Part shown: piece by piece, positions 1 through 64,000 of the stretch | Position numbering within the stretch: position 1 is the stretch's first letter | Layout: the number at the start of each line of letters is the position of its first letter | Origin: an uncultured bacterium | Lineage (GTDB): Bacteria > Cyanobacteriota > Vampirovibrionia > Gastranaerophilales > Gastranaerophilaceae | NCBI GenBank assembly: GCA_902779645.1 | Contig: CACZCH010000007.1 | Location: 124,001 to 188,000 of the forward strand | Direction of reading: 5' to 3' | Length of the DNA stretch: 64,000 nt | Program-made: the position numbers and the translations under genes | The notes under the pieces: generated by a model | Told to the model about the DNA's origin: nothing | Database searches by the model: none | What the model saw: only the letters and a program-made list of their open reading frames with translations

Positions 1-42
1 AAACTACTCCTAATTAATATTAATATATCACAGAAAAATCGT

Positions 43-2004
43 CTAATATATATTCCCGTACATCCAATATGTTCTCAAGACTTTTTTGACGTAATTTTTT
101 GTTTCGGGATAAGGAATTTGTTCAACGAATTCATCAGTATCGCTGTATTTAATCTTTGTAAACCAGCCGGAAACAGAACCTATTCCCCCGTTATATGCTG
201 TTATTGCATACAAATCTCTGTTTAATAACGCACGTTTCAATCCCGAATAATATATGCTTCCTGCTGCAATATTCTTAACGGCAGAATCTAAATCTGCCTG
301 AATATTATTATTTTTAAGAACTTCTGAATATGTGGAAGGCATTAACTGCATTAAGCCTTGTGCTCCGGCAAAGCTTTTTGCTTTAGGGTTAAAGTGGCTT
401 TCTTCTTTGATTATAGATTCTAAAATAACAGGATTATTATTACCTTTTAGCTTATCTGCAATTTTATAGTAATGAAGCGGGTATACCAATCTCCATCTTA
501 AGTCTTCAAAAGGCGGTTTAATATTAAGCTCTTCCATAGCATTTCGCGCCATTACAGCAGAAAGAGTATAGTTTCCTTTTTCATATGCAATCCAGCTTTG
601 AATAAATTTATCGTTTTTGCATAATTCTTCAACTAAATCATAATCTTTAAGTAAAGCTAAATTTACAACAAGGTTATTGTCTAAAGATTTTTTATATGGA
701 AAAATAACAGGTTTTTCTGTCAATTCTATAAATGGTAAAAATCCGTCGTCTTTATAAAGGTTATTATTTGCTCTGAATGCGTAATAAGAATCAGGATATT
801 TGTATAATACCTGTTTATAATAATTCGTGGCACTTTCATAGTGTTTCAGTTTATATGCGATGCGTCCCATAAAATATGTGACGGCAGGGCTAGATTTTGA
901 ATTGGAGAATTTTTTCATGTGTAAAAGCCCGATTCTCTGTGCATCATAATATTTTTTATGTAAATATTTGCTCAAGAATATATTATAAAGAGTTTCGGCA
1001 GAGAACTGACCATTCGGATATTTTTCGTAAATGGTTCTGTAACAAGCTTCTTTAACTTCATTGGGTGCAACTTCCGTACAGTTTAAATAGTCAATATAAT
1101 CAGCACCGGTCGATTTGTAGTTCTTGGACAAAAGATTTGAAATTCCTTCTTTTCTCGATGGGAAAGTAGCAATATATCCGTCAATTACTTCATAAACATC
1201 TTTTGGCTCTGTTGTTTGGGCAAAATCTTTCAGCCCTTTTTCCGTGTATTTTCGTCCGCCTTCTTTATTTCCGAGTTTGTATTCATTCCTTGCAAAATCT
1301 GCCCAGCTTTCGGAAATAGTAGTTTTATTTAAATATTCTTTAGCTTTTTCATATTCACCGTTTTGATAGTATGTTTTTGCGATAAGCAGATTGTCGTAAT
1401 TTGTTAGCGGAACTTCAAGTTTTTTTATTTCATTAATCGAATTTATTCCAAATCTTCCGTCCGGAGATTTTTCTATGTAATTTTTAAAATAAGTAAAAGC
1501 TTGATTTTTTGCTTTTGCTTGATGTTTTGGTGAAGAGGGCAGTTTTTCTACTGTAATTAATCCCAGATAGTAATTTGAAGCGATTGCGTAATCGCTCATA
1601 GGATATTTTTTTATAATTCTTTTAAACTGTCTTTTTGCACTTTTGTCTTTAAGTTCATACATCAAAACTGCCATATTATATTCACTTATTGGCACAATGG
1701 ATGTTCTTGATCCGGTATGTATTATTTTTTTATATTTTTTTATGGCAAGTTCTTTTTTGTCTAATGCCGTTGCGCATCTTGCCTGTCTAAAAAGAGCCGC
1801 TTCTTTTAGATTTGATTTATAAGATACTTTTCCGAATTCAACGTAAGCTTGTTCATAATTATTTTCTTTATACGCTTTCAGAGCTTCCGAATAGTTTTCA
1901 TATCCTTTTGAGCCTGCAGAAATATTGCTGTACATAAAATATCCGACAGTTACTAACAATAAAAATATTACTATATACAAATCATATTTTTTTCTTCTTC
2001 GCAT
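43..2004 (-). CDS. Slt70-like membrane-anchored lytic murein transglycosylase with TPR superhelix
   Basis: Cleaves the MurNAc-GlcNAc bond of peptidoglycan with formation of anhydro-muropeptides, acting at the cell wall. The N-terminus is a basic RRRKK stretch followed by one hydrophobic segment (about residues 9-28), so it is anchored or exported. Roughly residues 35-490 are repeated helical hairpins of TPR type, as in Slt70. The C-terminal SLT domain shows KEESHFNP with the catalytic Glu near residue 530, then GLMQLMPSTY and AYNGG. Length (653 residues) fits full-size Slt. I chose the ATG at 2004; an in-frame TTG five codons upstream is possible and neither has a strong Shine-Dalgarno. It lies 161 bases downstream of rsmG in the same direction. 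Function is secure from the SLT motifs; whether it is lipidated or simply membrane-anchored is not visible. Confidence 0.9.
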   Translation of the reverse strand: MRRRKKYDLYIVIFLLLVTVGYFMYSNISAGSKGYENYSEALKAYKENNYEQAYVEFGKVSYKSNLKEAALFRQARCATALDKKELAIKKYKKIIHTGSRTSIVPISEYNMAVLMYELKDKSAKRQFKRIIKKYPMSDYAIASNYYLGLITVEKLPSSPKHQAKAKNQAFTYFKNYIEKSPDGRFGINSINEIKKLEVPLTNYDNLLIAKTYYQNGEYEKAKEYLNKTTISESWADFARNEYKLGNKEGGRKYTEKGLKDFAQTTEPKDVYEVIDGYIATFPSRKEGISNLLSKNYKSTGADYIDYLNCTEVAPNEVKEACYRTIYEKYPNGQFSAETLYNIFLSKYLHKKYYDAQRIGLLHMKKFSNSKSSPAVTYFMGRIAYKLKHYESATNYYKQVLYKYPDSYYAFRANNNLYKDDGFLPFIELTEKPVIFPYKKSLDNNLVVNLALLKDYDLVEELCKNDKFIQSWIAYEKGNYTLSAVMARNAMEELNIKPPFEDLRWRLVYPLHYYKIADKLKGNNNPVILESIIKEESHFNPKAKSFAGAQGLMQLMPSTYSEVLKNNNIQADLDSAVKNIAAGSIYYSGLKRALLNRDLYAITAYNGGIGSVSGWFTKIKYSDTDEFVEQIPYPETKNYVKKVLRTYWMYGNIY

Positions 2005-2165
2005 TAAACTTAATCCCAATTATATAATTACCGATTTTTCTTCGGTGTGATGAATACTCTCCTATTCTTTACTATTTTATTATAGATTTATGCAAAAACC
2101 AAATCCTGTAATAAAAAATTACATTTTATCATCTCTGCCATTTATTTTAGGAGAAAAATATCAGA

Positions 2166-2765
2166 CTAGAAACCGATTAAAATCAGGTTTCTCTGATAAA
2201 CTTCTTCAAGAGGCAGAGTATATTCAATTATATTCAAAACCTTAGCATTGAACTTTGATAAAATAGGTTTTGCTTCTGCAAGTTCTTCTGATATTTTTTT
2301 TGATTTATATGCAACGAATACTCCGTCTTTTTTAAGCAAAGGAAGCGCATATTCGCTGATTTTAGCTAAACTTGCAACGGCTCTGCTTGTTACAATATCA
2401 AATTTTTGTCCTTTCAAATTTTCTACTCTGTCGCAGATTGTTTCTAAATTATTAAGCTTGAGTTCTTCTTTAATAGTATTGATTGCATTAATTTTTTTTC
2501 TTATGCTGTCTATGCCGACAACATTAATTTGCGGATATTCTATTGCAATAGGAATACAGGGAAAACCGCCTCCGCATCCGATGTCCAAAATCGTTTGTCC
2601 GGATTTCAACAGATTGGTCAGTTTTATTGAAAGCGAATCATAAATGTGTTTTTCAAATAAAACTTTTTCATCGTTTTTTGATATAAGGTTTAATTTGCTG
2701 TTTTGGTCTAAAAACACTTTTTTATATTGTGTAAAATATTTTTCGATACTAAAAGTATTAACCAT
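2166..2765 (-). CDS. rsmG: 16S rRNA (guanine(527)-N7)-methyltransferase RsmG
   Basis: SAM-dependent methyltransferase that makes m7G527 in 16S rRNA. The SAM-binding loop LDIGCGGGFPCIPIAI lies near residues 60-75, followed by VVGIDSIRKK and VTSRAVASL, the usual RsmG signature order. At 199 residues it is a normal-length family member. Its ATG lies inside the 3' end of the upstream TPR/ATPase gene (8-base overlap), so the two are probably translationally coupled. Loss of RsmG gives low-level streptomycin resistance in other bacteria (known for the family). Confidence 0.93.
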   Translation of the reverse strand: MVNTFSIEKYFTQYKKVFLDQNSKLNLISKNDEKVLFEKHIYDSLSIKLTNLLKSGQTILDIGCGGGFPCIPIAIEYPQINVVGIDSIRKKINAINTIKEELKLNNLETICDRVENLKGQKFDIVTSRAVASLAKISEYALPLLKKDGVFVAYKSKKISEELAEAKPILSKFNAKVLNIIEYTLPLEEVYQRNLILIGF

Positions 2766-5016
2766 ATTTTTTCTCTAGTCTTTCAAACTCATCTTTATCC
2801 ATCCGAAGCTTCATATCTTGTAGGCGTTCTTCTATTTTATCTAAATCTACGACTCCGCCAAGGTTTAGAGCAATTTGCTTTGCTTTAAGATATTCATTTA
2901 ATGCTTTTGCTGTCATATCTTTCTGATTATAATAATAATCACCCAAAGCGATTGAAGATTCTAATATATAGAATTCTTCGTTTATAAATTCAGCACTCTG
3001 TTTAGCTTCAATCAGATAATCCAATGCTTGTTTAGAGTGTTTAGATATACAGATTTTTGCCAGATATGAAGCAGTGTAATAAACCCCGTCATAATTGTTA
3101 TTATCTTTTTCAATTTGATATGCTTTTAGAAAACAGCTTTCCGCATCTGAGAAGTTTCCGTTATCGTAATAACAAGCGCCTAAATTAGAATAAGCCAGAG
3201 TTTTGTATATATTTGAAGAATCAAAACTTATACATTTGTTATAATATTCAAAAGCAGTGTTAACATCTTCTTTTTCATCACACATAAGTCCTAATTTAAA
3301 AAACAGTTCAGCTTTTGTGTCATTGGAAGTATTGTCTTCCAGTGATTCCAATGCTTTCATATAGTATTTATAAGCTTCTTCCGGCATTTCTGTTTCACTG
3401 TAAATATTTCCTGCTAAAATACAAGCATCTATCAATAATGACTGCGGAGTATCAACGGAATAAATAACTTTCTTAACTGTTTCTATTGCACGTTCATTTT
3501 TGTACATACCATAATATAATTTTGTCATCTCATAATAAAGGTAGTTAAGATTTATAAATTCGTCATTTTTTTTGTAATAAGATTCAGCAAGTTCATAGTA
3601 ATGACGGGATTTTTCATAATCGTTAATTGTATAATATAATCTTGCAATTTTGGTTCTGATTTCAGCCAAATTATCTGAGGTAATATTAAATTCATCAAGA
3701 ATTTTAAAATAAGCTTCAATGGCTTCTGTGTATTTTTTTTCTTCACCAAGCTTTTTGGCAAAATCCATTTTTGTATTAATATCGTTCTGTTCTTTAGAAA
3801 TTTTTTCCTGCGTTTCTTTCTGGCTTTGAATATCTGCTTGAGAAGGTTGTTCTCTTTGTTCATCTTCTTTTTTCCCGTTTTCAAGTTCGGATATTTTATG
3901 AGCATGATATTCTATCTCTGCTCTTAAAGCTTGTCTTGAGATTAAAATATTCCGTGATTGTAACGGCTGTTTTAATTCTTTTTCGTAAATCCCGATTATG
4001 AATTTATGTAATTTTTTTTCTGTTTTAACAGGGATTGAAATATCTATATCCTGTTGAAAATAATCTTGTACGTATAATACTTCGTCTGCTTGATAAATCA
4101 TAAGATTATTTTTTAAATAATTAACCGAAAAATCGTCATATAGTTCTAAAATTGCAAGTGCATTCAAACTTATGCCGTGTCTTAAAGTACGCAAAAACCA
4201 GAAGAAATTTCTTATTGTATTTGGAATTAAGTTTACATAAGTTGCGCCCAAATACGCATCAAAAGACATGCCTGACATTGAAAACTTTGCCAAAAAATCA
4301 TTAAGCGTAAGATTCATCGCAAGCATGATTTTTGCACTCAGCGCTGCGTAATAATAGTATCCGCGGGAATACTTATAAAAATTCTCTAAAGAATCATCTG
4401 TACAAGATATTTTGTTAAATTCCATAAATTCTTTAAATATTTCTTTTGTCAGAGCTTTAAGATAAATTTTTCTGTCAGGACTAATATCTCCAAGAACTTC
4501 CTGATTCATACCCCGAGTCGAAATAATGATTTTTACGTTATCGTTATTTAAAATATCTTTAAAACAATTTTCAACAATTTTAATATTCTCTTTCTGTATA
4601 TCGTCATAAGAATGCAAAATTATTACAAACGGTTTTTTTATTGAAGATATGTATTGATTAAATTTTACCGCAAGTGTAGTAACCTTTGCGGTATGATTTA
4701 CGGCTTTGGATAAACTGTGTTTTTCTATAATATCAATAAAGTTAATTAATATATCATCGCAAACGGTTGACGGTTTACAATAATATTCAAGCTTTATCAC
4801 TTCTTTGTTTAAGAACTCTGAGATATAGTTTATGAACTGCCTTTTTCCGGTGCCAAGAAACCCGTGAATGTATAAGAACTTGCCTTCAGATACAAGAAAA
4901 TCCAGCGCCTTAATTACATCACCGCTGTTGTTTTTGAGTAAAAAATGATTAATCTTGTCAGATTCGGGAAGGTTTATACTCTCGGTATTAATATCATCAA
5001 TAAATTTATAGTCCAT
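2758..5016 (-). CDS. P-loop ATPase (STAND/NACHT-like) fused to a TPR array
   Basis: A 752-residue protein with an N-terminal P-loop NTPase module and a C-terminal TPR array. Walker A is GFLGTGKR at residues 52-59. A Walker-B-like hydrophobic strand (PFVIILHSYDD) lies near residue 130, followed by a sensor-like KIIISTRG. This order resembles STAND-type or Orc1-like ATPases. A Glu/Gln/Lys-rich linker near residues 375-415 leads into at least six TPR-like hairpins to about residue 735. There is no signal peptide or membrane segment, so it should be cytoplasmic. ATPase-plus-TPR architecture implies a ligand- or partner-gated switch; the specific role is unknown. It overlaps rsmG by 8 bases. STAND proteins can be defence sensors, but the core-gene neighbourhood does not favour that here. 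Confidence 0.7.
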   Translation of the reverse strand: MDYKFIDDINTESINLPESDKINHFLLKNNSGDVIKALDFLVSEGKFLYIHGFLGTGKRQFINYISEFLNKEVIKLEYYCKPSTVCDDILINFIDIIEKHSLSKAVNHTAKVTTLAVKFNQYISSIKKPFVIILHSYDDIQKENIKIVENCFKDILNNDNVKIIISTRGMNQEVLGDISPDRKIYLKALTKEIFKEFMEFNKISCTDDSLENFYKYSRGYYYYAALSAKIMLAMNLTLNDFLAKFSMSGMSFDAYLGATYVNLIPNTIRNFFWFLRTLRHGISLNALAILELYDDFSVNYLKNNLMIYQADEVLYVQDYFQQDIDISIPVKTEKKLHKFIIGIYEKELKQPLQSRNILISRQALRAEIEYHAHKISELENGKKEDEQREQPSQADIQSQKETQEKISKEQNDINTKMDFAKKLGEEKKYTEAIEAYFKILDEFNITSDNLAEIRTKIARLYYTINDYEKSRHYYELAESYYKKNDEFINLNYLYYEMTKLYYGMYKNERAIETVKKVIYSVDTPQSLLIDACILAGNIYSETEMPEEAYKYYMKALESLEDNTSNDTKAELFFKLGLMCDEKEDVNTAFEYYNKCISFDSSNIYKTLAYSNLGACYYDNGNFSDAESCFLKAYQIEKDNNNYDGVYYTASYLAKICISKHSKQALDYLIEAKQSAEFINEEFYILESSIALGDYYYNQKDMTAKALNEYLKAKQIALNLGGVVDLDKIEERLQDMKLRMDKDEFERLEKKYG

Positions 5017-5105
5017 ACAATGATTTTAAATGATTGCGCCATATTTTGCAAATAATACAAATTACGTAAATTTAATGTATAATAAAACTTAAGGAGAGTT
5101 TAAGT

Positions 5106-5714
5106 ATGTTAATAAAGATTTTAGAATTAATTTTAACAGCAATTGCTGCATATATGATAGGTTCAATATCAACAGGATATTTGATTGTTAAATCAAAAAC
5201 GGGACAAGATATAAGAACAATAGGTTCCGGTTCAACAGGCGCAACGAATGTTAAGCGTGTTCTGGGCAAAAAATGGTTTTTTATTGTGCTTCTTCTTGAT
5301 GCATTCAAAGGGGCTTTGCCTGTTATATTAGCAAAATTGTTTGTTTCAAGCGGTGCAGGTATTGGTTTAGCTCCTGTTATTGCTTCGATTTTTGTAATTG
5401 TAGGACACAGCAAATCAATATTTTTAAACTTTAAAGGCGGAAAATCCGTAGCGTCTGGTGTTGGTACAATACTTGCACTTAACTGGATTGCAGGCTTAAT
5501 AATTGCAGTAATTTGGGGAACAATTACTTATGCGACAAAATATGTTTCAGTTGGTTCTATTATTGCGCTTGCTCTTTCTCCGTTTATTATGTACTTTTTA
5601 GGTTCTCCTGTTGCTTATATTTGCTATTGTGCAATTGGTGCAATCTATATAATTTATCTTCACAGAGAAAATATTAAACGCTTAATAGACGGTTGTGAAA
5701 ATAAGGTTCGATAG
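5106..5714 (+). CDS. plsY: Glycerol-3-phosphate acyltransferase PlsY
   Basis: Integral membrane enzyme that transfers an acyl group from acyl-phosphate to glycerol-3-phosphate, the first step of phosphatidic acid synthesis. About five hydrophobic segments are visible. Family motifs are present: GSGSTGATNVKRVLG near residues 40-54 and GHSKSIFLNFKGGKSVASG near residues 100-118 (normally GGKGVAT; here GGKSVAS). Length of 202 residues is typical. A good Shine-Dalgarno AAGGAG (5090-5095) precedes the ATG, and a TATAAT hexamer at 5078-5083 is a plausible -10. It diverges from the TPR/ATPase gene on the other strand. Confidence 0.94.
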   Translation: MLIKILELILTAIAAYMIGSISTGYLIVKSKTGQDIRTIGSGSTGATNVKRVLGKKWFFIVLLLDAFKGALPVILAKLFVSSGAGIGLAPVIASIFVIVGHSKSIFLNFKGGKSVASGVGTILALNWIAGLIIAVIWGTITYATKYVSVGSIIALALSPFIMYFLGSPVAYICYCAIGAIYIIYLHRENIKRLIDGCENKVR

Positions 5715-5814
5715 ACTTTACAATTAATTATCTTTATTGTTTAATGATTGTACTGGAGTCGGGGAATTTAATATTTACCCCTCCTAGTTCATTTAGAAAG
5801 CGAAATATAAATTT

Positions 5815-6681
5815 TTGAGTAATCAAAATATTAAATTAGCAAAGTTTGCAGGGTTCTGTTACGGTGTTAAAAGAGCCGTTGAAACAGCGAAAAAATTAAA
5901 ACAGGAAAACCCTGATAAAAATATTTACATTTTAGGCGAACTCATTCATAACACAGATGTTATCAATGAGCTTGAAGCCTTAGGAATAAAAACAATTTAT
6001 GAAGTTCCCGAAAGAGGAGATGGGATTTGTATTATACGTTCTCACGGTGAAAGCCCCGAAACTTTTGAAAGAATAAAAAATGCAGGTTTTGAGCTGGTTG
6101 ACCTGACTTGCCCAGACGTTAAAAAAGTTCAGCAAAAAGCTATTGAACTTGCTCAAAATGATTATTTTGTAGTAATAGTCGGAAAACCTAATCACCCTGA
6201 AGTTATGGCAATAAAAGCAAATGCGGATTTGTATTCAAAAAATGTTGTTGTAGCTACTACAATTGAAGAGCTTGAACCTTTTGCAGACAGGATTAAATCA
6301 CACAAAAAAGTCGGAGTTGTTGTTCAGACAACTCAAATGGTTTCATCTTTAAACCTTGTTGTAAACTACTTAAACACAATAGCAAAAGAAGTTTTAATTC
6401 ATAATACAATCTGCCAATCAACAGCCATGCGCCAAAAAGAAGCAAAAGAGCTCGCTTCCGAAAGTGATTTAATGGTGGTTGTCGGCTCTAAAAAAAGTGC
6501 CAACACAACTCACCTTGCAGAAATACTTAAAGACTGCACAAAAACAATTCACATAGAAAACGACAGTGAATTAAACGAAGATTTATTAAACGGAATAAAT
6601 AATATAGGTATTACGGCAGGAGCATCAACTCCGCAAGTTGTTATAGATAAAGTAATTACAAAAATAAAGAAAGGAAAATAA
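5815..6681 (+). CDS. ispH: 4-hydroxy-3-methylbut-2-enyl diphosphate reductase IspH (TTG start)
   Basis: Last enzyme of the MEP isoprenoid pathway; reduces HMBPP to IPP and DMAPP with an Fe-S cluster. The three cluster cysteines are visible in GFCYGVKRAVE near residue 14, DLTCPDVKK near residue 98 and NTICQSTAMRQ near residue 199. The ATP-grasp-like histidines IHNT and GKPNHPEV are also present. Length of 288 residues is standard. The only start that keeps the whole domain is TTG at 5815; the Shine-Dalgarno is weak. It ends 3 bases before rpsA, an ispH-rpsA pairing also seen in Firmicutes. Confidence 0.95.
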   Translation: MSNQNIKLAKFAGFCYGVKRAVETAKKLKQENPDKNIYILGELIHNTDVINELEALGIKTIYEVPERGDGICIIRSHGESPETFERIKNAGFELVDLTCPDVKKVQQKAIELAQNDYFVVIVGKPNHPEVMAIKANADLYSKNVVVATTIEELEPFADRIKSHKKVGVVVQTTQMVSSLNLVVNYLNTIAKEVLIHNTICQSTAMRQKEAKELASESDLMVVVGSKKSANTTHLAEILKDCTKTIHIENDSELNEDLLNGINNIGITAGASTPQVVIDKVITKIKKGK

Positions 6682-6684
6682 AAA

Positions 6685-7731
6685 ATGACAACTCAAACAT
6701 TAGACGAATTTGAACAATTGTTAGAAGAAAGCTTTGCTAAATCTAACACAGTAGCTGATATCGTTGAAGGTACAGTTATTAAAAAAGAAAATGAAGGTTA
6801 TTTGGTAAGCGTTAAGGGTGCTAAAATGGAAGCATTCTTACCTAACAAAGAATTACCTGAAGGTGAAGAATTAGAAGTTGGCGACATCAGAGAATTCTAC
6901 GTTCTTAAAGAAGAAAACAACGAAGATGCTATGCAATTATCTCTTAAGAGAATCGCATACGCTCAAGCTTGGGCTCAACTTAATGACGCTAAATTACAAG
7001 GCGATACAATCCTTGCTAAGGTTGTTTCAACTGTTAAAGGCGGTGTTCTTGTTGATATAGCTGACCTAAAAGGCTTTATTCCATCTTCACAACTCAGAAC
7101 AGGTACTCCGTTTGACGGTCTTGTTGATACAAAAATCGAAGTTAAAGTTCTTGAAGCTGATCCTAAGAAAAATAAACTTATCTTATCTCAAAGACAAGCT
7201 GTTGCTGAACAAAGAGATCAAGTTGTTGATAACGTTCTTTCTTCTCTTGAAGAAGGTCAAGTTGTTTCAGGTAACGTAGTCAGAATTACTGATTTCGGTG
7301 CTTTCGTTGATATCAACGGTATCGATGGTTTATTACCTATCTCTGAAATCTCTTGGCAAAGAATTAAACACCCGTCAGATGTTTTAACTTTGGGTGATAC
7401 TATCGAAGTTAAAATTATCAAAATTGATAACGAACTTAAGAGAATATCTCTATCTCTAAAAAGAATGGGTGAAAATCCTTGGCAGCAAATCGAAGGTCAA
7501 TTTGAAGAAGGTCAAGTTGTTAAAGGTACTGTTAACAAAGTAACTACATTTGGTGCATTCATTAACATCTTCCCAGGAGTTGAAGCTCTTCTTCCTGTTG
7601 CTGAAATGTCTGATGAAAATGTTAATCCGTTCAACTTATTCAAAGTTGGTGACGAAGTAGACGTTCTTATCAAGAAATTCACTCCAAAAGAACACAGAAT
7701 CGCATTATCTGTTAAAGATATTCAAAAATAA
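6685..7731 (+). CDS. rpsA: 30S ribosomal protein S1, four S1 domains
   Basis: RNA-binding ribosomal protein that helps recruit mRNA to the 30S subunit. Four S1 (OB-fold) repeats are visible: about residues 20-85 (VEGTVIKKENEGYLVSVKG), 103-170 (LAKVVSTVKGGVLVDIADLKGFIP), 190-257 (VSGNVVRITDFGAFVDINGIDGL, split in this quote by other residues) and 276-345 (VKGTVNKVTTFGAFINI). At 348 residues it is much shorter than the six-domain proteobacterial S1 and close to the short cyanobacterial/plastid type. Codon use (GAA, GGT, GTT rich) looks optimised for high expression compared with its neighbours. It is followed by a strong terminator. Confidence 0.94.
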   Translation: MTTQTLDEFEQLLEESFAKSNTVADIVEGTVIKKENEGYLVSVKGAKMEAFLPNKELPEGEELEVGDIREFYVLKEENNEDAMQLSLKRIAYAQAWAQLNDAKLQGDTILAKVVSTVKGGVLVDIADLKGFIPSSQLRTGTPFDGLVDTKIEVKVLEADPKKNKLILSQRQAVAEQRDQVVDNVLSSLEEGQVVSGNVVRITDFGAFVDINGIDGLLPISEISWQRIKHPSDVLTLGDTIEVKIIKIDNELKRISLSLKRMGENPWQQIEGQFEEGQVVKGTVNKVTTFGAFINIFPGVEALLPVAEMSDENVNPFNLFKVGDEVDVLIKKFTPKEHRIALSVKDIQK

Positions 7732-7750
7732 GATTCATTCATAAAAAAAC

Positions 7751-7786
7751 GGCGCAAATGGTTATTCCCGTTTGCGCCATTTTTGT
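7751..7786 (+). terminator. Rho-independent terminator after rpsA
   Basis: The perfect arms GGCGCAAA and TTTGCGCC enclose a 12-base loop and are followed by a T-rich run (ATTTTTGTTT). It sits 20 bases after the rpsA stop and is also the far boundary of the convergent XRE regulator gene. Confidence 0.9.
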
Positions 7787-7803
7787 TTAATTATTTTATA
7801 ATA

Positions 7804-8016
7804 CTAGAAATTTAAAAATTCAGATAAAGACATGTTAAAAGCTTTTGCAATTTTATTCACTTTTGTAAATGTAACATCATTTTGAGCGGTTTCAATATTT
7901 CCTAATGTAGACCGACCAATTTTGGCACGAAAAGATAACTCATCTTGAGTAAAATTGTTTAATTTTCTCAACTCTTTAATTCTTTTTGCTAATTTTTGTA
8001 ACAACGACTTGTCCAT
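7804..8016 (-). CDS. Small XRE-family (Cro/CI) transcriptional regulator
   Basis: A 70-residue single-domain DNA-binding protein. The helix-turn-helix is clear: RIKELRKLNNFTQDELSFRA, then KIGRSTLGNIETAQ and a stabilising helix FTKVNKIAKAFN. I chose the internal ATG giving MDKSLLQKL, because the 20 residues upstream in the frame are unlike the family and cover the putative operator. It diverges from a small membrane-protein gene at 8075. The shared 58-base interval has repeated TTGTCC boxes, suggesting that it controls that gene and itself (inference). Confidence 0.85.
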   Translation of the reverse strand: MDKSLLQKLAKRIKELRKLNNFTQDELSFRAKIGRSTLGNIETAQNDVTFTKVNKIAKAFNMSLSEFLNF

Positions 8017-8066
8017 AATCAAATTGTCCGCTATAATGACAAATGTACAAACCGCCACACGGACAA
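8009..8066. promoter_or_regulatory. Divergent promoter/operator region with TTGTCC boxes
   Basis: TTGTCC at 8009-8014 and a perfect TATAAT at 8032-8037 are separated by 17 bases, a good sigma-70-type promoter reading toward the small ORF at 8075. A second TTGTCCG lies at 8024-8030 and its inverted copy CGGACAA at 8060-8066, giving a 29-base-spaced inverted repeat. The boxes overlap both the promoter and the start of the XRE gene, which suggests an autoregulatory operator. Protein binding is inference. Confidence 0.55.
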
Positions 8067-8074
8067 AAACAAGC

Positions 8075-8221
8075 ATGAAAAAATTTCTTCATAAATTTAT
8101 AGAAAGTATAAAATTAATATTTAGAATGCCTTTGCAAATACTACTTTTGGTAATATATTTTCTGCTTCCTGATGAAGAAGATGGTATAAAAAATAATAAC
8201 GATTGGTTTGCAGACAGGTAA
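8075..8221 (+). CDS. Small putative membrane protein, 48 residues
   Basis: Starts MKKFLHKFIESIKLIF and contains one hydrophobic segment (about residues 17-30, MPLQILLLVIYFLL), then an acidic tail with PDEEDG. The ATG at 8075 is 38 bases after a perfect TATAAT. The frame is open farther upstream, but that part runs through the divergent promoter and is not credible as protein. Function unknown. Small one-helix membrane proteins divergent from an XRE regulator can be stress peptides or toxins, but nothing here proves it. Confidence 0.5.
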   Translation: MKKFLHKFIESIKLIFRMPLQILLLVIYFLLPDEEDGIKNNNDWFADR

Positions 8222-8254
8222 TGTACTATTCTAAAATCTGTTATGCCTTTATCC

Positions 8255-9196
8255 CTATTTGAATTCTTCTCCGATTTTGGGGTTTACAATTCTGATAAAA
8301 TCTTTGCTATCGCCCATGAAGAAACTTCCAAACTGCATAACAGTTGGGACAAGAAGCCCCTTTGAGGTTGATATAAAGAATTTGTCATCTTCAATTTTAG
8401 CGATTGTGCCTGCGGGGTGGGGAAGGCTGAAAGCGTCTGATGCAACTTCTGCTTTCATAATTTTCATCATGTTTCCGCGGAAAGTTGTACTGGCTAAGAT
8501 AAACGGATTAAGAGCACGGATGAATCTTTCCAGTTCTTCTGCGGGTTTATCAAAGTTTATGTAAATCTCTTTGTTACTAAGCCCGTTACCGGAAATAAAT
8601 TCGCCTTTTGGCTGAGGAATTCGCGGTAACGGCTGGGTTTCGTATAATTGTAATACTTGTAGCAAGAGTTCTATCCCGATGTAGTTAAGCTCATTGAATA
8701 TTGTACCCATTGTTGCTTTAGAAGGGATGTGGTAGGGTTTTTGAGCTATTATATCGCCTGTATCAAACTCTGTATCCATAAAGTGAACAGTTACGCCGGT
8801 TTCAGTTTCGCCATTCATGATAACTCTTGAATAAGGGTTTCCGCCTCTGTATTTGGGAAGCATTGAGGGGTGAACATTTATAAATCCGTCTTTTGTAGCT
8901 TCGATTAGAACTTTAGGGATTTTGTAATTATATGAGCAAACGACTGCTACGTCAACATCAAGCTCTTTTATTTTTTGAATAAGCTGAGGTTCGTCAAGTT
9001 CATCAAAGTCAACAAAGTTGAGTCCTCTTGAGTTAATAAATCGTTTAAAATCAATGTACGTATTATGGTCTTTTTTCGGCCCCATTACGCCGACTATATT
9101 AACTCCTGACATCAAAAGTCCGTCAATCCCAATATAAGCCATATCAGGTATGCCTACAAAAAGTATTCTTTTCTTAAACGGAGTTCTGTTAAACAT
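8255..9196 (-). CDS. Formyltransferase-family protein (Fmt/ArnA-type fold)
   Basis: N10-formyl-tetrahydrofolate-dependent formyltransferase fold. N-terminal Rossmann-like strand ILFVGIPDMAYIGIDGL (residues 11-27) and the catalytic block INVHPSMLPKYRGG (106-119), with Asn107 and His109, then VTVHFMDTEFDTGDII (135-150) carrying the conserved Asp. In canonical Fmt the second residue of the H-x-S-L-L-P box is Ser-Leu-Leu; here it is PSMLP, as in sugar or amino-acid formyltransferases. A C-terminal OB-like domain follows from about residue 205 (NGLSNKEIYINFDKPAEELER). Length of 313 matches Fmt. It may be the methionyl-tRNA formyltransferase or a paralogue acting on a nucleotide sugar; sequence alone does not decide. 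Confidence 0.75.
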   Translation of the reverse strand: MFNRTPFKKRILFVGIPDMAYIGIDGLLMSGVNIVGVMGPKKDHNTYIDFKRFINSRGLNFVDFDELDEPQLIQKIKELDVDVAVVCSYNYKIPKVLIEATKDGFINVHPSMLPKYRGGNPYSRVIMNGETETGVTVHFMDTEFDTGDIIAQKPYHIPSKATMGTIFNELNYIGIELLLQVLQLYETQPLPRIPQPKGEFISGNGLSNKEIYINFDKPAEELERFIRALNPFILASTTFRGNMMKIMKAEVASDAFSLPHPAGTIAKIEDDKFFISTSKGLLVPTVMQFGSFFMGDSKDFIRIVNPKIGEEFK

Positions 9197-9383
9197 TGCA
9201 CCTTACTTTATCAATCTAACTCTCATTCTATCATTAAATCCGTTTTTATGGAAGAGTATTTTTTAATGTGACAAGGTTATGATGTTACTTTATCACTTTG
9301 TCCAAAAATCCTCCAAACAGATGATACGCAGTTGAATAAAATATATGATAATGAAAGAAAATAATTGGGGAGATTGGGGAAGT

Positions 9384-9719
9384 ATGTTTAACAACATCAA
9401 CGACAACAATTTATTACAACTGAATAATTCAAGCAATATAATTAATATTGCAAACATTCGCTCAAATTTGCAAAAGAGCGGTTATAATACTAATCCCTAT
9501 GTTGATAAAACAGAGATATCAGCTAATGCAATGAAGCTTTTTCAGAGAGATTTGGATATAAAAAAGTTTGCTAAAATAGCTTCTGAAAATCCCGAAGATT
9601 TATCATACTTACAACAAATTCAAGAATTATTTTCTCAAGGAGTAGTTGATCCGTTTGAAGAAGATGTTTTGTCTGAGCTTGTAACAAATTCTAAATTGTG
9701 GGATGACCTAAACGCATAA
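9384..9719 (+). CDS. Conserved hypothetical protein, Asn-rich N-terminus
   Basis: No recognisable family. The predicted protein begins MFNNINDNNLLQLNN and is soluble, mixed-charge and helical, with no membrane segment. I prefer the ATG at 9384 because a GGGGA Shine-Dalgarno lies 4-8 bases upstream; two earlier in-frame ATGs (9345, 9351) lack one and overlap a -10-like TGATAAT. It is 18 bases upstream of a TPR gene on the same strand and may be its operon partner. Confidence 0.6.
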   Translation: MFNNINDNNLLQLNNSSNIINIANIRSNLQKSGYNTNPYVDKTEISANAMKLFQRDLDIKKFAKIASENPEDLSYLQQIQELFSQGVVDPFEEDVLSELVTNSKLWDDLNA

Positions 9720-9737
9720 ATATGATAGAATAATCCT

Positions 9738-10919
9738 ATGGGGTCGTCGGATTATTACATAGCAGATAACTCCGATATGGAGAACAAAAAGTTGGAAGCT
9801 GCCCGTAATCATTATATGAGCGGGGATTATCAGGCTGCTTTAAAGTTATATTTGAGTTTGGTTAATACTAATATATCTTACAAACTTTATCATCGTATTG
9901 CAAAATGTTATTACAAAATGGGTGATATAAAGAATGCTGAAGAAAATTTCCAAAAATCAATCAGCATGGAAAGAGGAGAAAATCCTTCATATATCTATCT
10001 GGGAAATATTGCATACAAAAAAGAAGATTTAAGAAGAGCTATATATAACTGGGCTTGCGCTTTTGCATATAAACCGGAAGATGAGAATGTATGCTTAAAT
10101 TTGGCTACTTCGTATTTTTCTTGCGGGATGAAGTTCCAGTCAATTTTTTACTACGAGAAATATCTTAAATATGCTCAAAACAAAACTAATGCTTATTCTG
10201 CGGTTAAAAAGAGCATAGACGAATATTCAAAAATAGGAAATGAATTCCTTCAAAAAGCTAAGTTCTCCATTTCAAGAAAAGATAACAAGACTGCTATTGA
10301 GTTTTTGACTTTTGCTTATAAAAATATGCCGACAAATTATGATATTAACTTTATGCTTGGAACGGCATATTTGGCAGAAAACGATAATATGCACGCAATG
10401 ATTTATTTAAAACAAGCATACTGTATAAATAAAAACTCTTTGGAAGTCCTGCAAATGCTGACTTCTGTATTTATTAATCTTGGTGATTATACTGCTGCTT
10501 ATTGTGCTATGAGGAGAATTTTACCACTCGTAATTAATGATCAGGAAGAGTATTTGACCACAATGAAGGTTATAAAAGAGTTAAATTCAACATTTGATGA
10601 ACACAGCTATATCGGGCATAAAGAATGGGGAGATAATTATTTTAGGGAAAATAATTTCCATTTTGCGCTGTTTGAATATGAAAACTGTATTTTGTTAAAT
10701 GAAGGCATGCAAGAAGAATTATCCGACAAAATATCAAGACTCCAAATGTTTATTAATCCTGAGCAAAATCTTGTTAAATCAAATATGGAAAAAGCTTCTG
10801 CTCTTTATAAAAACGGAGAGACAAAAGAAGCAAACAAATATTTTTCCAAAGTAATGCTTTTTGCAGAACCAGAATCATCTGAGTATAAGACGGCAAAATC
10901 GAGATTGGCGAGTGTTTAA
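9738..10919 (+). CDS. TPR-repeat protein
   Basis: A 393-residue protein made largely of TPR hairpins. Repeats are seen at about residues 18-50 (ARNHYMSGDYQAALKLYLSL), 52-85, 86-120 and 210-270, with the A-x-x-x-Y/G-x-x-A pattern. There is no signal peptide or membrane segment. The ATG is directly preceded by a -10-like TAGAAT (9726-9731) and has no Shine-Dalgarno, so the transcript may be leaderless or translated by coupling from the gene 18 bases upstream. It overlaps the following YkgJ-type gene by 8 bases. It is probably a scaffold; partner unknown. Confidence 0.8.
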   Translation: MGSSDYYIADNSDMENKKLEAARNHYMSGDYQAALKLYLSLVNTNISYKLYHRIAKCYYKMGDIKNAEENFQKSISMERGENPSYIYLGNIAYKKEDLRRAIYNWACAFAYKPEDENVCLNLATSYFSCGMKFQSIFYYEKYLKYAQNKTNAYSAVKKSIDEYSKIGNEFLQKAKFSISRKDNKTAIEFLTFAYKNMPTNYDINFMLGTAYLAENDNMHAMIYLKQAYCINKNSLEVLQMLTSVFINLGDYTAAYCAMRRILPLVINDQEEYLTTMKVIKELNSTFDEHSYIGHKEWGDNYFRENNFHFALFEYENCILLNEGMQEELSDKISRLQMFINPEQNLVKSNMEKASALYKNGETKEANKYFSKVMLFAEPESSEYKTAKSRLASV

Positions 10920-11331
10920 GAGTATTTATAAAAAAATAAAAAAATGGTTTTATTTGTATATTCTGCACAAAAAATATTACAGAACCGGTTCTTGTAATGC
11001 CTGCGGAAGATGCTGCCAAAAGATTTATGTTAAGCATAAAAAGGTTATTCAAACAGAATCAGAGTTTGAACGACTTAAAAAAATGCATTCCTTTTATACT
11101 TATTTAAAAGTTGTAGGAAAAGATGAAACAGGGCTTGTTTTTGAGTGTGAAAATTTAGACAAAGAAACTTGTAAATGTAAAATACATAAAAAACGCCCCG
11201 GAATATGCAGAAGATATCCTCAGGAAGAACTGTTCGGTATGGGCGGAACACTTGCAGAGAATTGCGGATATAAGTTAGAACCAATAGAAAGTTTCGAAGA
11301 GGTATTTGAAAAAATTCAGAAAAGAAAATAA
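10912..11331 (+). CDS. YkgJ-family Cys-cluster (Zn/Fe-chelating) protein
   Basis: Small protein with the YkgJ/CxxCxxCC signature: GSCNACGRCCQK near residue 30, and later ETCKCKIHKKRPGICRRYP and ENCGYKLEP. These provide eight or more cysteines that could bind a metal or Fe-S centre. The likely start is GTG at 10912, inside the end of the TPR gene (8-base overlap). A longer frame from 10861 would duplicate coding sequence of the TPR gene and is unlikely. Biochemical role is not established for most members of this family. Confidence 0.8.
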   Translation: MFKSIYKKIKKWFYLYILHKKYYRTGSCNACGRCCQKIYVKHKKVIQTESEFERLKKMHSFYTYLKVVGKDETGLVFECENLDKETCKCKIHKKRPGICRRYPQEELFGMGGTLAENCGYKLEPIESFEEVFEKIQKRK

Positions 11332-11332
11332 A

Positions 11333-11674
11333 TTACGTTTCTTCGCGTTCTTCTGTTCTTCCACGTTCGGTTTGCGCAGATGACCAGAGTTCTTTAAGTT
11401 TATCTTTTATGCCGATTCTTCCGAACCATTTATATACAAATCGCTCTTCATAACCCAGACCGCCGTTAATTTTTGCACAGTCGTTTAAAGTAAAAACAGC
11501 TTCAGATATTGATATTCTTACAAAAAAATGAGGCATAGGATATTTTGTTAAATCCAACCAAATTTTTAGATTATTATATTTAGCAATATTAGCGGTTCTG
11601 ACGTTGTGTGCATCAGATTGCTCCTGTATTATAAAATTCTTTAAACTGTCTTCTAAATCTTTAAAAGTAGCCAT
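11333..11674 (-). CDS. Conserved hypothetical protein, 113 residues
   Basis: Unrecognised soluble protein. Visible features are an aromatic middle section (LKIWLDLTKYPMPHFFVRIS), GGLGYEERFVYKWF and a charged tail rich in Arg, Glu and Thr. It has a good Shine-Dalgarno (AAGGAT) before its ATG and starts 7 bases after the PFL-family gene, so the two form an operon. Its strict adjacency suggests a linked function, but none can be assigned. Confidence 0.7.
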   Translation of the reverse strand: MATFKDLEDSLKNFIIQEQSDAHNVRTANIAKYNNLKIWLDLTKYPMPHFFVRISISEAVFTLNDCAKINGGLGYEERFVYKWFGRIGIKDKLKELWSSAQTERGRTEEREET

Positions 11675-11681
11675 ATTATCC

Positions 11682-13049
11682 TTAATTATTTAAACTGTGT
11701 ATAGGCGCGGGGATTCTTCCGCCTCGCATAACAAAATTTTCAGATGAAAGGTTATTAACTTTCATTATCGGAGCTTCTCCAAGGAGTCCTCCAAATACTA
11801 TTTTATCACCAATTGTTTTATTTGGTGCAGGAATAATTCTAACAGCGGTAGTTTTTTTGTTAATCATTCCTATTGCCATCTCGTCGGCAATCATTCCTGC
11901 AATTGTTGAAACAGGTGTATCGCCGGGGATAGCAATCATGTCAAGTCCAACCGAACATACACATGTCATAGCTTCCAGTTTGTCAAAAGTAAGAAAACCC
12001 TTAGTCGCAGCTTCTATCATACCTGCATCCTCAGAAACAGGAATGAATGCACCTGAAAGCCCTCCGACATAAGAACTTGCCATTATACCACCTTTTTTAA
12101 CGGCGTCGTTTAGCATAGCAAGGGCAGCTGTTGTACCGTGAGCGCCGGCATGCTCTAGTCCCATAGCCTGAAATATCTGTGCTACGCTGTCCCCTATCTC
12201 AGGAGTCGGCGCGAGAGATAAGTCTACTACTCCAAACGGAACATCAAGCATTTTTGCAAGCCTTCTTCCGATAAGTTCACCTGTACCTGTAATTTTATAA
12301 GCGGTTTGTTTAATCGTGTTGGATAAAACGCCCAAATCAGCGTTTTTATCTAAATCCAATATTGCAGCTCTTACAACTCCGGGGCCCGAAACGCCTATGT
12401 TTAAAGCGCACTCCGGCTCTCCGTATCCCGAATATGCTCCTGCCATAAATGGATTATCTCCGACAGAATTACAGAATACAACGAGCTTTGCAGAACCAAT
12501 TCCGTCTCTGTCTGCTGTTAATTCTGCAGATTTTTTAATGGTATCTGCCATTTTTAAAACGGCATCCATATTAATACCGGCTTTTGAAGTCCCGACATTT
12601 ACGGAAGAACAAAGTCTCTCAGTTGAAGCCAGTGCCTCAGGGATGGAATTAATAAGAGCAGTATCGCCTATTGTAAAACCTTTTTCTACAAGTGCGGAAA
12701 AACCTCCTATAAAATCTATACCCAGATTTTTAGCACAATTATCAAGAGTTTTTGCTATTTTTACGTAATCTTTTTCCTTGCAAGCCTCTCCAACCAGAGA
12801 AATGGGGGTGACTGCTATTCTTTTATTAACAATCGGAATAGAATAATCATTCTCTATTTCATTTGCATATTTAACAAGATTTGAAGCGTATTTATCCAGC
12901 TTAGATTTAATTTTATCGCATACAATATTAACATCTTCAGACAAGCAGTCTCTCAAACTGACAGAAAGCGTCACAGTTCTTACGTCAAAATTGTGAAGCT
13001 TAATCATGTTAATAGTTTCTAATATCAAGTTTTCATCAAATATAGTCAT
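11682..13049 (-). CDS. PFL-family protein, UPF0210 (DUF711)
   Basis: Typical UPF0210/DUF711 protein of 455 residues. Family hallmarks are an N-terminal [11 protein letters not shown], a central [19 protein letters not shown], a late [20 protein letters not shown] and [17 protein letters not shown]. The fold is related to the pyruvate-formate-lyase/ribonucleotide-reductase barrel, but no glycyl-radical loop is visible. In many bacteria it follows a small ACT-domain protein (UPF0237); that partner is absent here, and a 113-residue unknown follows instead. Function of the family is unknown. Confidence 0.92.
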
Positions 13050-13088
13050 TAATTTTAGTATATCATATATTGTAAATTAATAAACATA

Positions 13089-13116
13089 CAAAAAAGAACC
13101 CCGCACCGGCGGGGTT
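13089..13116 (-). terminator. Rho-independent terminator (minus strand)
   Basis: Read on the minus strand: AACCCCGC, loop CGGT, GCGGGGTT, then C and six T. It ends transcripts coming from the secreted HExxH protein gene at 13239-13802. Confidence 0.9.
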
Positions 13117-13238
13117 GATTAAGTTGATTGGGGTAATTTAGGGAACTAAACGGCTAAGAAACTTAGCAGTTCAGTTCTTGTACTTATATATGATTTAGTA
13201 TTAATAAAAATCCTCAGTGTTTATTTAATGTTTGCTGA

Positions 13239-13802
13239 TTAGTTTAAGCCTAATTGAGCTCTGTAAAAACCGCTTGATGCAATTTTGCTTTGGATAATGT
13301 TGTTATTAGCATCTGATGCTAAGTACATACCGCTTAATTTATCAAGTCTTCTTGTAAGCTTTGTATCAGGATAAGTTTTTGATGCAACTTTTAATCTTGT
13401 CCAAGTTGCTGCTTCTTTTTGAGTAGCGATTGTTTCTTCTTCCAAATCGGCTATTCTTTTTACGTGCATGCTTTCGTGTGCAACCAAGCAGGCAATTTGT
13501 TCAACAGGAGCGTTTCTGTATATAGAGTTAATCATGATAACTCTTGTGCCGTAGTTGTTGTATGTGCTTATTGCGTATGCTTTGCTTGCGTTGTATGTAT
13601 AAGATGTTAAATCATCAAAAGAAACTCTGATTGCATGTTTTTGCAAGTTTCTTAATACATCTGTTTCACCGGCTTGTTCCAGTAATGTGATTGCTGCTAC
13701 AATTTTTGAATCATTTGAAAAATCTGATGCTCTGTAAGCGAATGCCGCTTGATTCAGCGTTAATAAAACGAATGCCGCAAATAATACTACTACTTTTTTC
13801 AT
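13239..13802 (-). CDS. Secreted protein with HExxH motif, possible small zinc metallopeptidase
   Basis: Sec signal peptide MKKVVVLFAAFVLLTLNQ followed by AAFA and a likely cleavage before YRASDF. The mature part is about 165 residues. It contains QIACLVAHESMHVKR, a match to HExxH, then EEET about 10 residues later, which could supply the third zinc ligand. The start is the ATG at 13802 with AGGAG upstream; a longer open frame to 13907 is not supported. The spacing resembles compact zincins, but no family is recognised, so peptidase activity is inference. The leader has a duplicated 12-base element that includes the Shine-Dalgarno. Confidence 0.7.
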   Translation of the reverse strand: MKKVVVLFAAFVLLTLNQAAFAYRASDFSNDSKIVAAITLLEQAGETDVLRNLQKHAIRVSFDDLTSYTYNASKAYAISTYNNYGTRVIMINSIYRNAPVEQIACLVAHESMHVKRIADLEEETIATQKEAATWTRLKVASKTYPDTKLTRRLDKLSGMYLASDANNNIIQSKIASSGFYRAQLGLN

Positions 13803-13811
13803 ACTGAGACT

Positions 13812-13844
13812 CCTAATCAACTTGTATTTTTTCCTAATCAACTT
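13812..13844 (-). repeat. Duplicated 12-bp leader element overlapping the ribosome-binding site
   Basis: CCTAATCAACTT occurs at 13812-13823 and 13833-13844, exactly 21 bases (two helical turns) apart. On the minus strand it reads AAGTTGATTAGG, and the proximal copy forms the Shine-Dalgarno of the secreted protein. Similar TTGATTAAGTTGATTGGGG lies at 13114-13132 next to the terminator. Confidence 0.6.
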
Positions 13845-13936
13845 CGATACTTGTCTCTTCGGCACATTCTGAAAAAACTTTACAGTGTTGGTTAATTCTT
13901 GTAACAAATGTTTACAATTGGTGGGCTGACAACAGC

Positions 13937-13981
13937 AAAACGCTTGCTATATAGTGTTTCGGCTGTATAGCGTTTTTTTAA
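13937..13981. terminator. Hairpin with T-run between divergent-looking genes
   Basis: AAAACGCT near 13937 can pair with AGCGTTTT near 13969, with additional pairing of the CTATA/TATAG segments, followed on the plus strand by TTTTTTTAA. It could end TspO transcripts on the minus strand or a short plus-strand RNA. Which one it serves cannot be told. Confidence 0.45.
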
Positions 13982-14063
13982 CGATTTGTTAAGAGAAGTC
14001 AATAAAATACATGCGATTTTACAAAACTTAATAATTAGATAAAATACATCTAAAAACAGAGTT

Positions 14064-14453
14064 TTAGTTAAGTCTTAAAAACTGAATGTTTAAATAAAAT
14101 GCAAAAATTATCCAGCATAAATAAGGTAAAAGAATTGTTCCGGCTAATTTTGAAATAGAAAAGAATTTGTAAATCATCAAAATTAGAGTTATGCACATAA
14201 TTAAAATTACAAAAAGTGCAATATTTATTTTGTGTAGTAAAAAGAAAATCGGACTCCAAAGAAGATTAAAAATCATGTGTATAATAAGGTATACATAACC
14301 GTTTGTTTTATCTTTTTTGGAAGGAGTAATTGCGTAAATTATAATCGATGTTAAAATCACCCCGTAAAGGATTATCCATACAGGGGTAAAAATCCAAGCA
14401 GGCGGTTGTAAAAATGGTTTTGTTAAACTGTTATACCAAACTGAATCATACAT
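14064..14453 (-). CDS. tspO: TspO/MBR-family membrane protein
   Basis: Five-helix membrane protein of the TspO/peripheral benzodiazepine receptor family, which binds porphyrins. Signature elements are WYNSLTKPFLQPPAWIFTPV at residues 7-26, NLLWSPIFFLLHKIN near residues 64-78 and LLPYLCWIIFAFYLN near 109-123. At 129 residues it is slightly shorter than usual, lacking most of the first helix. Tetrapyrrole transport or degradation roles are known for the family; the role in a non-photosynthetic host is open. Confidence 0.9.
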   Translation of the reverse strand: MYDSVWYNSLTKPFLQPPAWIFTPVWIILYGVILTSIIIYAITPSKKDKTNGYVYLIIHMIFNLLWSPIFFLLHKINIALFVILIMCITLILMIYKFFSISKLAGTILLPYLCWIIFAFYLNIQFLRLN

Positions 14454-14507
14454 AATAATATTCTTTTTCGTTTGGTAAAAACTGTCTATTGTTCAGTTGG
14501 ACAAATC

Positions 14508-15878
14508 TTATTGTGCAACAACTTCAAACAAAGCATTAACTACATCAGGATCCCATTTTATACCTGATTCTTCTTTTATTATTTGAAGAGCTTGTTCTTT
14601 AGTCATAGCATTTCTGTAAGAGCGGTCGGAAGTCATTGCTGTATAAGCGTCTGCGACAGCAATAATTCTTGAACCGAACGGGATAGAATTACCCTTCAAG
14701 CCTTCCGGCTCACCGCCTCCGTCCCAGCGTTCTTTGTGATAATGAATATATGGTATAACTTCGGATAGGAAGTTTATGTTCATAAGCAAATTAACACCTA
14801 CGTTGGGGTGATTTTGCAATTTTTCCCATTCTTCTTTTGATAATTTGCCTTGCTTTGAAAGCAAAGATTCAGGCAAAGTGATTTTACCTATATTCTGCAA
14901 TAAACCTGCATAATATACTAAATCAGTAGTTTTTTCGTTTAATCCTAAATTTGCACAAAGTTTTTTAGCTAAGTCAGCAGTATTTTGCGAATGAGCAACT
15001 TTGTACTGGCCTTTTTCGTCAACTGCTTTTGCAAGTTTTTCAACAAAGGCTTGCTGTTGTGTACCTAAGTCACCAATTAATGCTGTAAGTTCTGCTCTTT
15101 GGTGTTGTAGAACTTTTTCTGAGATTTGTTCATCAATTATGCAAAGCTCAGTCTGTTCTATTGCTTGTTGAAGATGCATAGATGTGCCAAAAAGACATCC
15201 TATTGCCTCTACAAGTTGTGAGTATGCTCTTTTTAATGTCTTTTCTTTGTAGTTTTCTATAACAATTACACCTACAACGTAAGCGTTATTATGAATAGGG
15301 AATACAGCCAAAGATTTTACGTCAAATTCTTTTAACTCATATTTTGGAGCAAAATTGTCAATATTGGAAACATCTTTTACTTGAACTTTTTTCAAATTTT
15401 TATAAGCTTCAACTACAATTGATTTATCATCATCTGCATAGCCTAATCTCTTTGCATACATGTCTTCATCAAAATTTACGGAAGAACCAACTAAACCAAG
15501 AAGCTTGTTTTCAAGATTCAAACCTTTTGTATAATCTTGTGTAAGATATATATGGCACGCATCAACATCAAGAATTTGAGTCAATGTTTTAGCAATTGAA
15601 TTATAAATTACGTACTCGTCTTGAGAGCTGAAACCTAAAACACATAATGTATTATCGAGAGAATAAATTGAAATGAGCTCCTTTAATTGAGAGCGGAGTC
15701 TTTCTCTCTTGTCTTTAACATCTTTACCAATCTTGTTTGCTAAATCTTCAGAGATTAAATATTCAGATACGAAGTCGCCTAAATTGAGTGCGAAAATTTC
15801 TTCAAGCGGATCTTCTTCCATAAATTCCATTGTTCTTCCGAAGAGTGATGCGCCTAATTCTTCTTCTCTATCTGTCAT
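14508..15878 (-). CDS. GAF plus degenerate HD-GYP domain protein
   Basis: About residues 60-240 form a GAF-like sensor region (DVDACHIYLTQ, SLAVFPIHNNAYVVGVIVIE). Residues 285-456 align with the HD-GYP cyclic-di-GMP phosphodiesterase domain: AHSQNTADLAKKL, LLQNIGKITLPESLL, NHPNVGVNLL, HYHKERWDGGGEPEGL and IAVADAYTAMTSDRSYR. The canonical HD pair is QN here (HDIGK becomes QNIGK) and the GYP triplet is GEP. Remaining histidines are conserved. Loss of the HD metal ligands suggests it cannot hydrolyse c-di-GMP and may act as a receptor or a scaffold (inference). Cytoplasmic; no membrane segment seen. Confidence 0.85.
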   Translation of the reverse strand: MTDREEELGASLFGRTMEFMEEDPLEEIFALNLGDFVSEYLISEDLANKIGKDVKDKRERLRSQLKELISIYSLDNTLCVLGFSSQDEYVIYNSIAKTLTQILDVDACHIYLTQDYTKGLNLENKLLGLVGSSVNFDEDMYAKRLGYADDDKSIVVEAYKNLKKVQVKDVSNIDNFAPKYELKEFDVKSLAVFPIHNNAYVVGVIVIENYKEKTLKRAYSQLVEAIGCLFGTSMHLQQAIEQTELCIIDEQISEKVLQHQRAELTALIGDLGTQQQAFVEKLAKAVDEKGQYKVAHSQNTADLAKKLCANLGLNEKTTDLVYYAGLLQNIGKITLPESLLSKQGKLSKEEWEKLQNHPNVGVNLLMNINFLSEVIPYIHYHKERWDGGGEPEGLKGNSIPFGSRIIAVADAYTAMTSDRSYRNAMTKEQALQIIKEESGIKWDPDVVNALFEVVAQ

Positions 15879-16100
15879 AATATTCCTTCCTAAAATTATA
15901 ATTAAAGTTTTTTAACTTTCTACAATTTATATAACGGCACAAATTTTAAAAACTTTAATAATTTTTACAAAAATTATACTTTAGTTGTAGATTTATCATA
16001 CTTTTATAGGCAAGGGGTAAATATAATAAGGGTTTAATAACCTTTACATAACTTAATGTTGTGTTACATTTCAAGAAAAAAAAGAAGCACCATCCTTATA

Positions 16101-17246
16101 TTATATTAATTCCGTTATATTATCTCTTGTTACAACGGCATCGTAGTTTTTGTAGCCGAGAATATTTTCGATATCGTTTGAGTGTGAGCCTACTATTCTT
16201 CTGCATTCGGCAGAACTGTAATTAGCCATGCCTCGAGCGAATTCTACGTTATTTTCATCCATAATAGAGATTACTTCGCCTTGCTTAAATTCATTTACAA
16301 CATTAACAATCCCGATTGGAAGAAGACTTGAGAACTGTTCCAGTATTGCTTTTTTAGCTCCTTCGTTAACTACAAGACCGCCGAATATGTTTGTAGCGTA
16401 TCCTATCCAGCGTTTTTTATCAGCAAGACTGCCTTTGGCAGGAAGGAACATTGTGCCTAGTTCTTCACCTTCAAAGATTTTGTGGATTACATAAGGTATT
16501 TTGCCGTTAGCAATAAGAACTTTTCCGCCGAATCTTGTAACGAGTTTTGCGGCTTCAAGTTTTGTGCGCATTCCGCCTCGTCCGCCTTCTGAGGCGTCTG
16601 TACCAAGAGCCATAATCTCTTCTGTTACTGTTTCTACTTCTTTTATAAGTTCTGCATCAGGGTTTTCTTTTGGATTTGCAGTATACAAACCGTCTATATC
16701 GGTTAGGAGAACCAGCAAATCTGCATCAAGTTCGCTTGCGACAAGAGCTGAAAGTTTGTCATTATCCGAGAAATTGACTTTTATGCCTGCATTAACAGAA
16801 CCTGATTGGATTGGAGTTACGGTATCATTTTGGTTAATTATCGGTACAACTCCGAATTCAAGAATTTTATTCATTGTTGTACGAAGGCTCAGGTATTTGT
16901 GACGCAATGAAAAATCGTCTTCCGTCAAAAGAATTTGTGCAATCGGAATGTCGTAAACACCGAATCCGCTTTCGTAGAATGACATCAAACGGCTTTGTCC
17001 GATTGCTGCGCATGCTTGTTTAACACCTTCATCAGCTGTTGAGTCAAGGTTAAGTTTTTTCTTGCCTAAACCCACAGCACCGCTTGTTACGAGGATAACC
17101 TCTTTGCCCTTTTTAACGAGTTTAGAGATATCTTCTATAAACGAATATATTCTGGAGAGGGCTACTTCACCGTCCTCGTTTCTGATAATATTAGTTCCAA
17201 GTTTTATAACAATTCTTTTTGCTTTTATAAACTCTTCTCTTTGCAT
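16101..17246 (-). CDS. proB: Glutamate 5-kinase with PUA domain
   Basis: First enzyme of proline synthesis: phosphorylates glutamate to gamma-glutamyl phosphate. The amino-acid-kinase domain begins IVIKLGTNI and has VTSGAVGLGKKKL, IINQNDTV, NFSDNDKLSALVA, LLTDIDGLY and GGRGGMRTKLEAA. A PUA domain follows from about residue 280 (GGLVVNEGAKKAIL). Length of 381 is usual for ProB-PUA. A GAGGG Shine-Dalgarno precedes the ATG. proA is not adjacent. Confidence 0.96.
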   Translation of the reverse strand: MQREEFIKAKRIVIKLGTNIIRNEDGEVALSRIYSFIEDISKLVKKGKEVILVTSGAVGLGKKKLNLDSTADEGVKQACAAIGQSRLMSFYESGFGVYDIPIAQILLTEDDFSLRHKYLSLRTTMNKILEFGVVPIINQNDTVTPIQSGSVNAGIKVNFSDNDKLSALVASELDADLLVLLTDIDGLYTANPKENPDAELIKEVETVTEEIMALGTDASEGGRGGMRTKLEAAKLVTRFGGKVLIANGKIPYVIHKIFEGEELGTMFLPAKGSLADKKRWIGYATNIFGGLVVNEGAKKAILEQFSSLLPIGIVNVVNEFKQGEVISIMDENNVEFARGMANYSSAECRRIVGSHSNDIENILGYKNYDAVVTRDNITELI

Positions 17247-17380
17247 TTTTCCCTCTTTAAGTAATAAGTTTAGTGTTATGGTATAATTATACCACGAATT
17301 ATAAAGGATTTAGGAGTAAAGTATTTTGAAATTTGCAGTGTGTATCATAATATACGAAATACTACAAAAAAGAGTTTGAT

Positions 17381-18010
17381 ATGGATTTAGGGAAAATAAA
17401 GCAAGATTTATCAGAAATAAAGTGTACAAGTTTTGGGATTTCTATTCCTGAGCTTAGAAAATACGCAAAAAAGATTGCGCAGAATTATAAAGAGTTTGCA
17501 GAAATTAATGACAATTCGACTTTTGAGCTCAGAATGTTACATGCTTTTGTCTTAGGTTACGCAAAAGACGATATTAAAACTCTGCTCAGGTATTTCAAGC
17601 GTTTTGTCCCTTATGTTAATGACTGGGCGGTAAATGATTCTTTGTGTCAGAATTTTAGAATCTCAAGAAAATATCCGAAAGAAGTTTGGGATTTTTTAAT
17701 GAAATATAAAGATTCAAAAAAAGAGTTTGAAAACCGAATAGTTGCAGTTATATTACTTTCTCACTATCTTAATGATGAATATATAGACAGAGTAATTGAT
17801 GTTTTGGATGGCTTAAATACGGATGATTATTATTCCCAGATGGGAGTTGCATGGGCATTTGCAACGATCATGGGGTTTTATCCCGAAAAATGTTTGAGTT
17901 ATTTGAACTCAAAAGAATGTCATTTGAATTCAATAACACGAAAAAAGACATATCAAAAAATAAGAGAATCATTAAGAGTGCCGGATGAAATTAAAAAATT
18001 ATTCAAATAG
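17381..18010 (+). CDS. AlkD-like DNA alkylation repair protein
   Basis: All-helical HEAT-like protein of 209 residues matching the DNA alkylation repair (AlkD/AlkC-like) family. Shared features are FGISIPELRKYAKKI, FELRMLHAFVLGYAK, VNDWAVNDSLC and YYSQMGVAWAFATIM. AlkD removes N3/N7-alkylpurines; the WAxND motif that contributes the catalytic Asp appears as WAVND near residue 87. Stand-alone gene; no obvious operon. Confidence 0.85.
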   Translation: MDLGKIKQDLSEIKCTSFGISIPELRKYAKKIAQNYKEFAEINDNSTFELRMLHAFVLGYAKDDIKTLLRYFKRFVPYVNDWAVNDSLCQNFRISRKYPKEVWDFLMKYKDSKKEFENRIVAVILLSHYLNDEYIDRVIDVLDGLNTDDYYSQMGVAWAFATIMGFYPEKCLSYLNSKECHLNSITRKKTYQKIRESLRVPDEIKKLFK

Positions 18011-18087
18011 ATTTCTTTTATCTTTTGTTGACATATCAACTAATTCGCTTTAGAATACAGAGTAATTGTAAATTGGGAGTATAATAC

Positions 18088-18549
18088 ATGATTAATATAA
18101 AAAAAGAGCATTATGTTGATACAATAATTTATTCTGTTGACAGGATAATTAAGGGATTAAAAATAGAATTAAAAAATAAATTGGAAACTTTGAATATCGG
18201 AATTACGGGTGAACAGTTTATCGTGCTTGATACAATATGTGGTACGGAAAATATTTATCAACAACAATTGTCTGAGATTATTATGAAAGATAAGTCAAAT
18301 ACAAACAGAATTCTTAAAATATTGGAACAAAAAGGTTTAATTACAAAAGAATATGGTAATGTGAAAAACAGACTTGTATATTTTTTAAAAGTTACTGATG
18401 AAGGCAGAAAAATTGTTGAAGATAATATGCCTCAAATAAAGCAATTTATAACAGAAATATTTAAGAATATAGATAATAGCGAGATAGAAATACTACACAA
18501 ATTAAGCAGAAAATTTCAGGCTGATTTATCAGAAGTTAATAATTTATAG
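18088..18549 (+). CDS. MarR-family transcriptional regulator
   Basis: 153-residue winged-helix regulator. The MarR core is visible: ITGEQFIVLDTIC, QQQLSEIIMKDKSNTNRILKILEQKG and the wing YGNVKNRLVYFLKVTDEGRK. Flanking N- and C-terminal helices would make the dimer interface. It stands alone between the AlkD-like and HEAT genes, so target genes are not suggested by context. Confidence 0.9.
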   Translation: MINIKKEHYVDTIIYSVDRIIKGLKIELKNKLETLNIGITGEQFIVLDTICGTENIYQQQLSEIIMKDKSNTNRILKILEQKGLITKEYGNVKNRLVYFLKVTDEGRKIVEDNMPQIKQFITEIFKNIDNSEIEILHKLSRKFQADLSEVNNL

Positions 18550-18679
18550 TAAATTGTTACATAGTGAATCAGAAATTCTTTTGTAAAGAATTGTAAAAAT
18601 CTTTAAAAAAATAGGCAAATTTCATTCTTGATAGGATTTAATAGAAATGAAAAGTGTGTAGTCGAAAGGAATAAATAGT

Positions 18680-19768
18680 ATGGTACAACCGATTAACTTA
18701 GACAAACCCGTTTACAGTGCAGTAAACATTAACATTAGAAAACCTGAAGTTGATGCAAAAACTAATGTTACAAATCCAATGACTGTTAACAATGACAATG
18801 GCATTTATAATGCGGTTAAAATTGATATTGATAATCCGAAAGTTAATACAGACCCAAAACCTGTTTATGATTATCCTCAGGCAGATGGAATTGTAACTTA
18901 TGATATGTTAACTGTTAATCCGATAGCACTTCCTGAAAAAGAAGAGGCTAAATCGGCGGAAGAGAAAGAGACAACAGAAGTTCCGGCTCCGAATTATACA
19001 ACAGTTGAAGAAGAAAAAGCAGATTTGGCTGAAAAAAAAACTCTTGATGCAGGAGCAGGGCTAAGCTTCAGAGCTGATGAACCCGAGTTGAAAAGACCTG
19101 AGATAATTCCATCAGAGCCTATTTTACCAAGAGTTGACATTTCTCTTGTCACACAAAATTTGACAAGTTCTAATAAAGATGTTCAAGCTCAGCAAATGGA
19201 AGAAATTGTACGCTTGGCAATAATGGAGCCGGAGAAGGCAAAAGATTATCTTATCAGCGATGTGTTTACAAGCTTAATTAATATTGCTCAAGAAGATGCA
19301 ACAAAATTAACTCCGCCTTCAAAGGAACAAATTATTGCACGTCAAAAATTGATAGCAAATATTATGGCAGTAGAAAAAGACAAAAATGCCGTAAATAATC
19401 TTCCTTACAAGATGAACGATGACGAAGTAGGTTTGGCAACAGCTCTTTCTCCGATGGAGCTTACTGAGCGTAACAAAGAATATGCAATCGCTTCTTTGGG
19501 AATTCTGGCAGGATTATTCATCCAAGATTATCAGGAAAAAGAAGGACGAGTAGTTCCGATAACTGATGCTCCCGGTGTTTCAGCAATTGTAAATGCTCTA
19601 AGGAAAGACCCTGATTCAGGAGTAAAGCTTGCTGCTATTGATGCATTAAGACAAATTCAAAGACCTGAATACAAAGAAGAATTATCTGCGCTGTATTCTC
19701 TTGCAAAAACAGACCCGAATCCGGCAGTATCAAGAACAGCAGAAAAAGCATTAGCAGAACTTAATTAA
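18680..19768 (+). CDS. HEAT-repeat protein with disordered N-terminal half
   Basis: Residues 1-130 are low-complexity and rich in Pro, Asn, Lys and Glu, with repeated short segments (VYSAVNINIRKPEV, IYNAVKIDIDNPKV) that form an internal duplication. Residues 150-362 are helical with HEAT-like repeats at the end (SGVKLAAIDALRQIQRPEY, PAVSRTAEKALAEL). There is no signal peptide. It has a good AAAGGAATAAATAGT-type leader and is followed by a terminator. Probably a protein-interaction scaffold; function unknown. Confidence 0.7.
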   Translation: MVQPINLDKPVYSAVNINIRKPEVDAKTNVTNPMTVNNDNGIYNAVKIDIDNPKVNTDPKPVYDYPQADGIVTYDMLTVNPIALPEKEEAKSAEEKETTEVPAPNYTTVEEEKADLAEKKTLDAGAGLSFRADEPELKRPEIIPSEPILPRVDISLVTQNLTSSNKDVQAQQMEEIVRLAIMEPEKAKDYLISDVFTSLINIAQEDATKLTPPSKEQIIARQKLIANIMAVEKDKNAVNNLPYKMNDDEVGLATALSPMELTERNKEYAIASLGILAGLFIQDYQEKEGRVVPITDAPGVSAIVNALRKDPDSGVKLAAIDALRQIQRPEYKEELSALYSLAKTDPNPAVSRTAEKALAELN

Positions 19769-19811
19769 ATAATACATTCATATTAATACTTTCATTATTA
19801 AACTACACTGC

Positions 19812-19843
19812 CAAAAGCCTGTATTGAAAAATACAGGCTTTTT
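19812..19843 (+). terminator. Rho-independent terminator after the HEAT gene
   Basis: AAAAGCCTGTATT, loop GAAA, AATACAGGCTTTTT: a 13-bp stem with a run of T. Confidence 0.9.
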
Positions 19844-19906
19844 GGTTTATTGTGCCGTAAAATCAACTTCGTGGTAAAATAATATAGAAATAATGAGGTA
19901 TTTTTT

Positions 19907-20518
19907 ATGTTCAGAACAATAAAAATAGTTTTTAATGCAACTATAATCGTTCTTGCTTTTATCGGTTTTAATGCAATCGGCGGGCAAAAGTATGTTGAAG
20001 ATATCAGAGATGCTGTCGGAACTTTTATTGCACAGCATAATGCAGACAGCGTAAAAAAAATCGGTGATTTTTCTAAGATGAATGAAGAATTCATCATAGA
20101 TAATACAATGAGCATTGCAGGATTTAAGGCTGTTATTGCAGAACATAAAGCTTCGGGGCAAAAAATGGTTATTTTAGATTCCGGTAAAAAACCATTATTA
20201 ACAAAAGAGGATATAAAGAGTCAAAATATTGATATAAAACTTAAGGATTTATCCGAAAAGGTTAAATATAAGGGTGTGAAAGTTCAGGATATTCAAATTA
20301 CGAACAGAGGAACAATGAATGTTTATGGTCAAACAGTGCCCTACGCAAAATTTGATGCACGTGTTTCAAGGCTTCCTGTCTCAGATATATCCGGCATAAT
20401 TGCCAGTGTACAGACTTCTGACGGGTCTGAAAAGCTTGCACTTTCTTTGAGTGAAAAGAAAAAATATTCACAGCTTATTACTAATGAGTTTTATAATGGC
20501 GTAAGTGAAAGTAAATAG
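19907..20518 (+). CDS. Hypothetical protein with N-terminal membrane anchor
   Basis: 203 residues. One hydrophobic segment (residues 8-24, VFNATIIVLAFIGFNA) follows a short basic N-terminus, so the rest is probably periplasmic. The C-terminal region is beta-rich, ending with YAKFDARVSRLPVSDISG. No family recognised. It is the first gene of a six-gene run (19907-23426) with very short gaps or overlaps that includes other envelope proteins, which points to an envelope role. Confidence 0.7.
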   Translation: MFRTIKIVFNATIIVLAFIGFNAIGGQKYVEDIRDAVGTFIAQHNADSVKKIGDFSKMNEEFIIDNTMSIAGFKAVIAEHKASGQKMVILDSGKKPLLTKEDIKSQNIDIKLKDLSEKVKYKGVKVQDIQITNRGTMNVYGQTVPYAKFDARVSRLPVSDISGIIASVQTSDGSEKLALSLSEKKKYSQLITNEFYNGVSESK

Positions 20519-20538
20519 GATTTAAGAAGGACTTTGTT

Positions 20539-21363
20539 ATGAAAAAGTTTTTAATATTGTTTTTATCTGTATTATTATCATCAAATTTGGTTTTTGCTGA
20601 AATTGACAGATTATCTCAAGAGTATTTGCAAAATACAAATCATTTCACAATAACAAAACCGCTGGCAGAATGGGTTGCAAAAAAAGCTCTTAAAAAGGCT
20701 CTAAAAAAACAGACCGGTACAAAGTTTGATGTTAAATTTGAAGGATATACAACATCCAGTATAAAAAGGGGTGTTTTTAAATCCATAGAGATTGAAGGTA
20801 AAGATGTCAAAATTGATGACATTACGGTTCCTTATGTGAAATTAAAGTCTTTAGATGAATATAATTATATTGATTATACAAAAACTCCTATAAAATTCAT
20901 GTGTGATATGACTTATGCTTATGAACTGTTTTTGGATGAAGATGCTATAAATACAGCTTTAAAGGATTCTGATTACAACAAGGTGATTGCCAAAGTAAAC
21001 AGAATAGCAAGTCCGCTTTTTGTGATTAAGGGGGTAAGAACAAAAATAAAAGATGGTAAATTATATATAATTACGGATTACAACTTGCCTTTGTCTGTTA
21101 CTAAAGACCGTTCTTTTATTGCAAGATCTGATTTTGAAGTAGTCAACGGTGTAATTAGAGCTAAAAATGTAAAGATTGATACTTCGTATGGCAATTTAGG
21201 GTTAAATAAAGTCGCAAATCTTATCAATTATCTTAACCCGCTTGATTTTACCGTAGATCTTTTGGAGAGCGGAAAACAAAGAACAACAATTGAAAATATT
21301 AATATTGTTGACAATAAGGTTAGAGTGGATGGTAAAATATATGTAAAAGGAGAGGGAAAATAG
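20539..21363 (+). CDS. Secreted DUF2993/LmeA-like lipid-binding protein
   Basis: Sec signal peptide MKKFLILFLSVLLSSNLVFA, cleavage expected before EIDRL. The mature protein has a helix AKKALKKALKKQTGTKFDVK and then repeated beta-strands (SIKRGVFKSIEIEGKDVKI, VPYVKLKSLDEYNY), the pattern of DUF2993/LmeA proteins, which bind lipids at the cell envelope. Length of 274 fits. It is followed after 1 base by the GerMN gene. Assignment is by pattern, so moderate. Confidence 0.65.
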   Translation: MKKFLILFLSVLLSSNLVFAEIDRLSQEYLQNTNHFTITKPLAEWVAKKALKKALKKQTGTKFDVKFEGYTTSSIKRGVFKSIEIEGKDVKIDDITVPYVKLKSLDEYNYIDYTKTPIKFMCDMTYAYELFLDEDAINTALKDSDYNKVIAKVNRIASPLFVIKGVRTKIKDGKLYIITDYNLPLSVTKDRSFIARSDFEVVNGVIRAKNVKIDTSYGNLGLNKVANLINYLNPLDFTVDLLESGKQRTTIENINIVDNKVRVDGKIYVKGEGK

Positions 21364-21364
21364 A

Positions 21365-21964
21365 ATGAACTTTTCTCAAAAATTAGGAGTTTTCTGCTTA
21401 GTAGCAATAACAGTGTTGTATGTTTATTTTTCGTTTTTTAATAAAGAAGGTTTTCACTTTCCGCAGAGAGTCGAAGAAAAACCCGTGGTAAATATTACTG
21501 ATGAACCAATTGAAAATCCGCAAGAATCTGAACAAACAGAGAAACAAGAAATAAAAATTGTTAAGATATTTGTAACTGACTCAAGAGGAAATCTTCGTTC
21601 AGTTAACAGAAAATGTGATACTTCTAAAGAAAAATCTTGTTTTGTTTTCGCAATAAGACAACTTGTATCAGCTCCGACAGCTTGGGAAAAGAACAAGGGC
21701 TTATCTTCTGAAATCCCGTCAAATACAAAAATCCTTTCAGTCAGAGAAGGTACAAATAATATATTAATAGACTTTTCACCGGAATTTGAAAGCGGAGGCG
21801 GGGCAGAAAGTTTATACATAAGAGTTCATCAGCTTATTAAAACTTCACAGTCGAATACTAAACTTCCCGTTTATCTGTATATTAACGGAAAACAGGCAAA
21901 CGTAATTGGCGGGGAGGGGATTATGATAAAACAGCCTTTGACGGAGAAATCATTTAATGACTAA
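21365..21964 (+). CDS. Membrane-anchored GerMN-domain protein
   Basis: N-terminal hydrophobic segment (residues 8-25) followed by a Pro/Glu/Gln-rich linker to about residue 60, then a GerMN domain: KIFVTDSRGNL, CFVFAIRQLVSAPTAWEKN, TKILSVREGTNNILIDFSPEF, VHQLIKTSQ, LPVYLYINGKQANVIGG. GerMN domains occur in spore germination GerM and in many non-sporulating envelope proteins, where they are thought to bind wall components. It overlaps the next gene by 8 bases. Confidence 0.8.
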   Translation: MNFSQKLGVFCLVAITVLYVYFSFFNKEGFHFPQRVEEKPVVNITDEPIENPQESEQTEKQEIKIVKIFVTDSRGNLRSVNRKCDTSKEKSCFVFAIRQLVSAPTAWEKNKGLSSEIPSNTKILSVREGTNNILIDFSPEFESGGGAESLYIRVHQLIKTSQSNTKLPVYLYINGKQANVIGGEGIMIKQPLTEKSFND

Positions 21965-22226
21965 AGATTTGGACTACTACATGAACCTTCCTTGGACTCT
22001 AATTGAAGGTACAGATCTCGATTTTAACGGAAATCCTTATCATTATATAGAAATAAAGGAAATTCCGAGTTTTGCATTCTGTGCAAAAACAAGAGAAAAG
22101 GCTCTGGAAAATTATAAAAAACAGCTTAAGCTTTCTTTAATGCTTATGCTGGAGGATGGCGACCATATAGTAGAACCAGGGGAAGAAACAGAAGATGATA
22201 TAGATTGGGAGAGTATATGTCCTTAA
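21957..22226 (+). CDS. HicB-like protein without a HicA partner
   Basis: 89 residues with the HicB partial RNase-H-like fold: DLDYYMNLPWTLI, GNPYHYIEIKEIPSFAFCA, TREKALENYKKQLKLSLMLM and a final GDHIVEPGEE. Canonical HicB antitoxins are encoded beside a small HicA toxin; here both neighbours are unrelated (GerMN and RimI) and both overlap it. The antitoxin DNA-binding tail is absent. It is probably a house-keeping orphan of the fold, not half of a toxin-antitoxin pair (inference). Confidence 0.75.
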   Translation: MTKDLDYYMNLPWTLIEGTDLDFNGNPYHYIEIKEIPSFAFCAKTREKALENYKKQLKLSLMLMLEDGDHIVEPGEETEDDIDWESICP

Positions 22227-22756
22227 TTAACCTTTCAGATATAACAATTTTACCTATGACAAAAGATGATGTGGAGGCGGTTGTCGAGATTGAGGCAGAG
22301 GCATATGGCAAACATCATTGGGCAAAATCATCATTCTACGATGAGATGTCTAATAATTTGGCTAAATATTATTCGGCAAAAACTCTCTCCGGCGAGTTAG
22401 TCGGATATGCGGGAACTTGGCATATAATTGATGAGGGGCATATTACTACAATTGCAGTTAAAAAAGAGTACTTAAGAAACCATATCGGCGAAGCTATTAT
22501 TCAAAAAATTATAGAAGATTGCTACAAAAATAATATTAAATATTTAACACTTGAAGTCAGAGTTTCTAATATTCCTGCAATCAAGTTGTACGAAAAGTAT
22601 GGTTTTCAATCTCTTGGGACAAGAAAAGGTTATTATCAGGATAACAATGAAGACGCATTGATTATGTGGACAGAAAACATTTTTTACGATAAGTTTAAAT
22701 CTGTTTACGAAGAAAATTGCAAAAATTTGGAGAATTTAATAAAGGTTCATGAGTAA
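22217..22756 (+). CDS. rimI: RimI-type GNAT N-acetyltransferase (ribosomal protein S18 N-alanine)
   Basis: GNAT enzyme that acetylates the N-terminus of ribosomal protein S18 or related substrates. It shows EIEAEAYGKHHWAKSSFYDE, GHITTIAVKKEYLRNHIGEA (acetyl-CoA loop), LTLEVRVSNIPAIKLYEKYG and RKGYYQDNNEDALIM, all standard for RimI. I chose ATG at 22217, which has GGAG five bases ahead and overlaps the HicB-like gene by 10 bases; a TTG at 22205 is also open. The C-terminal 30 residues extend beyond the usual RimI length. Confidence 0.9.
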   Translation: MSLINLSDITILPMTKDDVEAVVEIEAEAYGKHHWAKSSFYDEMSNNLAKYYSAKTLSGELVGYAGTWHIIDEGHITTIAVKKEYLRNHIGEAIIQKIIEDCYKNNIKYLTLEVRVSNIPAIKLYEKYGFQSLGTRKGYYQDNNEDALIMWTENIFYDKFKSVYEENCKNLENLIKVHE

Positions 22757-23426
22757 ACGAGTTGCAAGAGAATTAAACAGTTTCAGATATAAAGGCGAGC
22801 CTATTAAAGTTACGCTCGGCACTCTTGTTATGACCTGTTTGTGCGTAATTTTGCTTATTGTTGCAACATTTTCTCAGATAACAGTTCATCATCCTTATAT
22901 TCCGTCTGATACATGGTACTTTTTAAGTCAAGATCATACGCCGATAGAAATACTTAAACATTTTATGAAAAAATACGAATACATACCTCAAATTCCGATG
23001 ATATTTTTTATTGTAGCGCTCATGGGAAGAAAATTCGGGATTACTGCAATTGTTATGTACATAATTTTAGGAATGTTTTTCCCTGTCTTTGCGCTTGGAG
23101 GCGGGATAAGCTATTTATTTGAATATGGTTTTGGATATATTCTTGCATATCTTCCTGCCGTATTCTTTGCGGGGACGCTCCTCAAAGGAAAAACCGATTA
23201 TTTGAGAATCCCTGTAATATCGCTTGTTGGAGTTGTTACAATTCACGTACTCGGAATTTTGTATATGCTGTTTATTTCAACACTCCGCCATGCTCCTTGG
23301 GAGCTTGTTACCAGCTGGATAGCTTCACAAAGCGGAGTTCAAATGCTGTATGACATATTCTTTACAATTATTGCTGTAATCCTAGGAAAACAATTAAGAA
23401 AGCTTCTCTGGATTGTTATGTGCTAG
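22749..23426 (+). CDS. bioY: BioY biotin ECF-transporter substrate-binding membrane protein
   Basis: About six transmembrane segments. The BioY signature is visible as GGGISYLFEYGFGYILAYLP near residues 117-136, with AVFFAG after it. BioY captures biotin and works alone or with the EcfAT energy module, which is not in this window. 225 residues is a little long because of an N-terminal extension. It overlaps rimI by 8 bases and ends the run of envelope genes. Confidence 0.85.
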   Translation: MSKRVARELNSFRYKGEPIKVTLGTLVMTCLCVILLIVATFSQITVHHPYIPSDTWYFLSQDHTPIEILKHFMKKYEYIPQIPMIFFIVALMGRKFGITAIVMYIILGMFFPVFALGGGISYLFEYGFGYILAYLPAVFFAGTLLKGKTDYLRIPVISLVGVVTIHVLGILYMLFISTLRHAPWELVTSWIASQSGVQMLYDIFFTIIAVILGKQLRKLLWIVMC

Positions 23427-23561
23427 AGAGAACAAAGGAAATATAAATTTTACTAACTTATTTTTAGGGAAAAAGAAGAAATTTTATAATTATTTTCATG
23501 TTAAAATTGTCATGAGATATCAGATAATCAAGAGAGTTTTTATAAAGAAAGGAAATTTACC

Positions 23562-24758
23562 ATGAAAAAATCAATCAAAGATTTAGGTGACATCAAGGGT
23601 AAAAGAGCACTCGTAAGGGTTGATATCAATGTACCTTTGGATGAGAACAAAAACGTAACTGACGATACTCGTATTCAAGCTATCGTACCTACCGTTAATT
23701 ATTTAAAAGAACGCGGAGCTAAGATTATTCTTATGGCTCACTTAGGCAGACCTAAAGGAGAAAAGAATCCTGAATTTACTTTAGCTCCTGTCGCAAAATA
23801 TATGGCTAAAGTTTTCGGTGAAGAAATTGTATTCATTCCGTCTGTTGAAGAAGCTGCTCCTTACGTTGAAAAGCTTGCTGACGGCCAAATCGCTTTACTT
23901 GAAAATATCCGTTACTACAAAGCTGAAGAAGCAAAAGACGATGATATGACTTTTGCAGAAGAATTAGCTAAATTAGGTGATTTCTATGTAAATGACGCAT
24001 TCGGCGCAGCTCACAGAAACCATACTTCAACAGCTAAATTGGCTAAAATTGTTAAGCCGGCTGTTTCAGGTTTGTTGATGGAAAAAGAAATCAGATGCTT
24101 ATCACAAGCTCTCGATAATCCGACAAGACCATTTACAGCTATTGTTGGCGGTGCTAAAGTTTCTTCTAAAATCGGTGTTTTAGAAAACCTTTTAGACAAA
24201 GTTGATAATATGATAATCGGCGGCGGCATGGCTTATACATTCGTTAAAGCTAACGGGGGCAAAATCGGGAACTCTATTTGCGAAGATGACCAAATAGAAA
24301 CAGCTAAAGCTATCGAAGCTAAAGCAGCTGCTAAAGGTGTTAAACTTGTTATGGCAACTGACGTTTTAGTTACTGACGATTTCTCAGGCAACGGTACTAA
24401 CAAATTTGTTAAAATCAATGAAATTCCTGACGGATTTGAAGGTGTTGACGCAGGCGAAGAATCAAGAAAAGCTTTTGCTGAAGTTATTAAATCATCAAAA
24501 ACAATCTTGATGAACGGACCTGTCGGTGCATTTGAAAATCCTAAATTTGCAGAAGGTACAAAGGCAGTTCTGGCAGCTGTTGTAGAAGCTACTAAGAATG
24601 GTGCAACTTCTGTTATCGGTGGCGGTGACTCAGTTAGTGCAGCTAAGAAATTCTTCAAAGCAGAAGACTTCACTCACGTTTCAACAGGCGGCGGAGCTTC
24701 TTTGGAATTCATCGAAGGAAAAGTTCTTCCGGGTGTTGCAGCATTAGATGATAAGTAA
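23562..24758 (+). CDS. pgk: Phosphoglycerate kinase
   Basis: Glycolytic enzyme making ATP and 3-phosphoglycerate from 1,3-bisphosphoglycerate. Complete at 398 residues. Substrate and nucleotide motifs: RVDINVPLD, ILMAHLGRPKG, LLENIRYYKAEE, NDAFGAAHRNH, VGGAKVSSKIGVL, GGGMAYTF, NGPVGAFENPKF and IGGGDSVSAAKKF. GAAAGGAAATTTACC leader gives a clear Shine-Dalgarno. Codon use is of the highly expressed type, like rpsA. Followed by a strong terminator. Confidence 0.98.
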   Translation: MKKSIKDLGDIKGKRALVRVDINVPLDENKNVTDDTRIQAIVPTVNYLKERGAKIILMAHLGRPKGEKNPEFTLAPVAKYMAKVFGEEIVFIPSVEEAAPYVEKLADGQIALLENIRYYKAEEAKDDDMTFAEELAKLGDFYVNDAFGAAHRNHTSTAKLAKIVKPAVSGLLMEKEIRCLSQALDNPTRPFTAIVGGAKVSSKIGVLENLLDKVDNMIIGGGMAYTFVKANGGKIGNSICEDDQIETAKAIEAKAAAKGVKLVMATDVLVTDDFSGNGTNKFVKINEIPDGFEGVDAGEESRKAFAEVIKSSKTILMNGPVGAFENPKFAEGTKAVLAAVVEATKNGATSVIGGGDSVSAAKKFFKAEDFTHVSTGGGASLEFIEGKVLPGVAALDDK

Positions 24759-24781
24759 AAAATAATTCATCATAAAGTCAA

Positions 24782-24817
24782 GAGGGGCGAAGCTACGCTT
24801 CGCCCCTCTTTTTACAT
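24782..24817 (+). terminator. Rho-independent terminator after pgk
   Basis: GAGGGGCGAAG, loop CTACG, CTTCGCCCCTC followed by TTTTT: an 11-bp GC-rich stem. Confidence 0.95.
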
Positions 24818-24895
24818 AATTTTAACTAAACATTTCGTAACAAACGATACACAAACTCACAACTTCACGCTACAATGTTTCATGGAGTGTTACTT

Positions 24896-25738
24896 ATGGA
24901 AGCGACAATGGACTTCGAACTCACAAATTACAATTTTTACTCTAGTCGATTGGATATGGAACTTATATCCAACATTGTGGACACTCTAAAAGAGATTTTG
25001 GAAGAAGATAAAAAAGAAGAACAGCCTTTATTTTTGCGTGTCGCTGACGATTTTATTCTTAATATAGCGCGCAAAGTTGTTCAAGAAAAGAAAAAAACTT
25101 TCTTAATAGGAATTACCGGGGAGAGTGCATCAGGTAAAACAGTTTTTGTGGATAATACGATAGAAGCTGTTGTTAGAGACAAAAAAGAAGGCATTTATAC
25201 AGTTATCCGACAAGATGATTACTACAAAGATACTTCAAGAGAACTTAGAGAAGCAGGAAGTTATGATGCTTTGTTTAAGACAGGTTTTAGTTTTGATACA
25301 CCGGAAGTTATTGACCTGGCGCTTATGAGACAACATCTTGAAGGGCTCAAGAAAGGTGAAACTGTTCAATCTCCTAGATATGACTTCGTTACTTGTGAGT
25401 CACATCCGGATGGAGATATTAAGAAACCGGCAAAAGTTATTTTAACAGAAGGTTTATATGTCCTAAATGAAGAAGTAAGAGATATTATGGACGTTAAGGT
25501 TTATGTATTTACCCCGATTGATGTAATAAAAGAACGTTGGTACAAACGTGCCGTTTCAAGAGGCAAAACAGGTGAAGCCGCTGATTTACAATTTAAGGAC
25601 GTTAATGCTACCGCACAAAAATATATCAGACCGACTTATGGAATAGCTGATTGTATTATTAACGGAATGGTCGATAAAGAATATATTAAAGTAATCACCG
25701 ATAAGATTTTGGCTCGTTTAAGCGAAGTTTGCTGTTAA
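24896..25738 (+). CDS. Uridine kinase/phosphoribulokinase-like P-loop kinase (copy 1)
   Basis: P-loop kinase of the Udk/PRK superfamily. After about 60 residues without a match come GITGESASGKTVFVDNT (Walker A), VIRQDDYYKDTSRELRE, FDTPEVIDLALMRQHL, SPRYDFVT, VILTEGLYVLNEEVRD and KERWYKRAVSRGKTGEAADL. Uridine kinase phosphorylates uridine/cytidine for pyrimidine salvage; an unusual substrate is possible because of the N-terminal extension. ATG at 24896 is chosen for GGAG six bases upstream. A paralogue lies 2.4 kb away on the other strand (28089-28946), with the tRNA-Pro hot spot between the two. Confidence 0.8.
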   Translation: MEATMDFELTNYNFYSSRLDMELISNIVDTLKEILEEDKKEEQPLFLRVADDFILNIARKVVQEKKKTFLIGITGESASGKTVFVDNTIEAVVRDKKEGIYTVIRQDDYYKDTSRELREAGSYDALFKTGFSFDTPEVIDLALMRQHLEGLKKGETVQSPRYDFVTCESHPDGDIKKPAKVILTEGLYVLNEEVRDIMDVKVYVFTPIDVIKERWYKRAVSRGKTGEAADLQFKDVNATAQKYIRPTYGIADCIINGMVDKEYIKVITDKILARLSEVCC

Positions 25739-25818
25739 TACCTAGCATTTTTAACACCGTTTGAATACAGTTTGAACAAGGGCGGAAATAAAACCGCTGA
25801 AATGCAGTAATAATAAAC

Positions 25819-25848
25819 ACAAAAAAATCGGAACAACAGGATTTGAAC
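25819..25848 (-). repeat. Copy A of the tRNA-Pro 3' end (att-like scar)
   Basis: CACAAAAAAATCGGAAC, one mismatch, then ACAGGATTTGAAC: identical to the 3' end of tRNA-Pro plus its flank at 27564-27593 except A for G at one position. A direct repeat of the tRNA 3' end is what site-specific integration leaves. Confidence 0.8.
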
Positions 25849-26013
25849 ATTAAGAAACTGTTTTTTGAAGTTGAATAAAATCAATAATTACAACCAACTA
25901 TCAATTTTTAATTTCTTATTGTACCGTATATAATCACAACAAATGGACACGGGATGGACATGAGAATTTATATACTAGACTATCTATATATTTTTTTAGT
26001 TTATGAACATTAA

Positions 26014-26050
26014 AAAGTACGAATATATAGCATATTTTCGTACTTTTTTA
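26014..26050. terminator. Bidirectional hairpin terminator
   Basis: AAAGTACGAA pairs with TTCGTACTTT around a 13-base loop, with T-rich sequence on both sides. It is positioned 3' of the convergent gene at 26077-26574. Confidence 0.75.
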
Positions 26051-26076
26051 TATGTTTTTTTAAAGAATATTGCCAA

Positions 26077-26574
26077 TTATAAATCAAATAATTTACCCCA
26101 AAAATTATTGGATGATTGTTTTTGAAAACCCAATAAATCAAGTATTTTTGAAGTTTCTTTAGAACTAAAATTCGCACCTGTTAACTCATTTAAAGTTTCT
26201 TGAATTAATTTCATTTCATCATTTTTTGTTTCCATTTTGTAATCTGAACTCAAAGCATTTAATACAGCATTAGATAACTCATTTAAGTTATAAGTTCCAT
26301 CTTCATTAACGAATTTTTGCAGATAGGATTCACTAAGCTTTTTAAATGCTTTTTTGCCAACAGCATCTTTTAATTCATCTTCCGGCATTTTTCCTAAATA
26401 TTCATTTTTAAACTTATTAACTTGCTCTTGTGTCAATGAATTATCTTGAGTACCATCTGACATATCAATTTCATTAAAAATTGAAGCTGCCCTTGATTCT
26501 GGCTTTACATTTAAAGATTGCATTGTATAATGCTTTCCGTCAATTGGATTATTACTATTTACACCATCTAACAT
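26077..26574 (-). CDS. Hypothetical protein within the tRNA-linked element
   Basis: 165 residues, soluble and charged, beginning MLDGVNSNNPIDGKHYTMQS. It contains a helix-rich middle, DGTQDNSLTQEQVNKFKNEY, that faintly resembles an EF-hand-like D-x-D-x-D/N loop (DMSDGTQDNSLTQEQ), and a C-terminal FSSKETSKILDLLGF. The ATG at 26574 has an ideal AAAGGAG Shine-Dalgarno. It lies between two tRNA 3'-end copies, so it is likely cargo of a former integrated element. No family recognised. Confidence 0.65.
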   Translation of the reverse strand: MLDGVNSNNPIDGKHYTMQSLNVKPESRAASIFNEIDMSDGTQDNSLTQEQVNKFKNEYLGKMPEDELKDAVGKKAFKKLSESYLQKFVNEDGTYNLNELSNAVLNALSSDYKMETKNDEMKLIQETLNELTGANFSSKETSKILDLLGFQKQSSNNFWGKLFDL

Positions 26575-26711
26575 TTTAACTCCTTTCATAATAAGTTATA
26601 ATCTCACTACATGTATATCGGCATAATTTTGAAAAACTTTAATAAATTTCGACAAATTGATACAAAAATTTACAAAACTACCGCAAAGACCAACAAAATC
26701 AACCACATATA

Positions 26712-26740
26712 TTGAAAAACAAATCACAATGTTATATAAT
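26712..26740 (+). promoter_or_regulatory. Sigma-70-type promoter for candidate RNA 1
   Basis: TTGAAA at 26712-26717 and TATAAT at 26735-26740, spaced 17 bases. No ORF follows; a hairpin-ended transcript does. Confidence 0.6.
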
Positions 26741-26746
26741 ATAACC

Positions 26747-26837
26747 ACAGGGTGGTAGTTTCTCAAGCTATCGGAAGCCCTTAGAAGTCTGAACGGTTCT
26801 TATCTTTTACGATGAGAGCCGTTTTAAATTGTTGTAA
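26747..26837 (+). ncRNA. Candidate small RNA 1 (about 90 nt)
   Basis: Predicted from the promoter TTGAAA-17-TATAAT and from a terminal hairpin: AACGGTTCTTATC (26800-26812) pairs, with two G-U pairs, with GATGAGAGCCGTT (26811-26825 region), and is followed by TTTAAATT. The body contains TCTCAAGCTATCGGAAGCCC. There is no ORF of useful size. I do not recognise the RNA family. Confidence 0.4.
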
Positions 26838-26844
26838 CTTATTG

Positions 26845-26872
26845 TTGCAAAAGATAAAACATGTTGTATAAT
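26845..26872 (+). promoter_or_regulatory. Sigma-70-type promoter for candidate RNA 2
   Basis: TTGCAA at 26845-26850 and TATAAT at 26867-26872, spaced 16 bases. Confidence 0.55.
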
Positions 26873-26879
26873 TAAGGTA

Positions 26880-26995
26880 TAGGGAAAAGACCCTAAGAAG
26901 GTCGTATCTCTTAAGGTCTTTCTTAACTTCCCTACTTACGGAATTTAAGTGCTATGGTAATCGCTAATATTAGCCATAGCGCTTTTTCTGTTACG
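26880..26995 (+). ncRNA. Candidate small RNA 2 (about 115 nt)
   Basis: Begins right after a good promoter. The 5' part AGGGAA can pair with TTCCCT near 26928-26933, enclosing AAGACC...GGTCTT. The end is a terminator: GCTATGG (26952-26958), loop, CCATAGC and then GCTTTTTCTG. No ORF. Two tandem hairpin-terminated transcripts in 250 bases inside a tRNA-linked element suggests phage-type regulatory RNAs, but the family is unknown to me. Confidence 0.45.
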
Positions 26996-27196
26996 AAAAA
27001 GAACAATTCCATCACCACCTTTCCGCCTATGTCCTCTTAACTAGTCTGTGTCGGCGGTGGTTTAGCAGGTTAGCTTACCCATATAATTATTTTACAATAT
27101 TAACTCCTAAAACTCCATAATATTAACCATTCTAATTAATGTACCGTATATGACGGAAAAGGAATAAAAATAAAATTGTACTGTATAGGGAAATAA
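26996..27196. other. Gene-free stretch inside the tRNA-linked element
   Basis: CACCACCTTTCCGCC (27014-27028) and GGCGGTGG (27052-27059) can form a stem around ATGTCCTCTTAACTAG. Otherwise AT-rich sequence with no ORF. GTACCGTATAT at 27141 is a second copy of the motif at 25921. Confidence 0.4.
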
Positions 27197-27445
27197 CATA
27201 ATACTAAACCTGATTATAACTTCCATTGTTTACGTCATACATACGCAACGTTTTTAATACAAAACGGAGTGCCGATTCATTATGTTTCAGAACAATTGGG
27301 ACATAGTACACCACAAACGACAGTAAATGTCTATGGACACGTTTTGCCTAGAATAAATAATCAGGCAATGGAATTGTTCAAAAATTTAGAAAAATCGCAT
27401 AATAATCGCATAAATTTTTCAGAAAGGGTTGAAGTACAGCAATAA
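27197..27445 (+). pseudogene. Tyrosine-recombinase (phage integrase) C-terminal remnant
   Basis: The frame reads NTKPDYNFHCLRHTYATFLI, then QNGVPIHYVSEQLGHS, TPQTTVNVYGHVLP and ends EVQQ-stop. This is the C-terminal third of a phage integrase, with the box II H-x-L-R-H motif, the LGHS histidine and the VYGH tyrosine. A stop codon lies just upstream and no N-terminal part is present, so it is a fragment. It lies 120-130 bases before a tRNA-Pro gene, the standard place for an integrase of a tRNA-targeting element. Confidence 0.88.
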
Positions 27446-27453
27446 CAAGCATT

Positions 27454-27474
27454 AAAAAAATCGGAACGACAGGA
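27454..27474 (-). repeat. Copy B of the tRNA-Pro 3' end (att-like scar)
   Basis: Seven A then TCGGAACGACAGGA, exactly matching 21 bases of the tRNA-Pro 3' end and flank at 27566-27586, immediately downstream of the integrase remnant. An inverted partial copy (AGGTTCAAATCCTGTCCG) lies at about 27532-27549. Confidence 0.8.
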
Positions 27475-27572
27475 CACTTTGGGCGTAATTTTTGCGAGAG
27501 CAAAAATAGCCCGAAGATAAAGATACAGAGGTTCAAATCCTGTCCGTAAAACTTCAAAAAGACACAAAAAAA

Positions 27573-27646
27573 TCGGAACGACAGGATTTGAACCTGCGAC
27601 CCCCACCACCCCAAGGTGGTACGCTACCAAGCTGCGCTACGTCCCG
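27573..27646 (-). tRNA. tRNA-Pro (anticodon GGG)
   Basis: On the minus strand the 74-nt sequence starts CGGGACGTAGCGCAGC and ends CGTTCCGA. The acceptor stem CGGGACG pairs with CGTTCCG (one G-U). The D arm has GCGCAGCTTGGTAGCGT. The anticodon arm is CCACC-TTGGGGT-GGTGG, giving anticodon GGG (codons CCC/CCU). The T arm is GCAGG-TTCGAAT-CCTGT. CCA is not encoded. The 3' half is duplicated twice in the preceding 1.8 kb, showing use as an integration target. Confidence 0.95.
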
Positions 27647-27831
27647 ATTTTAAGTATTAAATTTTCAAATATTGACGCAGCTTGCCAGCTTACGCTACCA
27701 ATTCCCTCCCCTTCGCAACGTGACATTTAGTCACACGTCCCGATTTTAAGTATTAAATTTTCAAATATTGACGCAGCTTGCCAGCTTACGCTACCAATTC
27801 CCTCCTCTTCGCAACGTGACATTTAGTCACC
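27640..27831. repeat. 96-bp tandem duplication upstream of tRNA-Pro
   Basis: Two consecutive units (27640-27735, 27736-27831), each starting CGTCCCGATTTTAAG and differing at only one or two positions (CCTCCCC versus CCTCCTC). The unit begins with the 5' acceptor strand of the tRNA gene. A third CGTCCCGAT occurs at 27853-27861. It lies in the tRNA promoter side, so the duplication may have copied the promoter. Confidence 0.9.
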
Positions 27832-27891
27832 TTGCTCACGGAGTCCTTGCTACGTCCCGATAACATAATATTTTGTTATACTTATATTATA

Positions 27892-28077
27892 TCACCAAAA
27901 ACTTTTTTCGTGTTGTTTGAGAATGTTATCAATATCTCTGTTGGTATCAAAAGGATTAAATTTTCTTGCTTGTTTTAAAACCCTTCTTGTAATTTGAGCT
28001 GATTTAGCCTGCTCTTTCATAAAATTATGACACCATTTTATGTGTTTTATATTTAAATCAATTTTTGGCACATTCAT
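27892..28077 (-). CDS. Small basic protein, 61 residues
   Basis: Starts MNVPKIDLNIKHIKWC and is rich in Lys, Arg and Asn, with a helix-forming middle (FMKEQAKSAQITRRVLKQARK). AAGGAA lies ahead of the ATG. It follows the uridine-kinase-like gene by 11 bases on the same strand, so it is probably the second gene of that operon. No family recognised. Confidence 0.55.
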   Translation of the reverse strand: MNVPKIDLNIKHIKWCHNFMKEQAKSAQITRRVLKQARKFNPFDTNRDIDNILKQHEKSFW

Positions 28078-28088
28078 AATTTTATTCC

Positions 28089-28946
28089 TTAAGAAAGATA
28101 TAATTCTTGTACAATTCCGATAATCTTATTTAAAAAGTTTTTGTACTTAATTCTGTCTGCAGAGCCTGACAAAACAATATCGGCTTTAGCTTTGCATGGT
28201 CTTATATGTACTTCTGCTTTTTCATTAGCATTTGCGTAAATATGTTCTGCAGAATCGCCCAAGCCTCTCTCATTTGCTCGAATAAAGAATCTTTCCTTTT
28301 TAATATCTTCATCTATATCAACATAAATCTTAAAATCAAACGCATCTCTTACCTTATCGGTAAGCGTAAATAAACCTTCCGAAATAATAACTTTGGAAGG
28401 TCTTGCAAGTGTATAATTGTCATGGCGAATAGCAGTCCCGCTCATGTCGTATTTAGGAAGATAAGTTGTTTTACCGGAAAGAAGTTCTTTAATATGTTTG
28501 TGCATAAGTTCAAGTTCTAATGCCTGTGGTACATCAAGGTCATAATTTTTTGCAAACTCAGCAAAACTTCCTGCTTCTTTTACCATCTCAGAACGGTCAT
28601 AATAGTAATCGTCAGTATTAACTCTTGTAATTGCATCTTTAATATTGAATTCCGTTGCAAAAGATTCAATTGTGTCAATCAAATCCATAGTAATTGTTGA
28701 TTTTCCGCTTGCAGTTTCTCCTGCAATACCGATTGAAGCAGGCATTTTAATTTTTCCCGATAAGTATCCTGCAATCTTTTTGATTACGAACGGATTATAA
28801 CTTACTAAGATTGAACCCTTTTCAGCTAACTCTTTTTCAAAAATATTACTTAAATAACGCTCTATCTCATCACTAATGGAAATTGGTTGAGTTACATTTT
28901 TTGATTTTAACGGACTTTTTGATTTTGTGTTGGATATATTTAACAT
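28089..28946 (-). CDS. Uridine kinase/phosphoribulokinase-like P-loop kinase (copy 2)
   Basis: Same architecture and length as the gene at 24896: an N-terminal extension, then IGIAGETASGKSTITMDL (Walker A), RVNTDDYYYDRSEMVKEAG, LDVPQALELELMHKHI, LPKYDMSGT, VIISEGLFTLTDKVRD and KKERFFIRANERGLGD. Start ATG at 28946 (MLNISNTKS) is preferred; the upstream open frame lacks a start signal. The two copies are clearly paralogues and both keep the active-site elements, so they probably have different substrates or regulation. Confidence 0.8.
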   Translation of the reverse strand: MLNISNTKSKSPLKSKNVTQPISISDEIERYLSNIFEKELAEKGSILVSYNPFVIKKIAGYLSGKIKMPASIGIAGETASGKSTITMDLIDTIESFATEFNIKDAITRVNTDDYYYDRSEMVKEAGSFAEFAKNYDLDVPQALELELMHKHIKELLSGKTTYLPKYDMSGTAIRHDNYTLARPSKVIISEGLFTLTDKVRDAFDFKIYVDIDEDIKKERFFIRANERGLGDSAEHIYANANEKAEVHIRPCKAKADIVLSGSADRIKYKNFLNKIIGIVQELYLS

Positions 28947-29174
28947 AATTAATTTTCTTTCTTGTTCTATTATACATAAATCAAAACTTATGAAAAGATT
29001 TTTTGCTGTTAAAAATATAAATTTTTTACAATTGTTAACATGCACTAAAACTGTTATCAAACCTGATTTGGCATGATAAAAAAACAGCAAAAGATTTAAT
29101 AATCCCCCAATTCGTTAATTGGCCTATAATAATTTGTCCATGATATAATTAATATAAATTGGAGAGGTTAGGAT

Positions 29175-31817
29175 ATGATTAGTCTTTTATTGAAATTAAT
29201 GGGCGATCCCAATGAAAAAAAAGTAAAAAAAATGATGGGAATCGTTGAACATATAAATAAACTTGAGCCTGAATTTGAAAAGCTTACCGATGAAGAACTC
29301 AGAGCTAAAACAGATGAATTTAAAGCAATTTTAGCTCAACGTCCGAAATCAGACAATGAAAAAGCAGACAGAATTTTAGAAAAAGAAGCTTTAGATAAAA
29401 TTTTGCCTGAGGCTTTTGCAACGGTTCGTGAAGCTGGAAAACGTGTTTTAAATATGCGCCACTTTGACGTCCAGCTTATCGGCGGTTATTTTCTCCACAA
29501 TGGTCATATCGCGGAGATGAGAACCGGTGAAGGTAAAACTCTTGTGGCTACTCTTGCTGCTTATCTTAATGCTCTTACGGGTAAAGGTGTCCATGTTGTA
29601 ACAGTTAACGACTATTTGGCAAAACGTGACAGTGAGTGGATGGGTAAAATATACAAATTTTTAGGTTTAACAGTAGGTGTAATTCTTTCTAATCAGCATG
29701 ATGCAGAGGAATTTAACCGTAAACGTGCAGCTTATGCGTGTGATATCACATACGGTACAAACAACGAATTTGGGTTTGATTATCTTCGCGATAATATGGC
29801 ACCTTCTAAAGAAAATCTCGTTCAAAGACCTTTCAATTACGCAATTATCGACGAAGTTGACAGCATCTTGATTGACGAAGCCAGAACTCCTTTAATAATA
29901 AGCGGTCGTGTTGAAAAATCTGCCGATACTTATACTTTGATGGCAAAAGTTGCTCCTCAGCTTGAAAAAGACAGAGATTATGAAGTTGATGAAAAGAATA
30001 AAAACGTTATTTTTACGGAAGACGGTATTGATAGAGCACAAGAAATTATCGGGTGCAAAGATTTGTTCGACATCAATGTTCAATATGCTCATGATCTTTT
30101 GAATGCCTTAAAAGCTAAGGAATTATTTATCCGTGATACGGACTATGTTGTTAAAGACGGAGAAGTTGTTATTGTCGATGAGTTTACAGGTCGTATGATG
30201 CCCGGAAGAAGATGGTCTGACGGGCTTCATCAGGCAATTGAAGCTAAAGAAGGGGTTGAAATCCAAGACGAAACCCAAACATTGGCAAGTATAACTTTTC
30301 AAAACTTATTCAGGCTTTATCCTAAGTTATCAGGTATGACAGGTACAGCAATGACGGAAGAAGCAGAATTCGGTAAAATATATAATCTTGAAGTTACTGC
30401 TATCCCTACAAACAAACCTGATATAAGAATTAATTATCCTGATGTAATTTATAAAAATGAACGTGCAAAATACAATGCGGTAGTAAATGATATTGTTGAG
30501 CAAAATAAACTCGGACGACCTGTTCTTGTTGGTACGGTAAGTATTGAAAAATCGGAATACATATCAGCTTTACTTAAAAAGCGCGGTATTAAGCATAACG
30601 TTTTGAATGCTAAACAACACGAAAAAGAAGCCTATATTATTGCTCAGGCAGGTCGTGTAGGCGCTGTTACAATCGCAACAAACATGGCAGGAAGAGGAAC
30701 AGATATTCTCTTAGGCGGTAACGCAGAGTTCTTGGCAAAGGAAGAGCTTGAAAAAATGAAGGTTACTCCTGAATCCGAAAATTATGAAAACCTTAAAAAT
30801 AAAGCCTTGGAAAGAGCAAGACAAATTACGGAAGAAGAGCACGCTCGAGTTGTTGAACTGGGAGGGCTTCACGTAATCGGTACTGAAAGACATGAATCAA
30901 GACGTATTGATAATCAATTAAGAGGTCGTGCGGCACGTCAGGGCGACCCGGGTTCAACAAGATTTTTCCTCTCTCTTGAAGACAATTTGATGAGAATTTT
31001 TGGCGGAGACAAGATTACAACTTTGATGAACATGCTTCAAGTAGACGAAAATATGGCAATTGAATCATCATTAATTACACGTCAAATTCAATCAGCACAA
31101 AAGAAAGTTGAAACATATCACTTTGATATTCGTAAAAATGTACTTCAATATGATGACGTTATGAATGTACAAAGAGAAAAATTCTATGCTCAGCGCAGAA
31201 AAGTTCTTGAAGGCAAGGATTTGAGAAGTGATATTGAATATATGATAGACAGAGAAATTGACAGACTGCTTAAGTCGTACATAGCACCGGAAATGAATCC
31301 TGAAGAATATATTCAAGAGGATTTAACAACTCTTATCCACGAACTTCATTCTACTATACCTCAACTTTCATATATTAAGGTTGATGATATTAAGAAATCA
31401 CGTTTCCATAAGATTTACGATATGATTCGAGAAGCGTCTCAAAAAGCTTATAGAGATCATGAGGAAGAGATTGTAAGCTTTTTTAATAACATATCTTCCC
31501 AATATGATCCTAAATTTGTACCGCAAGAAGTATTTGGGGCTGATAATGTTATGAGAACGCTGGAACGTGATATTCTGCTTAGAGTCGTAGATAATCAATG
31601 GATTGACCACCTTCATAATATTGATATGCTCAAAGACGGTATCGGATTAAGGGCTTACGGTCAAAAAGATCCTTTGATTGAATATAAAAAAGAAGCTTAT
31701 GATTTGTTTAACAAAATGATGTATGAGATTCAGTCAAATACTGTTAAATACATATTCAGAGCGAAGTTTGGAATACAGTTTGTATCAGATGACGGGGTTG
31801 AGATTGTAGAAAGTTAA
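29175..31817 (+). CDS. secA: Preprotein translocase ATPase SecA
   Basis: Motor ATPase that drives proteins through SecYEG. Complete at 880 residues. Key motifs: [20 protein letters not shown] (Walker A) near residue 112, [64 protein letters not shown]-type motif, [19 protein letters not shown] and [17 protein letters not shown]. The C-terminal Cys-rich zinc/SecB-binding tail is missing; it ends soon after the helical scaffold, as in cyanobacteria. Shine-Dalgarno GGAGAGG precedes the ATG. Confidence 0.98.
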
Positions 31818-31974
31818 AGAAATTCAGCAAACGGGAAATTTAAAATTGACAGGAGTTAGAGGATTTTCCGCAAATCCGAATTGTAAACATTTCTTTACAA
31901 TTATCTTTTAAAAGGCAATTTCTTCATACTAAAAAACTTTATATATATGTGTAGAATTTAGAAGGTGTTTTAGT

Positions 31975-32610
31975 ATGGCATTGAACCCGTATACTTTGTA
32001 TAATTTATACGACAAGGGCATTATAGAATGTGTGCCGACAGATTTGCTGGCACCAACACCTTTGGCTCCAATGGCATCTATGAGTAATCCTTATTTGGAT
32101 ATGGCAAAACAAGGCGGATTATATCAAAATCACGGTACTCAAACTGACTTGTTTCGTTCTTCTGCAATTCAACCGCCTGAAACAGTCCATACAGGCTCTA
32201 TGTCACAGGCTGGCGGGTTGAATACATTTAACGGCGTCGGTATAGGCGGAGCTAATCAAAATACAACTGCCGGAACATTTGGTTTTAATAATAGAATCGG
32301 TGCATATAATACTTCAGGCGGTTTAAACACTTTTAACGGAGTCGGTATAGGAGCACAGTCAAATGCCGGTGGGATGAATGTTTTCGGCGGATTTGGCGAT
32401 ACAAAAAATAATTTGATTAACGGATATAATAAAACAGTTTCAATCATAAACAATACTCCTAAAGTTCTTTTAGGACTTTTGGGAGGCGCAATCGGAATGG
32501 GTGCTGTAATGATGGCATTCAGACGCGGTAAAAAACCTGCTAATCCTGCAAAGACCGGTTTTTGGTCTCATTTGAATCCGAAAAACTGGAGTTGGTTTAA
32601 TAAAAAATAA
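31975..32610 (+). CDS. Gly/Asn-rich repeat protein with C-terminal membrane segment
   Basis: 211 residues. A conserved-looking N-terminus (MALNPYTLYNLYDKGIIECV) is followed by a low-complexity region holding GGLNTFNGVGIG twice (about residues 80-91 and 110-121) and a third degenerate unit GGMNVFGGFGD. A hydrophobic segment at about residues 164-187 (VLLGLLGGAIGMGAVMMAF) precedes a basic tail ending in WSWFNKK. I associate this start with gut Vampirovibrionia proteins of unknown function; that is recollection, not a database result. Confidence 0.7.
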   Translation: MALNPYTLYNLYDKGIIECVPTDLLAPTPLAPMASMSNPYLDMAKQGGLYQNHGTQTDLFRSSAIQPPETVHTGSMSQAGGLNTFNGVGIGGANQNTTAGTFGFNNRIGAYNTSGGLNTFNGVGIGAQSNAGGMNVFGGFGDTKNNLINGYNKTVSIINNTPKVLLGLLGGAIGMGAVMMAFRRGKKPANPAKTGFWSHLNPKNWSWFNKK

Positions 32611-32652
32611 ACATATTAAATAACCTTATTAAAATACCTTATTAAATTTATA

Positions 32653-32678
32653 ACGCTCTTTATAGGGCGTTTTTTTTG
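32653..32678 (+). terminator. Rho-independent terminator
   Basis: AACGCTC, short loop, GGGCGTT and eight T. It follows the Gly/Asn-rich protein gene. Confidence 0.9.
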
Positions 32679-32687
32679 TGTGTGGGG

Positions 32688-32840
32688 GTAAATGTATTGA
32701 GTTGGTTGAACATATAAGAAAATTAGCGTAAAAGGGCAGGTAAATGTATTGGGTTGGTTGAACACATAAGAAAATTAGCGTAAAAGGGCAGGTAAATGTA
32801 TTGAACGGGTTGAACGCTTAAGGAGATTAGTGTATTTATG
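32688..32840 (+). repeat. 52-bp tandem repeat array, about 2.9 copies
   Basis: Units start with GTAAATGTATTG at 32688, 32740 and 32792 (period 52). Copies 1 and 2 differ at two or three positions (GAGTTGG/GGGTTGG, CATATAAG/CACATAAG); copy 3 is more diverged after TGTATTGAACGGGTTGAAC. The array ends at the promoter/start region of the HAD gene. Confidence 0.92.
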
Positions 32841-32853
32841 CTACAATATTCTT

Positions 32854-33642
32854 ATGATAAAACTTGTAGCTACGGATATAGATGGGACAATATTAATACC
32901 GGAGGGTAAATTTACGGAAGGGGTTAAATCTTGTATAAAAGATTTGCAGGACGAAGGAGTTAAAGTTGTTCTTGTGACAGGCAGAATGAATAAGGCAGCT
33001 TTTCTTATCAGAGATGAATTAGGACTTAAAACGCCTGTTGTTTCTTATCAGGGAGGACTTGTTAATGATAACGGCTGTTATTTATATGAGCGATACCTTT
33101 CTGAATCTGATGCAAAGCAAATTATTGATTGGGCAAAAACGGAAAAAATTCATATAAATTTGTATAATAATGACATTTTGTATTCAGAATTGGATAATGC
33201 TGAGATTCAGCGATATACAAAAGTTCAACACGTAGATTACGTAGTTAAACCGTTTGAAGAGATAAAACTTGATAAAGTAAATAAAATTTTGGCGATAGAT
33301 TATAATGATGCTGAGAAAATTCACAGATTTGAACAAGAACTTCCGGCGATATTTCCAAATTTATATATTGTAAAATCGACTCCATATTTTTTGGAATTTT
33401 CAAATCCTGAAGGCTCAAAGTTCTGTGCAGTCAAATTCTTGCAAAAGTATTGGGGTTTAAATGATAACGAAATTTTATCTATCGGAGACCAGAATAATGA
33501 TATCGCATTGCTTGAAGCCGGCGGGGTGAAGGTTGCAATGGGGAATGCAACGGATAAACTCAAACAAATTGCAGATTATATAACGGATACTGTTTACAAT
33601 GACGGTTTTGTCAAGGCTATGGAAAAATTTGTTTTATTGTAA
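32854..33642 (+). CDS. Cof-type HAD-family phosphatase
   Basis: Haloacid-dehalogenase phosphatase with a C2 cap, acting on sugar phosphates or flavin/pyridoxal phosphates in relatives. Motif I is VATDIDGTIL, motif II is VVLVTGRMN, and motifs III/IV are SKFCAVKFL and ILSIGDQNNDIALLEAGG, followed by AMGNATDKLKQIADYIT. ATG at 32854 gives the normal MIKLVATD start; a TACAAT -10 lies only 6 bases upstream, implying a leaderless mRNA. An alternative GTG at 32830 with AGGAG ahead is possible. Confidence 0.9.
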   Translation: MIKLVATDIDGTILIPEGKFTEGVKSCIKDLQDEGVKVVLVTGRMNKAAFLIRDELGLKTPVVSYQGGLVNDNGCYLYERYLSESDAKQIIDWAKTEKIHINLYNNDILYSELDNAEIQRYTKVQHVDYVVKPFEEIKLDKVNKILAIDYNDAEKIHRFEQELPAIFPNLYIVKSTPYFLEFSNPEGSKFCAVKFLQKYWGLNDNEILSIGDQNNDIALLEAGGVKVAMGNATDKLKQIADYITDTVYNDGFVKAMEKFVLL

Positions 33643-33927
33643 AAAAGTAGTCAGTTTGAGAAAAAAGAATAGAGATATTGATAATTTTGTAAACTTTTGT
33701 AAACATTTTTTTAAAATTAGGCAATTTTTAAAGTTCCACAGATTTATTAAGTATGTGTGTAAAATACAGTCCGTTTAAAAAGAAAGAACAGGATTTTCGA
33801 TAATCATTTGGTGTGTATAAACGCACCCTACCTACTACTATTTGAATTTAATATTTTCAGTCTATATTTATGTCAGCAAGCTAATAGGTCGGGTTTCAAC
33901 CCGACAATAACTCTTGTGTACAACATC

Positions 33928-33974
33928 GTGCAAAAGTATGCAAAAATAGTAAGTAGGGTACAATTTTTTTGCAC
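33928..33974 (+). repeat. Phased GTGCAAAA motifs, left border
   Basis: GTGCAAAAGT and ATGCAAAAAT follow each other at a 10-base step, and an inverted TTGCAC lies at 33969-33974. The same motif set is found at 51491-51617. Confidence 0.55.
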
Positions 33975-34132
33975 CAAATTTTCAAATCACCTATTTTTGT
34001 CCTTTTGTGTCATATAGGTTTTGTCTATATTTGAGGCAAATATTTACTCCTTCAAGAGTCTTTTTGAGGACATTTTTGTTACCAAAACCGGACATTTCGG
34101 ACTTTTATGCTCAACCGACTTCCGACCATTTT

Positions 34133-34217
34133 TGTCATGCTGAACTCGTTTCAGCATCTTACAAACTTGGCGTGTTTACTATATTTTGGCAAGACCCTGA
34201 AATAAATTCAGGGTGAC
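34133..34217 (+). repeat. REP-like dispersed repeat
   Basis: Left hairpin TGCTGAACTCGTTTCAGCA and right hairpin ACCCTGAAATAAATTCAGGGT are separated by about 35 bases. Paired hairpins of this type (TGCTGAAC.. TTCAGCA and CCCTGAA..TTCAGGG) are a widespread bacterial dispersed repeat. The right half recurs at 51546-51571. Confidence 0.8.
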
Positions 34218-34316
34218 TGTACGCTTATTTCTTTCTGACAAAATGTCCTGTTAAAAGGTACTTCATAAAATTGGTAAAAAGCTGGATTCTTCGGTGCTTT
34301 GTACCTCTCAATAACA

Positions 34317-34353
34317 AAATATCTTCCGAGCAAACTGCTCAAAAAAATACAGC
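34317..34353 (+). repeat. 37-bp direct repeat, left copy
   Basis: AAATATCTTCCGAGCAAACT continuing to ATACAGC, with hairpin GAGCA-AAC-TGCTC inside. It is identical to 51736-51772. Confidence 0.95.
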
Positions 34354-34541
34354 AAATGCGGTTCGATTGTAATTTAACATACAGAACAAGATGTAATTAA
34401 CTATGAGATGGAGATTACAGGATTTTTAACAATTAATAAATATTTAATAGTTCAAAACAACTTTGGTTTTTTATATTATAAAAATTTTTCTTCATTTTAT
34501 GATATAATAACTCTACTAAATATAAGTATTTTGGGGTGTTT

Positions 34542-35549
34542 ATGGCAAATACAGTTTCTAAAATTTATGGTGATATAGCAGAGTTACTTAATGTTGCTCG
34601 AGCTAAAGCTTATCATGCTGTAAATTCAATTATGGTCGAAACCTATTGGAAAATTGGACAACGTATTGTTGAAGAAGAACAAGGCGGCAGTTCTAGGGCA
34701 GAATATGGAACAAAACTTATTGAAAATTTGTCAAAATACTTAACTGATACATTTGGCAAAGGCTTTTCTGAAGCCAATTTAAAGAATATGCGCCAATTTT
34801 ACCTCACTTATCCTGAATTCGATACGCAGTGCGTAGCGAATTTATCTTGGACAAATATCCGTACAATTATAAGGATAAGCGACAAGAATGAACGAGACTA
34901 TTACTTAAAAGAATCTGCTGCTGAAAATTGGACTTCAAGACAATTGGAACGTAATATAAAAAGTGGTTATTATCATAGGCTTTTATCAACACAAGAAAAA
35001 TCAAACGATGCAGAAAGATGTTTGCCGGCTGTGGTTGATACAAAAGAATTTATTAAAGATCCGTATGTTTTAGAATTTCTTGATTTACCGGAAAATATTG
35101 AAGGCAAAGAAAGTGCATTAGAATCAGCGTTAATCAACAATTTACAAAAATTCTTGCTTGAGCTAGGCAAAGGTTTTTCTTTTGTTGCACGCCAATTTAG
35201 AATTAGTACAGAAACAGACCATTTTTATGCTGATTTGGTGTTTTACAACTACCTGCTCAAATGCTTTGTGGTTATTGATTTAAAAACTACAAAATTATCC
35301 CACGCAGAAATCGGTCAGATGGATATGTATGTCAGAATGTTTGATGAATTAAAGCGTGGTGCAGATGACAATCCGACAATTGGTATCATATTATGTACCG
35401 ATAAATCTGAAACTATGGTTAAATATTCGATCCTTCAGGAAAGCCAACAAATTTTTGCAAGTAAATATAAAACTGTTCTTCCGACAGAAGAAGAACTTGC
35501 TGATATGATTCAAAAAGAAAATACCCTGCTTTTAGCATCAGAAGAATAA
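34542..35549 (+). CDS. DUF1016 (YhcG-type) PD-(D/E)XK nuclease-fold protein
   Basis: 335-residue DUF1016/YhcG protein. The N-terminal domain has ARAKAYHAVNSIMVETYWKI, GFSEANLKNMRQFYLTYPEF and LSWTNIRTIIRISD. The C-terminal nuclease fold shows FVARQFRI, ADLVFYNYLLKCFVVIDLKT and GQMDMYVRMFDE. The Asp and Lys of the active site are present, with Asp in place of Glu in the E-x-K position. ATG at 34542 (GGGG upstream) is preferred over GTG at 34536. Relatives occur beside type I restriction genes, in mobile elements and with toxin-antitoxin-like roles; here it is alone with its own terminator. Confidence 0.88.
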   Translation: MANTVSKIYGDIAELLNVARAKAYHAVNSIMVETYWKIGQRIVEEEQGGSSRAEYGTKLIENLSKYLTDTFGKGFSEANLKNMRQFYLTYPEFDTQCVANLSWTNIRTIIRISDKNERDYYLKESAAENWTSRQLERNIKSGYYHRLLSTQEKSNDAERCLPAVVDTKEFIKDPYVLEFLDLPENIEGKESALESALINNLQKFLLELGKGFSFVARQFRISTETDHFYADLVFYNYLLKCFVVIDLKTTKLSHAEIGQMDMYVRMFDELKRGADDNPTIGIILCTDKSETMVKYSILQESQQIFASKYKTVLPTEEELADMIQKENTLLLASEE

Positions 35550-35561
35550 TGAGTATAACAT

Positions 35562-35598
35562 GTGGTTATTTTCAAAATGGAAATAACCACTTTTTGTT
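35562..35598 (+). terminator. Rho-independent terminator after DUF1016 gene
   Basis: GTGGTTATTTTC, loop, GGAAATAACCAC, then TTTTTGTTT: a 12-bp stem. Confidence 0.95.
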
Positions 35599-35680
35599 TG
35601 AAAATTTTAAGTTGTGTTTAAGTGCCATTTAATCGCTATTTACAAAATAAATGTGTTGAAATGATACGAATACACAAGAT

Positions 35681-35735
35681 TACACTTGATGTTTCCCCAA
35701 ATGCAATCGATTAATGTGTATGACCGAAAGGAGCA
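35681..35735 (+). promoter_or_regulatory. Leader similar to the one at 51249-51297
   Basis: ACTTGATGTTTC, CCCAAA and a following ATTAATGTGTATG lie just upstream of the small gene at 35740. The leader of the minus-strand gene at 50723-51247 has ACTTGATGTTTCTCCGAA and ATTAATGTATGTG in the same order and spacing, which suggests a shared regulatory leader. Confidence 0.5.
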
Positions 35736-35739
35736 CATT

Positions 35740-35940
35740 ATGGCAGAAAAGGATTACAGGCTATACGGCACGAAGATTTTGAATTTAAAGACACAAGAAA
35801 TCGGATTGCTGATTTGTATATGGGAAAACAAGTATGCTGATAAAACGGTCAATTTTGCCACTTGTGTTGATAAAACAGGCAAACGATACAATATTGAACT
35901 TGATAACATCAGAGGGTTTGAAGATGATTTTGAAAAATAA
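35740..35940 (+). CDS. Small conserved-looking protein, 66 residues
   Basis: Begins MAEKDYRLYGTKILNLKTQE and looks like a compact beta-rich domain (IGLLICIWENKYADKTVNFATCVD). The ATG has an ideal AAAGGAG. It overlaps the next, broken gene by 17 bases. No family recognised. Its position beside recombinase genes suggests it is element cargo or an accessory factor. Confidence 0.6.
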   Translation: MAEKDYRLYGTKILNLKTQEIGLLICIWENKYADKTVNFATCVDKTGKRYNIELDNIRGFEDDFEK

Positions 35941-36254
35941 ACTGACACATGAAACTTTAGATATTCCGTATTCTGAATTTAGGAAAAAATTTGCAAAAGA
36001 AATTCAGCGGATTTTCGGTAGGGCGCCGTGTGAGCGTAAGCGAACCCAGCCCGTAAGGTGTCGGTCGGACGTTACTCTGCCGGCACCCCGAATAATCCAA
36101 GACGGATGCCTTTGAAAGCTATCGCAAGACACAGTTAAATAAATATTCTTGGAACTTCAAAGATGACAACTCTTTGGAGTTTAATTTTTATTTTGAACTT
36201 CATTGGAACTTTAACCATTTTGGAAACTCAAACTGGTTTATAGAAAAAATGTAG
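35924..36254 (+). pseudogene. Small gene disrupted by an 88-bp GC-rich insertion
   Basis: The 5' part reads MILKNKLTHETLDIPYSEFR and continues KKFAKEIQRIF to 36016. The 3' part, in another frame from 36105, reads DAFESYRKTQLNKYSWNFKD, then NSLEFNFYFELHWNFNHFG and ends at TAG 36252-36254. Between them lie 88 GC-rich bases unlike the AT-rich flanks; 88 is not divisible by 3, so the frame is broken. The intact ancestor would have been about 80 residues. Function unknown. Confidence 0.75.
36017..36104. mobile_element. GC-rich mini-insertion of about 88 bp
   Basis: About 65% G+C by eye within roughly 30% G+C flanks. It contains GGCGCC, GGTGTCGG that can pair with CCGGCACC, and AGCGTAAGCG. The GC-rich patch at 51310-51445 shares CGACACC and CTCAC motifs. 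Too short for a gene; it is best explained as a MITE/REP-like insertion. Confidence 0.6.
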
Positions 36255-36322
36255 CAAAAAATAATGAGAAAAATGGACGAAAAATTTAGTGATTTGAAGT
36301 AATGATAAAACTGTTAGTCATA

Positions 36323-36353
36323 AACAGGAAAAATTTTAATATATTTTCCTGTT
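36323..36353. repeat. Palindrome upstream of the recombinase gene
   Basis: AACAGGAAAA and TTTTCCTGTT (10-bp perfect arms) around an 11-base AT spacer, ending 22 bases before the recombinase ATG. Arm length and spacing resemble a tyrosine-recombinase core site, or it may be an operator. Confidence 0.6.
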
Positions 36354-36375
36354 ACAATAAGAAAGGAGAATTAAG

Positions 36376-36914
36376 ATGGCAACAGTAGAACCGATTAGAG
36401 ACATTAATGACTTAAAAAAGTTGAGAATGTCTTATCTAAAAATGAAAGAGATTTATTATTTTTCACCGTAGGCACAAATTGCGGATTAAGAATCTCTGAT
36501 ATTCTATCCTTAAATGTAGGTGATGTTCGCGGGAAATCACACATTCAGTTGATAGAGAAAAAGACAGGAAAGTTTAAAAGATTCCCAATTAATACAAAAT
36601 TAAAACCTATGTTTGAGGAGTTTACCAAAGGGAAAAAAGCCGATGAACCTTTATTTAAAACGATTTTCAAGCACCGACTTGAAAGAGTTGCAGCATACTA
36701 TATTATTAAAAATGCATGCGAAGAAGCAGGAATAGAAGAAAAGGCTGGGACTCATACTGTGCGAAAAACATTCGGGTATCACCATTATCAAAGATTTAAG
36801 GATGTGGCAATGCTTCAAAAAATGTTTAATCATTCAAGTCCGCAAATTACATTGAGATATATAGGAATAGAGCAAAACCAAATAGAAGAGAGCTATTCAA
36901 ACTTTATATTATAG
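36376..36914 (+). CDS. Tyrosine recombinase, two frames joined by a possible -1 ribosomal frameshift
   Basis: The ATG at 36376 (AAAGGAG upstream) opens MATVEPIRDINDLKK but this frame stops at 36471. A -1 shift at A-AAA-AAG (36414-36420), the classical slippery heptamer, continues as VENVLSKNERDLLFFTVGTN and runs to 36914. The joined product of about 180 residues is a catalytic-domain-only phage-type integrase: CGLRISDIL (Arg), GTHTVRKTFGYHHYQ (H-x-x-R), FNHSSPQ (His) and LRYIGI (Tyr). If no frameshift occurs, it is a pseudogene caused by one base in the A run. The domain lacks an arm-binding region, like integron-type or Xer-like small recombinases. Confidence 0.8.
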
Positions 36915-37096
36915 CAAAACACTTACTATCAAAGGAGAACATTACATTTTATTTCTTATAACACTTTATGCATAATGTAATGAGACCTCTCCGTAATCCT
37001 ATTTTAGCATAAAAATTTTTTTATTTTAACATCTTAGTTAAATTAAGTTAAGCAAATTTATTAAAAAAATCGGCTTTTTAAAAATAATTATTCAAA

Positions 37097-37130
37097 ATCT
37101 CTTTATATTTTATACAAAAAGTAAAGAGAT
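37097..37130 (-). repeat. Inverted site, left copy (near-palindrome)
   Basis: Arms ATCTCTTTA and TAAAGAGAT with the asymmetric core TATACAAAAAGT. Its reverse complement matches 37261-37294 at 29 of 34 positions, including 12 uninterrupted core bases. Confidence 0.75.
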
Positions 37131-37260
37131 TTTATAATTTAGACTACGCTTGAGTTTCAGGGAATAAAATTTAAATAAAAATAAAAGAACATTACATTTT
37201 TTAATAAATATCTTTTTGCATAAATGTTTATGTTATTATGTATTTAGGCAAACGAATTTA

Positions 37261-37294
37261 ATCTCTTAACTTTTTGTATATAAAGTTAAGAGAT
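37261..37294 (+). repeat. Inverted site, right copy (near-palindrome)
   Basis: Arms ATCTCTTAACTTT and AAAGTTAAGAGAT with core ACTTTTTGTATA, which is the reverse complement of the left core. Confidence 0.75.
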
Positions 37295-37333
37295 TCAACC
37301 GCAAATCAAGAAAATAGAACTACTTCAGAGATA

Positions 37334-37873
37334 ATGAAAATATTAATGATTAAAGGTTTACCAATAAAAAGCATAAAAGATATAAAAAAAATTAAGAAAA
37401 AGTACAAAGAAAAAGAAATGTATTTAGACCTTTTAATGTTTCTTTTAGTCATTAATACAGGCTTAAAAATGGCAACAATTTTTGAGATGAAAGTTTCTCA
37501 GCTAAAAGGGAAAAAATATATTCCGATAGCAAAGGGAATAACGTTTTTACTAACAAATGAGATGAGAGAATTAATAAATATTGTAACAGCAGACAAGGAA
37601 CCGAATGACTTTGTTTTTGCAAGGAGGATTAAGGACAAAGTATCAAGGTATGGTTATTACTGCAATTTTAAAGATATTTGTGCTGAACTCGGCCTTTATA
37701 ATACATCTATTGATTCTTGGCGAAGGACATTTGGGTATCACTATTTCCAAAAATATAACGATTTATTTTTCTTGCAGTGGTATTTCAACCAGAATACTGC
37801 AGAACAGACAATGGACTTTATAGATGTAAAAGAGCCGATGAGCAGCCGTTTTAAACAAGGATTGGAATTATAG
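37334..37873 (+). CDS. Catalytically degenerate tyrosine-recombinase-like protein heading the polysaccharide operon
   Basis: Paralogue of the recombinase at 36376: IKSIKDIKKI aligns with IRDINDLKK, INTGLKMATIFEM with TNCGLRISDIL, DSWRRTFGYHYFQKYND with GTHTVRKTFGYHHYQRFKD, and WYFNQNTAEQTMDFIDV with MFNHSSPQITLRYIGI. The catalytic Arg is Lys, the HxxR histidine is Ser, the second His is Gln and the Tyr is Phe. It should not cleave DNA but keeps the fold, so it may bind recombination sites or act as a transcription factor (inference). ATG 37334 is chosen; TTG 37274 lies inside the right palindrome. It ends 14 bases before the sugar transferase gene. Confidence 0.75.
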   Translation: MKILMIKGLPIKSIKDIKKIKKKYKEKEMYLDLLMFLLVINTGLKMATIFEMKVSQLKGKKYIPIAKGITFLLTNEMRELINIVTADKEPNDFVFARRIKDKVSRYGYYCNFKDICAELGLYNTSIDSWRRTFGYHYFQKYNDLFFLQWYFNQNTAEQTMDFIDVKEPMSSRFKQGLEL

Positions 37874-37887
37874 GAAGAGAGAAGAGA

Positions 37888-39306
37888 ATGTTTAAAAGTT
37901 TATCAAAATCTACGTGGATAATGTTTTTGTTTGATTTGATAATTTTATCGTTATCAACATATCTTGTTGGTGCGTATTTTGGATTAAGTCAAGTTATTTT
38001 ATTAATAGCAACAGGCTTAGTTGTAGTTGTCGGTTTAGGAACATTGTTTCTCAAAGGGAATTATCGTATAAGAGAGTTCAACCAAACATTCTGGAACTTT
38101 TACCGATTGTTTGAAGGTGCGATTTTTACTCATGTTCCTGTTGGAATTCTTTTATTCTTCCTTGTTGATAAATCAACTTTAATTAAATTTTTAGGGATAA
38201 ATATTCTCATAATTTACCTCGCTCTATGCATTTATAGACTTTGTTTTCACTATTACCTTTTCAATTTTAAGACAGTTAAAAAGATTCTTATTGTGGGGGT
38301 AAATGAGAGAGCGAAAGCACTTGCTGATGAAATTATGAATAAGCCTGCACTCAGAATGGAAATTGTCGGTTTAGTCAGAACTGATGCGATTGAAAGAAAA
38401 ATCTTAGAGATGACAAGAGAAGTTTTTCATCTGACAAAAGAAGAAGAAAGGGCTCTGGAAGCTGAAAACGAACAGGAAGAACTTGTTATGGATGATAAAG
38501 TTCCTGTTTTTGAAGACGGAAGAGATATTTACAATATTGTTAATAAAACAGAAGCAGATATTGTTATCTTTACTTACGCATCACAGCTTATGTCAGCCGT
38601 TCCTAGAGGAGTAAAAGAATACCTGATGCCGCAATTCTATGAGATGGTAACAGGCAAATTCTATATGGATTTTAAAAATGCCGTTGACTTCCGTTGTGAA
38701 TTTTCACGAAAAAATACCTTTTGGTATGACTTTTTGAAACGTACTTTTGATATTATATCGTCTTTAATTATTCTGACTGTTACATTGCCAATAACGGCAT
38801 ATATTGCAATCAGAGTAAAACTAACAGACGGAGCAAGCCCGTTCTTTTCACAAACCCGTGTCGGACAAGACGGAAAAACTTTTGAGTGCTATAAGCTTAG
38901 AACAATGTATGTAAATGACTATGTGCCAAAGAATGCTGAAATGCTTAATGACGGTGCAGACAGAACAATACCATTCTGCAAATGGATACGAAAAGCTAAA
39001 CTAGATGAAATTCCTCAAATGGTAAATATTTTGAAAGGCGAAATGTCTATTATAGGTCCTAGAGCAGAGTGGGAAAAATTCGCAAGCGTATTTGATAAAG
39101 ATGTTCCTTTTTACAGAATGAGAAATTTAATCAGAGCTGGCTGGACAGGCTGGGCGCATATAAATATGAAAGCTGCTTATTCAACTGACGAAGAAAAAGA
39201 ACGTCTTGCTTATGACCTTTACTATATAAAACACAGAAATGTATTTTGGGATATTGCAATTTTAGTAAAAGCAGTTTTCTTAGCTTGCGGAGGTAGACAT
39301 AAATAA
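37888..39306 (+). CDS. Polyprenyl-phosphate sugar-1-phosphate transferase (WcaJ/WbaP type)
   Basis: Initiating enzyme of surface-polysaccharide synthesis: moves a sugar-1-phosphate from a nucleotide sugar to undecaprenyl phosphate. Four or five N-terminal membrane segments, a CoA-binding-like Rossmann region (KILIVGVNERAKALADEI) near residue 130, then the Bac_transf domain from about residue 280: RTFDIISSLIILTVTLPI, FSQTRVGQDGKTFECYKLRT, KAKLDEIPQMVNILKGEMS, IGPRAEWEKF and AGWTGWAHIN. An acidic insertion (EEERALEAENEQEELV) near residue 190 is unusual. It overlaps the next gene by one base. Confidence 0.94.
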   Translation: MFKSLSKSTWIMFLFDLIILSLSTYLVGAYFGLSQVILLIATGLVVVVGLGTLFLKGNYRIREFNQTFWNFYRLFEGAIFTHVPVGILLFFLVDKSTLIKFLGINILIIYLALCIYRLCFHYYLFNFKTVKKILIVGVNERAKALADEIMNKPALRMEIVGLVRTDAIERKILEMTREVFHLTKEEERALEAENEQEELVMDDKVPVFEDGRDIYNIVNKTEADIVIFTYASQLMSAVPRGVKEYLMPQFYEMVTGKFYMDFKNAVDFRCEFSRKNTFWYDFLKRTFDIISSLIILTVTLPITAYIAIRVKLTDGASPFFSQTRVGQDGKTFECYKLRTMYVNDYVPKNAEMLNDGADRTIPFCKWIRKAKLDEIPQMVNILKGEMSIIGPRAEWEKFASVFDKDVPFYRMRNLIRAGWTGWAHINMKAAYSTDEEKERLAYDLYYIKHRNVFWDIAILVKAVFLACGGRHK

Positions 39307-40418
39307 TGGGCAGGAATGAAAATAAAAAAACAAAAGTTACTCACGTTTTCAGATATGCCTATCCTCATATTGGAGGAGTAGAGACTGTAATTAATCAAAT
39401 TAATGACAGTCTACCAAATGAAGAATTTGAAAAAGAAGTTTTATGCTGCTCTAATACAGATAAATCATCTTTTGAAAATGGTGTAAAATATAATCGATGT
39501 AGATATTTATTGGAATTATTCAACGATACAATTTCTCTTGAATTCTTGTGGAAACTATCCCGTGTTAAAACAGATGTTCTGCATTATCATATGCCGTTTA
39601 TATTCGGAATGATTTGTCATTTTATTGCAAGACCAAAATATAAAAAATTATATATAACTTACCATGCTGAACTAGTCGGGTATGACAAAATAATGAAATA
39701 TTTTTGGTGGTTATATAAGTATTTTTATAAAATTGCAGACAGAATTCATGTATTATCACCGAATGTAATTTATAGTGACAAAATACTTACTCCATTTAAA
39801 GACAAATGTTACGTTTTACCATTTGGAATTGATACACAGGTTGAAAAAAAAGTAGAACAGAATAAAATCAAAGAACAATTTAAAGATAAAAAAATACTTC
39901 TTTGCTCCGGAAGGTTGGTGCGTTTTAAAGGATTTCAATACGCAATAGAAGCCCTGAAAAATATTGATAATGTTGTTCTTTTGATTATGGGAGATGGTAA
40001 GTACAGAGAAGTTTTAGAGGAACAAATTAAGCTCAATCAATTGCAGAATAAAGTTTTTTTACTTGGAGAAATCTCAGATAAAAACTATAAAAATGAAGTA
40101 TTTGAAGCTTGTGATATATTTTTGCTCCCATCTATTCAAAGGACAGAGTCTTTTGCAATTGTGCAGTTAGAAGCTATGAGGCATGGCAAACCTATTATTA
40201 ATACAAACCTTGGAACAGGAGTAAATTATGTTTCCGTAGATAAAGAAACTGGTTTGACGGTTGAACCTAAAAACTCAGAAGAATTAACAAATGCAATAAA
40301 CAAACTATTAAATAACGATAATCTTTGTCTTGAATATGGGGAAAATGCAAAAAGAAGAGTAGAAGCATTATTCAATCTAGAAAGTATAAGAGAAAGGTAT
40401 AAGGATTTATATATATGA
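39306..40418 (+). CDS. GT4-type glycosyltransferase 1
   Basis: GT-B glycosyltransferase. The N-terminal acceptor domain begins KVTHVFRYAYPHIGGVETVI (glycine-rich loop). The donor domain has LLCSGRLVRFKGFQYAIEAL, LIMGDGKYREVLEE, and the EX7E-like ESFAIVQLEAMRHGKPII region. It should add one sugar to the lipid-linked repeat unit at the cytoplasmic membrane face. Donor and acceptor are unknown. Stop/start overlap with both neighbours shows tight operon packing. Confidence 0.92.
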   Translation: MGRNENKKTKVTHVFRYAYPHIGGVETVINQINDSLPNEEFEKEVLCCSNTDKSSFENGVKYNRCRYLLELFNDTISLEFLWKLSRVKTDVLHYHMPFIFGMICHFIARPKYKKLYITYHAELVGYDKIMKYFWWLYKYFYKIADRIHVLSPNVIYSDKILTPFKDKCYVLPFGIDTQVEKKVEQNKIKEQFKDKKILLCSGRLVRFKGFQYAIEALKNIDNVVLLIMGDGKYREVLEEQIKLNQLQNKVFLLGEISDKNYKNEVFEACDIFLLPSIQRTESFAIVQLEAMRHGKPIINTNLGTGVNYVSVDKETGLTVEPKNSEELTNAINKLLNNDNLCLEYGENAKRRVEALFNLESIRERYKDLYI

Positions 40419-41476
40419 AATTTGTGATAGAAGAAGCTTGGTGTTCTTGTGAAAAAAAAATAACAGGAATCGCTTTATTTTATAGACTTATGAAAAAAGT
40501 TGCTACAGAAGCAGAAATTGAACCTATTGTTTTTGATAAAAGTTTTCTAGCAAAAATTGACAATACTGTATTACAAAGACTGTTATATTTTATTTGGTTA
40601 AATACTGTATTTTTATTTAAGTTATTAATGCTAAATGATGATGTTGCAGTTATTGGTGTTAAATATTTTATTCCATTTATCAGACTCCCTAGAGTTAAAT
40701 ATTATCCAGTTGTTCATGATTTAATTGCTGTTAAATATCCACATAAAATACCAAAATCATCTGTTATAGTTTTAAGACCAATGATGAGAAATGCCGTAAT
40801 TAACGGAGATAAAATTATAACTGTATCAGAAACAGCAAAAAAGGAAATTGCAGAATATTATAAAATTCCTTTAAGCAGAATTGATGTTATGTATAGTACA
40901 TTTTCTTTTGATACAAAAATTAATCTAAATGAACAAGAAATATTAAATAAATATGAACTTGAAAATAGTAAATTTATTTTGTCTGTCTCATCATTACAAG
41001 GTCATAAAAATATCGATTCTTTAATAAAAGGATTTAATAATTTTAATAAAAAGTACGATGATATAAAACTTGTTATCGTTGGATCTGGAGATAATCTTGA
41101 GGATTATAAAAAACTTGCCTGTAAGAATGTTGTATTTACAGGAAGAATTGATGATGAGATATTGAAAGTTCTTTATCACAATGCATATATTTATTCATTT
41201 CCTTCATATCTTGAGGGATTTGGAGTGCCTATTATTGATGCTCAACAGTTTGGAGTACCTATTTTATGTAGCAATTTAGATGTGTTCAAAGAAGTTGCAG
41301 GAGAGAATGGTGCTATTTTTGTAAATCCAACTCCAGAAAATTTGGAAAAAGGACTAGAAGAGCTATTAAATCAAGAATTAAGAGAAAGACTTATACAATT
41401 TGGATATGAAAATATAAAAAGATTCAATATGGATGCAAAAGTAAGAAAGCTAAAAGAAATTTTGTACGGAGAGTAG
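40415..41476 (+). CDS. GT4-type glycosyltransferase 2
   Basis: 353-residue GT-B enzyme. The donor half shows FILSVSSLQGHKNIDSLIKG, LVIVGSGDNLEDYKKL, NVVFTGRIDDEILKVLYHNA and SYLEGFGVPIIDAQQFGVPI. The GHKN motif is typical of mannosyl-type GT4 enzymes (WbaZ/MtfB-like), so a mannose-family donor is possible but unproved. ATGA overlap with the gene before. Confidence 0.9.
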   Translation: MKFVIEEAWCSCEKKITGIALFYRLMKKVATEAEIEPIVFDKSFLAKIDNTVLQRLLYFIWLNTVFLFKLLMLNDDVAVIGVKYFIPFIRLPRVKYYPVVHDLIAVKYPHKIPKSSVIVLRPMMRNAVINGDKIITVSETAKKEIAEYYKIPLSRIDVMYSTFSFDTKINLNEQEILNKYELENSKFILSVSSLQGHKNIDSLIKGFNNFNKKYDDIKLVIVGSGDNLEDYKKLACKNVVFTGRIDDEILKVLYHNAYIYSFPSYLEGFGVPIIDAQQFGVPILCSNLDVFKEVAGENGAIFVNPTPENLEKGLEELLNQELRERLIQFGYENIKRFNMDAKVRKLKEILYGE

Positions 41477-41477
41477 G

Positions 41478-42710
41478 ATGAAAGTTTTAATAGTTGATCC
41501 TCTATTTACAGCAAATGGAGGCGGTCAATTAATCTCATATAATACATATAAATTATTAAAAGAAAACTCCATAGATGCATATTACTGGGCTATGGATAAA
41601 AAACCATATTTTGAAGAAGATTATGAATATCAAAGTTATTTTACTAAATATTATGGTGGTGGCAAAGATTATATTAAAAATCCCATAAAATATTACTATA
41701 ATAAGCAAGCTCAAAAAGACTTATCTAAATTTCTTAATGTTATAAAACCGGATTTAATTCATATAAATGGTTTATTTGGTATAACCCCTAGCATTCTGAA
41801 AGTCTGTAAACCTGCAAAAATCGTCGTAACACTTCATGGCACAGCAATTGTTTGTCCTGCCGGAACATTGGCAAGAAATAATAAAAATGTTTGTTGTAAT
41901 GAACAATACTGCAGAAATGGAAAATTTTATAATTGTATTTTACATAATTGTACCGGAAATATTGAAGCAAATATTAGGGGAGTTATACGTTCTTACACGT
42001 ACCAAAACAGTATAAAATATGTTGATTATTTTATTACACCTACTGAAAAATTCAAACAAACTGTTTTATTGATGACAGATAAAATTGAACCTTCAAAAAT
42101 AAAAACTATTAATAACTTTTTACCTAAAAGTGAATTAAATAATAAACCTGTTTATACGAATCAAGGGTATTTTCTTTGCGTAGGAAGATTGGTTAAAGAA
42201 AAAGGATTTCAATACATATTAAAAGCTTTTGCAGATTTACCTCGTGACATAAAACTCCATATTGTTGGTAGTGGAAATTATGAAAAATTTTTAAAGAAAT
42301 ATGCGAAAAAAAATAATCTCTATAATGTAACATTTATGGGACAACTTTCAAGAGAGGAGTTAAAAAAAGAATATGAAGGTGCAATCGCTTCTTCTTCTTC
42401 TTCTTCTTTCTATGAGACGTTTGGTTTAACTAATATAGAGGCGTTTTCTCATGGCAAGCCAGTTATTGTATCTAATAGAGGAGGTTTAGCAGAAACCTGC
42501 GAGCATAATGTAAATGGTTTTTTAGTTGAGCCAATGGACACAGAGCAGCTAAAAGAGTGCATTTTAAAATATTGGAACAATCCCAAGCTTGCTATTGAAC
42601 ATGGTGAAAATGGGTATAAAAAAGTAATAAATAAATATTGTGAAGAGAAATACATTAAAGAAATTTTAAATTTATATAACAACGTACTAAAGGGAGCAAA
42701 TAAATTATGA
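41478..42710 (+). CDS. GT4-type glycosyltransferase 3 with Cys-rich insertion
   Basis: 410 residues. Starts KVLIVDPLFTANGGGQLISY (acceptor-side glycine loop) and has ICPAGTLARN-like and CCNEQYCRNGKFYNC plus ILHNCTGN between about residues 125 and 160, a cluster of seven cysteines that could hold a metal or disulfides. Donor motifs: FLCVGRLVKEKGFQYILKAF, LHIVGSGNYEKFL, and SFYETFGLTNIEAFSHGKPV. A TCT run at 42390-42408 codes for six or seven Ser and could be slippage-prone. Confidence 0.9.
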   Translation: MKVLIVDPLFTANGGGQLISYNTYKLLKENSIDAYYWAMDKKPYFEEDYEYQSYFTKYYGGGKDYIKNPIKYYYNKQAQKDLSKFLNVIKPDLIHINGLFGITPSILKVCKPAKIVVTLHGTAIVCPAGTLARNNKNVCCNEQYCRNGKFYNCILHNCTGNIEANIRGVIRSYTYQNSIKYVDYFITPTEKFKQTVLLMTDKIEPSKIKTINNFLPKSELNNKPVYTNQGYFLCVGRLVKEKGFQYILKAFADLPRDIKLHIVGSGNYEKFLKKYAKKNNLYNVTFMGQLSREELKKEYEGAIASSSSSSFYETFGLTNIEAFSHGKPVIVSNRGGLAETCEHNVNGFLVEPMDTEQLKECILKYWNNPKLAIEHGENGYKKVINKYCEEKYIKEILNLYNNVLKGANKL

Positions 42711-44140
42711 AAATAGATTTACAACATCTAATTTATTTACCTATTGCTCTATTTTTTCTACCGGCTTTTTCTTTTTATTTGCCGGGTGCGGATAAAATGT
42801 ATAACATTTTTTTTCTAACAGTATATGTTGCATTAATTTTAATGTTTACTCAAAAAAACAAAAAATTATTTTTTATACTAAGGGCTTGTACAATGAAAAC
42901 GCCATTACTATATTTTATAATTTTTCTTTTGTTTACAAGTGTAACATCTATATTGCTCTCAATATTTGGAGTGGCTGAATTTGATGACGTAACTAAAACA
43001 ATTTTTATAAGATTTGTTTTTGGGATATTCCCTACTATAATATACTTTGTATGCCTTATTGCTGAATACATACAAATTAAAAATTTATTTAAAATAATCA
43101 TTTTTTTATTATGGCTTACATTGATATCAGGAATTATTGCATATATAGGCAGATTGTTTAATATATCAATAATAAATATTATTTTTGATTTCTTAAATAA
43201 TGCAAGAATTATGAATTTAAAAAGGGGCATCGGTACTGTGACGGCGGAATTATACTTTGCTAAAGGGCGTCGTCTAACTGGACTATTCCCTGAACCCGGT
43301 TATTTAGGACAATTTGTATGTATATTTTTGCCTTTTGCATATACATTTGCATCTGCAAAAATTGAAATTTTTAAAAATAAATATCTAGATTATACTATTA
43401 AGAAAAGTTTTATACCACTGGCTTGGATTAATCTAATTCTAACAATGTCACCTATAAGTCTTGTTTTTAGTGTTATTCTGACATGCATTTATTATCACAG
43501 ACAAATATTAACCATAATAAAAAAATATAATATAGTAATAATTATTACATTTATCTATCTTTGCATATTTATATCTAAAATAGATTTTTCAGATACATAT
43601 ATTGAACGAATTATAAATGTTGTTACAAATATGAAATCATTTGAAGATTTTGCAGAGGTTGAACCTAATTTAGCGACAAGAATAGTTTGTTTTGTAAATG
43701 CATTATGTATTTTTGCAAAATCTCCTATTTTAGGCGTTGGTGTTGGTAATGTTATTAATCGTATTTATAGTCAATATTTGAATTCTCCAATTATATTAAC
43801 ACCGGAAATAATTGTCCGTTCTACTTTTTCCGAAGTTATGTACCTTGAAGGATTTATATATAATCTTTTAGCAGAATCGGGAATTATAGCAACGGGAATA
43901 TTTTTATATTTTTATTATAAACTTCTCGCTCGAATTAGTTATATTAAAGGGTTTATCAAAAAACACACACTAGACTATTATATAGTTCATAGTATTAAAT
44001 ATTCATTAATAGCATGTTTTATAAACTTCTTTTATGAGTTGAGAATGACCTCCCAATATTTTATTTTCATAATAATTATTGCAACAATGTACATTTTTTA
44101 TTTCAGACTTGATAATTTTAAGGAGAAAAGATGTGAATAA
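42707..44140 (+). CDS. O-antigen polymerase/ligase-like membrane protein (Wzy)
   Basis: 477 residues with about ten to twelve transmembrane helices and one larger periplasmic part with GRRLTGLFPEPGYLGQFVCI near residues 185-204, the conserved Arg/Glu-Pro-containing loop of Wzy/WaaL proteins. A second loop has SPILGVGVGNVINRIYSQY and then EVMYLEGFIYNLLAESG. It would polymerise repeat units or ligate the glycan; in this cluster (with a Wzz-like protein and flippase) a polymerase is more likely. Overlaps both neighbours. Confidence 0.85.
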   Translation: MKIDLQHLIYLPIALFFLPAFSFYLPGADKMYNIFFLTVYVALILMFTQKNKKLFFILRACTMKTPLLYFIIFLLFTSVTSILLSIFGVAEFDDVTKTIFIRFVFGIFPTIIYFVCLIAEYIQIKNLFKIIIFLLWLTLISGIIAYIGRLFNISIINIIFDFLNNARIMNLKRGIGTVTAELYFAKGRRLTGLFPEPGYLGQFVCIFLPFAYTFASAKIEIFKNKYLDYTIKKSFIPLAWINLILTMSPISLVFSVILTCIYYHRQILTIIKKYNIVIIITFIYLCIFISKIDFSDTYIERIINVVTNMKSFEDFAEVEPNLATRIVCFVNALCIFAKSPILGVGVGNVINRIYSQYLNSPIILTPEIIVRSTFSEVMYLEGFIYNLLAESGIIATGIFLYFYYKLLARISYIKGFIKKHTLDYYIVHSIKYSLIACFINFFYELRMTSQYFIFIIIIATMYIFYFRLDNFKEKRCE

Positions 44141-45279
44141 ATTACTAAAGACTATAAAACGAGAACGTGAATCTAATTTTGAACTATTGAGAATACTTGC
44201 AATGCTGGTAATAATTGCCGGACATTTTTTCAACCAGGCACACATTGTTGAATACATACAACCCTTTAGTTTTAATCAATTCGTATCATTTATATTATGC
44301 AACTTCCATCGTATAGCTGTTAATTTATTCCTGATGGTCGGTTGTTGGTTTATGGTAGATAGCAGATTTGAAGCAAAAAGAGTTTTAAGGTTATATTCAA
44401 AATTATTCTTTTATACTTTTACCTTGCTTATATTTTTACTAACTGTTCATGCTCCTATAAAACCGTTAGAAATTATAAAAAATATATTTCCCTTCTGTGG
44501 CTGTGCATTGTGGTTTGTATCCTGTTATATATGCTTGTTATTAATTTTTCCATTTCTTAAACTGATAACAGAACAAACGCAGAAAGTACATTTAAATTGT
44601 ATTATAATCCTTACAAGTATTTTATCTGGTTTTTCATTAATTTATTTCTATTGGTTTTTAAAAAATGATACATTTTATGCCAATATTCTTTGGTTCTGTT
44701 ATATTTTTATTCTAATATCTTATCTAAAAAAATATATCTTTAATAAAATTAATTTGAATAAATACTTTGTTCTTTTTTTATCTCTTGGATTCTTTACAAG
44801 CTTTATTCTATTAAAACTCTTTTCATATAATTTAATGACATTAAATCTTATTTGGAAAATTTTATATAATTTCTCGTATGCAGCAATTAATGATATTAAG
44901 ATGATATTCAATTTGATACCAGCACTGGGAATATTTTACTTTTTCACAAAATTAGATATTAAGAGCAATAAGGTTATAAATTATCTGGCAAGTTCAACTC
45001 TTGCCGTATACATAATCCACCAAACTCCCGGATTTTATAATTATTTATGGTTTCAAATATTTAAAGTCAACGCCATAATTGCAAATATGTCAAACACTGA
45101 TGTTTGCGGTGGGGCAGCCTTTGTTAGTGGTAATTGTAACGACTTTAACCTTTGGCGGATGTACATTGATTGACAAGTTACAAACAAAATTTATAGAACC
45201 ACATATTGTCAGATTAGGAATATACAAATACATAGAAAATTTACTAAACAATTTCTACAGGAGTTGTACTAAATTATGA
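44133..45279 (+). pseudogene. Acyltransferase-3 family protein, frameshifted near the C-terminus
   Basis: Membrane O-acyltransferase family that decorates polysaccharides. GTG at 44133 (AGGAG upstream) gives VNKLLKTIKRERESNFELLR then ILAMLVIIAGHFFNQ with the catalytic-type His. About ten membrane segments follow. The frame ends at 45173 with a run not typical of the family (CGGAAFVSGNCNDF). A +1 shift near 45100-45112 restores FAVGQPLLVVIVTTLTFGG and LIDKLQTKFIEP, the normal last helix and basic tail, ending at 45279. Likely a single-base insertion; could be an assembly error or phase-off state. The GTG is also inside the last codons of the Wzy gene. Confidence 0.8.
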
Positions 45280-47705
45280 ATAATATAGCATTAATAACAC
45301 AATTAAATAAATGTACCGGTTGTACTTGTTGCTTAGATTGCTGTCCTACTGGTGCAATAATGATGAAAGAGAATGAATATGGTTTTATTGTACCTGAAAT
45401 TGATGAAACAAAATGCACAAATTGCGGTTTGTGTATTAAAAAATGCCCGCAAAATAATCACATAGGCAATAGTAATCAAGATGCAAAAATAATTGCAGCC
45501 GTAAATAAGAAACAAAACATAGTTTTACAATCTTCTTCCGGAGGGATATTTTCATTAATAGCAGAATATATAATAAAAAATAATGGAGTAGTTTTTGGTG
45601 CTGCATGGGATAAGGATTTTAATGTCAAACACAAGTTTATAGATAATATTAATGATTTAAAAGATTTAAGAGGTGCTAAATATGTACAAAGCGATCTTTC
45701 AACGTCATTTAAAAAAGTGAAAGCTTTTCTTGACGATAATCGTTTTGTATTATTTTCTGGTACTTCATGCCAAATTGCGGGATTAAAATCATATCTGGGA
45801 AAAGAATATGAAAAATTGCTTACAATTGATTTAATTTGTCATGGTGTGCCTTCACGAAAAGTCTGGAGAGAATACTTAAATCAATTATTAACACAATTGA
45901 AAATAAAAAAAGAAAGTATTTCAGACATTAGTTTCAGAAACAAAGCAAAAGGATGGAAAAAATCATATTTTGTAATAAAAGATAAAGAAGATAAGGTTAT
46001 TTATAATGAAAATTGGCGTCATAACAAATTTAACATAGCATTTGATTTATCAATGAACAATGCTTGCTTGTATTGCGATTATTCTAAAACTTCAAGAATT
46101 GGAGATATTTCAATTGGAGATTTTTGGGGAATAGAATATATAAATCCCAAATATTACAATAAAAATGGTACTTCTCTTATTATTGTAAACAATAAAAAAG
46201 GTGATTCAATAATAGAAAAAATTAAGAACGATATTGTTTTTTCAAATCCAATAAAATTAGAACAGGCAATAAAATCAAATTACAATATAGTTACTTCTTC
46301 CACAATGCATCCAAATAGAAACGATTTTCTTGATATTATAAAAAATGATACGTCAGATATAGAAAATAAGATTTTAAATTATTCATTAAATAATGTAATT
46401 CCGCAAAATAGCATATGTCTTTTAAATTATTTCTTTGAAAATACTAATTATGGTGCTTTAATGGTGTCTTTTGCATTAACTAGATTTTTAGCGAAATATG
46501 GCTATAAAACGATTCTTGCAAACAATGAACAACCTATATTTTCAATTGATAGACTGTTATGTAAACATTTTATAAGATTTAAACAAAAATACTTTAAATC
46601 AACTTTAGCTTTGAATACAAATCAAAGCTACTTAGACTTAAATAATTATTTTAATATTTTTATAGCAGGTTCTGACCAGATTTGGAATCCTAAATGTGCA
46701 AGTGCAAAACTAAGACACTTTATGTTTGATTTTGCAAAAACAGAAAAAATACTTATATCATATGCAGCAAGTTTTGGTGGAAATAAATTCTCTAGTGATA
46801 AAAAACTCATCAAACAAGCAGAAAAGTTACTTAGACGTTTTGATGCAATATCAGTAAGGGAAAAAAGTGGTATAGATATCATTAAAAAAACTTTCGGAAG
46901 TGATATAAATTGTATTCAAGTATTAGACCCAACTCTTTTACTAGATGAACAAGATTACATGGAAATATTAAAGGACGAACCGCTTGATGCATTACCCGAA
47001 AAATATATTGGACATTATATACTGCAAGATTCTTTTAATCATTACGAAATTGAAAAAAATACTGATTTTATGAATTTAATAAATCGTTTTAATATGTCAT
47101 ATGTTTCTACAAAATTTAATAAAATAAAATTAGATAATAAAACTTTATTACAATTTAAATCCTTTCCAAATTGGCTGAATCTAATAAAACATTCAACAGT
47201 ATTTGTAACAGATTCATTTCACGGAGTTTGTTTTTCAATAATTTTTAAAAAGAATTTTGTCTATATTGATACAAAAAGCCACCTAAATGAAAGAATAATC
47301 TCACTATTAGATAATCTTGGTATTAGAGATCGTATTTTTAAATCATTTAATGAAGTCAATGTTGATTTTGTCTTGAATAATCCAATTGACTACAATACTG
47401 TTTATCAAAATTTAAATCAGCTACGAATACAATCAAAAGACTATCTTATAAGTGCAATAGAAAAATCAAAAGATAAAGATTATTTAATTGACAAGCTAAA
47501 AAAATCAATTGCTGAAAAAGATATAACTATTGAAAATTTAAAGAAATGGAATTTGAAAGAGATTCCTAAAACTTTTTATTACAGAATTATTAAAATTTGT
47601 GGGATAGTTTTAAAGAAAATGGGAACCTCCTTTGGAGTAAAAATCTTTAAATTGTTACCAAAACCGATAAAAGAAATTATTAAGAATTTAATATCTTGGA
47701 GTTAA
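45276..47705 (+). CDS. FrhB-type flavin/Fe-S protein fused to polysaccharide pyruvyl transferase
   Basis: 809 residues in two parts. Residues 1-380 match the coenzyme F420 hydrogenase/dehydrogenase beta-subunit (FrhB/FdhB) family: two ferredoxin sets C13-x2-C16-x2-C19-x3-C23 and C47-x2-C50-x2-C53-x3-C57, then SSGGIFSLIAEYI, GAKYVQSDLSTSFK, LFSGTSCQIAGLKSYL, LICHGVPS and IGDISIGDFWGIE. Residues 385-720 match polysaccharide pyruvyl transferase (CsaB/WcaK type): FENTNYGALMVSFAL, FIAGSDQIWNPKCA, ISYAASFGG, AISVREKSGI, VLDPTLLL and VFVTDSFHGVCFSIIF. The two families are commonly adjacent in glycan clusters; here they are one chain. The last 90 residues are a Lys-rich coil. Confidence 0.9.
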   Translation: MNNIALITQLNKCTGCTCCLDCCPTGAIMMKENEYGFIVPEIDETKCTNCGLCIKKCPQNNHIGNSNQDAKIIAAVNKKQNIVLQSSSGGIFSLIAEYIIKNNGVVFGAAWDKDFNVKHKFIDNINDLKDLRGAKYVQSDLSTSFKKVKAFLDDNRFVLFSGTSCQIAGLKSYLGKEYEKLLTIDLICHGVPSRKVWREYLNQLLTQLKIKKESISDISFRNKAKGWKKSYFVIKDKEDKVIYNENWRHNKFNIAFDLSMNNACLYCDYSKTSRIGDISIGDFWGIEYINPKYYNKNGTSLIIVNNKKGDSIIEKIKNDIVFSNPIKLEQAIKSNYNIVTSSTMHPNRNDFLDIIKNDTSDIENKILNYSLNNVIPQNSICLLNYFFENTNYGALMVSFALTRFLAKYGYKTILANNEQPIFSIDRLLCKHFIRFKQKYFKSTLALNTNQSYLDLNNYFNIFIAGSDQIWNPKCASAKLRHFMFDFAKTEKILISYAASFGGNKFSSDKKLIKQAEKLLRRFDAISVREKSGIDIIKKTFGSDINCIQVLDPTLLLDEQDYMEILKDEPLDALPEKYIGHYILQDSFNHYEIEKNTDFMNLINRFNMSYVSTKFNKIKLDNKTLLQFKSFPNWLNLIKHSTVFVTDSFHGVCFSIIFKKNFVYIDTKSHLNERIISLLDNLGIRDRIFKSFNEVNVDFVLNNPIDYNTVYQNLNQLRIQSKDYLISAIEKSKDKDYLIDKLKKSIAEKDITIENLKKWNLKEIPKTFYYRIIKICGIVLKKMGTSFGVKIFKLLPKPIKEIIKNLISWS

Positions 47706-47707
47706 AA

Positions 47708-48925
47708 TTGGATAAAATACTTAAATTAATAAACAATAATTTATACGCATTATCTTTGTATGCAAGACAAATTGCAGGTACTTTGATATTATTTGTGATT
47801 GCCAGATATCTCTTAGTATATGATTTTGGTTTATTTTCAAGTTATAGAAATATTGCCGTTTTTTGTTTGATGTTTGCAAATCTCGGTTATGCAGACTATA
47901 TACTTGTATCTTCAAAGGCAAATACAAAAGAAGTTAAATTAAAAATTGCATTATTTATGCAAAATGCCATTATTCTCAGTTTTCTGTACATTATATGTTC
48001 ATTATTTTTTAAACTGGAGAGTCATTTATTATTTGCCTTGATTATCATAAGAACCTTTTTTGATACAACATTCTTTGGATTGATTCTTCCCTTCTTTCAG
48101 TCTGAAAAAAAATTCCTTCAAATAGCAGTAATTAATATTATATATGCTGTTTTTATAACATTAATTGCTGGTATTTCTTATACATTAAAATTATCACTTA
48201 TAAAATTTTTACTACTGAATATTTTATTGGGAAGCATCAATTTTATTCAATGCTCTTATTATGCAAAAATAAATTATTTGATTGTATTTAAATATTTTCA
48301 CAAAATTTTTAAAATGTTAGATAAAGAAATTTTTTCATATATAGGTGTAACAATAGCATTTTATTTATATGCTCAAATACCATCATTATTTGTATCACTT
48401 ACACAAAAAAAGGAGAATGCAGCTATATATTTTGCAGCATTTACAATTGCTTCGGTTGTCGGGCTATTGATAACAGCTCAATCACAAAAAATGGTGCCTG
48501 ATATGATAAATGCTTCAGCTATTAAAATAAAAATAATAATAAAAGAAAATTTAAAATTTATTTTACGTATAACTACATTGTTATTTTTATTATTTGTATT
48601 ACTAGGGAAACAAATTCTATTGTTGCTTTATGGGCAAAACTATTATGCAAATGCATATTTTATATTGTTAATATTAATGCTAGGCAATATTTGTGTTGCA
48701 ATAGCCGCTGTTTTTGGAACATATATAACAGCATCAGGAAACCAGAGAAAAAAGATTCCAATGCAACTAAAGGCAACTTTTTGTACAATATTAGGAATAA
48801 CTATTTTTTACAAATTTGGGATTTATGCTGCAGTAATTGCTTATTTATTTGCATCTATATATACAGCTTTTCAATACACTATTTTTACATTACAGGAATT
48901 AAGAAATAAAAAAGGAGAATATTGA
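47708..48925 (+). CDS. Polysaccharide flippase (Wzx/MATE-type)
   Basis: 405 residues with about 12 hydrophobic helices, an ARQIAGTLILFVIARYLLVY start typical of Wzx/RfbX, and LGKQILLLLYGQNYYANAY near residue 305. It should move lipid-linked repeat units across the inner membrane. TTG at 47708 is chosen because GGAG lies six bases before it; it begins 2 bases after the previous stop. Followed by 1 base and then the Wzz-like gene. Confidence 0.88.
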   Translation: MDKILKLINNNLYALSLYARQIAGTLILFVIARYLLVYDFGLFSSYRNIAVFCLMFANLGYADYILVSSKANTKEVKLKIALFMQNAIILSFLYIICSLFFKLESHLLFALIIIRTFFDTTFFGLILPFFQSEKKFLQIAVINIIYAVFITLIAGISYTLKLSLIKFLLLNILLGSINFIQCSYYAKINYLIVFKYFHKIFKMLDKEIFSYIGVTIAFYLYAQIPSLFVSLTQKKENAAIYFAAFTIASVVGLLITAQSQKMVPDMINASAIKIKIIIKENLKFILRITTLLFLLFVLLGKQILLLLYGQNYYANAYFILLILMLGNICVAIAAVFGTYITASGNQRKKIPMQLKATFCTILGITIFYKFGIYAAVIAYLFASIYTAFQYTIFTLQELRNKKGEY

Positions 48926-48926
48926 T

Positions 48927-50279
48927 ATGAATCAACAAATTTACTACGACTTTGATGAAAATTATGAAAATAGCTTGAACATAGATTTTCATAAAATTTT
49001 ATGTATTTTACTAACAAGAAAAATTTTAATTATTAAAGTGTTTTGCATTACTTTATTATTTTTTATTTTACTAACGTTTGTATCAACAAAAATATGGAAA
49101 GTTGATGCTGATTTATATATAAATAAATCAAATAATACAAATATGACGGAATTTAATCCATATTTCATTGATGAAGTTGGTAGTTTAGCATTAAATTCTT
49201 TGTCAGATAAAGTTATGATGAATGAGATGGAACTTATGCAATCACCGCTCGTTATTGACAAGGTTATTAAAGAGAATGATTTAAGATATAAAAAGCTATA
49301 TGGAATTTTTACTACAGTTAAAACAGGAGAATATTTATCTACTGATAAATTCTTAAAAAAGAAAAAATTAAAAATAGAAAACAAAAAAGGAACAAATATA
49401 GTTTCTATATCCTATAAAAGTAAAGATAAAGACGAAGCATATGGAATTGTATCTTCACTCATTACAAATTATATAGAACTACATAAAGAACTAAACAGTG
49501 AAAAATCAAAGTCAGATAAAAAAATTATTGAATCCGAGTACCAAAAAGCAAAAGAAGATTTAAATAAAAAAGTAAGTGTAGCAAGTGGTTTACCAACACA
49601 AACTTTGACTGGAACAGGCAATCTTGCTGCAATGAGTGCATTCTCTCGTTCTGCTCAAAATGCTATCTCAACTCTTAGAGGGCAATACTTAGCAGGGGAA
49701 AAAGCAAGGGTAGATATTAATGAGGATGCTTCAAAAGTTAATCAACTTGCACAAAAACTGGAGTGGGCAAGATTGGTAGAAGAAATGTCAGACTCTTCTA
49801 AAGTTCTTGTAATTAAAGAACCCAGACAACTAAAAGATTGGGAATGTACTTCACCAAAATTGTTTACAAATATTCTTTTAGGCATAATTCTTGGTGCAAT
49901 ATCCTCTCTGATAGCTTTAATTTTCGCGGAAAAAACAGATAAAAAACTTACTTATTCTATGCTAGGTGATAATATTATTTACAATTTAGATAAAGAATTT
50001 CAATCCCTTTCAATAGAAGTTATATCAAATGCTGACAATAAGACCGCTTTTGTTTTCTTTGAAGAAATGTCAAAATATACATTTGAAAAATTTAAAGATT
50101 TTGTAAATGTTGTTCCATTAAAAGCAGACATTTCAAATTCTTTCAAAGATGCTTTAAAACATGCGAATAGTGTTGTTACTTTTGCAAGTATTGGTAAGAC
50201 TTCAAGTGAAGAATATAAACTTGTTAAGAAGATGATAACGAACCTTGGTAAAAATATTATTTACGAGGTGCTTGTATAG
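48927..50279 (+). CDS. Wzz-type chain-length determinant/copolymerase
   Basis: 450 residues. First membrane helix near residues 31-52 (IIKVFCITLLFFILLTFV), a periplasmic domain of about 240 residues with a Wzz-type opening (KIWKVDADLYINKSN) and coiled-coil (SEYQKAKEDLNKKV), the second helix near residues 310-332 preceded by the conserved Pro-rich ALVIKEPRQ-like segment (VLVIKEPRQLKDWECTSPKL split here by other residues), and a C-terminal cytoplasmic part of about 110 residues that resembles a tyrosine-kinase domain without Walker A. It would set chain length with Wzy. Last gene of the polysaccharide run. Confidence 0.85.
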   Translation: MNQQIYYDFDENYENSLNIDFHKILCILLTRKILIIKVFCITLLFFILLTFVSTKIWKVDADLYINKSNNTNMTEFNPYFIDEVGSLALNSLSDKVMMNEMELMQSPLVIDKVIKENDLRYKKLYGIFTTVKTGEYLSTDKFLKKKKLKIENKKGTNIVSISYKSKDKDEAYGIVSSLITNYIELHKELNSEKSKSDKKIIESEYQKAKEDLNKKVSVASGLPTQTLTGTGNLAAMSAFSRSAQNAISTLRGQYLAGEKARVDINEDASKVNQLAQKLEWARLVEEMSDSSKVLVIKEPRQLKDWECTSPKLFTNILLGIILGAISSLIALIFAEKTDKKLTYSMLGDNIIYNLDKEFQSLSIEVISNADNKTAFVFFEEMSKYTFEKFKDFVNVVPLKADISNSFKDALKHANSVVTFASIGKTSSEEYKLVKKMITNLGKNIIYEVLV

Positions 50280-50285
50280 AATAAA

Positions 50286-50720
50286 TTACAAACTTTCATA
50301 ATTAGTTGGGTTTATCCCCAGAATTTCTCGTTCAATCATTTGAACAAACTCTGGGGTTAAGCCTTTTTGTTCCTTTTTGGGTGTTTGTTCTTGTTGCAAA
50401 GAATCGGTATATTGTTTAACAAGTGGTATTTCCTTTAGGATATTAATCAAAGAATATATCTCTGGTGGTGGAGTTTTTTGATTTTTCTCAATATCGGTTG
50501 ATATTTTTTGCATCATTTTTCTTACAAAGTCCAAGAGTTCCTCGCTAAAGCGGTATTTTGTATGTTCAACTTCAAACCGCTTTTCATCCCAATTATGTTC
50601 CTTTTTCCAATAAAATAAAATTCTGCGAGAAAATCCGAGTTCCATCCCAATCTTCGCCAGAGATTTTTGATCGTAAATATACATATGTTCAGCTTGTGTC
50701 AGTTGGTTGTATTTTGTCAT
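50286..50720 (-). CDS. Helix-turn-helix protein similar to the one beside the MuA-like gene
   Basis: 144 residues. N-terminal HTH (LTQAEHMYIYDQKSLAKIGM, then ELGFSRRILFYWKKEHNWDE) of the type in DUF1804/terminase-small-subunit-like proteins. Middle: LDFVRKMMQKISTDIEKNQ and INILKEIPLVKQY. The gene at 61933 has the same layout (ALVRKMLDDFHTDIDNH, INLTEELLKQKK), so they are paralogues. It follows the 50723 gene after 2 bases and converges on the end of the Wzz-like gene (6 bases). Confidence 0.65.
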   Translation of the reverse strand: MTKYNQLTQAEHMYIYDQKSLAKIGMELGFSRRILFYWKKEHNWDEKRFEVEHTKYRFSEELLDFVRKMMQKISTDIEKNQKTPPPEIYSLINILKEIPLVKQYTDSLQQEQTPKKEQKGLTPEFVQMIEREILGINPTNYESL

Positions 50721-50722
50721 AG

Positions 50723-51247
50723 TTATACCTCAAAAATTATTCTGTCTAAACTGTATTCATTCTTTTTTGTTAGTCTTTTTACATAAAAATTTGTGTAATT
50801 TTTAATGATTCCTTCTGATTTACAATATTTCAAAAATTGCTTTAATAAAGCCATTGTATTTTTTAATCTTCGTGGCTTAAAATCTCTTTCTAAAAATGCG
50901 TTATAAATAGTAATAATATCCTTTGTTTCAAATTTAGTAAATATCTTTATTTCTTCATCATTCAGAACAGTACGGTATTCCCGAACAGTTGAATATTTAT
51001 ACTGAGGCAGAAGTTTTGTGTAATCTTCCGTTCTGTTGAGCATTGCAAACCAACGGTGCAAACTTCCGCGAGATATTTTTCCTAAAATCTCATATAGATG
51101 ACTATTTGATGTATTATGCAATTTCACAAAATCATAATCAGCTTGAAGTTTGTTTTGAACTTGTTTTCTAAATTCAAGCCATTGATGAACCACATCAAGT
51201 CTTGCGAGTGCGATTTGTTTACATTTTTCGGGTGTGAAGTTTGTCAT
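50723..51247 (-). CDS. Possible transposase N-terminal-type or core-binding-domain protein
   Basis: 174 residues from the ATG at 51247 (GAGG upstream); a longer frame to 51295 runs through the leader. SHLYEILGKISRGSLHRWFA and YREYRTVLNDEEIKIF-like segments resemble the N-terminal DNA-binding region of Mu-type transposases; the end, ALLKQFLKYCKSEGIIKNY, resembles a recombinase core-binding helix pair. No catalytic domain follows. The pair with the HTH gene mirrors the MuA-like/HTH pair at 61933-64000. It may be an accessory protein or a truncated transposase. Confidence 0.45.
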   Translation of the reverse strand: MTNFTPEKCKQIALARLDVVHQWLEFRKQVQNKLQADYDFVKLHNTSNSHLYEILGKISRGSLHRWFAMLNRTEDYTKLLPQYKYSTVREYRTVLNDEEIKIFTKFETKDIITIYNAFLERDFKPRRLKNTMALLKQFLKYCKSEGIIKNYTNFYVKRLTKKNEYSLDRIIFEV

Positions 51248-51309
51248 ATAAATTACCTCACATACATTAATGTCTCTGGTTCGGAGAAACATCAAGTCCT
51301 AAATCTCTT

Positions 51310-51445
51310 TTCCGCCTGTCAAATCAAAGATTTGAAACGGCGGCATCGTAGTGTTTTGTGCCCTGCTCGTCTTGCCCCCTGTCCCCGCCATCTGCGGGGC
51401 GGGCAAGCCGACACCGGCACTTCACACCGGCTCACGCATCTTAAT
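51310..51445. repeat. GC-rich palindromic patch
   Basis: CCGCC and GGCGG enclose CAAATC/GATTTG; CCCCGC-CATCT-GCGGGG is a perfect hairpin; CCGACACCGGCACTTCACAC and CCGGCTCACGC follow. The patch is flanked by GTCTCTG (51270-51276) and CAGAGAC (51449-51455), a 7-bp inverted repeat. Strongly different base composition from its surroundings. Confidence 0.6.
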
Positions 51446-51490
51446 CTCAGAGACATTTCGATACATATCAAACTGAAAGATAAATTATTT

Positions 51491-51617
51491 TTGCACTATA
51501 TTGCAATTTATTGCACTCCGCTTAAAGCTAAATTCCATGCTAAATAGACCCTGAAACAAGTTCAGGGTGACAAGTTTTTAGTGCAAAAGAGTGCAAAAAT
51601 TGGGACAAAAGTGCAAG
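51491..51617. repeat. Helically phased TTGCAC/GTGCAA motifs, right border
   Basis: TTGCACTATA, TTGCAATTTA and TTGCACTCCG start at 51491, 51501 and 51511. GTGCAAAAGA, GTGCAAAAAT and GTGCAAG start at 51581, 51591 and 51611. All steps are 10 or 20 bases, and the two groups are inverted with respect to each other. Confidence 0.65.
51546..51571 (+). repeat. REP-like element, right half
   Basis: AGACCCTGAAACAAGTTCAG followed by GGTGAC. It matches 34192-34217 at 24 of 26 positions. Confidence 0.8.
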
Positions 51618-51735
51618 AAAAACCTGGTACATCTCTACACTATAAATCTGCCTCTATCGCCCTATAATTAGACATCTCTGCCTCAAAAAGTCGCATCTAA
51701 TGTCCACTGAGACTATATAGTGCCTCAGAATAATG

Positions 51736-51772
51736 AAATATCTTCCGAGCAAACTGCTCAAAAAAATACAGC
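51736..51772 (+). repeat. 37-bp direct repeat, right copy
   Basis: Identical to 34317-34353 and in the same orientation, 17.4 kb apart. Confidence 0.95.
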
Positions 51773-51838
51773 TGTAAAGACACACTCTAAATGATTATTT
51801 GTAACAGGGTAAATGATTATTATACAATTATAAAAATC

Positions 51839-53353
51839 TTAATAAGCACCTGTTAAAATTTCTTCAAGCATCGGTTCAATTCCTTTAGATTGCAATGATT
51901 CTATCAAATGTTGAGCAAAAAATCTATTGACGGTGTATGCAATATACCTTAAATTTTTTGCAGCAAGTTCTTTAACGACAAATGGCAGTGAATCTTCTTG
52001 TAGTACCAAGTACATTAGGTTTGCTATTGAGTCAAAATTTTCAAACTTACTACAAAGGTGTTCGTAATATTTATCAATGCCCAGAATTATATCATTTGCG
52101 TGATTTTCTTCCTGTTTCATATAATTTATTAATATTTCTGGAAAACCTTTCATATAATTTATAAGATTTCTGCATATTTCCTCACTTGATAATTCAGAAA
52201 TATAGGTTTCTATCTCTTCATCATATTGTTTTAAAGAAATTTTTTCTAATATTTGTTCTTTATTTTCTACTTGAAGATGATACGCAATAGTTTTTTCTAT
52301 ATGTTTTAGAAGCTGCTCTGCATCTTGGTGTCTAAATAACGCATTATCGTTCGTAGCTTTTTCTGCTGCATTTTTAAATTGATGGTGATAATTTGTAGAA
52401 TTTCCTGTCATTATATAATTGATTAGCCTGCCAAGAGAAAAAACATCACTTTGCTTATCTGCTTCTTTTAATTGCATAAATTGTTCCGGGGCACAATATC
52501 GTAATTGTCCTAAAGAATTTGTCATACAAGTTTGATGAGAAGTAAAGATATTTAAATCTTTTCCTAAACCAAAATCTGCGACCTTTAAAATACCATTTAA
52601 TATAAAAATATTATTGGGGCTTATATCTCTGTGAATTATATTTCTTTTGTGAATTTCTGCAAACAAATTTAATATTTGTCGAACACATTTAATCTTAATT
52701 TCATTATCTAAATAGGAATTCTCTATATATTGTTCTAAAGTTTGTTCAGCTTTTTCCATTGTATAGGAGCAGCTATCTTCATAATAATCATAAACTTTTA
52801 TTATAGCCTGCAAATTAGAAAGGGATTTTGTTATACTATATTCTCTTTTAAATCTGCTGCGAATTCCGTTATCAGACAAATATTCGTCTTTTAATTTTTT
52901 TACTATCAGACCTGTTGACTTTTGAAGATATACATTAGCAAAACCGCCACTACCAATAAATTCCAAATCAAGATTTTGTTCCATAAAATTATATTCTTCA
53001 CCATTTTTTATAATTATGAACGCATCTGAATTTATTGTTTTATTAAATTCATTAAATATTTCTTCAGATTTTTTCGCAGCATCAGGCTCTGAACATTTCC
53101 AATCTTGTATAATATATCTTTTGCTTAAAATGATATTAAAAAACTTATTTATTTGCTGGGCATTATATATATCAACAATCTTGTCATAAACATATCTCCA
53201 TCTTGAAGGAAATCCCTGACCATACATATCGTGATGTCCAAAATATTGATTAAAGAAATTAACAAGTTTGGGACCAGACTTATACGTATATAAACTGCCA
53301 ATATCCCCACAAAAGATTTCAGAAATTCTTTTTATTGTTTCTTGTGATAGCAA
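51839..53353 (-). CDS. Eukaryote-like Ser/Thr protein kinase in the restriction operon
   Basis: 504 residues. A 125-residue N-terminal region precedes a complete kinase domain: glycine loop GSGGFANVY (134-142), VKKLKDEY (Lys152 or 153), HRDISPNNIF (241-250, catalytic Asp243 and Asn248), DFG (260-262), then RYCAPEQF and SDVFSLGRLINY. The remaining 170 residues are helical and may be a sensor. No membrane segment or PASTA repeats, so it is cytoplasmic. It starts 15 bases after the Res stop, in the same operon. Kinases accompany some defence systems (for example PglW and Stk2), so a regulatory or abortive role is plausible but unproved. Confidence 0.88.
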   Translation of the reverse strand: MLSQETIKRISEIFCGDIGSLYTYKSGPKLVNFFNQYFGHHDMYGQGFPSRWRYVYDKIVDIYNAQQINKFFNIILSKRYIIQDWKCSEPDAAKKSEEIFNEFNKTINSDAFIIIKNGEEYNFMEQNLDLEFIGSGGFANVYLQKSTGLIVKKLKDEYLSDNGIRSRFKREYSITKSLSNLQAIIKVYDYYEDSCSYTMEKAEQTLEQYIENSYLDNEIKIKCVRQILNLFAEIHKRNIIHRDISPNNIFILNGILKVADFGLGKDLNIFTSHQTCMTNSLGQLRYCAPEQFMQLKEADKQSDVFSLGRLINYIMTGNSTNYHHQFKNAAEKATNDNALFRHQDAEQLLKHIEKTIAYHLQVENKEQILEKISLKQYDEEIETYISELSSEEICRNLINYMKGFPEILINYMKQEENHANDIILGIDKYYEHLCSKFENFDSIANLMYLVLQEDSLPFVVKELAAKNLRYIAYTVNRFFAQHLIESLQSKGIEPMLEEILTGAY

Positions 53354-53368
53354 ATTTACTCCTTTTGC

Positions 53369-56300
53369 TTACAGATTAACCTTAAATTCTGTCCAATCTT
53401 TAACAGGCAATTCAGAGAATTCGACTCCATCTAATGCCTCAAAGTGTTTTCTTCCGCAATTTATTTTTAATCGCTCTGTTGGTCTTAAATCAAATAAACT
53501 TGTTGTACCTTTTGTTTCAAGAATAAAGTATAATTTTTGTTCTCCGTCTTTTTCCAAAAATACTGCCCAGTCAGGATTATATGATCCGATTGGTGTTTCA
53601 ATCTTGAATTTATCAGGAATTTTGAAGAACATTTTTACATCGGGATCTTCGTCTAATTTCTCGGCAAAAGGTTTTTCTACAGTTTTACTATCGTATAAAA
53701 CATAATCATAAACGCTGTGTTCAACCTTAACGGCATTTTTATCAATATATGCAATAAGTTCATCCGAATCAAATATCTCTTGTGCGTAGTATTCTTCCCC
53801 TGCAAGTTTTACATATTTAATTCCGTCAATCGCCATATTGTGACGATTTCTTGTAATAATTTCCATTGCTTTTTCTAAAAACGCTTGCGGATTATTTATA
53901 AAGTCTTTTATTCTTCCGCTTCCGTTGATGATTTTTATTACTGTTCGTCTTGAAAGTAATGTTTCAGATGAAATTAATCGAATGATATCAGGTAAAACTT
54001 GATATGTGCCGGATATTTCGGAAGAGCGAATGTGTTTTTCGGTATATGAAACTTCTGCTTGTTCGATATTAATTTCTGCTGTTTGAGAAACTAATTTTGC
54101 TTTCGGGATCGGTGGCATATCTTTCAATTCTTCAATACAATTTTTTATTAGAGTTTCAGTATCAATCGTAACTCTGTATGTGGTTTTTTGTTTAATTCTA
54201 TTCCACAATTCTTTAAATTCAGGCGATAATAAAACTTTTTGTTTTAATCTTACTGTAACTTCATTATTTGCATCGTGAATAACAGGTCTGTTGTCAGCTT
54301 TTTCTAATGCCTGAATAATTGCTCTTTGTGCCGCATTTGAATATCTGTTTTTCAAATCCAAAATTCCTGCCGCAAGTTGAGCCTTCATTGTATCTTTGAC
54401 TTTGCCTTCTTTAGTGATAATTTTCTTTTCTTTTAAATCTTCGTAAAGTTCCTGTGCTTCTTCATGAGTGAATGATTTTTGTTCAACTTTAACCTCTGTA
54501 CATTTTATTGTTTTGAATTTATCAAGCGAAATCGGTTCAGAGTGTCTTTCTTTTATCTGCTTTTTAATCTCTTTTTGCAATGGTTCAGCAATGTTTGGTA
54601 TTTCAACTTTTTCAATATCCGCATCTTTGTTAATGTTGCCGTCTTTATCAATTACACCCTCAACCATCAATGCACCATAAGCCATTGCCGCATCAGTTTC
54701 ATCCATTTGATGTTCAACTTCAACTTGTTCCTGCCAAGTTAAACCGATTAAATTACTTAATTGAAGAACACCGAATTTAGCACCAGTTTCATCTTCAATT
54801 TCTTTTTGTAATGTGCTTGCAAATTCAGCGAAACTTTCATTTGCCATAACGTGCAGAATGTTTATATTTCTATCTTCAATTCTCTCACCGTCTTGATTTA
54901 CACATAATCTTAAACCACGACCGACTTTTTGCCTGCAAGTGAATGTTGATTTTTGTTCAATCAAAGTGCAAACTTGGAACACGTTTGGATTATCCCAACC
55001 CTCTTTTAATGCAGAGTGTGAGAAGATAAATCTTAACGGGCATTCAAAGGACAATAACCATTCTTTATCACGCATAATTGTGTTGTATGTGTCATCATCG
55101 GCTTGAGTATCGCCTTTAGTATTTTTATAAATACCTTTTTTATCCTGTGAAAAATATCCGTTGTGTGCTTTTGCAACATCCGTATTAAACCATTTTTTAA
55201 GTTCTTGATATTTTGGTTTATTGATTAATTCTTCGTAGCACTCTTCAAACATTTGTGCGTAAATACCTTTTTCGCCTGTTTCTGTGCGGTATTTTTCAAC
55301 TCTGTCAATAAAGAATAAAGACAGGACTTTAATTCCTTTATCGTGGTAGCGGAGTTCTTTTTCCAAGTGAGTTTCAATGGTTCTGTAAATTTGTGCTTTT
55401 TTGATTATATTTTCATCAATACTACCGATGGCTTTACCGAGATTAACTGTTTCAGAGTTTGAAAATTCAATGCATTCATAATCTTTAGTACAGTCAATTC
55501 CCTCAATTACATACCCTTCATATAATTCTCTTCCTGATAATTGATACAAATCCGCTCCCGGCTTTACGGTGAAAGTTTGTCTTTCGACTTTGGCATCTTG
55601 TTTTTGGACATCAATTTCAATTTTGGCAGAGAATCCGTTTTCGTTTGAAACAGATTTGAGCATAATATAAGGTTTATTGAAATCATTTGCGACCGAATTT
55701 GACGATACACAAATCTGCTTAACAAGTCCCATTTGATAAGCATCAATCGGAGTTAAGCGATATAAAAGGTTAATTTTTTCTCTGTGCGTTGCACTATATC
55801 TAAAAACTGCAAGCGGATTAAGTGATTGAATTGCATCTTTTGCCTTTGGAGTATTATCAACGGACTGCGGTTCATCAATAATTACAATCGGATTAGTTGC
55901 CTGAATATATTTTATAGCCGCTTCGCCATTAAGTTTATCTTGCTCTTGGTTGATGATATTTTCAGCTTTTTTGAACGCATCAATATTTATAACCATTATT
56001 TCTATATGGTCAGATGTCGCAAACTGTTTTACATCGGACAATTTAGACGAATTATAAATAAAATATCTGTAAGGAACACCGTCATAGAGGTTAGAAAAAT
56101 GCTCTTGTGTAACCTGCAAAGACTTAAACACACCCTCTCTGATAGCAACAGACGGAACGACAACAATAAATTTAGTGAACCCGAATCGTTTGTTTAGTTC
56201 GAGTATTGTTTTTGTATAAACATAAGTTTTACCCGTTCCTGTTTCCATTTCTATTGAATATTGGCGGTTTTCATAATCACGAGTAATCGGGAGTTGATTA

Positions 56301-56512
56301 CGTTTTTGAACGGTGTGCATATTTTTTATTAAGTCATCTTGAGAAATTTCAAGTTTGTTACCAATCCCGAATTCACTCATAATCAAATCAAAATTCCCGA
56401 CATTACTATCAATTGAGAATGTCATTTTTGCTTTCTCTTGTCCGATAAATAAGTCTGCAACTGAATTTACTGCATCAGATTGGAATTTTTGATTTTTAAA
56501 TTTTAACTTCAT
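53369..56512 (-). CDS. Type III restriction enzyme, Res subunit (helicase-nuclease)
   Basis: 1047 residues. SF2 motor: METGTGKTYVYTKTILEL starting at residue 89, VVVPSVAIREGV, VIIDEPQSVD (DEPQ in place of DEAD/H, usual for type III Res) and FIFSHSALKEGWDNPNVFQ with RQKVGRGLRLCVNQDG. C-terminal PD-(D/E)XK nuclease near residues 985-1015: GSYNPDWAVFLEKDG, then LYFILETKG. All catalytic residues appear intact. It would translocate or switch on DNA and cut 25-27 bp from sites when Mod recognises two inversely oriented unmethylated sites (family knowledge). Confidence 0.94.
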   Translation of the reverse strand: MKLKFKNQKFQSDAVNSVADLFIGQEKAKMTFSIDSNVGNFDLIMSEFGIGNKLEISQDDLIKNMHTVQKRNQLPITRDYENRQYSIEMETGTGKTYVYTKTILELNKRFGFTKFIVVVPSVAIREGVFKSLQVTQEHFSNLYDGVPYRYFIYNSSKLSDVKQFATSDHIEIMVINIDAFKKAENIINQEQDKLNGEAAIKYIQATNPIVIIDEPQSVDNTPKAKDAIQSLNPLAVFRYSATHREKINLLYRLTPIDAYQMGLVKQICVSSNSVANDFNKPYIMLKSVSNENGFSAKIEIDVQKQDAKVERQTFTVKPGADLYQLSGRELYEGYVIEGIDCTKDYECIEFSNSETVNLGKAIGSIDENIIKKAQIYRTIETHLEKELRYHDKGIKVLSLFFIDRVEKYRTETGEKGIYAQMFEECYEELINKPKYQELKKWFNTDVAKAHNGYFSQDKKGIYKNTKGDTQADDDTYNTIMRDKEWLLSFECPLRFIFSHSALKEGWDNPNVFQVCTLIEQKSTFTCRQKVGRGLRLCVNQDGERIEDRNINILHVMANESFAEFASTLQKEIEDETGAKFGVLQLSNLIGLTWQEQVEVEHQMDETDAAMAYGALMVEGVIDKDGNINKDADIEKVEIPNIAEPLQKEIKKQIKERHSEPISLDKFKTIKCTEVKVEQKSFTHEEAQELYEDLKEKKIITKEGKVKDTMKAQLAAGILDLKNRYSNAAQRAIIQALEKADNRPVIHDANNEVTVRLKQKVLLSPEFKELWNRIKQKTTYRVTIDTETLIKNCIEELKDMPPIPKAKLVSQTAEINIEQAEVSYTEKHIRSSEISGTYQVLPDIIRLISSETLLSRRTVIKIINGSGRIKDFINNPQAFLEKAMEIITRNRHNMAIDGIKYVKLAGEEYYAQEIFDSDELIAYIDKNAVKVEHSVYDYVLYDSKTVEKPFAEKLDEDPDVKMFFKIPDKFKIETPIGSYNPDWAVFLEKDGEQKLYFILETKGTTSLFDLRPTERLKINCGRKHFEALDGVEFSELPVKDWTEFKVNL

Positions 56513-56529
56513 TTATTAAAAAATACTCC

Positions 56530-57249
56530 TTATTCATAGTAATATTCACGAGGTACGACATCATCTATAACCTCGTTTCTGTAACCGTTTAGTTCGTCAA
56601 TCATATCGATTAAAAAGCCGGTTATGTTATACAAATTATTAGAAATCTTTTTAACCCATTTATGAAGTTCGACCATATTTATGGTTACATTTTGGTGTGA
56701 AACATAAAAATATTCTTTATTTAAATCAGATTTTGCATCTTTGGGCAGAGGATATCTTGTAAAAGCCACATCATCAGAGTATTTATAAATAATATTTATA
56801 AACTGCAAGACTTCTTTTAATGCCTTATATAAATCAGGATCTCTGTCAGAATCGTTTCTTACTTTGCTTATTGCCGTTTGACACATTTGTTTTATGTCGT
56901 GGTCTCCCTCGATTTTACTATCGGGAAGCTCTTCTAATACAAAGCCTTTTAATTTAAAATATATCGGATACATCGAGTTGATGGCTTTTAAGTATAACTC
57001 AACAGCGTGTACGATATTAAAAAGGATAGGAAATATCCATATATCTGCTTTACGGTCGTTATTATTATCAAGACATTGCTCAATTAAATTATTTGCAACT
57101 TCAAAATACCCCTCTGCTAAATTGCAAAATTGCACTTCAATAGAATCGTGCGGAGAAAAACGCCAATTCAAAAATGAATACTGTCTTGTTCCGACACCAC
57201 CTTCATCAAAAAAATCTTTCAATTTTTCTTCTTTTAATTGATTTGACAT
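56530..57249 (-). CDS. HEPN-like protein between Mod and Res
   Basis: 239 residues, all-helical. PILFNIVHAVELYLKAINSM matches the HEPN A-x-E-L-x-L-K-A helix, and GDHDIKQMCQTAI fits the following conserved H-D/N-I/L helix. The R-x4-6-H ribonuclease motif is not evident, so this looks like the nucleic-acid- or ligand-binding HEPN branch. It begins 3 bases after mod and ends 17 bases before res, so it is an integral part of the operon. Type III systems normally have only Mod and Res. Family assignment is by pattern. Confidence 0.65.
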   Translation of the reverse strand: MSNQLKEEKLKDFFDEGGVGTRQYSFLNWRFSPHDSIEVQFCNLAEGYFEVANNLIEQCLDNNNDRKADIWIFPILFNIVHAVELYLKAINSMYPIYFKLKGFVLEELPDSKIEGDHDIKQMCQTAISKVRNDSDRDPDLYKALKEVLQFINIIYKYSDDVAFTRYPLPKDAKSDLNKEYFYVSHQNVTINMVELHKWVKKISNNLYNITGFLIDMIDELNGYRNEVIDDVVPREYYYE

Positions 57250-57252
57250 TTT

Positions 57253-59190
57253 CTATAATATTTCCATTTCAATATCTTTGTCTTTGAGGATATAGTATGC
57301 ATTTGATAAAGCGGAATCATCTGCAAATGCTTCCTCAGAAGTTACGATTTTGGCAGGAGTGTATTCATCGCACATCAGACGAATATCATCCCCTGAAATT
57401 CCGTTTTCGCCTTTGTCTGTGCAAACCAACACAAGACAATCTTCACCGATAGCAAAAGCTTCTTTATCGTTAATTTTTATCGGAATCACTTTGTAATCTA
57501 AAGGAATACCGAGTTTAAGCATAACCTCATAAACCAAATCTTCAGGTGTTCTTCCGACTTTAACTGTATCAGCCATACCTAAAAATCTTGTTTTTAATTC
57601 CTCTTCATCTTCAGTCGGTGTGGAATCCCATTTTGCAAGATTTGAAGTATCAAGTTTGAATACTCTGAACCCAATATCAAGCGGTTGTTTTTCCTCTAAC
57701 GATAATTGATTAGTTGAATTTTCGGTTAATTTTTTGCCGGCACGTCTTATACGCTCCTTACCTATATCACAAATAGTTTTATAATTATATTTATATGCCT
57801 CAGACTTTTCATCACATAATTCAGGGAGTTGTATTAAAATAAATTTTCTATTACCTCCATCTTCTTGATTTAACTGCATAACAGCGTGAGCAGTAGTAGC
57901 TGATCCTGAAAAGAAATCTAAAACAATATCATCATTTTTTAAATTTGAAACTCTTATAATATCTGATAAAAGTCCAACAGCTTTCGGACTTTCAAAAGAT
58001 TTTGCTTCCATTAATTTTCGATACTCTGATGTTGCGGTATCTGTTGTATATTTGGAGTCTAATAGATACGATTTCATTTTTGTTGTTTTTTCTTCGCCAT
58101 TGTTATTTAAATAAACTTTCTCATAAATATCATATTCGTTTCTGCCGGCTGTCATTCTTATTTCTAATAAATTTGTTTTACTTAAAAAAGTTTCTTTTCC
58201 CCAACGCCAACGACCTTCCTGACCGTCAGATAAATGAGGAATTATAACAATTGGATTTATAATTTCGTTTTCATTAAGCGTAATCTTTTTTGTATTTGGA
58301 TCGTAATATACAGGGTAGAACATATTTGGTCTATCTGTCCTCAGTGCACCTGATCCTCTTTTTCTTAATCCTTGTAACCTGTATTTACCATTTTCATCTT
58401 CATACTTAAATTCTGCAATTTGTTCGGATGATAAAGGCAATCCTGTTGCATCAAACTCCCCAGATTTTGCATAAACTAATAAATATTCGTTAGCAGTTGC
58501 AATATATTTGCTATCACTACGACCTGCAATATTATTTATGACCGTAATTTGTGCAACAAAATTCTCTTCGCCAAATACTTCATTACAAAGTTTCTTTAAA
58601 TTATCAATTTCATTATCATCAATCGAAATAAAAATTACACCATCATCACGAAGAAGATTTGATGCTAACCTCAAGCGTGGGTACATCATATTCAACCAAT
58701 TGGTGTGAAATCTTCCCATTGTTTCAGGATTAGATTTTGTTGTCTGTTGGGTAATCTCTTTATATTTTGCCATTGGATCAGCAAAATCATCTTCATAAAC
58801 AAAGTCGTTTCCTGTGTTATACGGAGGATCGATGTAAATCATTTTTACTTTTCTGAAATAAGCGTTCTGTAATAGTTTGAGGACTTCTAAATTATCACCC
58901 TCAATATAAAGGTTTTTTGTTGTATCGAAATTTACACTCTCTTCTTTGCATGGGCGGAGTGTTCCTGTTGAGCGTTTCCCTGCAATTTTATAGCAGTTTG
59001 ATTTGCCTTTCCATTCAAACTTGTATTTTTCAAAATCGTTGTCGATGTATTCACCGCAAAGGTTCAGCAACTTATCAATATCAAGTTTGCCGTCATTAAA
59101 GCATTGTGGGAATATAGATTTTAATTTTTCTTTTTCGGATAACTCTATATCCATGCTCTGTCCGCTTATTTTTTCGATACCTTCAACCAT
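57253..59190 (-). CDS. Type III DNA methyltransferase, Mod subunit (N6-adenine, beta class)
   Basis: 645 residues. DPPYNTGNDFVYEDDF (motif IV) at residues 121-136 precedes the SAM-binding VLDFFSGSATTAHAVMQLNQ (motif I) near residue 405, the order of beta-class N6-adenine methyltransferases. Intervening residues 200-390 hold the target recognition region, with WRWGKETFLSK. A C-terminal 150 residues (FRVFKLDTSNLAKW, EDLVYEVMLKLGIPLDY) match other Mod proteins. Intact. No simple-sequence repeats that would suggest phase variation are seen. It precedes the HEPN-like gene by 3 bases. Confidence 0.94.
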   Translation of the reverse strand: MVEGIEKISGQSMDIELSEKEKLKSIFPQCFNDGKLDIDKLLNLCGEYIDNDFEKYKFEWKGKSNCYKIAGKRSTGTLRPCKEESVNFDTTKNLYIEGDNLEVLKLLQNAYFRKVKMIYIDPPYNTGNDFVYEDDFADPMAKYKEITQQTTKSNPETMGRFHTNWLNMMYPRLRLASNLLRDDGVIFISIDDNEIDNLKKLCNEVFGEENFVAQITVINNIAGRSDSKYIATANEYLLVYAKSGEFDATGLPLSSEQIAEFKYEDENGKYRLQGLRKRGSGALRTDRPNMFYPVYYDPNTKKITLNENEIINPIVIIPHLSDGQEGRWRWGKETFLSKTNLLEIRMTAGRNEYDIYEKVYLNNNGEEKTTKMKSYLLDSKYTTDTATSEYRKLMEAKSFESPKAVGLLSDIIRVSNLKNDDIVLDFFSGSATTAHAVMQLNQEDGGNRKFILIQLPELCDEKSEAYKYNYKTICDIGKERIRRAGKKLTENSTNQLSLEEKQPLDIGFRVFKLDTSNLAKWDSTPTEDEEELKTRFLGMADTVKVGRTPEDLVYEVMLKLGIPLDYKVIPIKINDKEAFAIGEDCLVLVCTDKGENGISGDDIRLMCDEYTPAKIVTSEEAFADDSALSNAYYILKDKDIEMEIL

Positions 59191-59239
59191 ATAATTATTA
59201 CCCCTTTTGAAATTATATTACCATGAAAATAGATAACTT

Positions 59240-61846
59240 TTACTCTGCTTTAACGATGTGAAGTTTGAATTTTGCACCAATTATTACATTGAAATTATAA
59301 TCGTTTGTAAGCTCCTGAATTGCCTCATCAGTTTCAACATCTACTTGTGCTTTATCAAAAAACAATCCCTCTTCTTTTTTTAGTAATTCTTTTTGTTTCA
59401 GTTTTAATTGTTTTGTTAATTTTAATTCTTCCAAGCGGTCAGAATTCTTACTGTTTAATTGCTTTTTCATTGTTTCAATTTCGGTTTTAAGGTCGGTCAA
59501 ATTGAGTTCAAGAGCAGACTTTTTACGTCCTGCAAGCATTCTCAATTTTTCAACCTCGTAAGCAATAGAACCCTCTTTGTTCTTGAAATATTCCTGTAAA
59601 ATTTCATCCTTTGATATTTTATCATTCAAATTAAACTCAAACGGCTCAAGTAAACTCCCCATTCGGATTGTATCAAAGCCGTTGCGTTCTTCTATTTTTA
59701 CAACAGGAAGATTTAAAAGTTCTCTGCACTCACTATCTGACAATGTTCTTCCGTCTTTTGTCTGCCCGATTAAAATATGCTTGTGTGAAGTATTATCTTT
59801 TGAAGTTATTCCGACATTATAATAACCAATCTCAACAGGCTCAATATCAGAATTTACATAAATTTTTGCTTCCTGTGGACAAGCCATATCCATCTCTTTT
59901 AAGATTCCTTTTGAAAATACAGAGGTTAACGCTATTCTGCCTCGTGCCGGAGAAAAGTCTTTATTCATTCCGTACTGCTGATAGCCTTTATAATCCTTTA
60001 AAAATCTGTCATCTTTGTATGAAAATAAATATGGTCTGTTATATCCCTCGATAAGTTTTAATGTTTTATTCTCGTCATCAATTTCGTACCAACCCTCTTT
60101 TATATTAAGGAAATAATATTTTACAACCTCCCACAAATCTTTATTTATCTCATCGATTTTATCTTCCATATATTTTGGATTAATAGAAACTTTATCGGCT
60201 ATTGATTTTGTAAAAGTTGTGAACAGGATATCTTCAGTCCTATCGACAAGCTCTTCGTTTGCCTCTTTATTAACTGCAAGATTATTTTTGAAAGCATCTT
60301 GAACCTCTGTTGAACTTCTGAAATTTTGCAATACCTCTTTTATTTTTGTATCAAAATTCCCGACAATATCATCACTCATTCCGAATATTTCGTTGAACTG
60401 CAAAGTCCTTTTATTGATGAGTTCCAAGATACGAACATCGGCAAAGTTTTCTTTACTCAACATATTTATTACCAAAACATCGGAGTCTTGTCCCTGACGA
60501 TGACACCTGCAAATTCTCTGTTCAATCTTGACCGAATCATACGGCAAGTCGTAATTCACAACAACAGGACAGAACTCTAAATCTATGCCCTTTGATGCCT
60601 CGTCATTTGCTATCAGGATTTGAATTTCATCATCAAATCGGAATTGCTCGATTGAATCGTTGTCTTTGTATTTTATGGTGTTATAACCCTGACCTAAAAA
60701 TATCTTGTATAAATAATCAAATGTCAGACTGTGTTCGACATAAATTATTGCCTTTTGATTTACTTTCATTGATTTTAAGTGATTGAAAGTCGTTTTTAAT
60801 ATTTTCAAAAGTTCTGTTGTCTTTGAATTTATATGAATATCATCTGTGAGTTTTTGTATCTCTTCCAATATGGCTTTTTCGTGTCCGTAAGTCCTTTTTA
60901 TAGCACCGTCAAGAATATTTGAAAATGCTCTTGGCGAAGATGAAAGCGATTTGAAAAATAATAAATTCAAATTGTAACTGTCCATTTCAGGATATGCCGC
61001 TTTGTCATCAGACAAAATATAAGCAGAAACTAATTTATAAATAAGTTTCTCTTCCTTTGATAATTCATAATCAACCGTAATCGGTATTCTGCGTGTGAAA
61101 TTCACATAATCCGTTGTTTGAACTTTTAAAGTCCTGAAACAAAACTGCGAAACCCACTCTGTAAGTTCTTTGTATCTTTCAGGTTGTCTGAAATATCGTT
61201 TATAAAACCAGTCAGCATCAGGCAAGACACTTTCGTCAATAAAATGAATAAGCCAATAAATATCCATAATACTCATAGTGATAGGAGTCGGAGTCAGGAG
61301 TAATTTGTAAGCATCACCGACTGCATCTTTTAGAGTTTGCACCATTTTGTTTTCCGGCTTTGATAAAACATCTGCTTCGTCAAAAATTACAAGATCCCAT
61401 TCCCTTTCTTTAACTGCAAGTGCGTGTCTTGTTGCTATGTCGTATGTTGTAATAACAATCCTGACTTCATCAGGCAGAGTTTTTGAATTATTCCAAAACA
61501 CAAACGGAACGGTCGGGAAGTCTTTTTCTAATTTTCGTCTCCATTGAGGAACGAGGTTCGGAGGTAAAATCACAAGAATATTAGGTTTTCCCTCGTACCA
61601 TTTCTGACAAGCAACCAAAAGTGCCTCGTAGGTTTTACCTAAAGATGCTTCGTCACATAAAATACACCCCTGCAAATAATCGGAACGCAGGGCAAATCGT
61701 GCCGCCATAATCTGATACGGATAAATTTTGGCATTAGAAGATGCATAAACCGGCAGGAAGTTTTTATCGTCAGCAAGGCTTTCAAGACGATTAGCCTCAA
61801 CAATTGCAGAATATTTTGATTGAAACTTTGTTTTCACTTCCATCAT
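59240..61846 (-). CDS. SNF2/RapA-type helicase of the restriction operon
   Basis: 868 residues. SF2/SNF2 motor: CDEASLGKTYEALLVAC at residues 64-80 (DEASLGKT in place of the usual DEMGLGKT), VIFDEADVL near residue 155, LLLTPTPI in place of the usual TATP, and a second RecA domain with IEQRICRCHRQGQDSDVLVI. After about residue 500 comes a long C-terminal region with a Lys/Glu/Leu coiled coil (TDLKTEIETMKKQLNSKN, near residue 790). It starts the five-gene run and is followed after 49 bases by mod. SNF2 proteins occur in DISARM (drmD) and in some extended restriction loci; no drmA/drmB is present here. Confidence 0.88.
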   Translation of the reverse strand: MMEVKTKFQSKYSAIVEANRLESLADDKNFLPVYASSNAKIYPYQIMAARFALRSDYLQGCILCDEASLGKTYEALLVACQKWYEGKPNILVILPPNLVPQWRRKLEKDFPTVPFVFWNNSKTLPDEVRIVITTYDIATRHALAVKEREWDLVIFDEADVLSKPENKMVQTLKDAVGDAYKLLLTPTPITMSIMDIYWLIHFIDESVLPDADWFYKRYFRQPERYKELTEWVSQFCFRTLKVQTTDYVNFTRRIPITVDYELSKEEKLIYKLVSAYILSDDKAAYPEMDSYNLNLLFFKSLSSSPRAFSNILDGAIKRTYGHEKAILEEIQKLTDDIHINSKTTELLKILKTTFNHLKSMKVNQKAIIYVEHSLTFDYLYKIFLGQGYNTIKYKDNDSIEQFRFDDEIQILIANDEASKGIDLEFCPVVVNYDLPYDSVKIEQRICRCHRQGQDSDVLVINMLSKENFADVRILELINKRTLQFNEIFGMSDDIVGNFDTKIKEVLQNFRSSTEVQDAFKNNLAVNKEANEELVDRTEDILFTTFTKSIADKVSINPKYMEDKIDEINKDLWEVVKYYFLNIKEGWYEIDDENKTLKLIEGYNRPYLFSYKDDRFLKDYKGYQQYGMNKDFSPARGRIALTSVFSKGILKEMDMACPQEAKIYVNSDIEPVEIGYYNVGITSKDNTSHKHILIGQTKDGRTLSDSECRELLNLPVVKIEERNGFDTIRMGSLLEPFEFNLNDKISKDEILQEYFKNKEGSIAYEVEKLRMLAGRKKSALELNLTDLKTEIETMKKQLNSKNSDRLEELKLTKQLKLKQKELLKKEEGLFFDKAQVDVETDEAIQELTNDYNFNVIIGAKFKLHIVKAE

Positions 61847-61932
61847 TCTGTGCTTATTTTAGCATAAATTAATATGATATTTTAATTATTAAATAGCTTT
61901 TAAATAGTGTTTGAACTAACATTGAACGGTAT

Positions 61933-62370
61933 TTAAAAATCTTCACGAAGCATATCTCTTACCATTTCTTGTATTATACTTTGTTCGTCTTTTTTTATTT
62001 CATCATCTATATTAAAAGTTTTTCTTGCAATTTTCAAAAGCTCTTCAACCTTATAACTTACTTTTTTCTGTTTTAACAGTTCTTCAGTGAGGTTTATAAA
62101 AATATTAAGTCTTGAAGGGTCAATGTTGTAGTGATTATCTATATCCGTATGGAAATCATCAAGCATTTTTCTGACAAGTGCGTAAATTGCATCTCTCGAA
62201 ATTGTATTCACTTTATAAAATCCGTCCCGCTTTATGCCCCAATCTCCGGAAGCTTTCCATCTCCGGATAGTTCTATCCGATACTCCTATTCTGTGTGCAA
62301 TTTCTTCTTCTGTTATAAATTGCTCAACATACATTCTCTCTGCTATATCGTAAAATTGCTTTCTTTTCAT
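61933..62370 (-). CDS. Helix-turn-helix protein (DUF1804-like) beside the MuA-like transposase
   Basis: 145 residues. HTH: EEEIAHRIGVSDRTIRRWKA near residues 21-40, as in DUF1804-type Mu-phage proteins and terminase small subunits, then ALVRKMLDDFHTDIDNH and RDMLREDF at the end. It starts 2 bases after the transposase stop. In phage Mu the gene after MuA is the AAA+ protein MuB; here this small HTH protein takes that place. Paralogue of the gene at 50286. Confidence 0.75.
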   Translation of the reverse strand: MKRKQFYDIAERMYVEQFITEEEIAHRIGVSDRTIRRWKASGDWGIKRDGFYKVNTISRDAIYALVRKMLDDFHTDIDNHYNIDPSRLNIFINLTEELLKQKKVSYKVEELLKIARKTFNIDDEIKKDEQSIIQEMVRDMLREDF

Positions 62371-62372
62371 TA

Positions 62373-64000
62373 TTAGCCTATACCTACTTTCCCTTCTGCA
62401 AGCAATTTATCGGTTTCAAAAAGATAACAGTTTTTATTTTTTTCGGTATCTTTTATTACAATTTTTGTATCTTTTTCTTTTTTATTCTTAGCTTGTTCCA
62501 TTTCTTCTTTGTATTTTTTTTCTTCTTCCGCCAATCTTCTATCAGTTTCCCAAAAATAAAATACCGGCTCTTCTTCTCGATTTTTCTTTTCAAGTTCTGC
62601 AGCTAACAGAAATTCCGATAAATCTGCGTGTCCGAATTCATCCATTTCCTTTTTCTTTTGAATTGCTTTGTCCATATTGGTATTAGCGATTTTTGTTACT
62701 TTAACATTCTTCTTAAATTCTCGTTCAACACTTCTGTATGCAGCCTTATAATTTTCACATTTTTCTGTCAAAGATATTGTTTTATCCTGCTTAATATATG
62801 CTACTGCGGTTTTTAAATTACGTTTCTTTCTTGCCATAGCTTCTTTGAACTCTTCTTTGGAAATTTTATCGGCATATAATGCTGCAACGGAATCCGCAAC
62901 TTCAACTGTGCCGACAAATTCATCATTGTCGGATTTGAATGCCCACGCTTCTTTGTAATTGTTTATATCTCTTCGTAGATAAACTCGCAAGCCGGTTTTA
63001 TTAATCATCCAATCGCTCCAGTAAGTAATCCCCAGAGTACTATCTTTAATTCCGTTTCTGCGAACTGTATAATCTTTTGAAGTTCGCATACAGAATAATT
63101 TTAAAGCATCTTTAGAGGTAACAACTTTTTCTTTGTATTCTTCATAAAATAATTCGTCCGGACATTTGCCCAAAAGATTTTTACCTTGCGATGGTTTTTT
63201 ATTCAGGATATTAATAATAAAATCATCAAATAGCTTTTTAAATTCTTCAAACTGCATAATTTTCCCGTTTTTGATTTCTTTATTGAGTTTTTCAGGTCTT
63301 TCGGCAACACTTCCGCCACGATATCCGACACTATGTTTGGATATTAACTCTTTTATTTTGAGAAAATCCCTTTCAACAGGTTTTGTTTGTGCATTATAAG
63401 GAAGTGCAAAATGAACATTAATATTCAATTCTTTTAACATAGCAGATGTTTTATTTTCGTTTGAAATTACTTTAAAGTTCTTTCTTCCTCCTGCAAAATC
63501 TTTTGAACGGTAATCTTTTCCGTTATCTATAATTACATCTTTGGGTAAACCATATTCTTGAGCTGCATAATAAAATGATTGAAAAATTAAATCTGAATTC
63601 GGATTTCCTGTTTGTAGAATCCAACCGAGCCATTTTCCGGATTTATAATCTCGCCAAACTGTAACCCACGGGAAAATCGGTTTGTTATTAGAATCATAGC
63701 ATGCAACATCTATTTGTGCGTGGTCTGATACCCAAACCTGATTACACGTTATATTTGAATAATCTCTTTCCATATAGTTTGCATATTTTCTGTTCCAAGC
63801 GGATTTACCATATCTTGCAAGAAAAATACTTTGTTTCGGTAGTTCTTTATCCAATCTGCGCTTGAATGCCATAAAACTGGGAAATGTGTTTCGGTCAATA
63901 TTATCTTCCCTTATTGCGTAACCTAATGTTAAATCCCAACAAGTTCTTAAAGACGGTGCGCCTTCTACTAAATACAGGGTTTTAAAATATTCAAAATATT
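62373..64000 (-). CDS. MuA-like DDE transposase, N-terminus outside the window
   Basis: The frame stays open to the window edge (upstream of the ATG at 63872 it reads LGYAIREDNIDRNTFPSF), so the annotated end is a truncation. Retroviral-integrase-like core: VWVSDHAQIDVACYDS (first Asp), DVIIDNGKDYRSKDF (second Asp) and PVERDFLKIKELI (Glu), then a Mu-type C-terminal beta barrel (GITYWSDWMINKTGLRVYLR, FVGTVEVAD). A Lys/Glu-rich tail follows. It is intact as far as visible and suggests an active Mu-like transposon or phage extending to the right. Confidence 0.9.
   Translation of the reverse strand, partial: YFEYFKTLYLVEGAPSLRTCWDLTLGYAIREDNIDRNTFPSFMAFKRRLDKELPKQSIFLARYGKSAWNRKYANYMERDYSNITCNQVWVSDHAQIDVACYDSNNKPIFPWVTVWRDYKSGKWLGWILQTGNPNSDLIFQSFYYAAQEYGLPKDVIIDNGKDYRSKDFAGGRKNFKVISNENKTSAMLKELNINVHFALPYNAQTKPVERDFLKIKELISKHSVGYRGGSVAERPEKLNKEIKNGKIMQFEEFKKLFDDFIINILNKKPSQGKNLLGKCPDELFYEEYKEKVVTSKDALKLFCMRTSKDYTVRRNGIKDSTLGITYWSDWMINKTGLRVYLRRDINNYKEAWAFKSDNDEFVGTVEVADSVAALYADKISKEEFKEAMARKKRNLKTAVAYIKQDKTISLTEKCENYKAAYRSVEREFKKNVKVTKIANTNMDKAIQKKKEMDEFGHADLSEFLLAAELEKKNREEEPVFYFWETDRRLAEEEKKYKEEMEQAKNKKEKDTKIVIKDTEKNKNCYLFETDKLLAEGKVGIG

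Follow-up and report, generated by a model that had tools for sequence, protein, structure and literature searches.

A putative invertible promoter segment beside a small tyrosine recombinase gene, ahead of a polysaccharide operon in Gastranaerophilales

In the genome of an uncultured member of the Gastranaerophilaceae, two inverted near-palindromes separate the gene of a small tyrosine recombinase, rec1, from a polysaccharide operon, and the question raised by this locus is whether the 128 bp between them constitute a promoter segment that can be turned around by the recombinase. The Gastranaerophilales are uncultured or barely studied, non-photosynthetic relatives of cyanobacteria from gut and rumen; no report of phase variation in this group was found in a literature search, for which most subscription papers were outside reach. 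The genome (designated G000) comprises 2.06 Mb on 40 contigs, and those of its close relatives for which named records exist are rumen and gut assemblies, many of them under the name Candidatus Gastranaerophilales. The whole stretch of DNA analysed, 64,000 nucleotides in length, is referred to as the window; the features of the locus are compiled in Table 1.

Table 1. Features of the putative switch and its surroundings, in positions of the window.
Feature	Position	Strand	Remarks
YhcG/DUF1016 PDDEXK nuclease-like gene	34536..35549	+	Pfam PF06250 and PF17761; upstream neighbour of the module
Rec1, small tyrosine recombinase, around 179 aa	36376..36914	+	PF00589; frameshifted here
A AAA AAG heptamer at the rec1 frameshift	36414..36420	+	
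AGAACATTACATTTT, 15-bp motif, fixed copy outside the segment	36936..36950	+	
Left recombination site, 14-8-14 near-palindrome, core TTATACAA	37096..37131	+	Junction of the inversion in relatives
Invertible segment, 128 bp	37132..37259	+	Both orientations among relatives
AGAACATTACATTTT, second copy, within the segment	37186..37200	+	
Extended -10 promoter-like element TTTATGTTATTAT	37227..37239	+	Faces the operon (putative ON orientation)
Right recombination site, inverted relative to the left	37260..37295	-	
Rec2, tyrosine-recombinase fold, catalytic residues lost	37334..37873	+	First gene behind the switch; homologues begin at around 37346
Polyprenyl glycosylphosphotransferase (EPS initiating sugar transferase)	37888..39306	+	TIGR03025, E 5e-80, slightly below the curated cut-off
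Further polysaccharide genes: glycosyltransferases, polymerase-like membrane protein, acyltransferase-like protein	39306..45173	+	

Among the further polysaccharide genes, two glycosyltransferases were assigned by Pfam match, the others by eye from the ORF sequence. The YhcG/DUF1016 gene, which adjoins rec1 also in the relatives G014 and G018 and is found in pieces in G003, is probably situated outside the switch proper. Downstream of it, a G+C-rich stretch of around 92 bp (36009-36102) splits a small ORF, which in G016 runs on without interruption. Part of the stretch is found once more on contig C17 of the same genome (56 bp at 93% identity), and it is possibly a small mobile repeat.

Each of the two sites can be read as a pair of 14-bp arms around an asymmetric 8-bp core, TTATACAA in the left site and, in inverted orientation, ATATACAA in the right one. 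Over their full length, the sites match at 31 of 36 positions in inverted versus 29 of 36 in direct orientation. A sequence-only reading of this DNA had described them as 34-bp elements matching at 29 (inverted) versus 27 (direct) positions, with 12-base cores that are reverse complements of each other, and recomputation gave exactly these values; it put the DNA between the sites, directly before the operon, at 130 bases, versus 128 bp here. The pair is beyond chance: with an inverted-repeat score of 21, it surpasses each of 300 shuffles of the region (at most 17) and each of 140 further 450-nt stretches of the window (at most 13). Of the 8 copies of the 12-base core in the genome (2.06 Mb), these two alone are part of palindromes, and the idea that the repeats are unrelated elements scattered genome-wide is rejected for this reason.

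Concerning the orientation of the segment, G014a agrees with the window, and G016, G018, and G003a carry it reversed. Alignment of the segments of G000 and G016 scores 125.5 in reversed versus 22.5 in direct orientation, with a maximum of 22 for shuffled sequences. Across orientations, the inner arms of the sites exchange places and the outer arms remain fixed, and the point of exchange therefore lies within the shared core TATACAAAAAGT. Both orientations are found in four locus families, i.e., in that of the window and in three with different repeat sequences (G014b versus G003b; G032 versus G046 and G062; G052q versus G035q and G048q). The segments of G032 and G062 are identical at 129 of 129 positions but reversed, and their flanks are 99.7-99.98% identical over around 7.4 kb, such that the two assemblies differ essentially by the flip of this 129-bp segment. 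As far as assembled sequences can tell, this is strong evidence of a recent and precise inversion. Since G032 and G062 are rated as different species in the collection, the stretch that they share may go back to transfer or to a binning error, neither of which could produce the reversal. The evidence for inversion thus consists of comparisons between species and of one near-identical pair of assemblies; there were no reads, and hence none of it comes from within one population.

The palindromes might instead be mere RNA hairpins or terminators around an ordinary promoter, without any inversion: as RNA, each of the two folds well (z -5.4 and -5.9), and one of them fits the terminator pattern on the minus strand. 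This explanation is hardly tenable and is rejected here because relatives carry the intervening DNA the other way round, the junctions falling inside the cores; moreover, one segment is reversed between two otherwise nearly identical assemblies, and the same pattern recurs with unrelated repeat sequences.

In the orientation of the window, an extended -10 element (TTTATGTTATTAT) within the segment points at the operon. An identical or closely similar element is found in many other segments, where it points at the operon or away from it, depending on how the segment is oriented. A generic sigma-70 promoter scan of the region did not reveal an excess of sites. It is likely that the segment carries a promoter, although this is indicated by a consensus match only and RNA data are lacking. 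With both orientations present in relatives, the near-identical pair, and a promoter-like element that turns along with the segment, the proposal of the sequence-only reading that an invertible promoter precedes the polysaccharide operon is supported. At two further loci, L074 (G017) and L075 (G003), an apparent third site and a second promoter-like element were noticed by eye, and more than two promoter states may therefore be possible.

Rec1 consists of the Pfam Phage_integrase catalytic domain alone, and all six catalytic residues (Arg, Lys, His, Arg, His, Tyr) are kept in 54 of 54 Rec1 sequences. Intact homologues exist at 96, 93, and 87% identity, and the gene is intact in G016, G014a, G003, and G017. 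In the window, the reading frame beginning with the ATG at 36376 runs into the wrong frame at TTA AAA AAG (36412-36420), where rec1 of G016 possesses one base (A) more; the small tyrosine recombinase that had been placed upstream of the sites is indeed present, but the frameshift had been omitted. Damage to rec1 is also found in G018 (a frameshift) and in G014b (a deletion). A -1 shift at the heptamer A AAA AAG would restore the conserved sequence DLKKVENVL exactly; that such frameshifting takes place is an inference, and it cannot be told whether the loss of one base is a real inactivation, is bypassed, or is an assembly error.

The similarity of the sites tracks that of Rec1 (r 0.72, 0 of 5000 permutations). 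At loci with both recombinase genes, the correlation with Rec1 amounts to r 0.80, versus r 0.29 with Rec2, the product of the first gene of the operon (1244 of 5000 permutations); Rec2 as the reader of the sites is not supported, because site similarity does not follow it at these loci. Rec1 as the enzyme that reads the sites fits the data, with the reservations that its catalysis is inferred and that the correlation is partly confounded by shared descent. Inversion could also come about passively, by rare homologous recombination or replication errors between the repeats and without a dedicated recombinase, for which a repeat length of only around 36 bp and the broken Rec1 at three loci might be adduced. 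We consider this very improbable, since many of the repeats are themselves dyads around an asymmetric core, which is what tyrosine recombinases require, since the repeats adjoin recombinase genes genus-wide, and since their similarity follows that of Rec1 as described.

The only other close rec1 homologue of the genome (L010, contig C1, 13623-14153; 54% identical) is situated beside a Mu-like transposase gene. No repeat pair was found in the 650 nt downstream of this Mu-like prophage homologue; its recombinase could act in trans. Seven other rec1 loci (L017, L020, L023, L025, L028, L030, and L032) are found no more than a few hundred bases from the end of a contig, a position to be expected where assembly is confounded by the two orientations or by paralogues.

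With rec1 frameshifted in this genome, its copy of the switch may be locked in the ON state or flip rarely. The first of these possibilities, a fossil switch in which the frameshift has locked the operon ON, concerns this copy only and is compatible with inversion by Rec1 elsewhere; we take it seriously but lean slightly against it. It rests on the one-base deletion and on the position of the sole other close homologue next to a gene of a Mu-like transposase; on the other side, the deletion could stem from an error of assembly or be bypassed at the heptamer, and both sites are still well matched.

Rec2 has a confidently predicted structure (mean pLDDT 86.8) that matches XerA, XerH, and Cre. 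Among 42 Rec2 sequences of the family, HisII and the beta-lysine are lost in all 42, ArgI in 39, and HisIII in 38, and Phe replaces the Tyr nucleophile in 25. As the fold is kept and the protein conserved while the catalytic residues are lost, Rec2 is, to judge from these residues, very probably catalytically inactive. The term "dead recombinase" used for it previously is apt as to the loss of catalytic residues, but Rec2 is no remnant: its ORFs are intact, dN/dS ranges from 0.04 to 0.15 where computable, indicating purifying selection, and the sequences form a single clade (42 of 42, support 1.0), by which a decaying pseudogene is ruled out. Rec2 is a conserved part of the switch system; in the window, 14 bp separate its gene from that of the sugar transferase, and the gene heads glycan gene clusters at most other loci examined.

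In the window's family, one copy of the 15-bp motif AGAACATTACATTTT is situated outside and one inside the segment. In G014b and G003b, a different sequence is duplicated at the positions matching this pair, and the rec1-only locus G003a yielded no such motif pair. The motif is a candidate Rec2 site, which remains unproven because a similar type of repeat occurs at G044, where no neighbouring rec2 was seen. Its repetition near the promoter-like element, the position of rec2 at the head of the operon, the loci without rec1, and the failure of the sites to track Rec2 would all suit a protein in which the recombinase fold has been taken over for a role as transcription factor or anti-terminator of the glycan operon. 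Such a role would be compatible with inversion; we incline moderately against it without discarding it, as Rec2 is mostly found beside inverted repeats, as a partner in an inversion system would be.

An inverted-repeat pair is present upstream of 24 of the 32 rec2 loci for which 250 nt or more of the preceding sequence exist and, in other genera of the family, at 6 of 7 further rec2 loci, whereas none of the 140 control stretches of the window reaches an inverted-repeat score of 15. Around a quarter of the rec2 loci are without a detectable repeat pair, and some are without a local rec1. Likewise, many rec1 loci possess an inverted-repeat pair downstream, some of them without rec2; at two rec1 loci lacking rec2 that were examined with Pfam, a Stealth phosphotransferase gene and an epimerase gene, respectively, follow. 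Strong Rec2 matches fall in the window's own taxonomic family. The system recurs across this family of the Gastranaerophilales.

We regard it as highly probable that the locus is a phase-variation switch, in which Rec1 flips a promoter segment ahead of the polysaccharide operon. This explanation is founded on the observed inversion between species with junctions in the cores, on the tracking of Rec1 by the sites, on the turning promoter-like element, and on the conservation of the dead Rec2. Rec1, of which the catalysis is inferred, would, as an enzyme composed of the catalytic domain only, recombine two inverted loxP- or dif-like sites and thereby flip the segment of around 130 bp. In the orientation of the window, the promoter, whose activity is likewise inferred, would drive rec2 and the polysaccharide operon (ON); in the opposite orientation it would point toward rec1 (OFF). 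Rec2 would be made mainly in the ON state, provided that its gene has no other promoter. Its role, too, is inferred: most likely it would modulate the switch, either as an inactive subunit in Rec1 complexes that stabilises the ON state or by regulation of the promoter. Whether Rec2 feeds back on the switch at all appears to us evenly balanced, and the wider idea that the ON state, via the dead paralogue, inhibits or modulates its own switching, i.e., a lineage-wide built-in feedback memory, is put forward with somewhat less than even confidence. In the genome studied, with its frameshifted rec1, the segment may not flip at all, may flip rarely, or may need -1 frameshifting or a trans-acting recombinase to do so.

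With an invertible likely promoter before surface-polysaccharide genes, it is probable that these bacteria alternate between an ON and an OFF state of their surface coat. Flipping of a surface-glycan promoter, for which the evidence is that of sequences, would bear on evasion of phages and of the immune system in the gut. A conserved dead recombinase is an uncommon element at the start of switched operons, and it leads to a directly testable hypothesis of feedback.

Among known systems, the sites can be compared with those of Xer/dif and Cre/loxP, in which two dyad arms surround an asymmetric core of 6-8 bp. The dyad arms, the asymmetric core, and the predicted fold of Rec2 are in common with these systems, whereas the inverted site pair would here serve gene switching and not chromosome or plasmid resolution. 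The fim switch of Escherichia coli (FimB/FimE, fimS) is similar in that small tyrosine recombinase genes lie beside a short invertible promoter of a surface-structure operon. Both Fim recombinases are catalytically active, whereas here the second paralogue is dead and is encoded by the first gene of the switched operon; furthermore, sites and lineage differ, and the operon studied here makes glycans. Rec1 matches the model of FimB-type invertases weakly over its length (E 7.6e-9, 35 bits versus a cut-off of 222), far from the curated threshold for FimB/FimE DNA invertases.

Polysaccharide operons switched by promoter inversion are also known from Mpi of Bacteroides fragilis, which the sequence-only reading had cited as an example of a tyrosine recombinase. 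This was mistaken: Mpi is a serine recombinase and acts on many loci (PMC4747536), and differs in both respects from the system described here. The right analogue is therefore the tyrosine recombinase Tsr19 of B. fragilis, which adjoins and flips the promoter of an extracellular polysaccharide locus (PMC4747536), an arrangement like that of Rec1 and the operon studied here. Despite this similarity, there are differences between the two: a dead paralogue is present here and is not mentioned for Tsr19 in the portion of the source that was available (PMC4747536), the host belongs to another phylum, and the enzyme is small and consists of the catalytic domain only.
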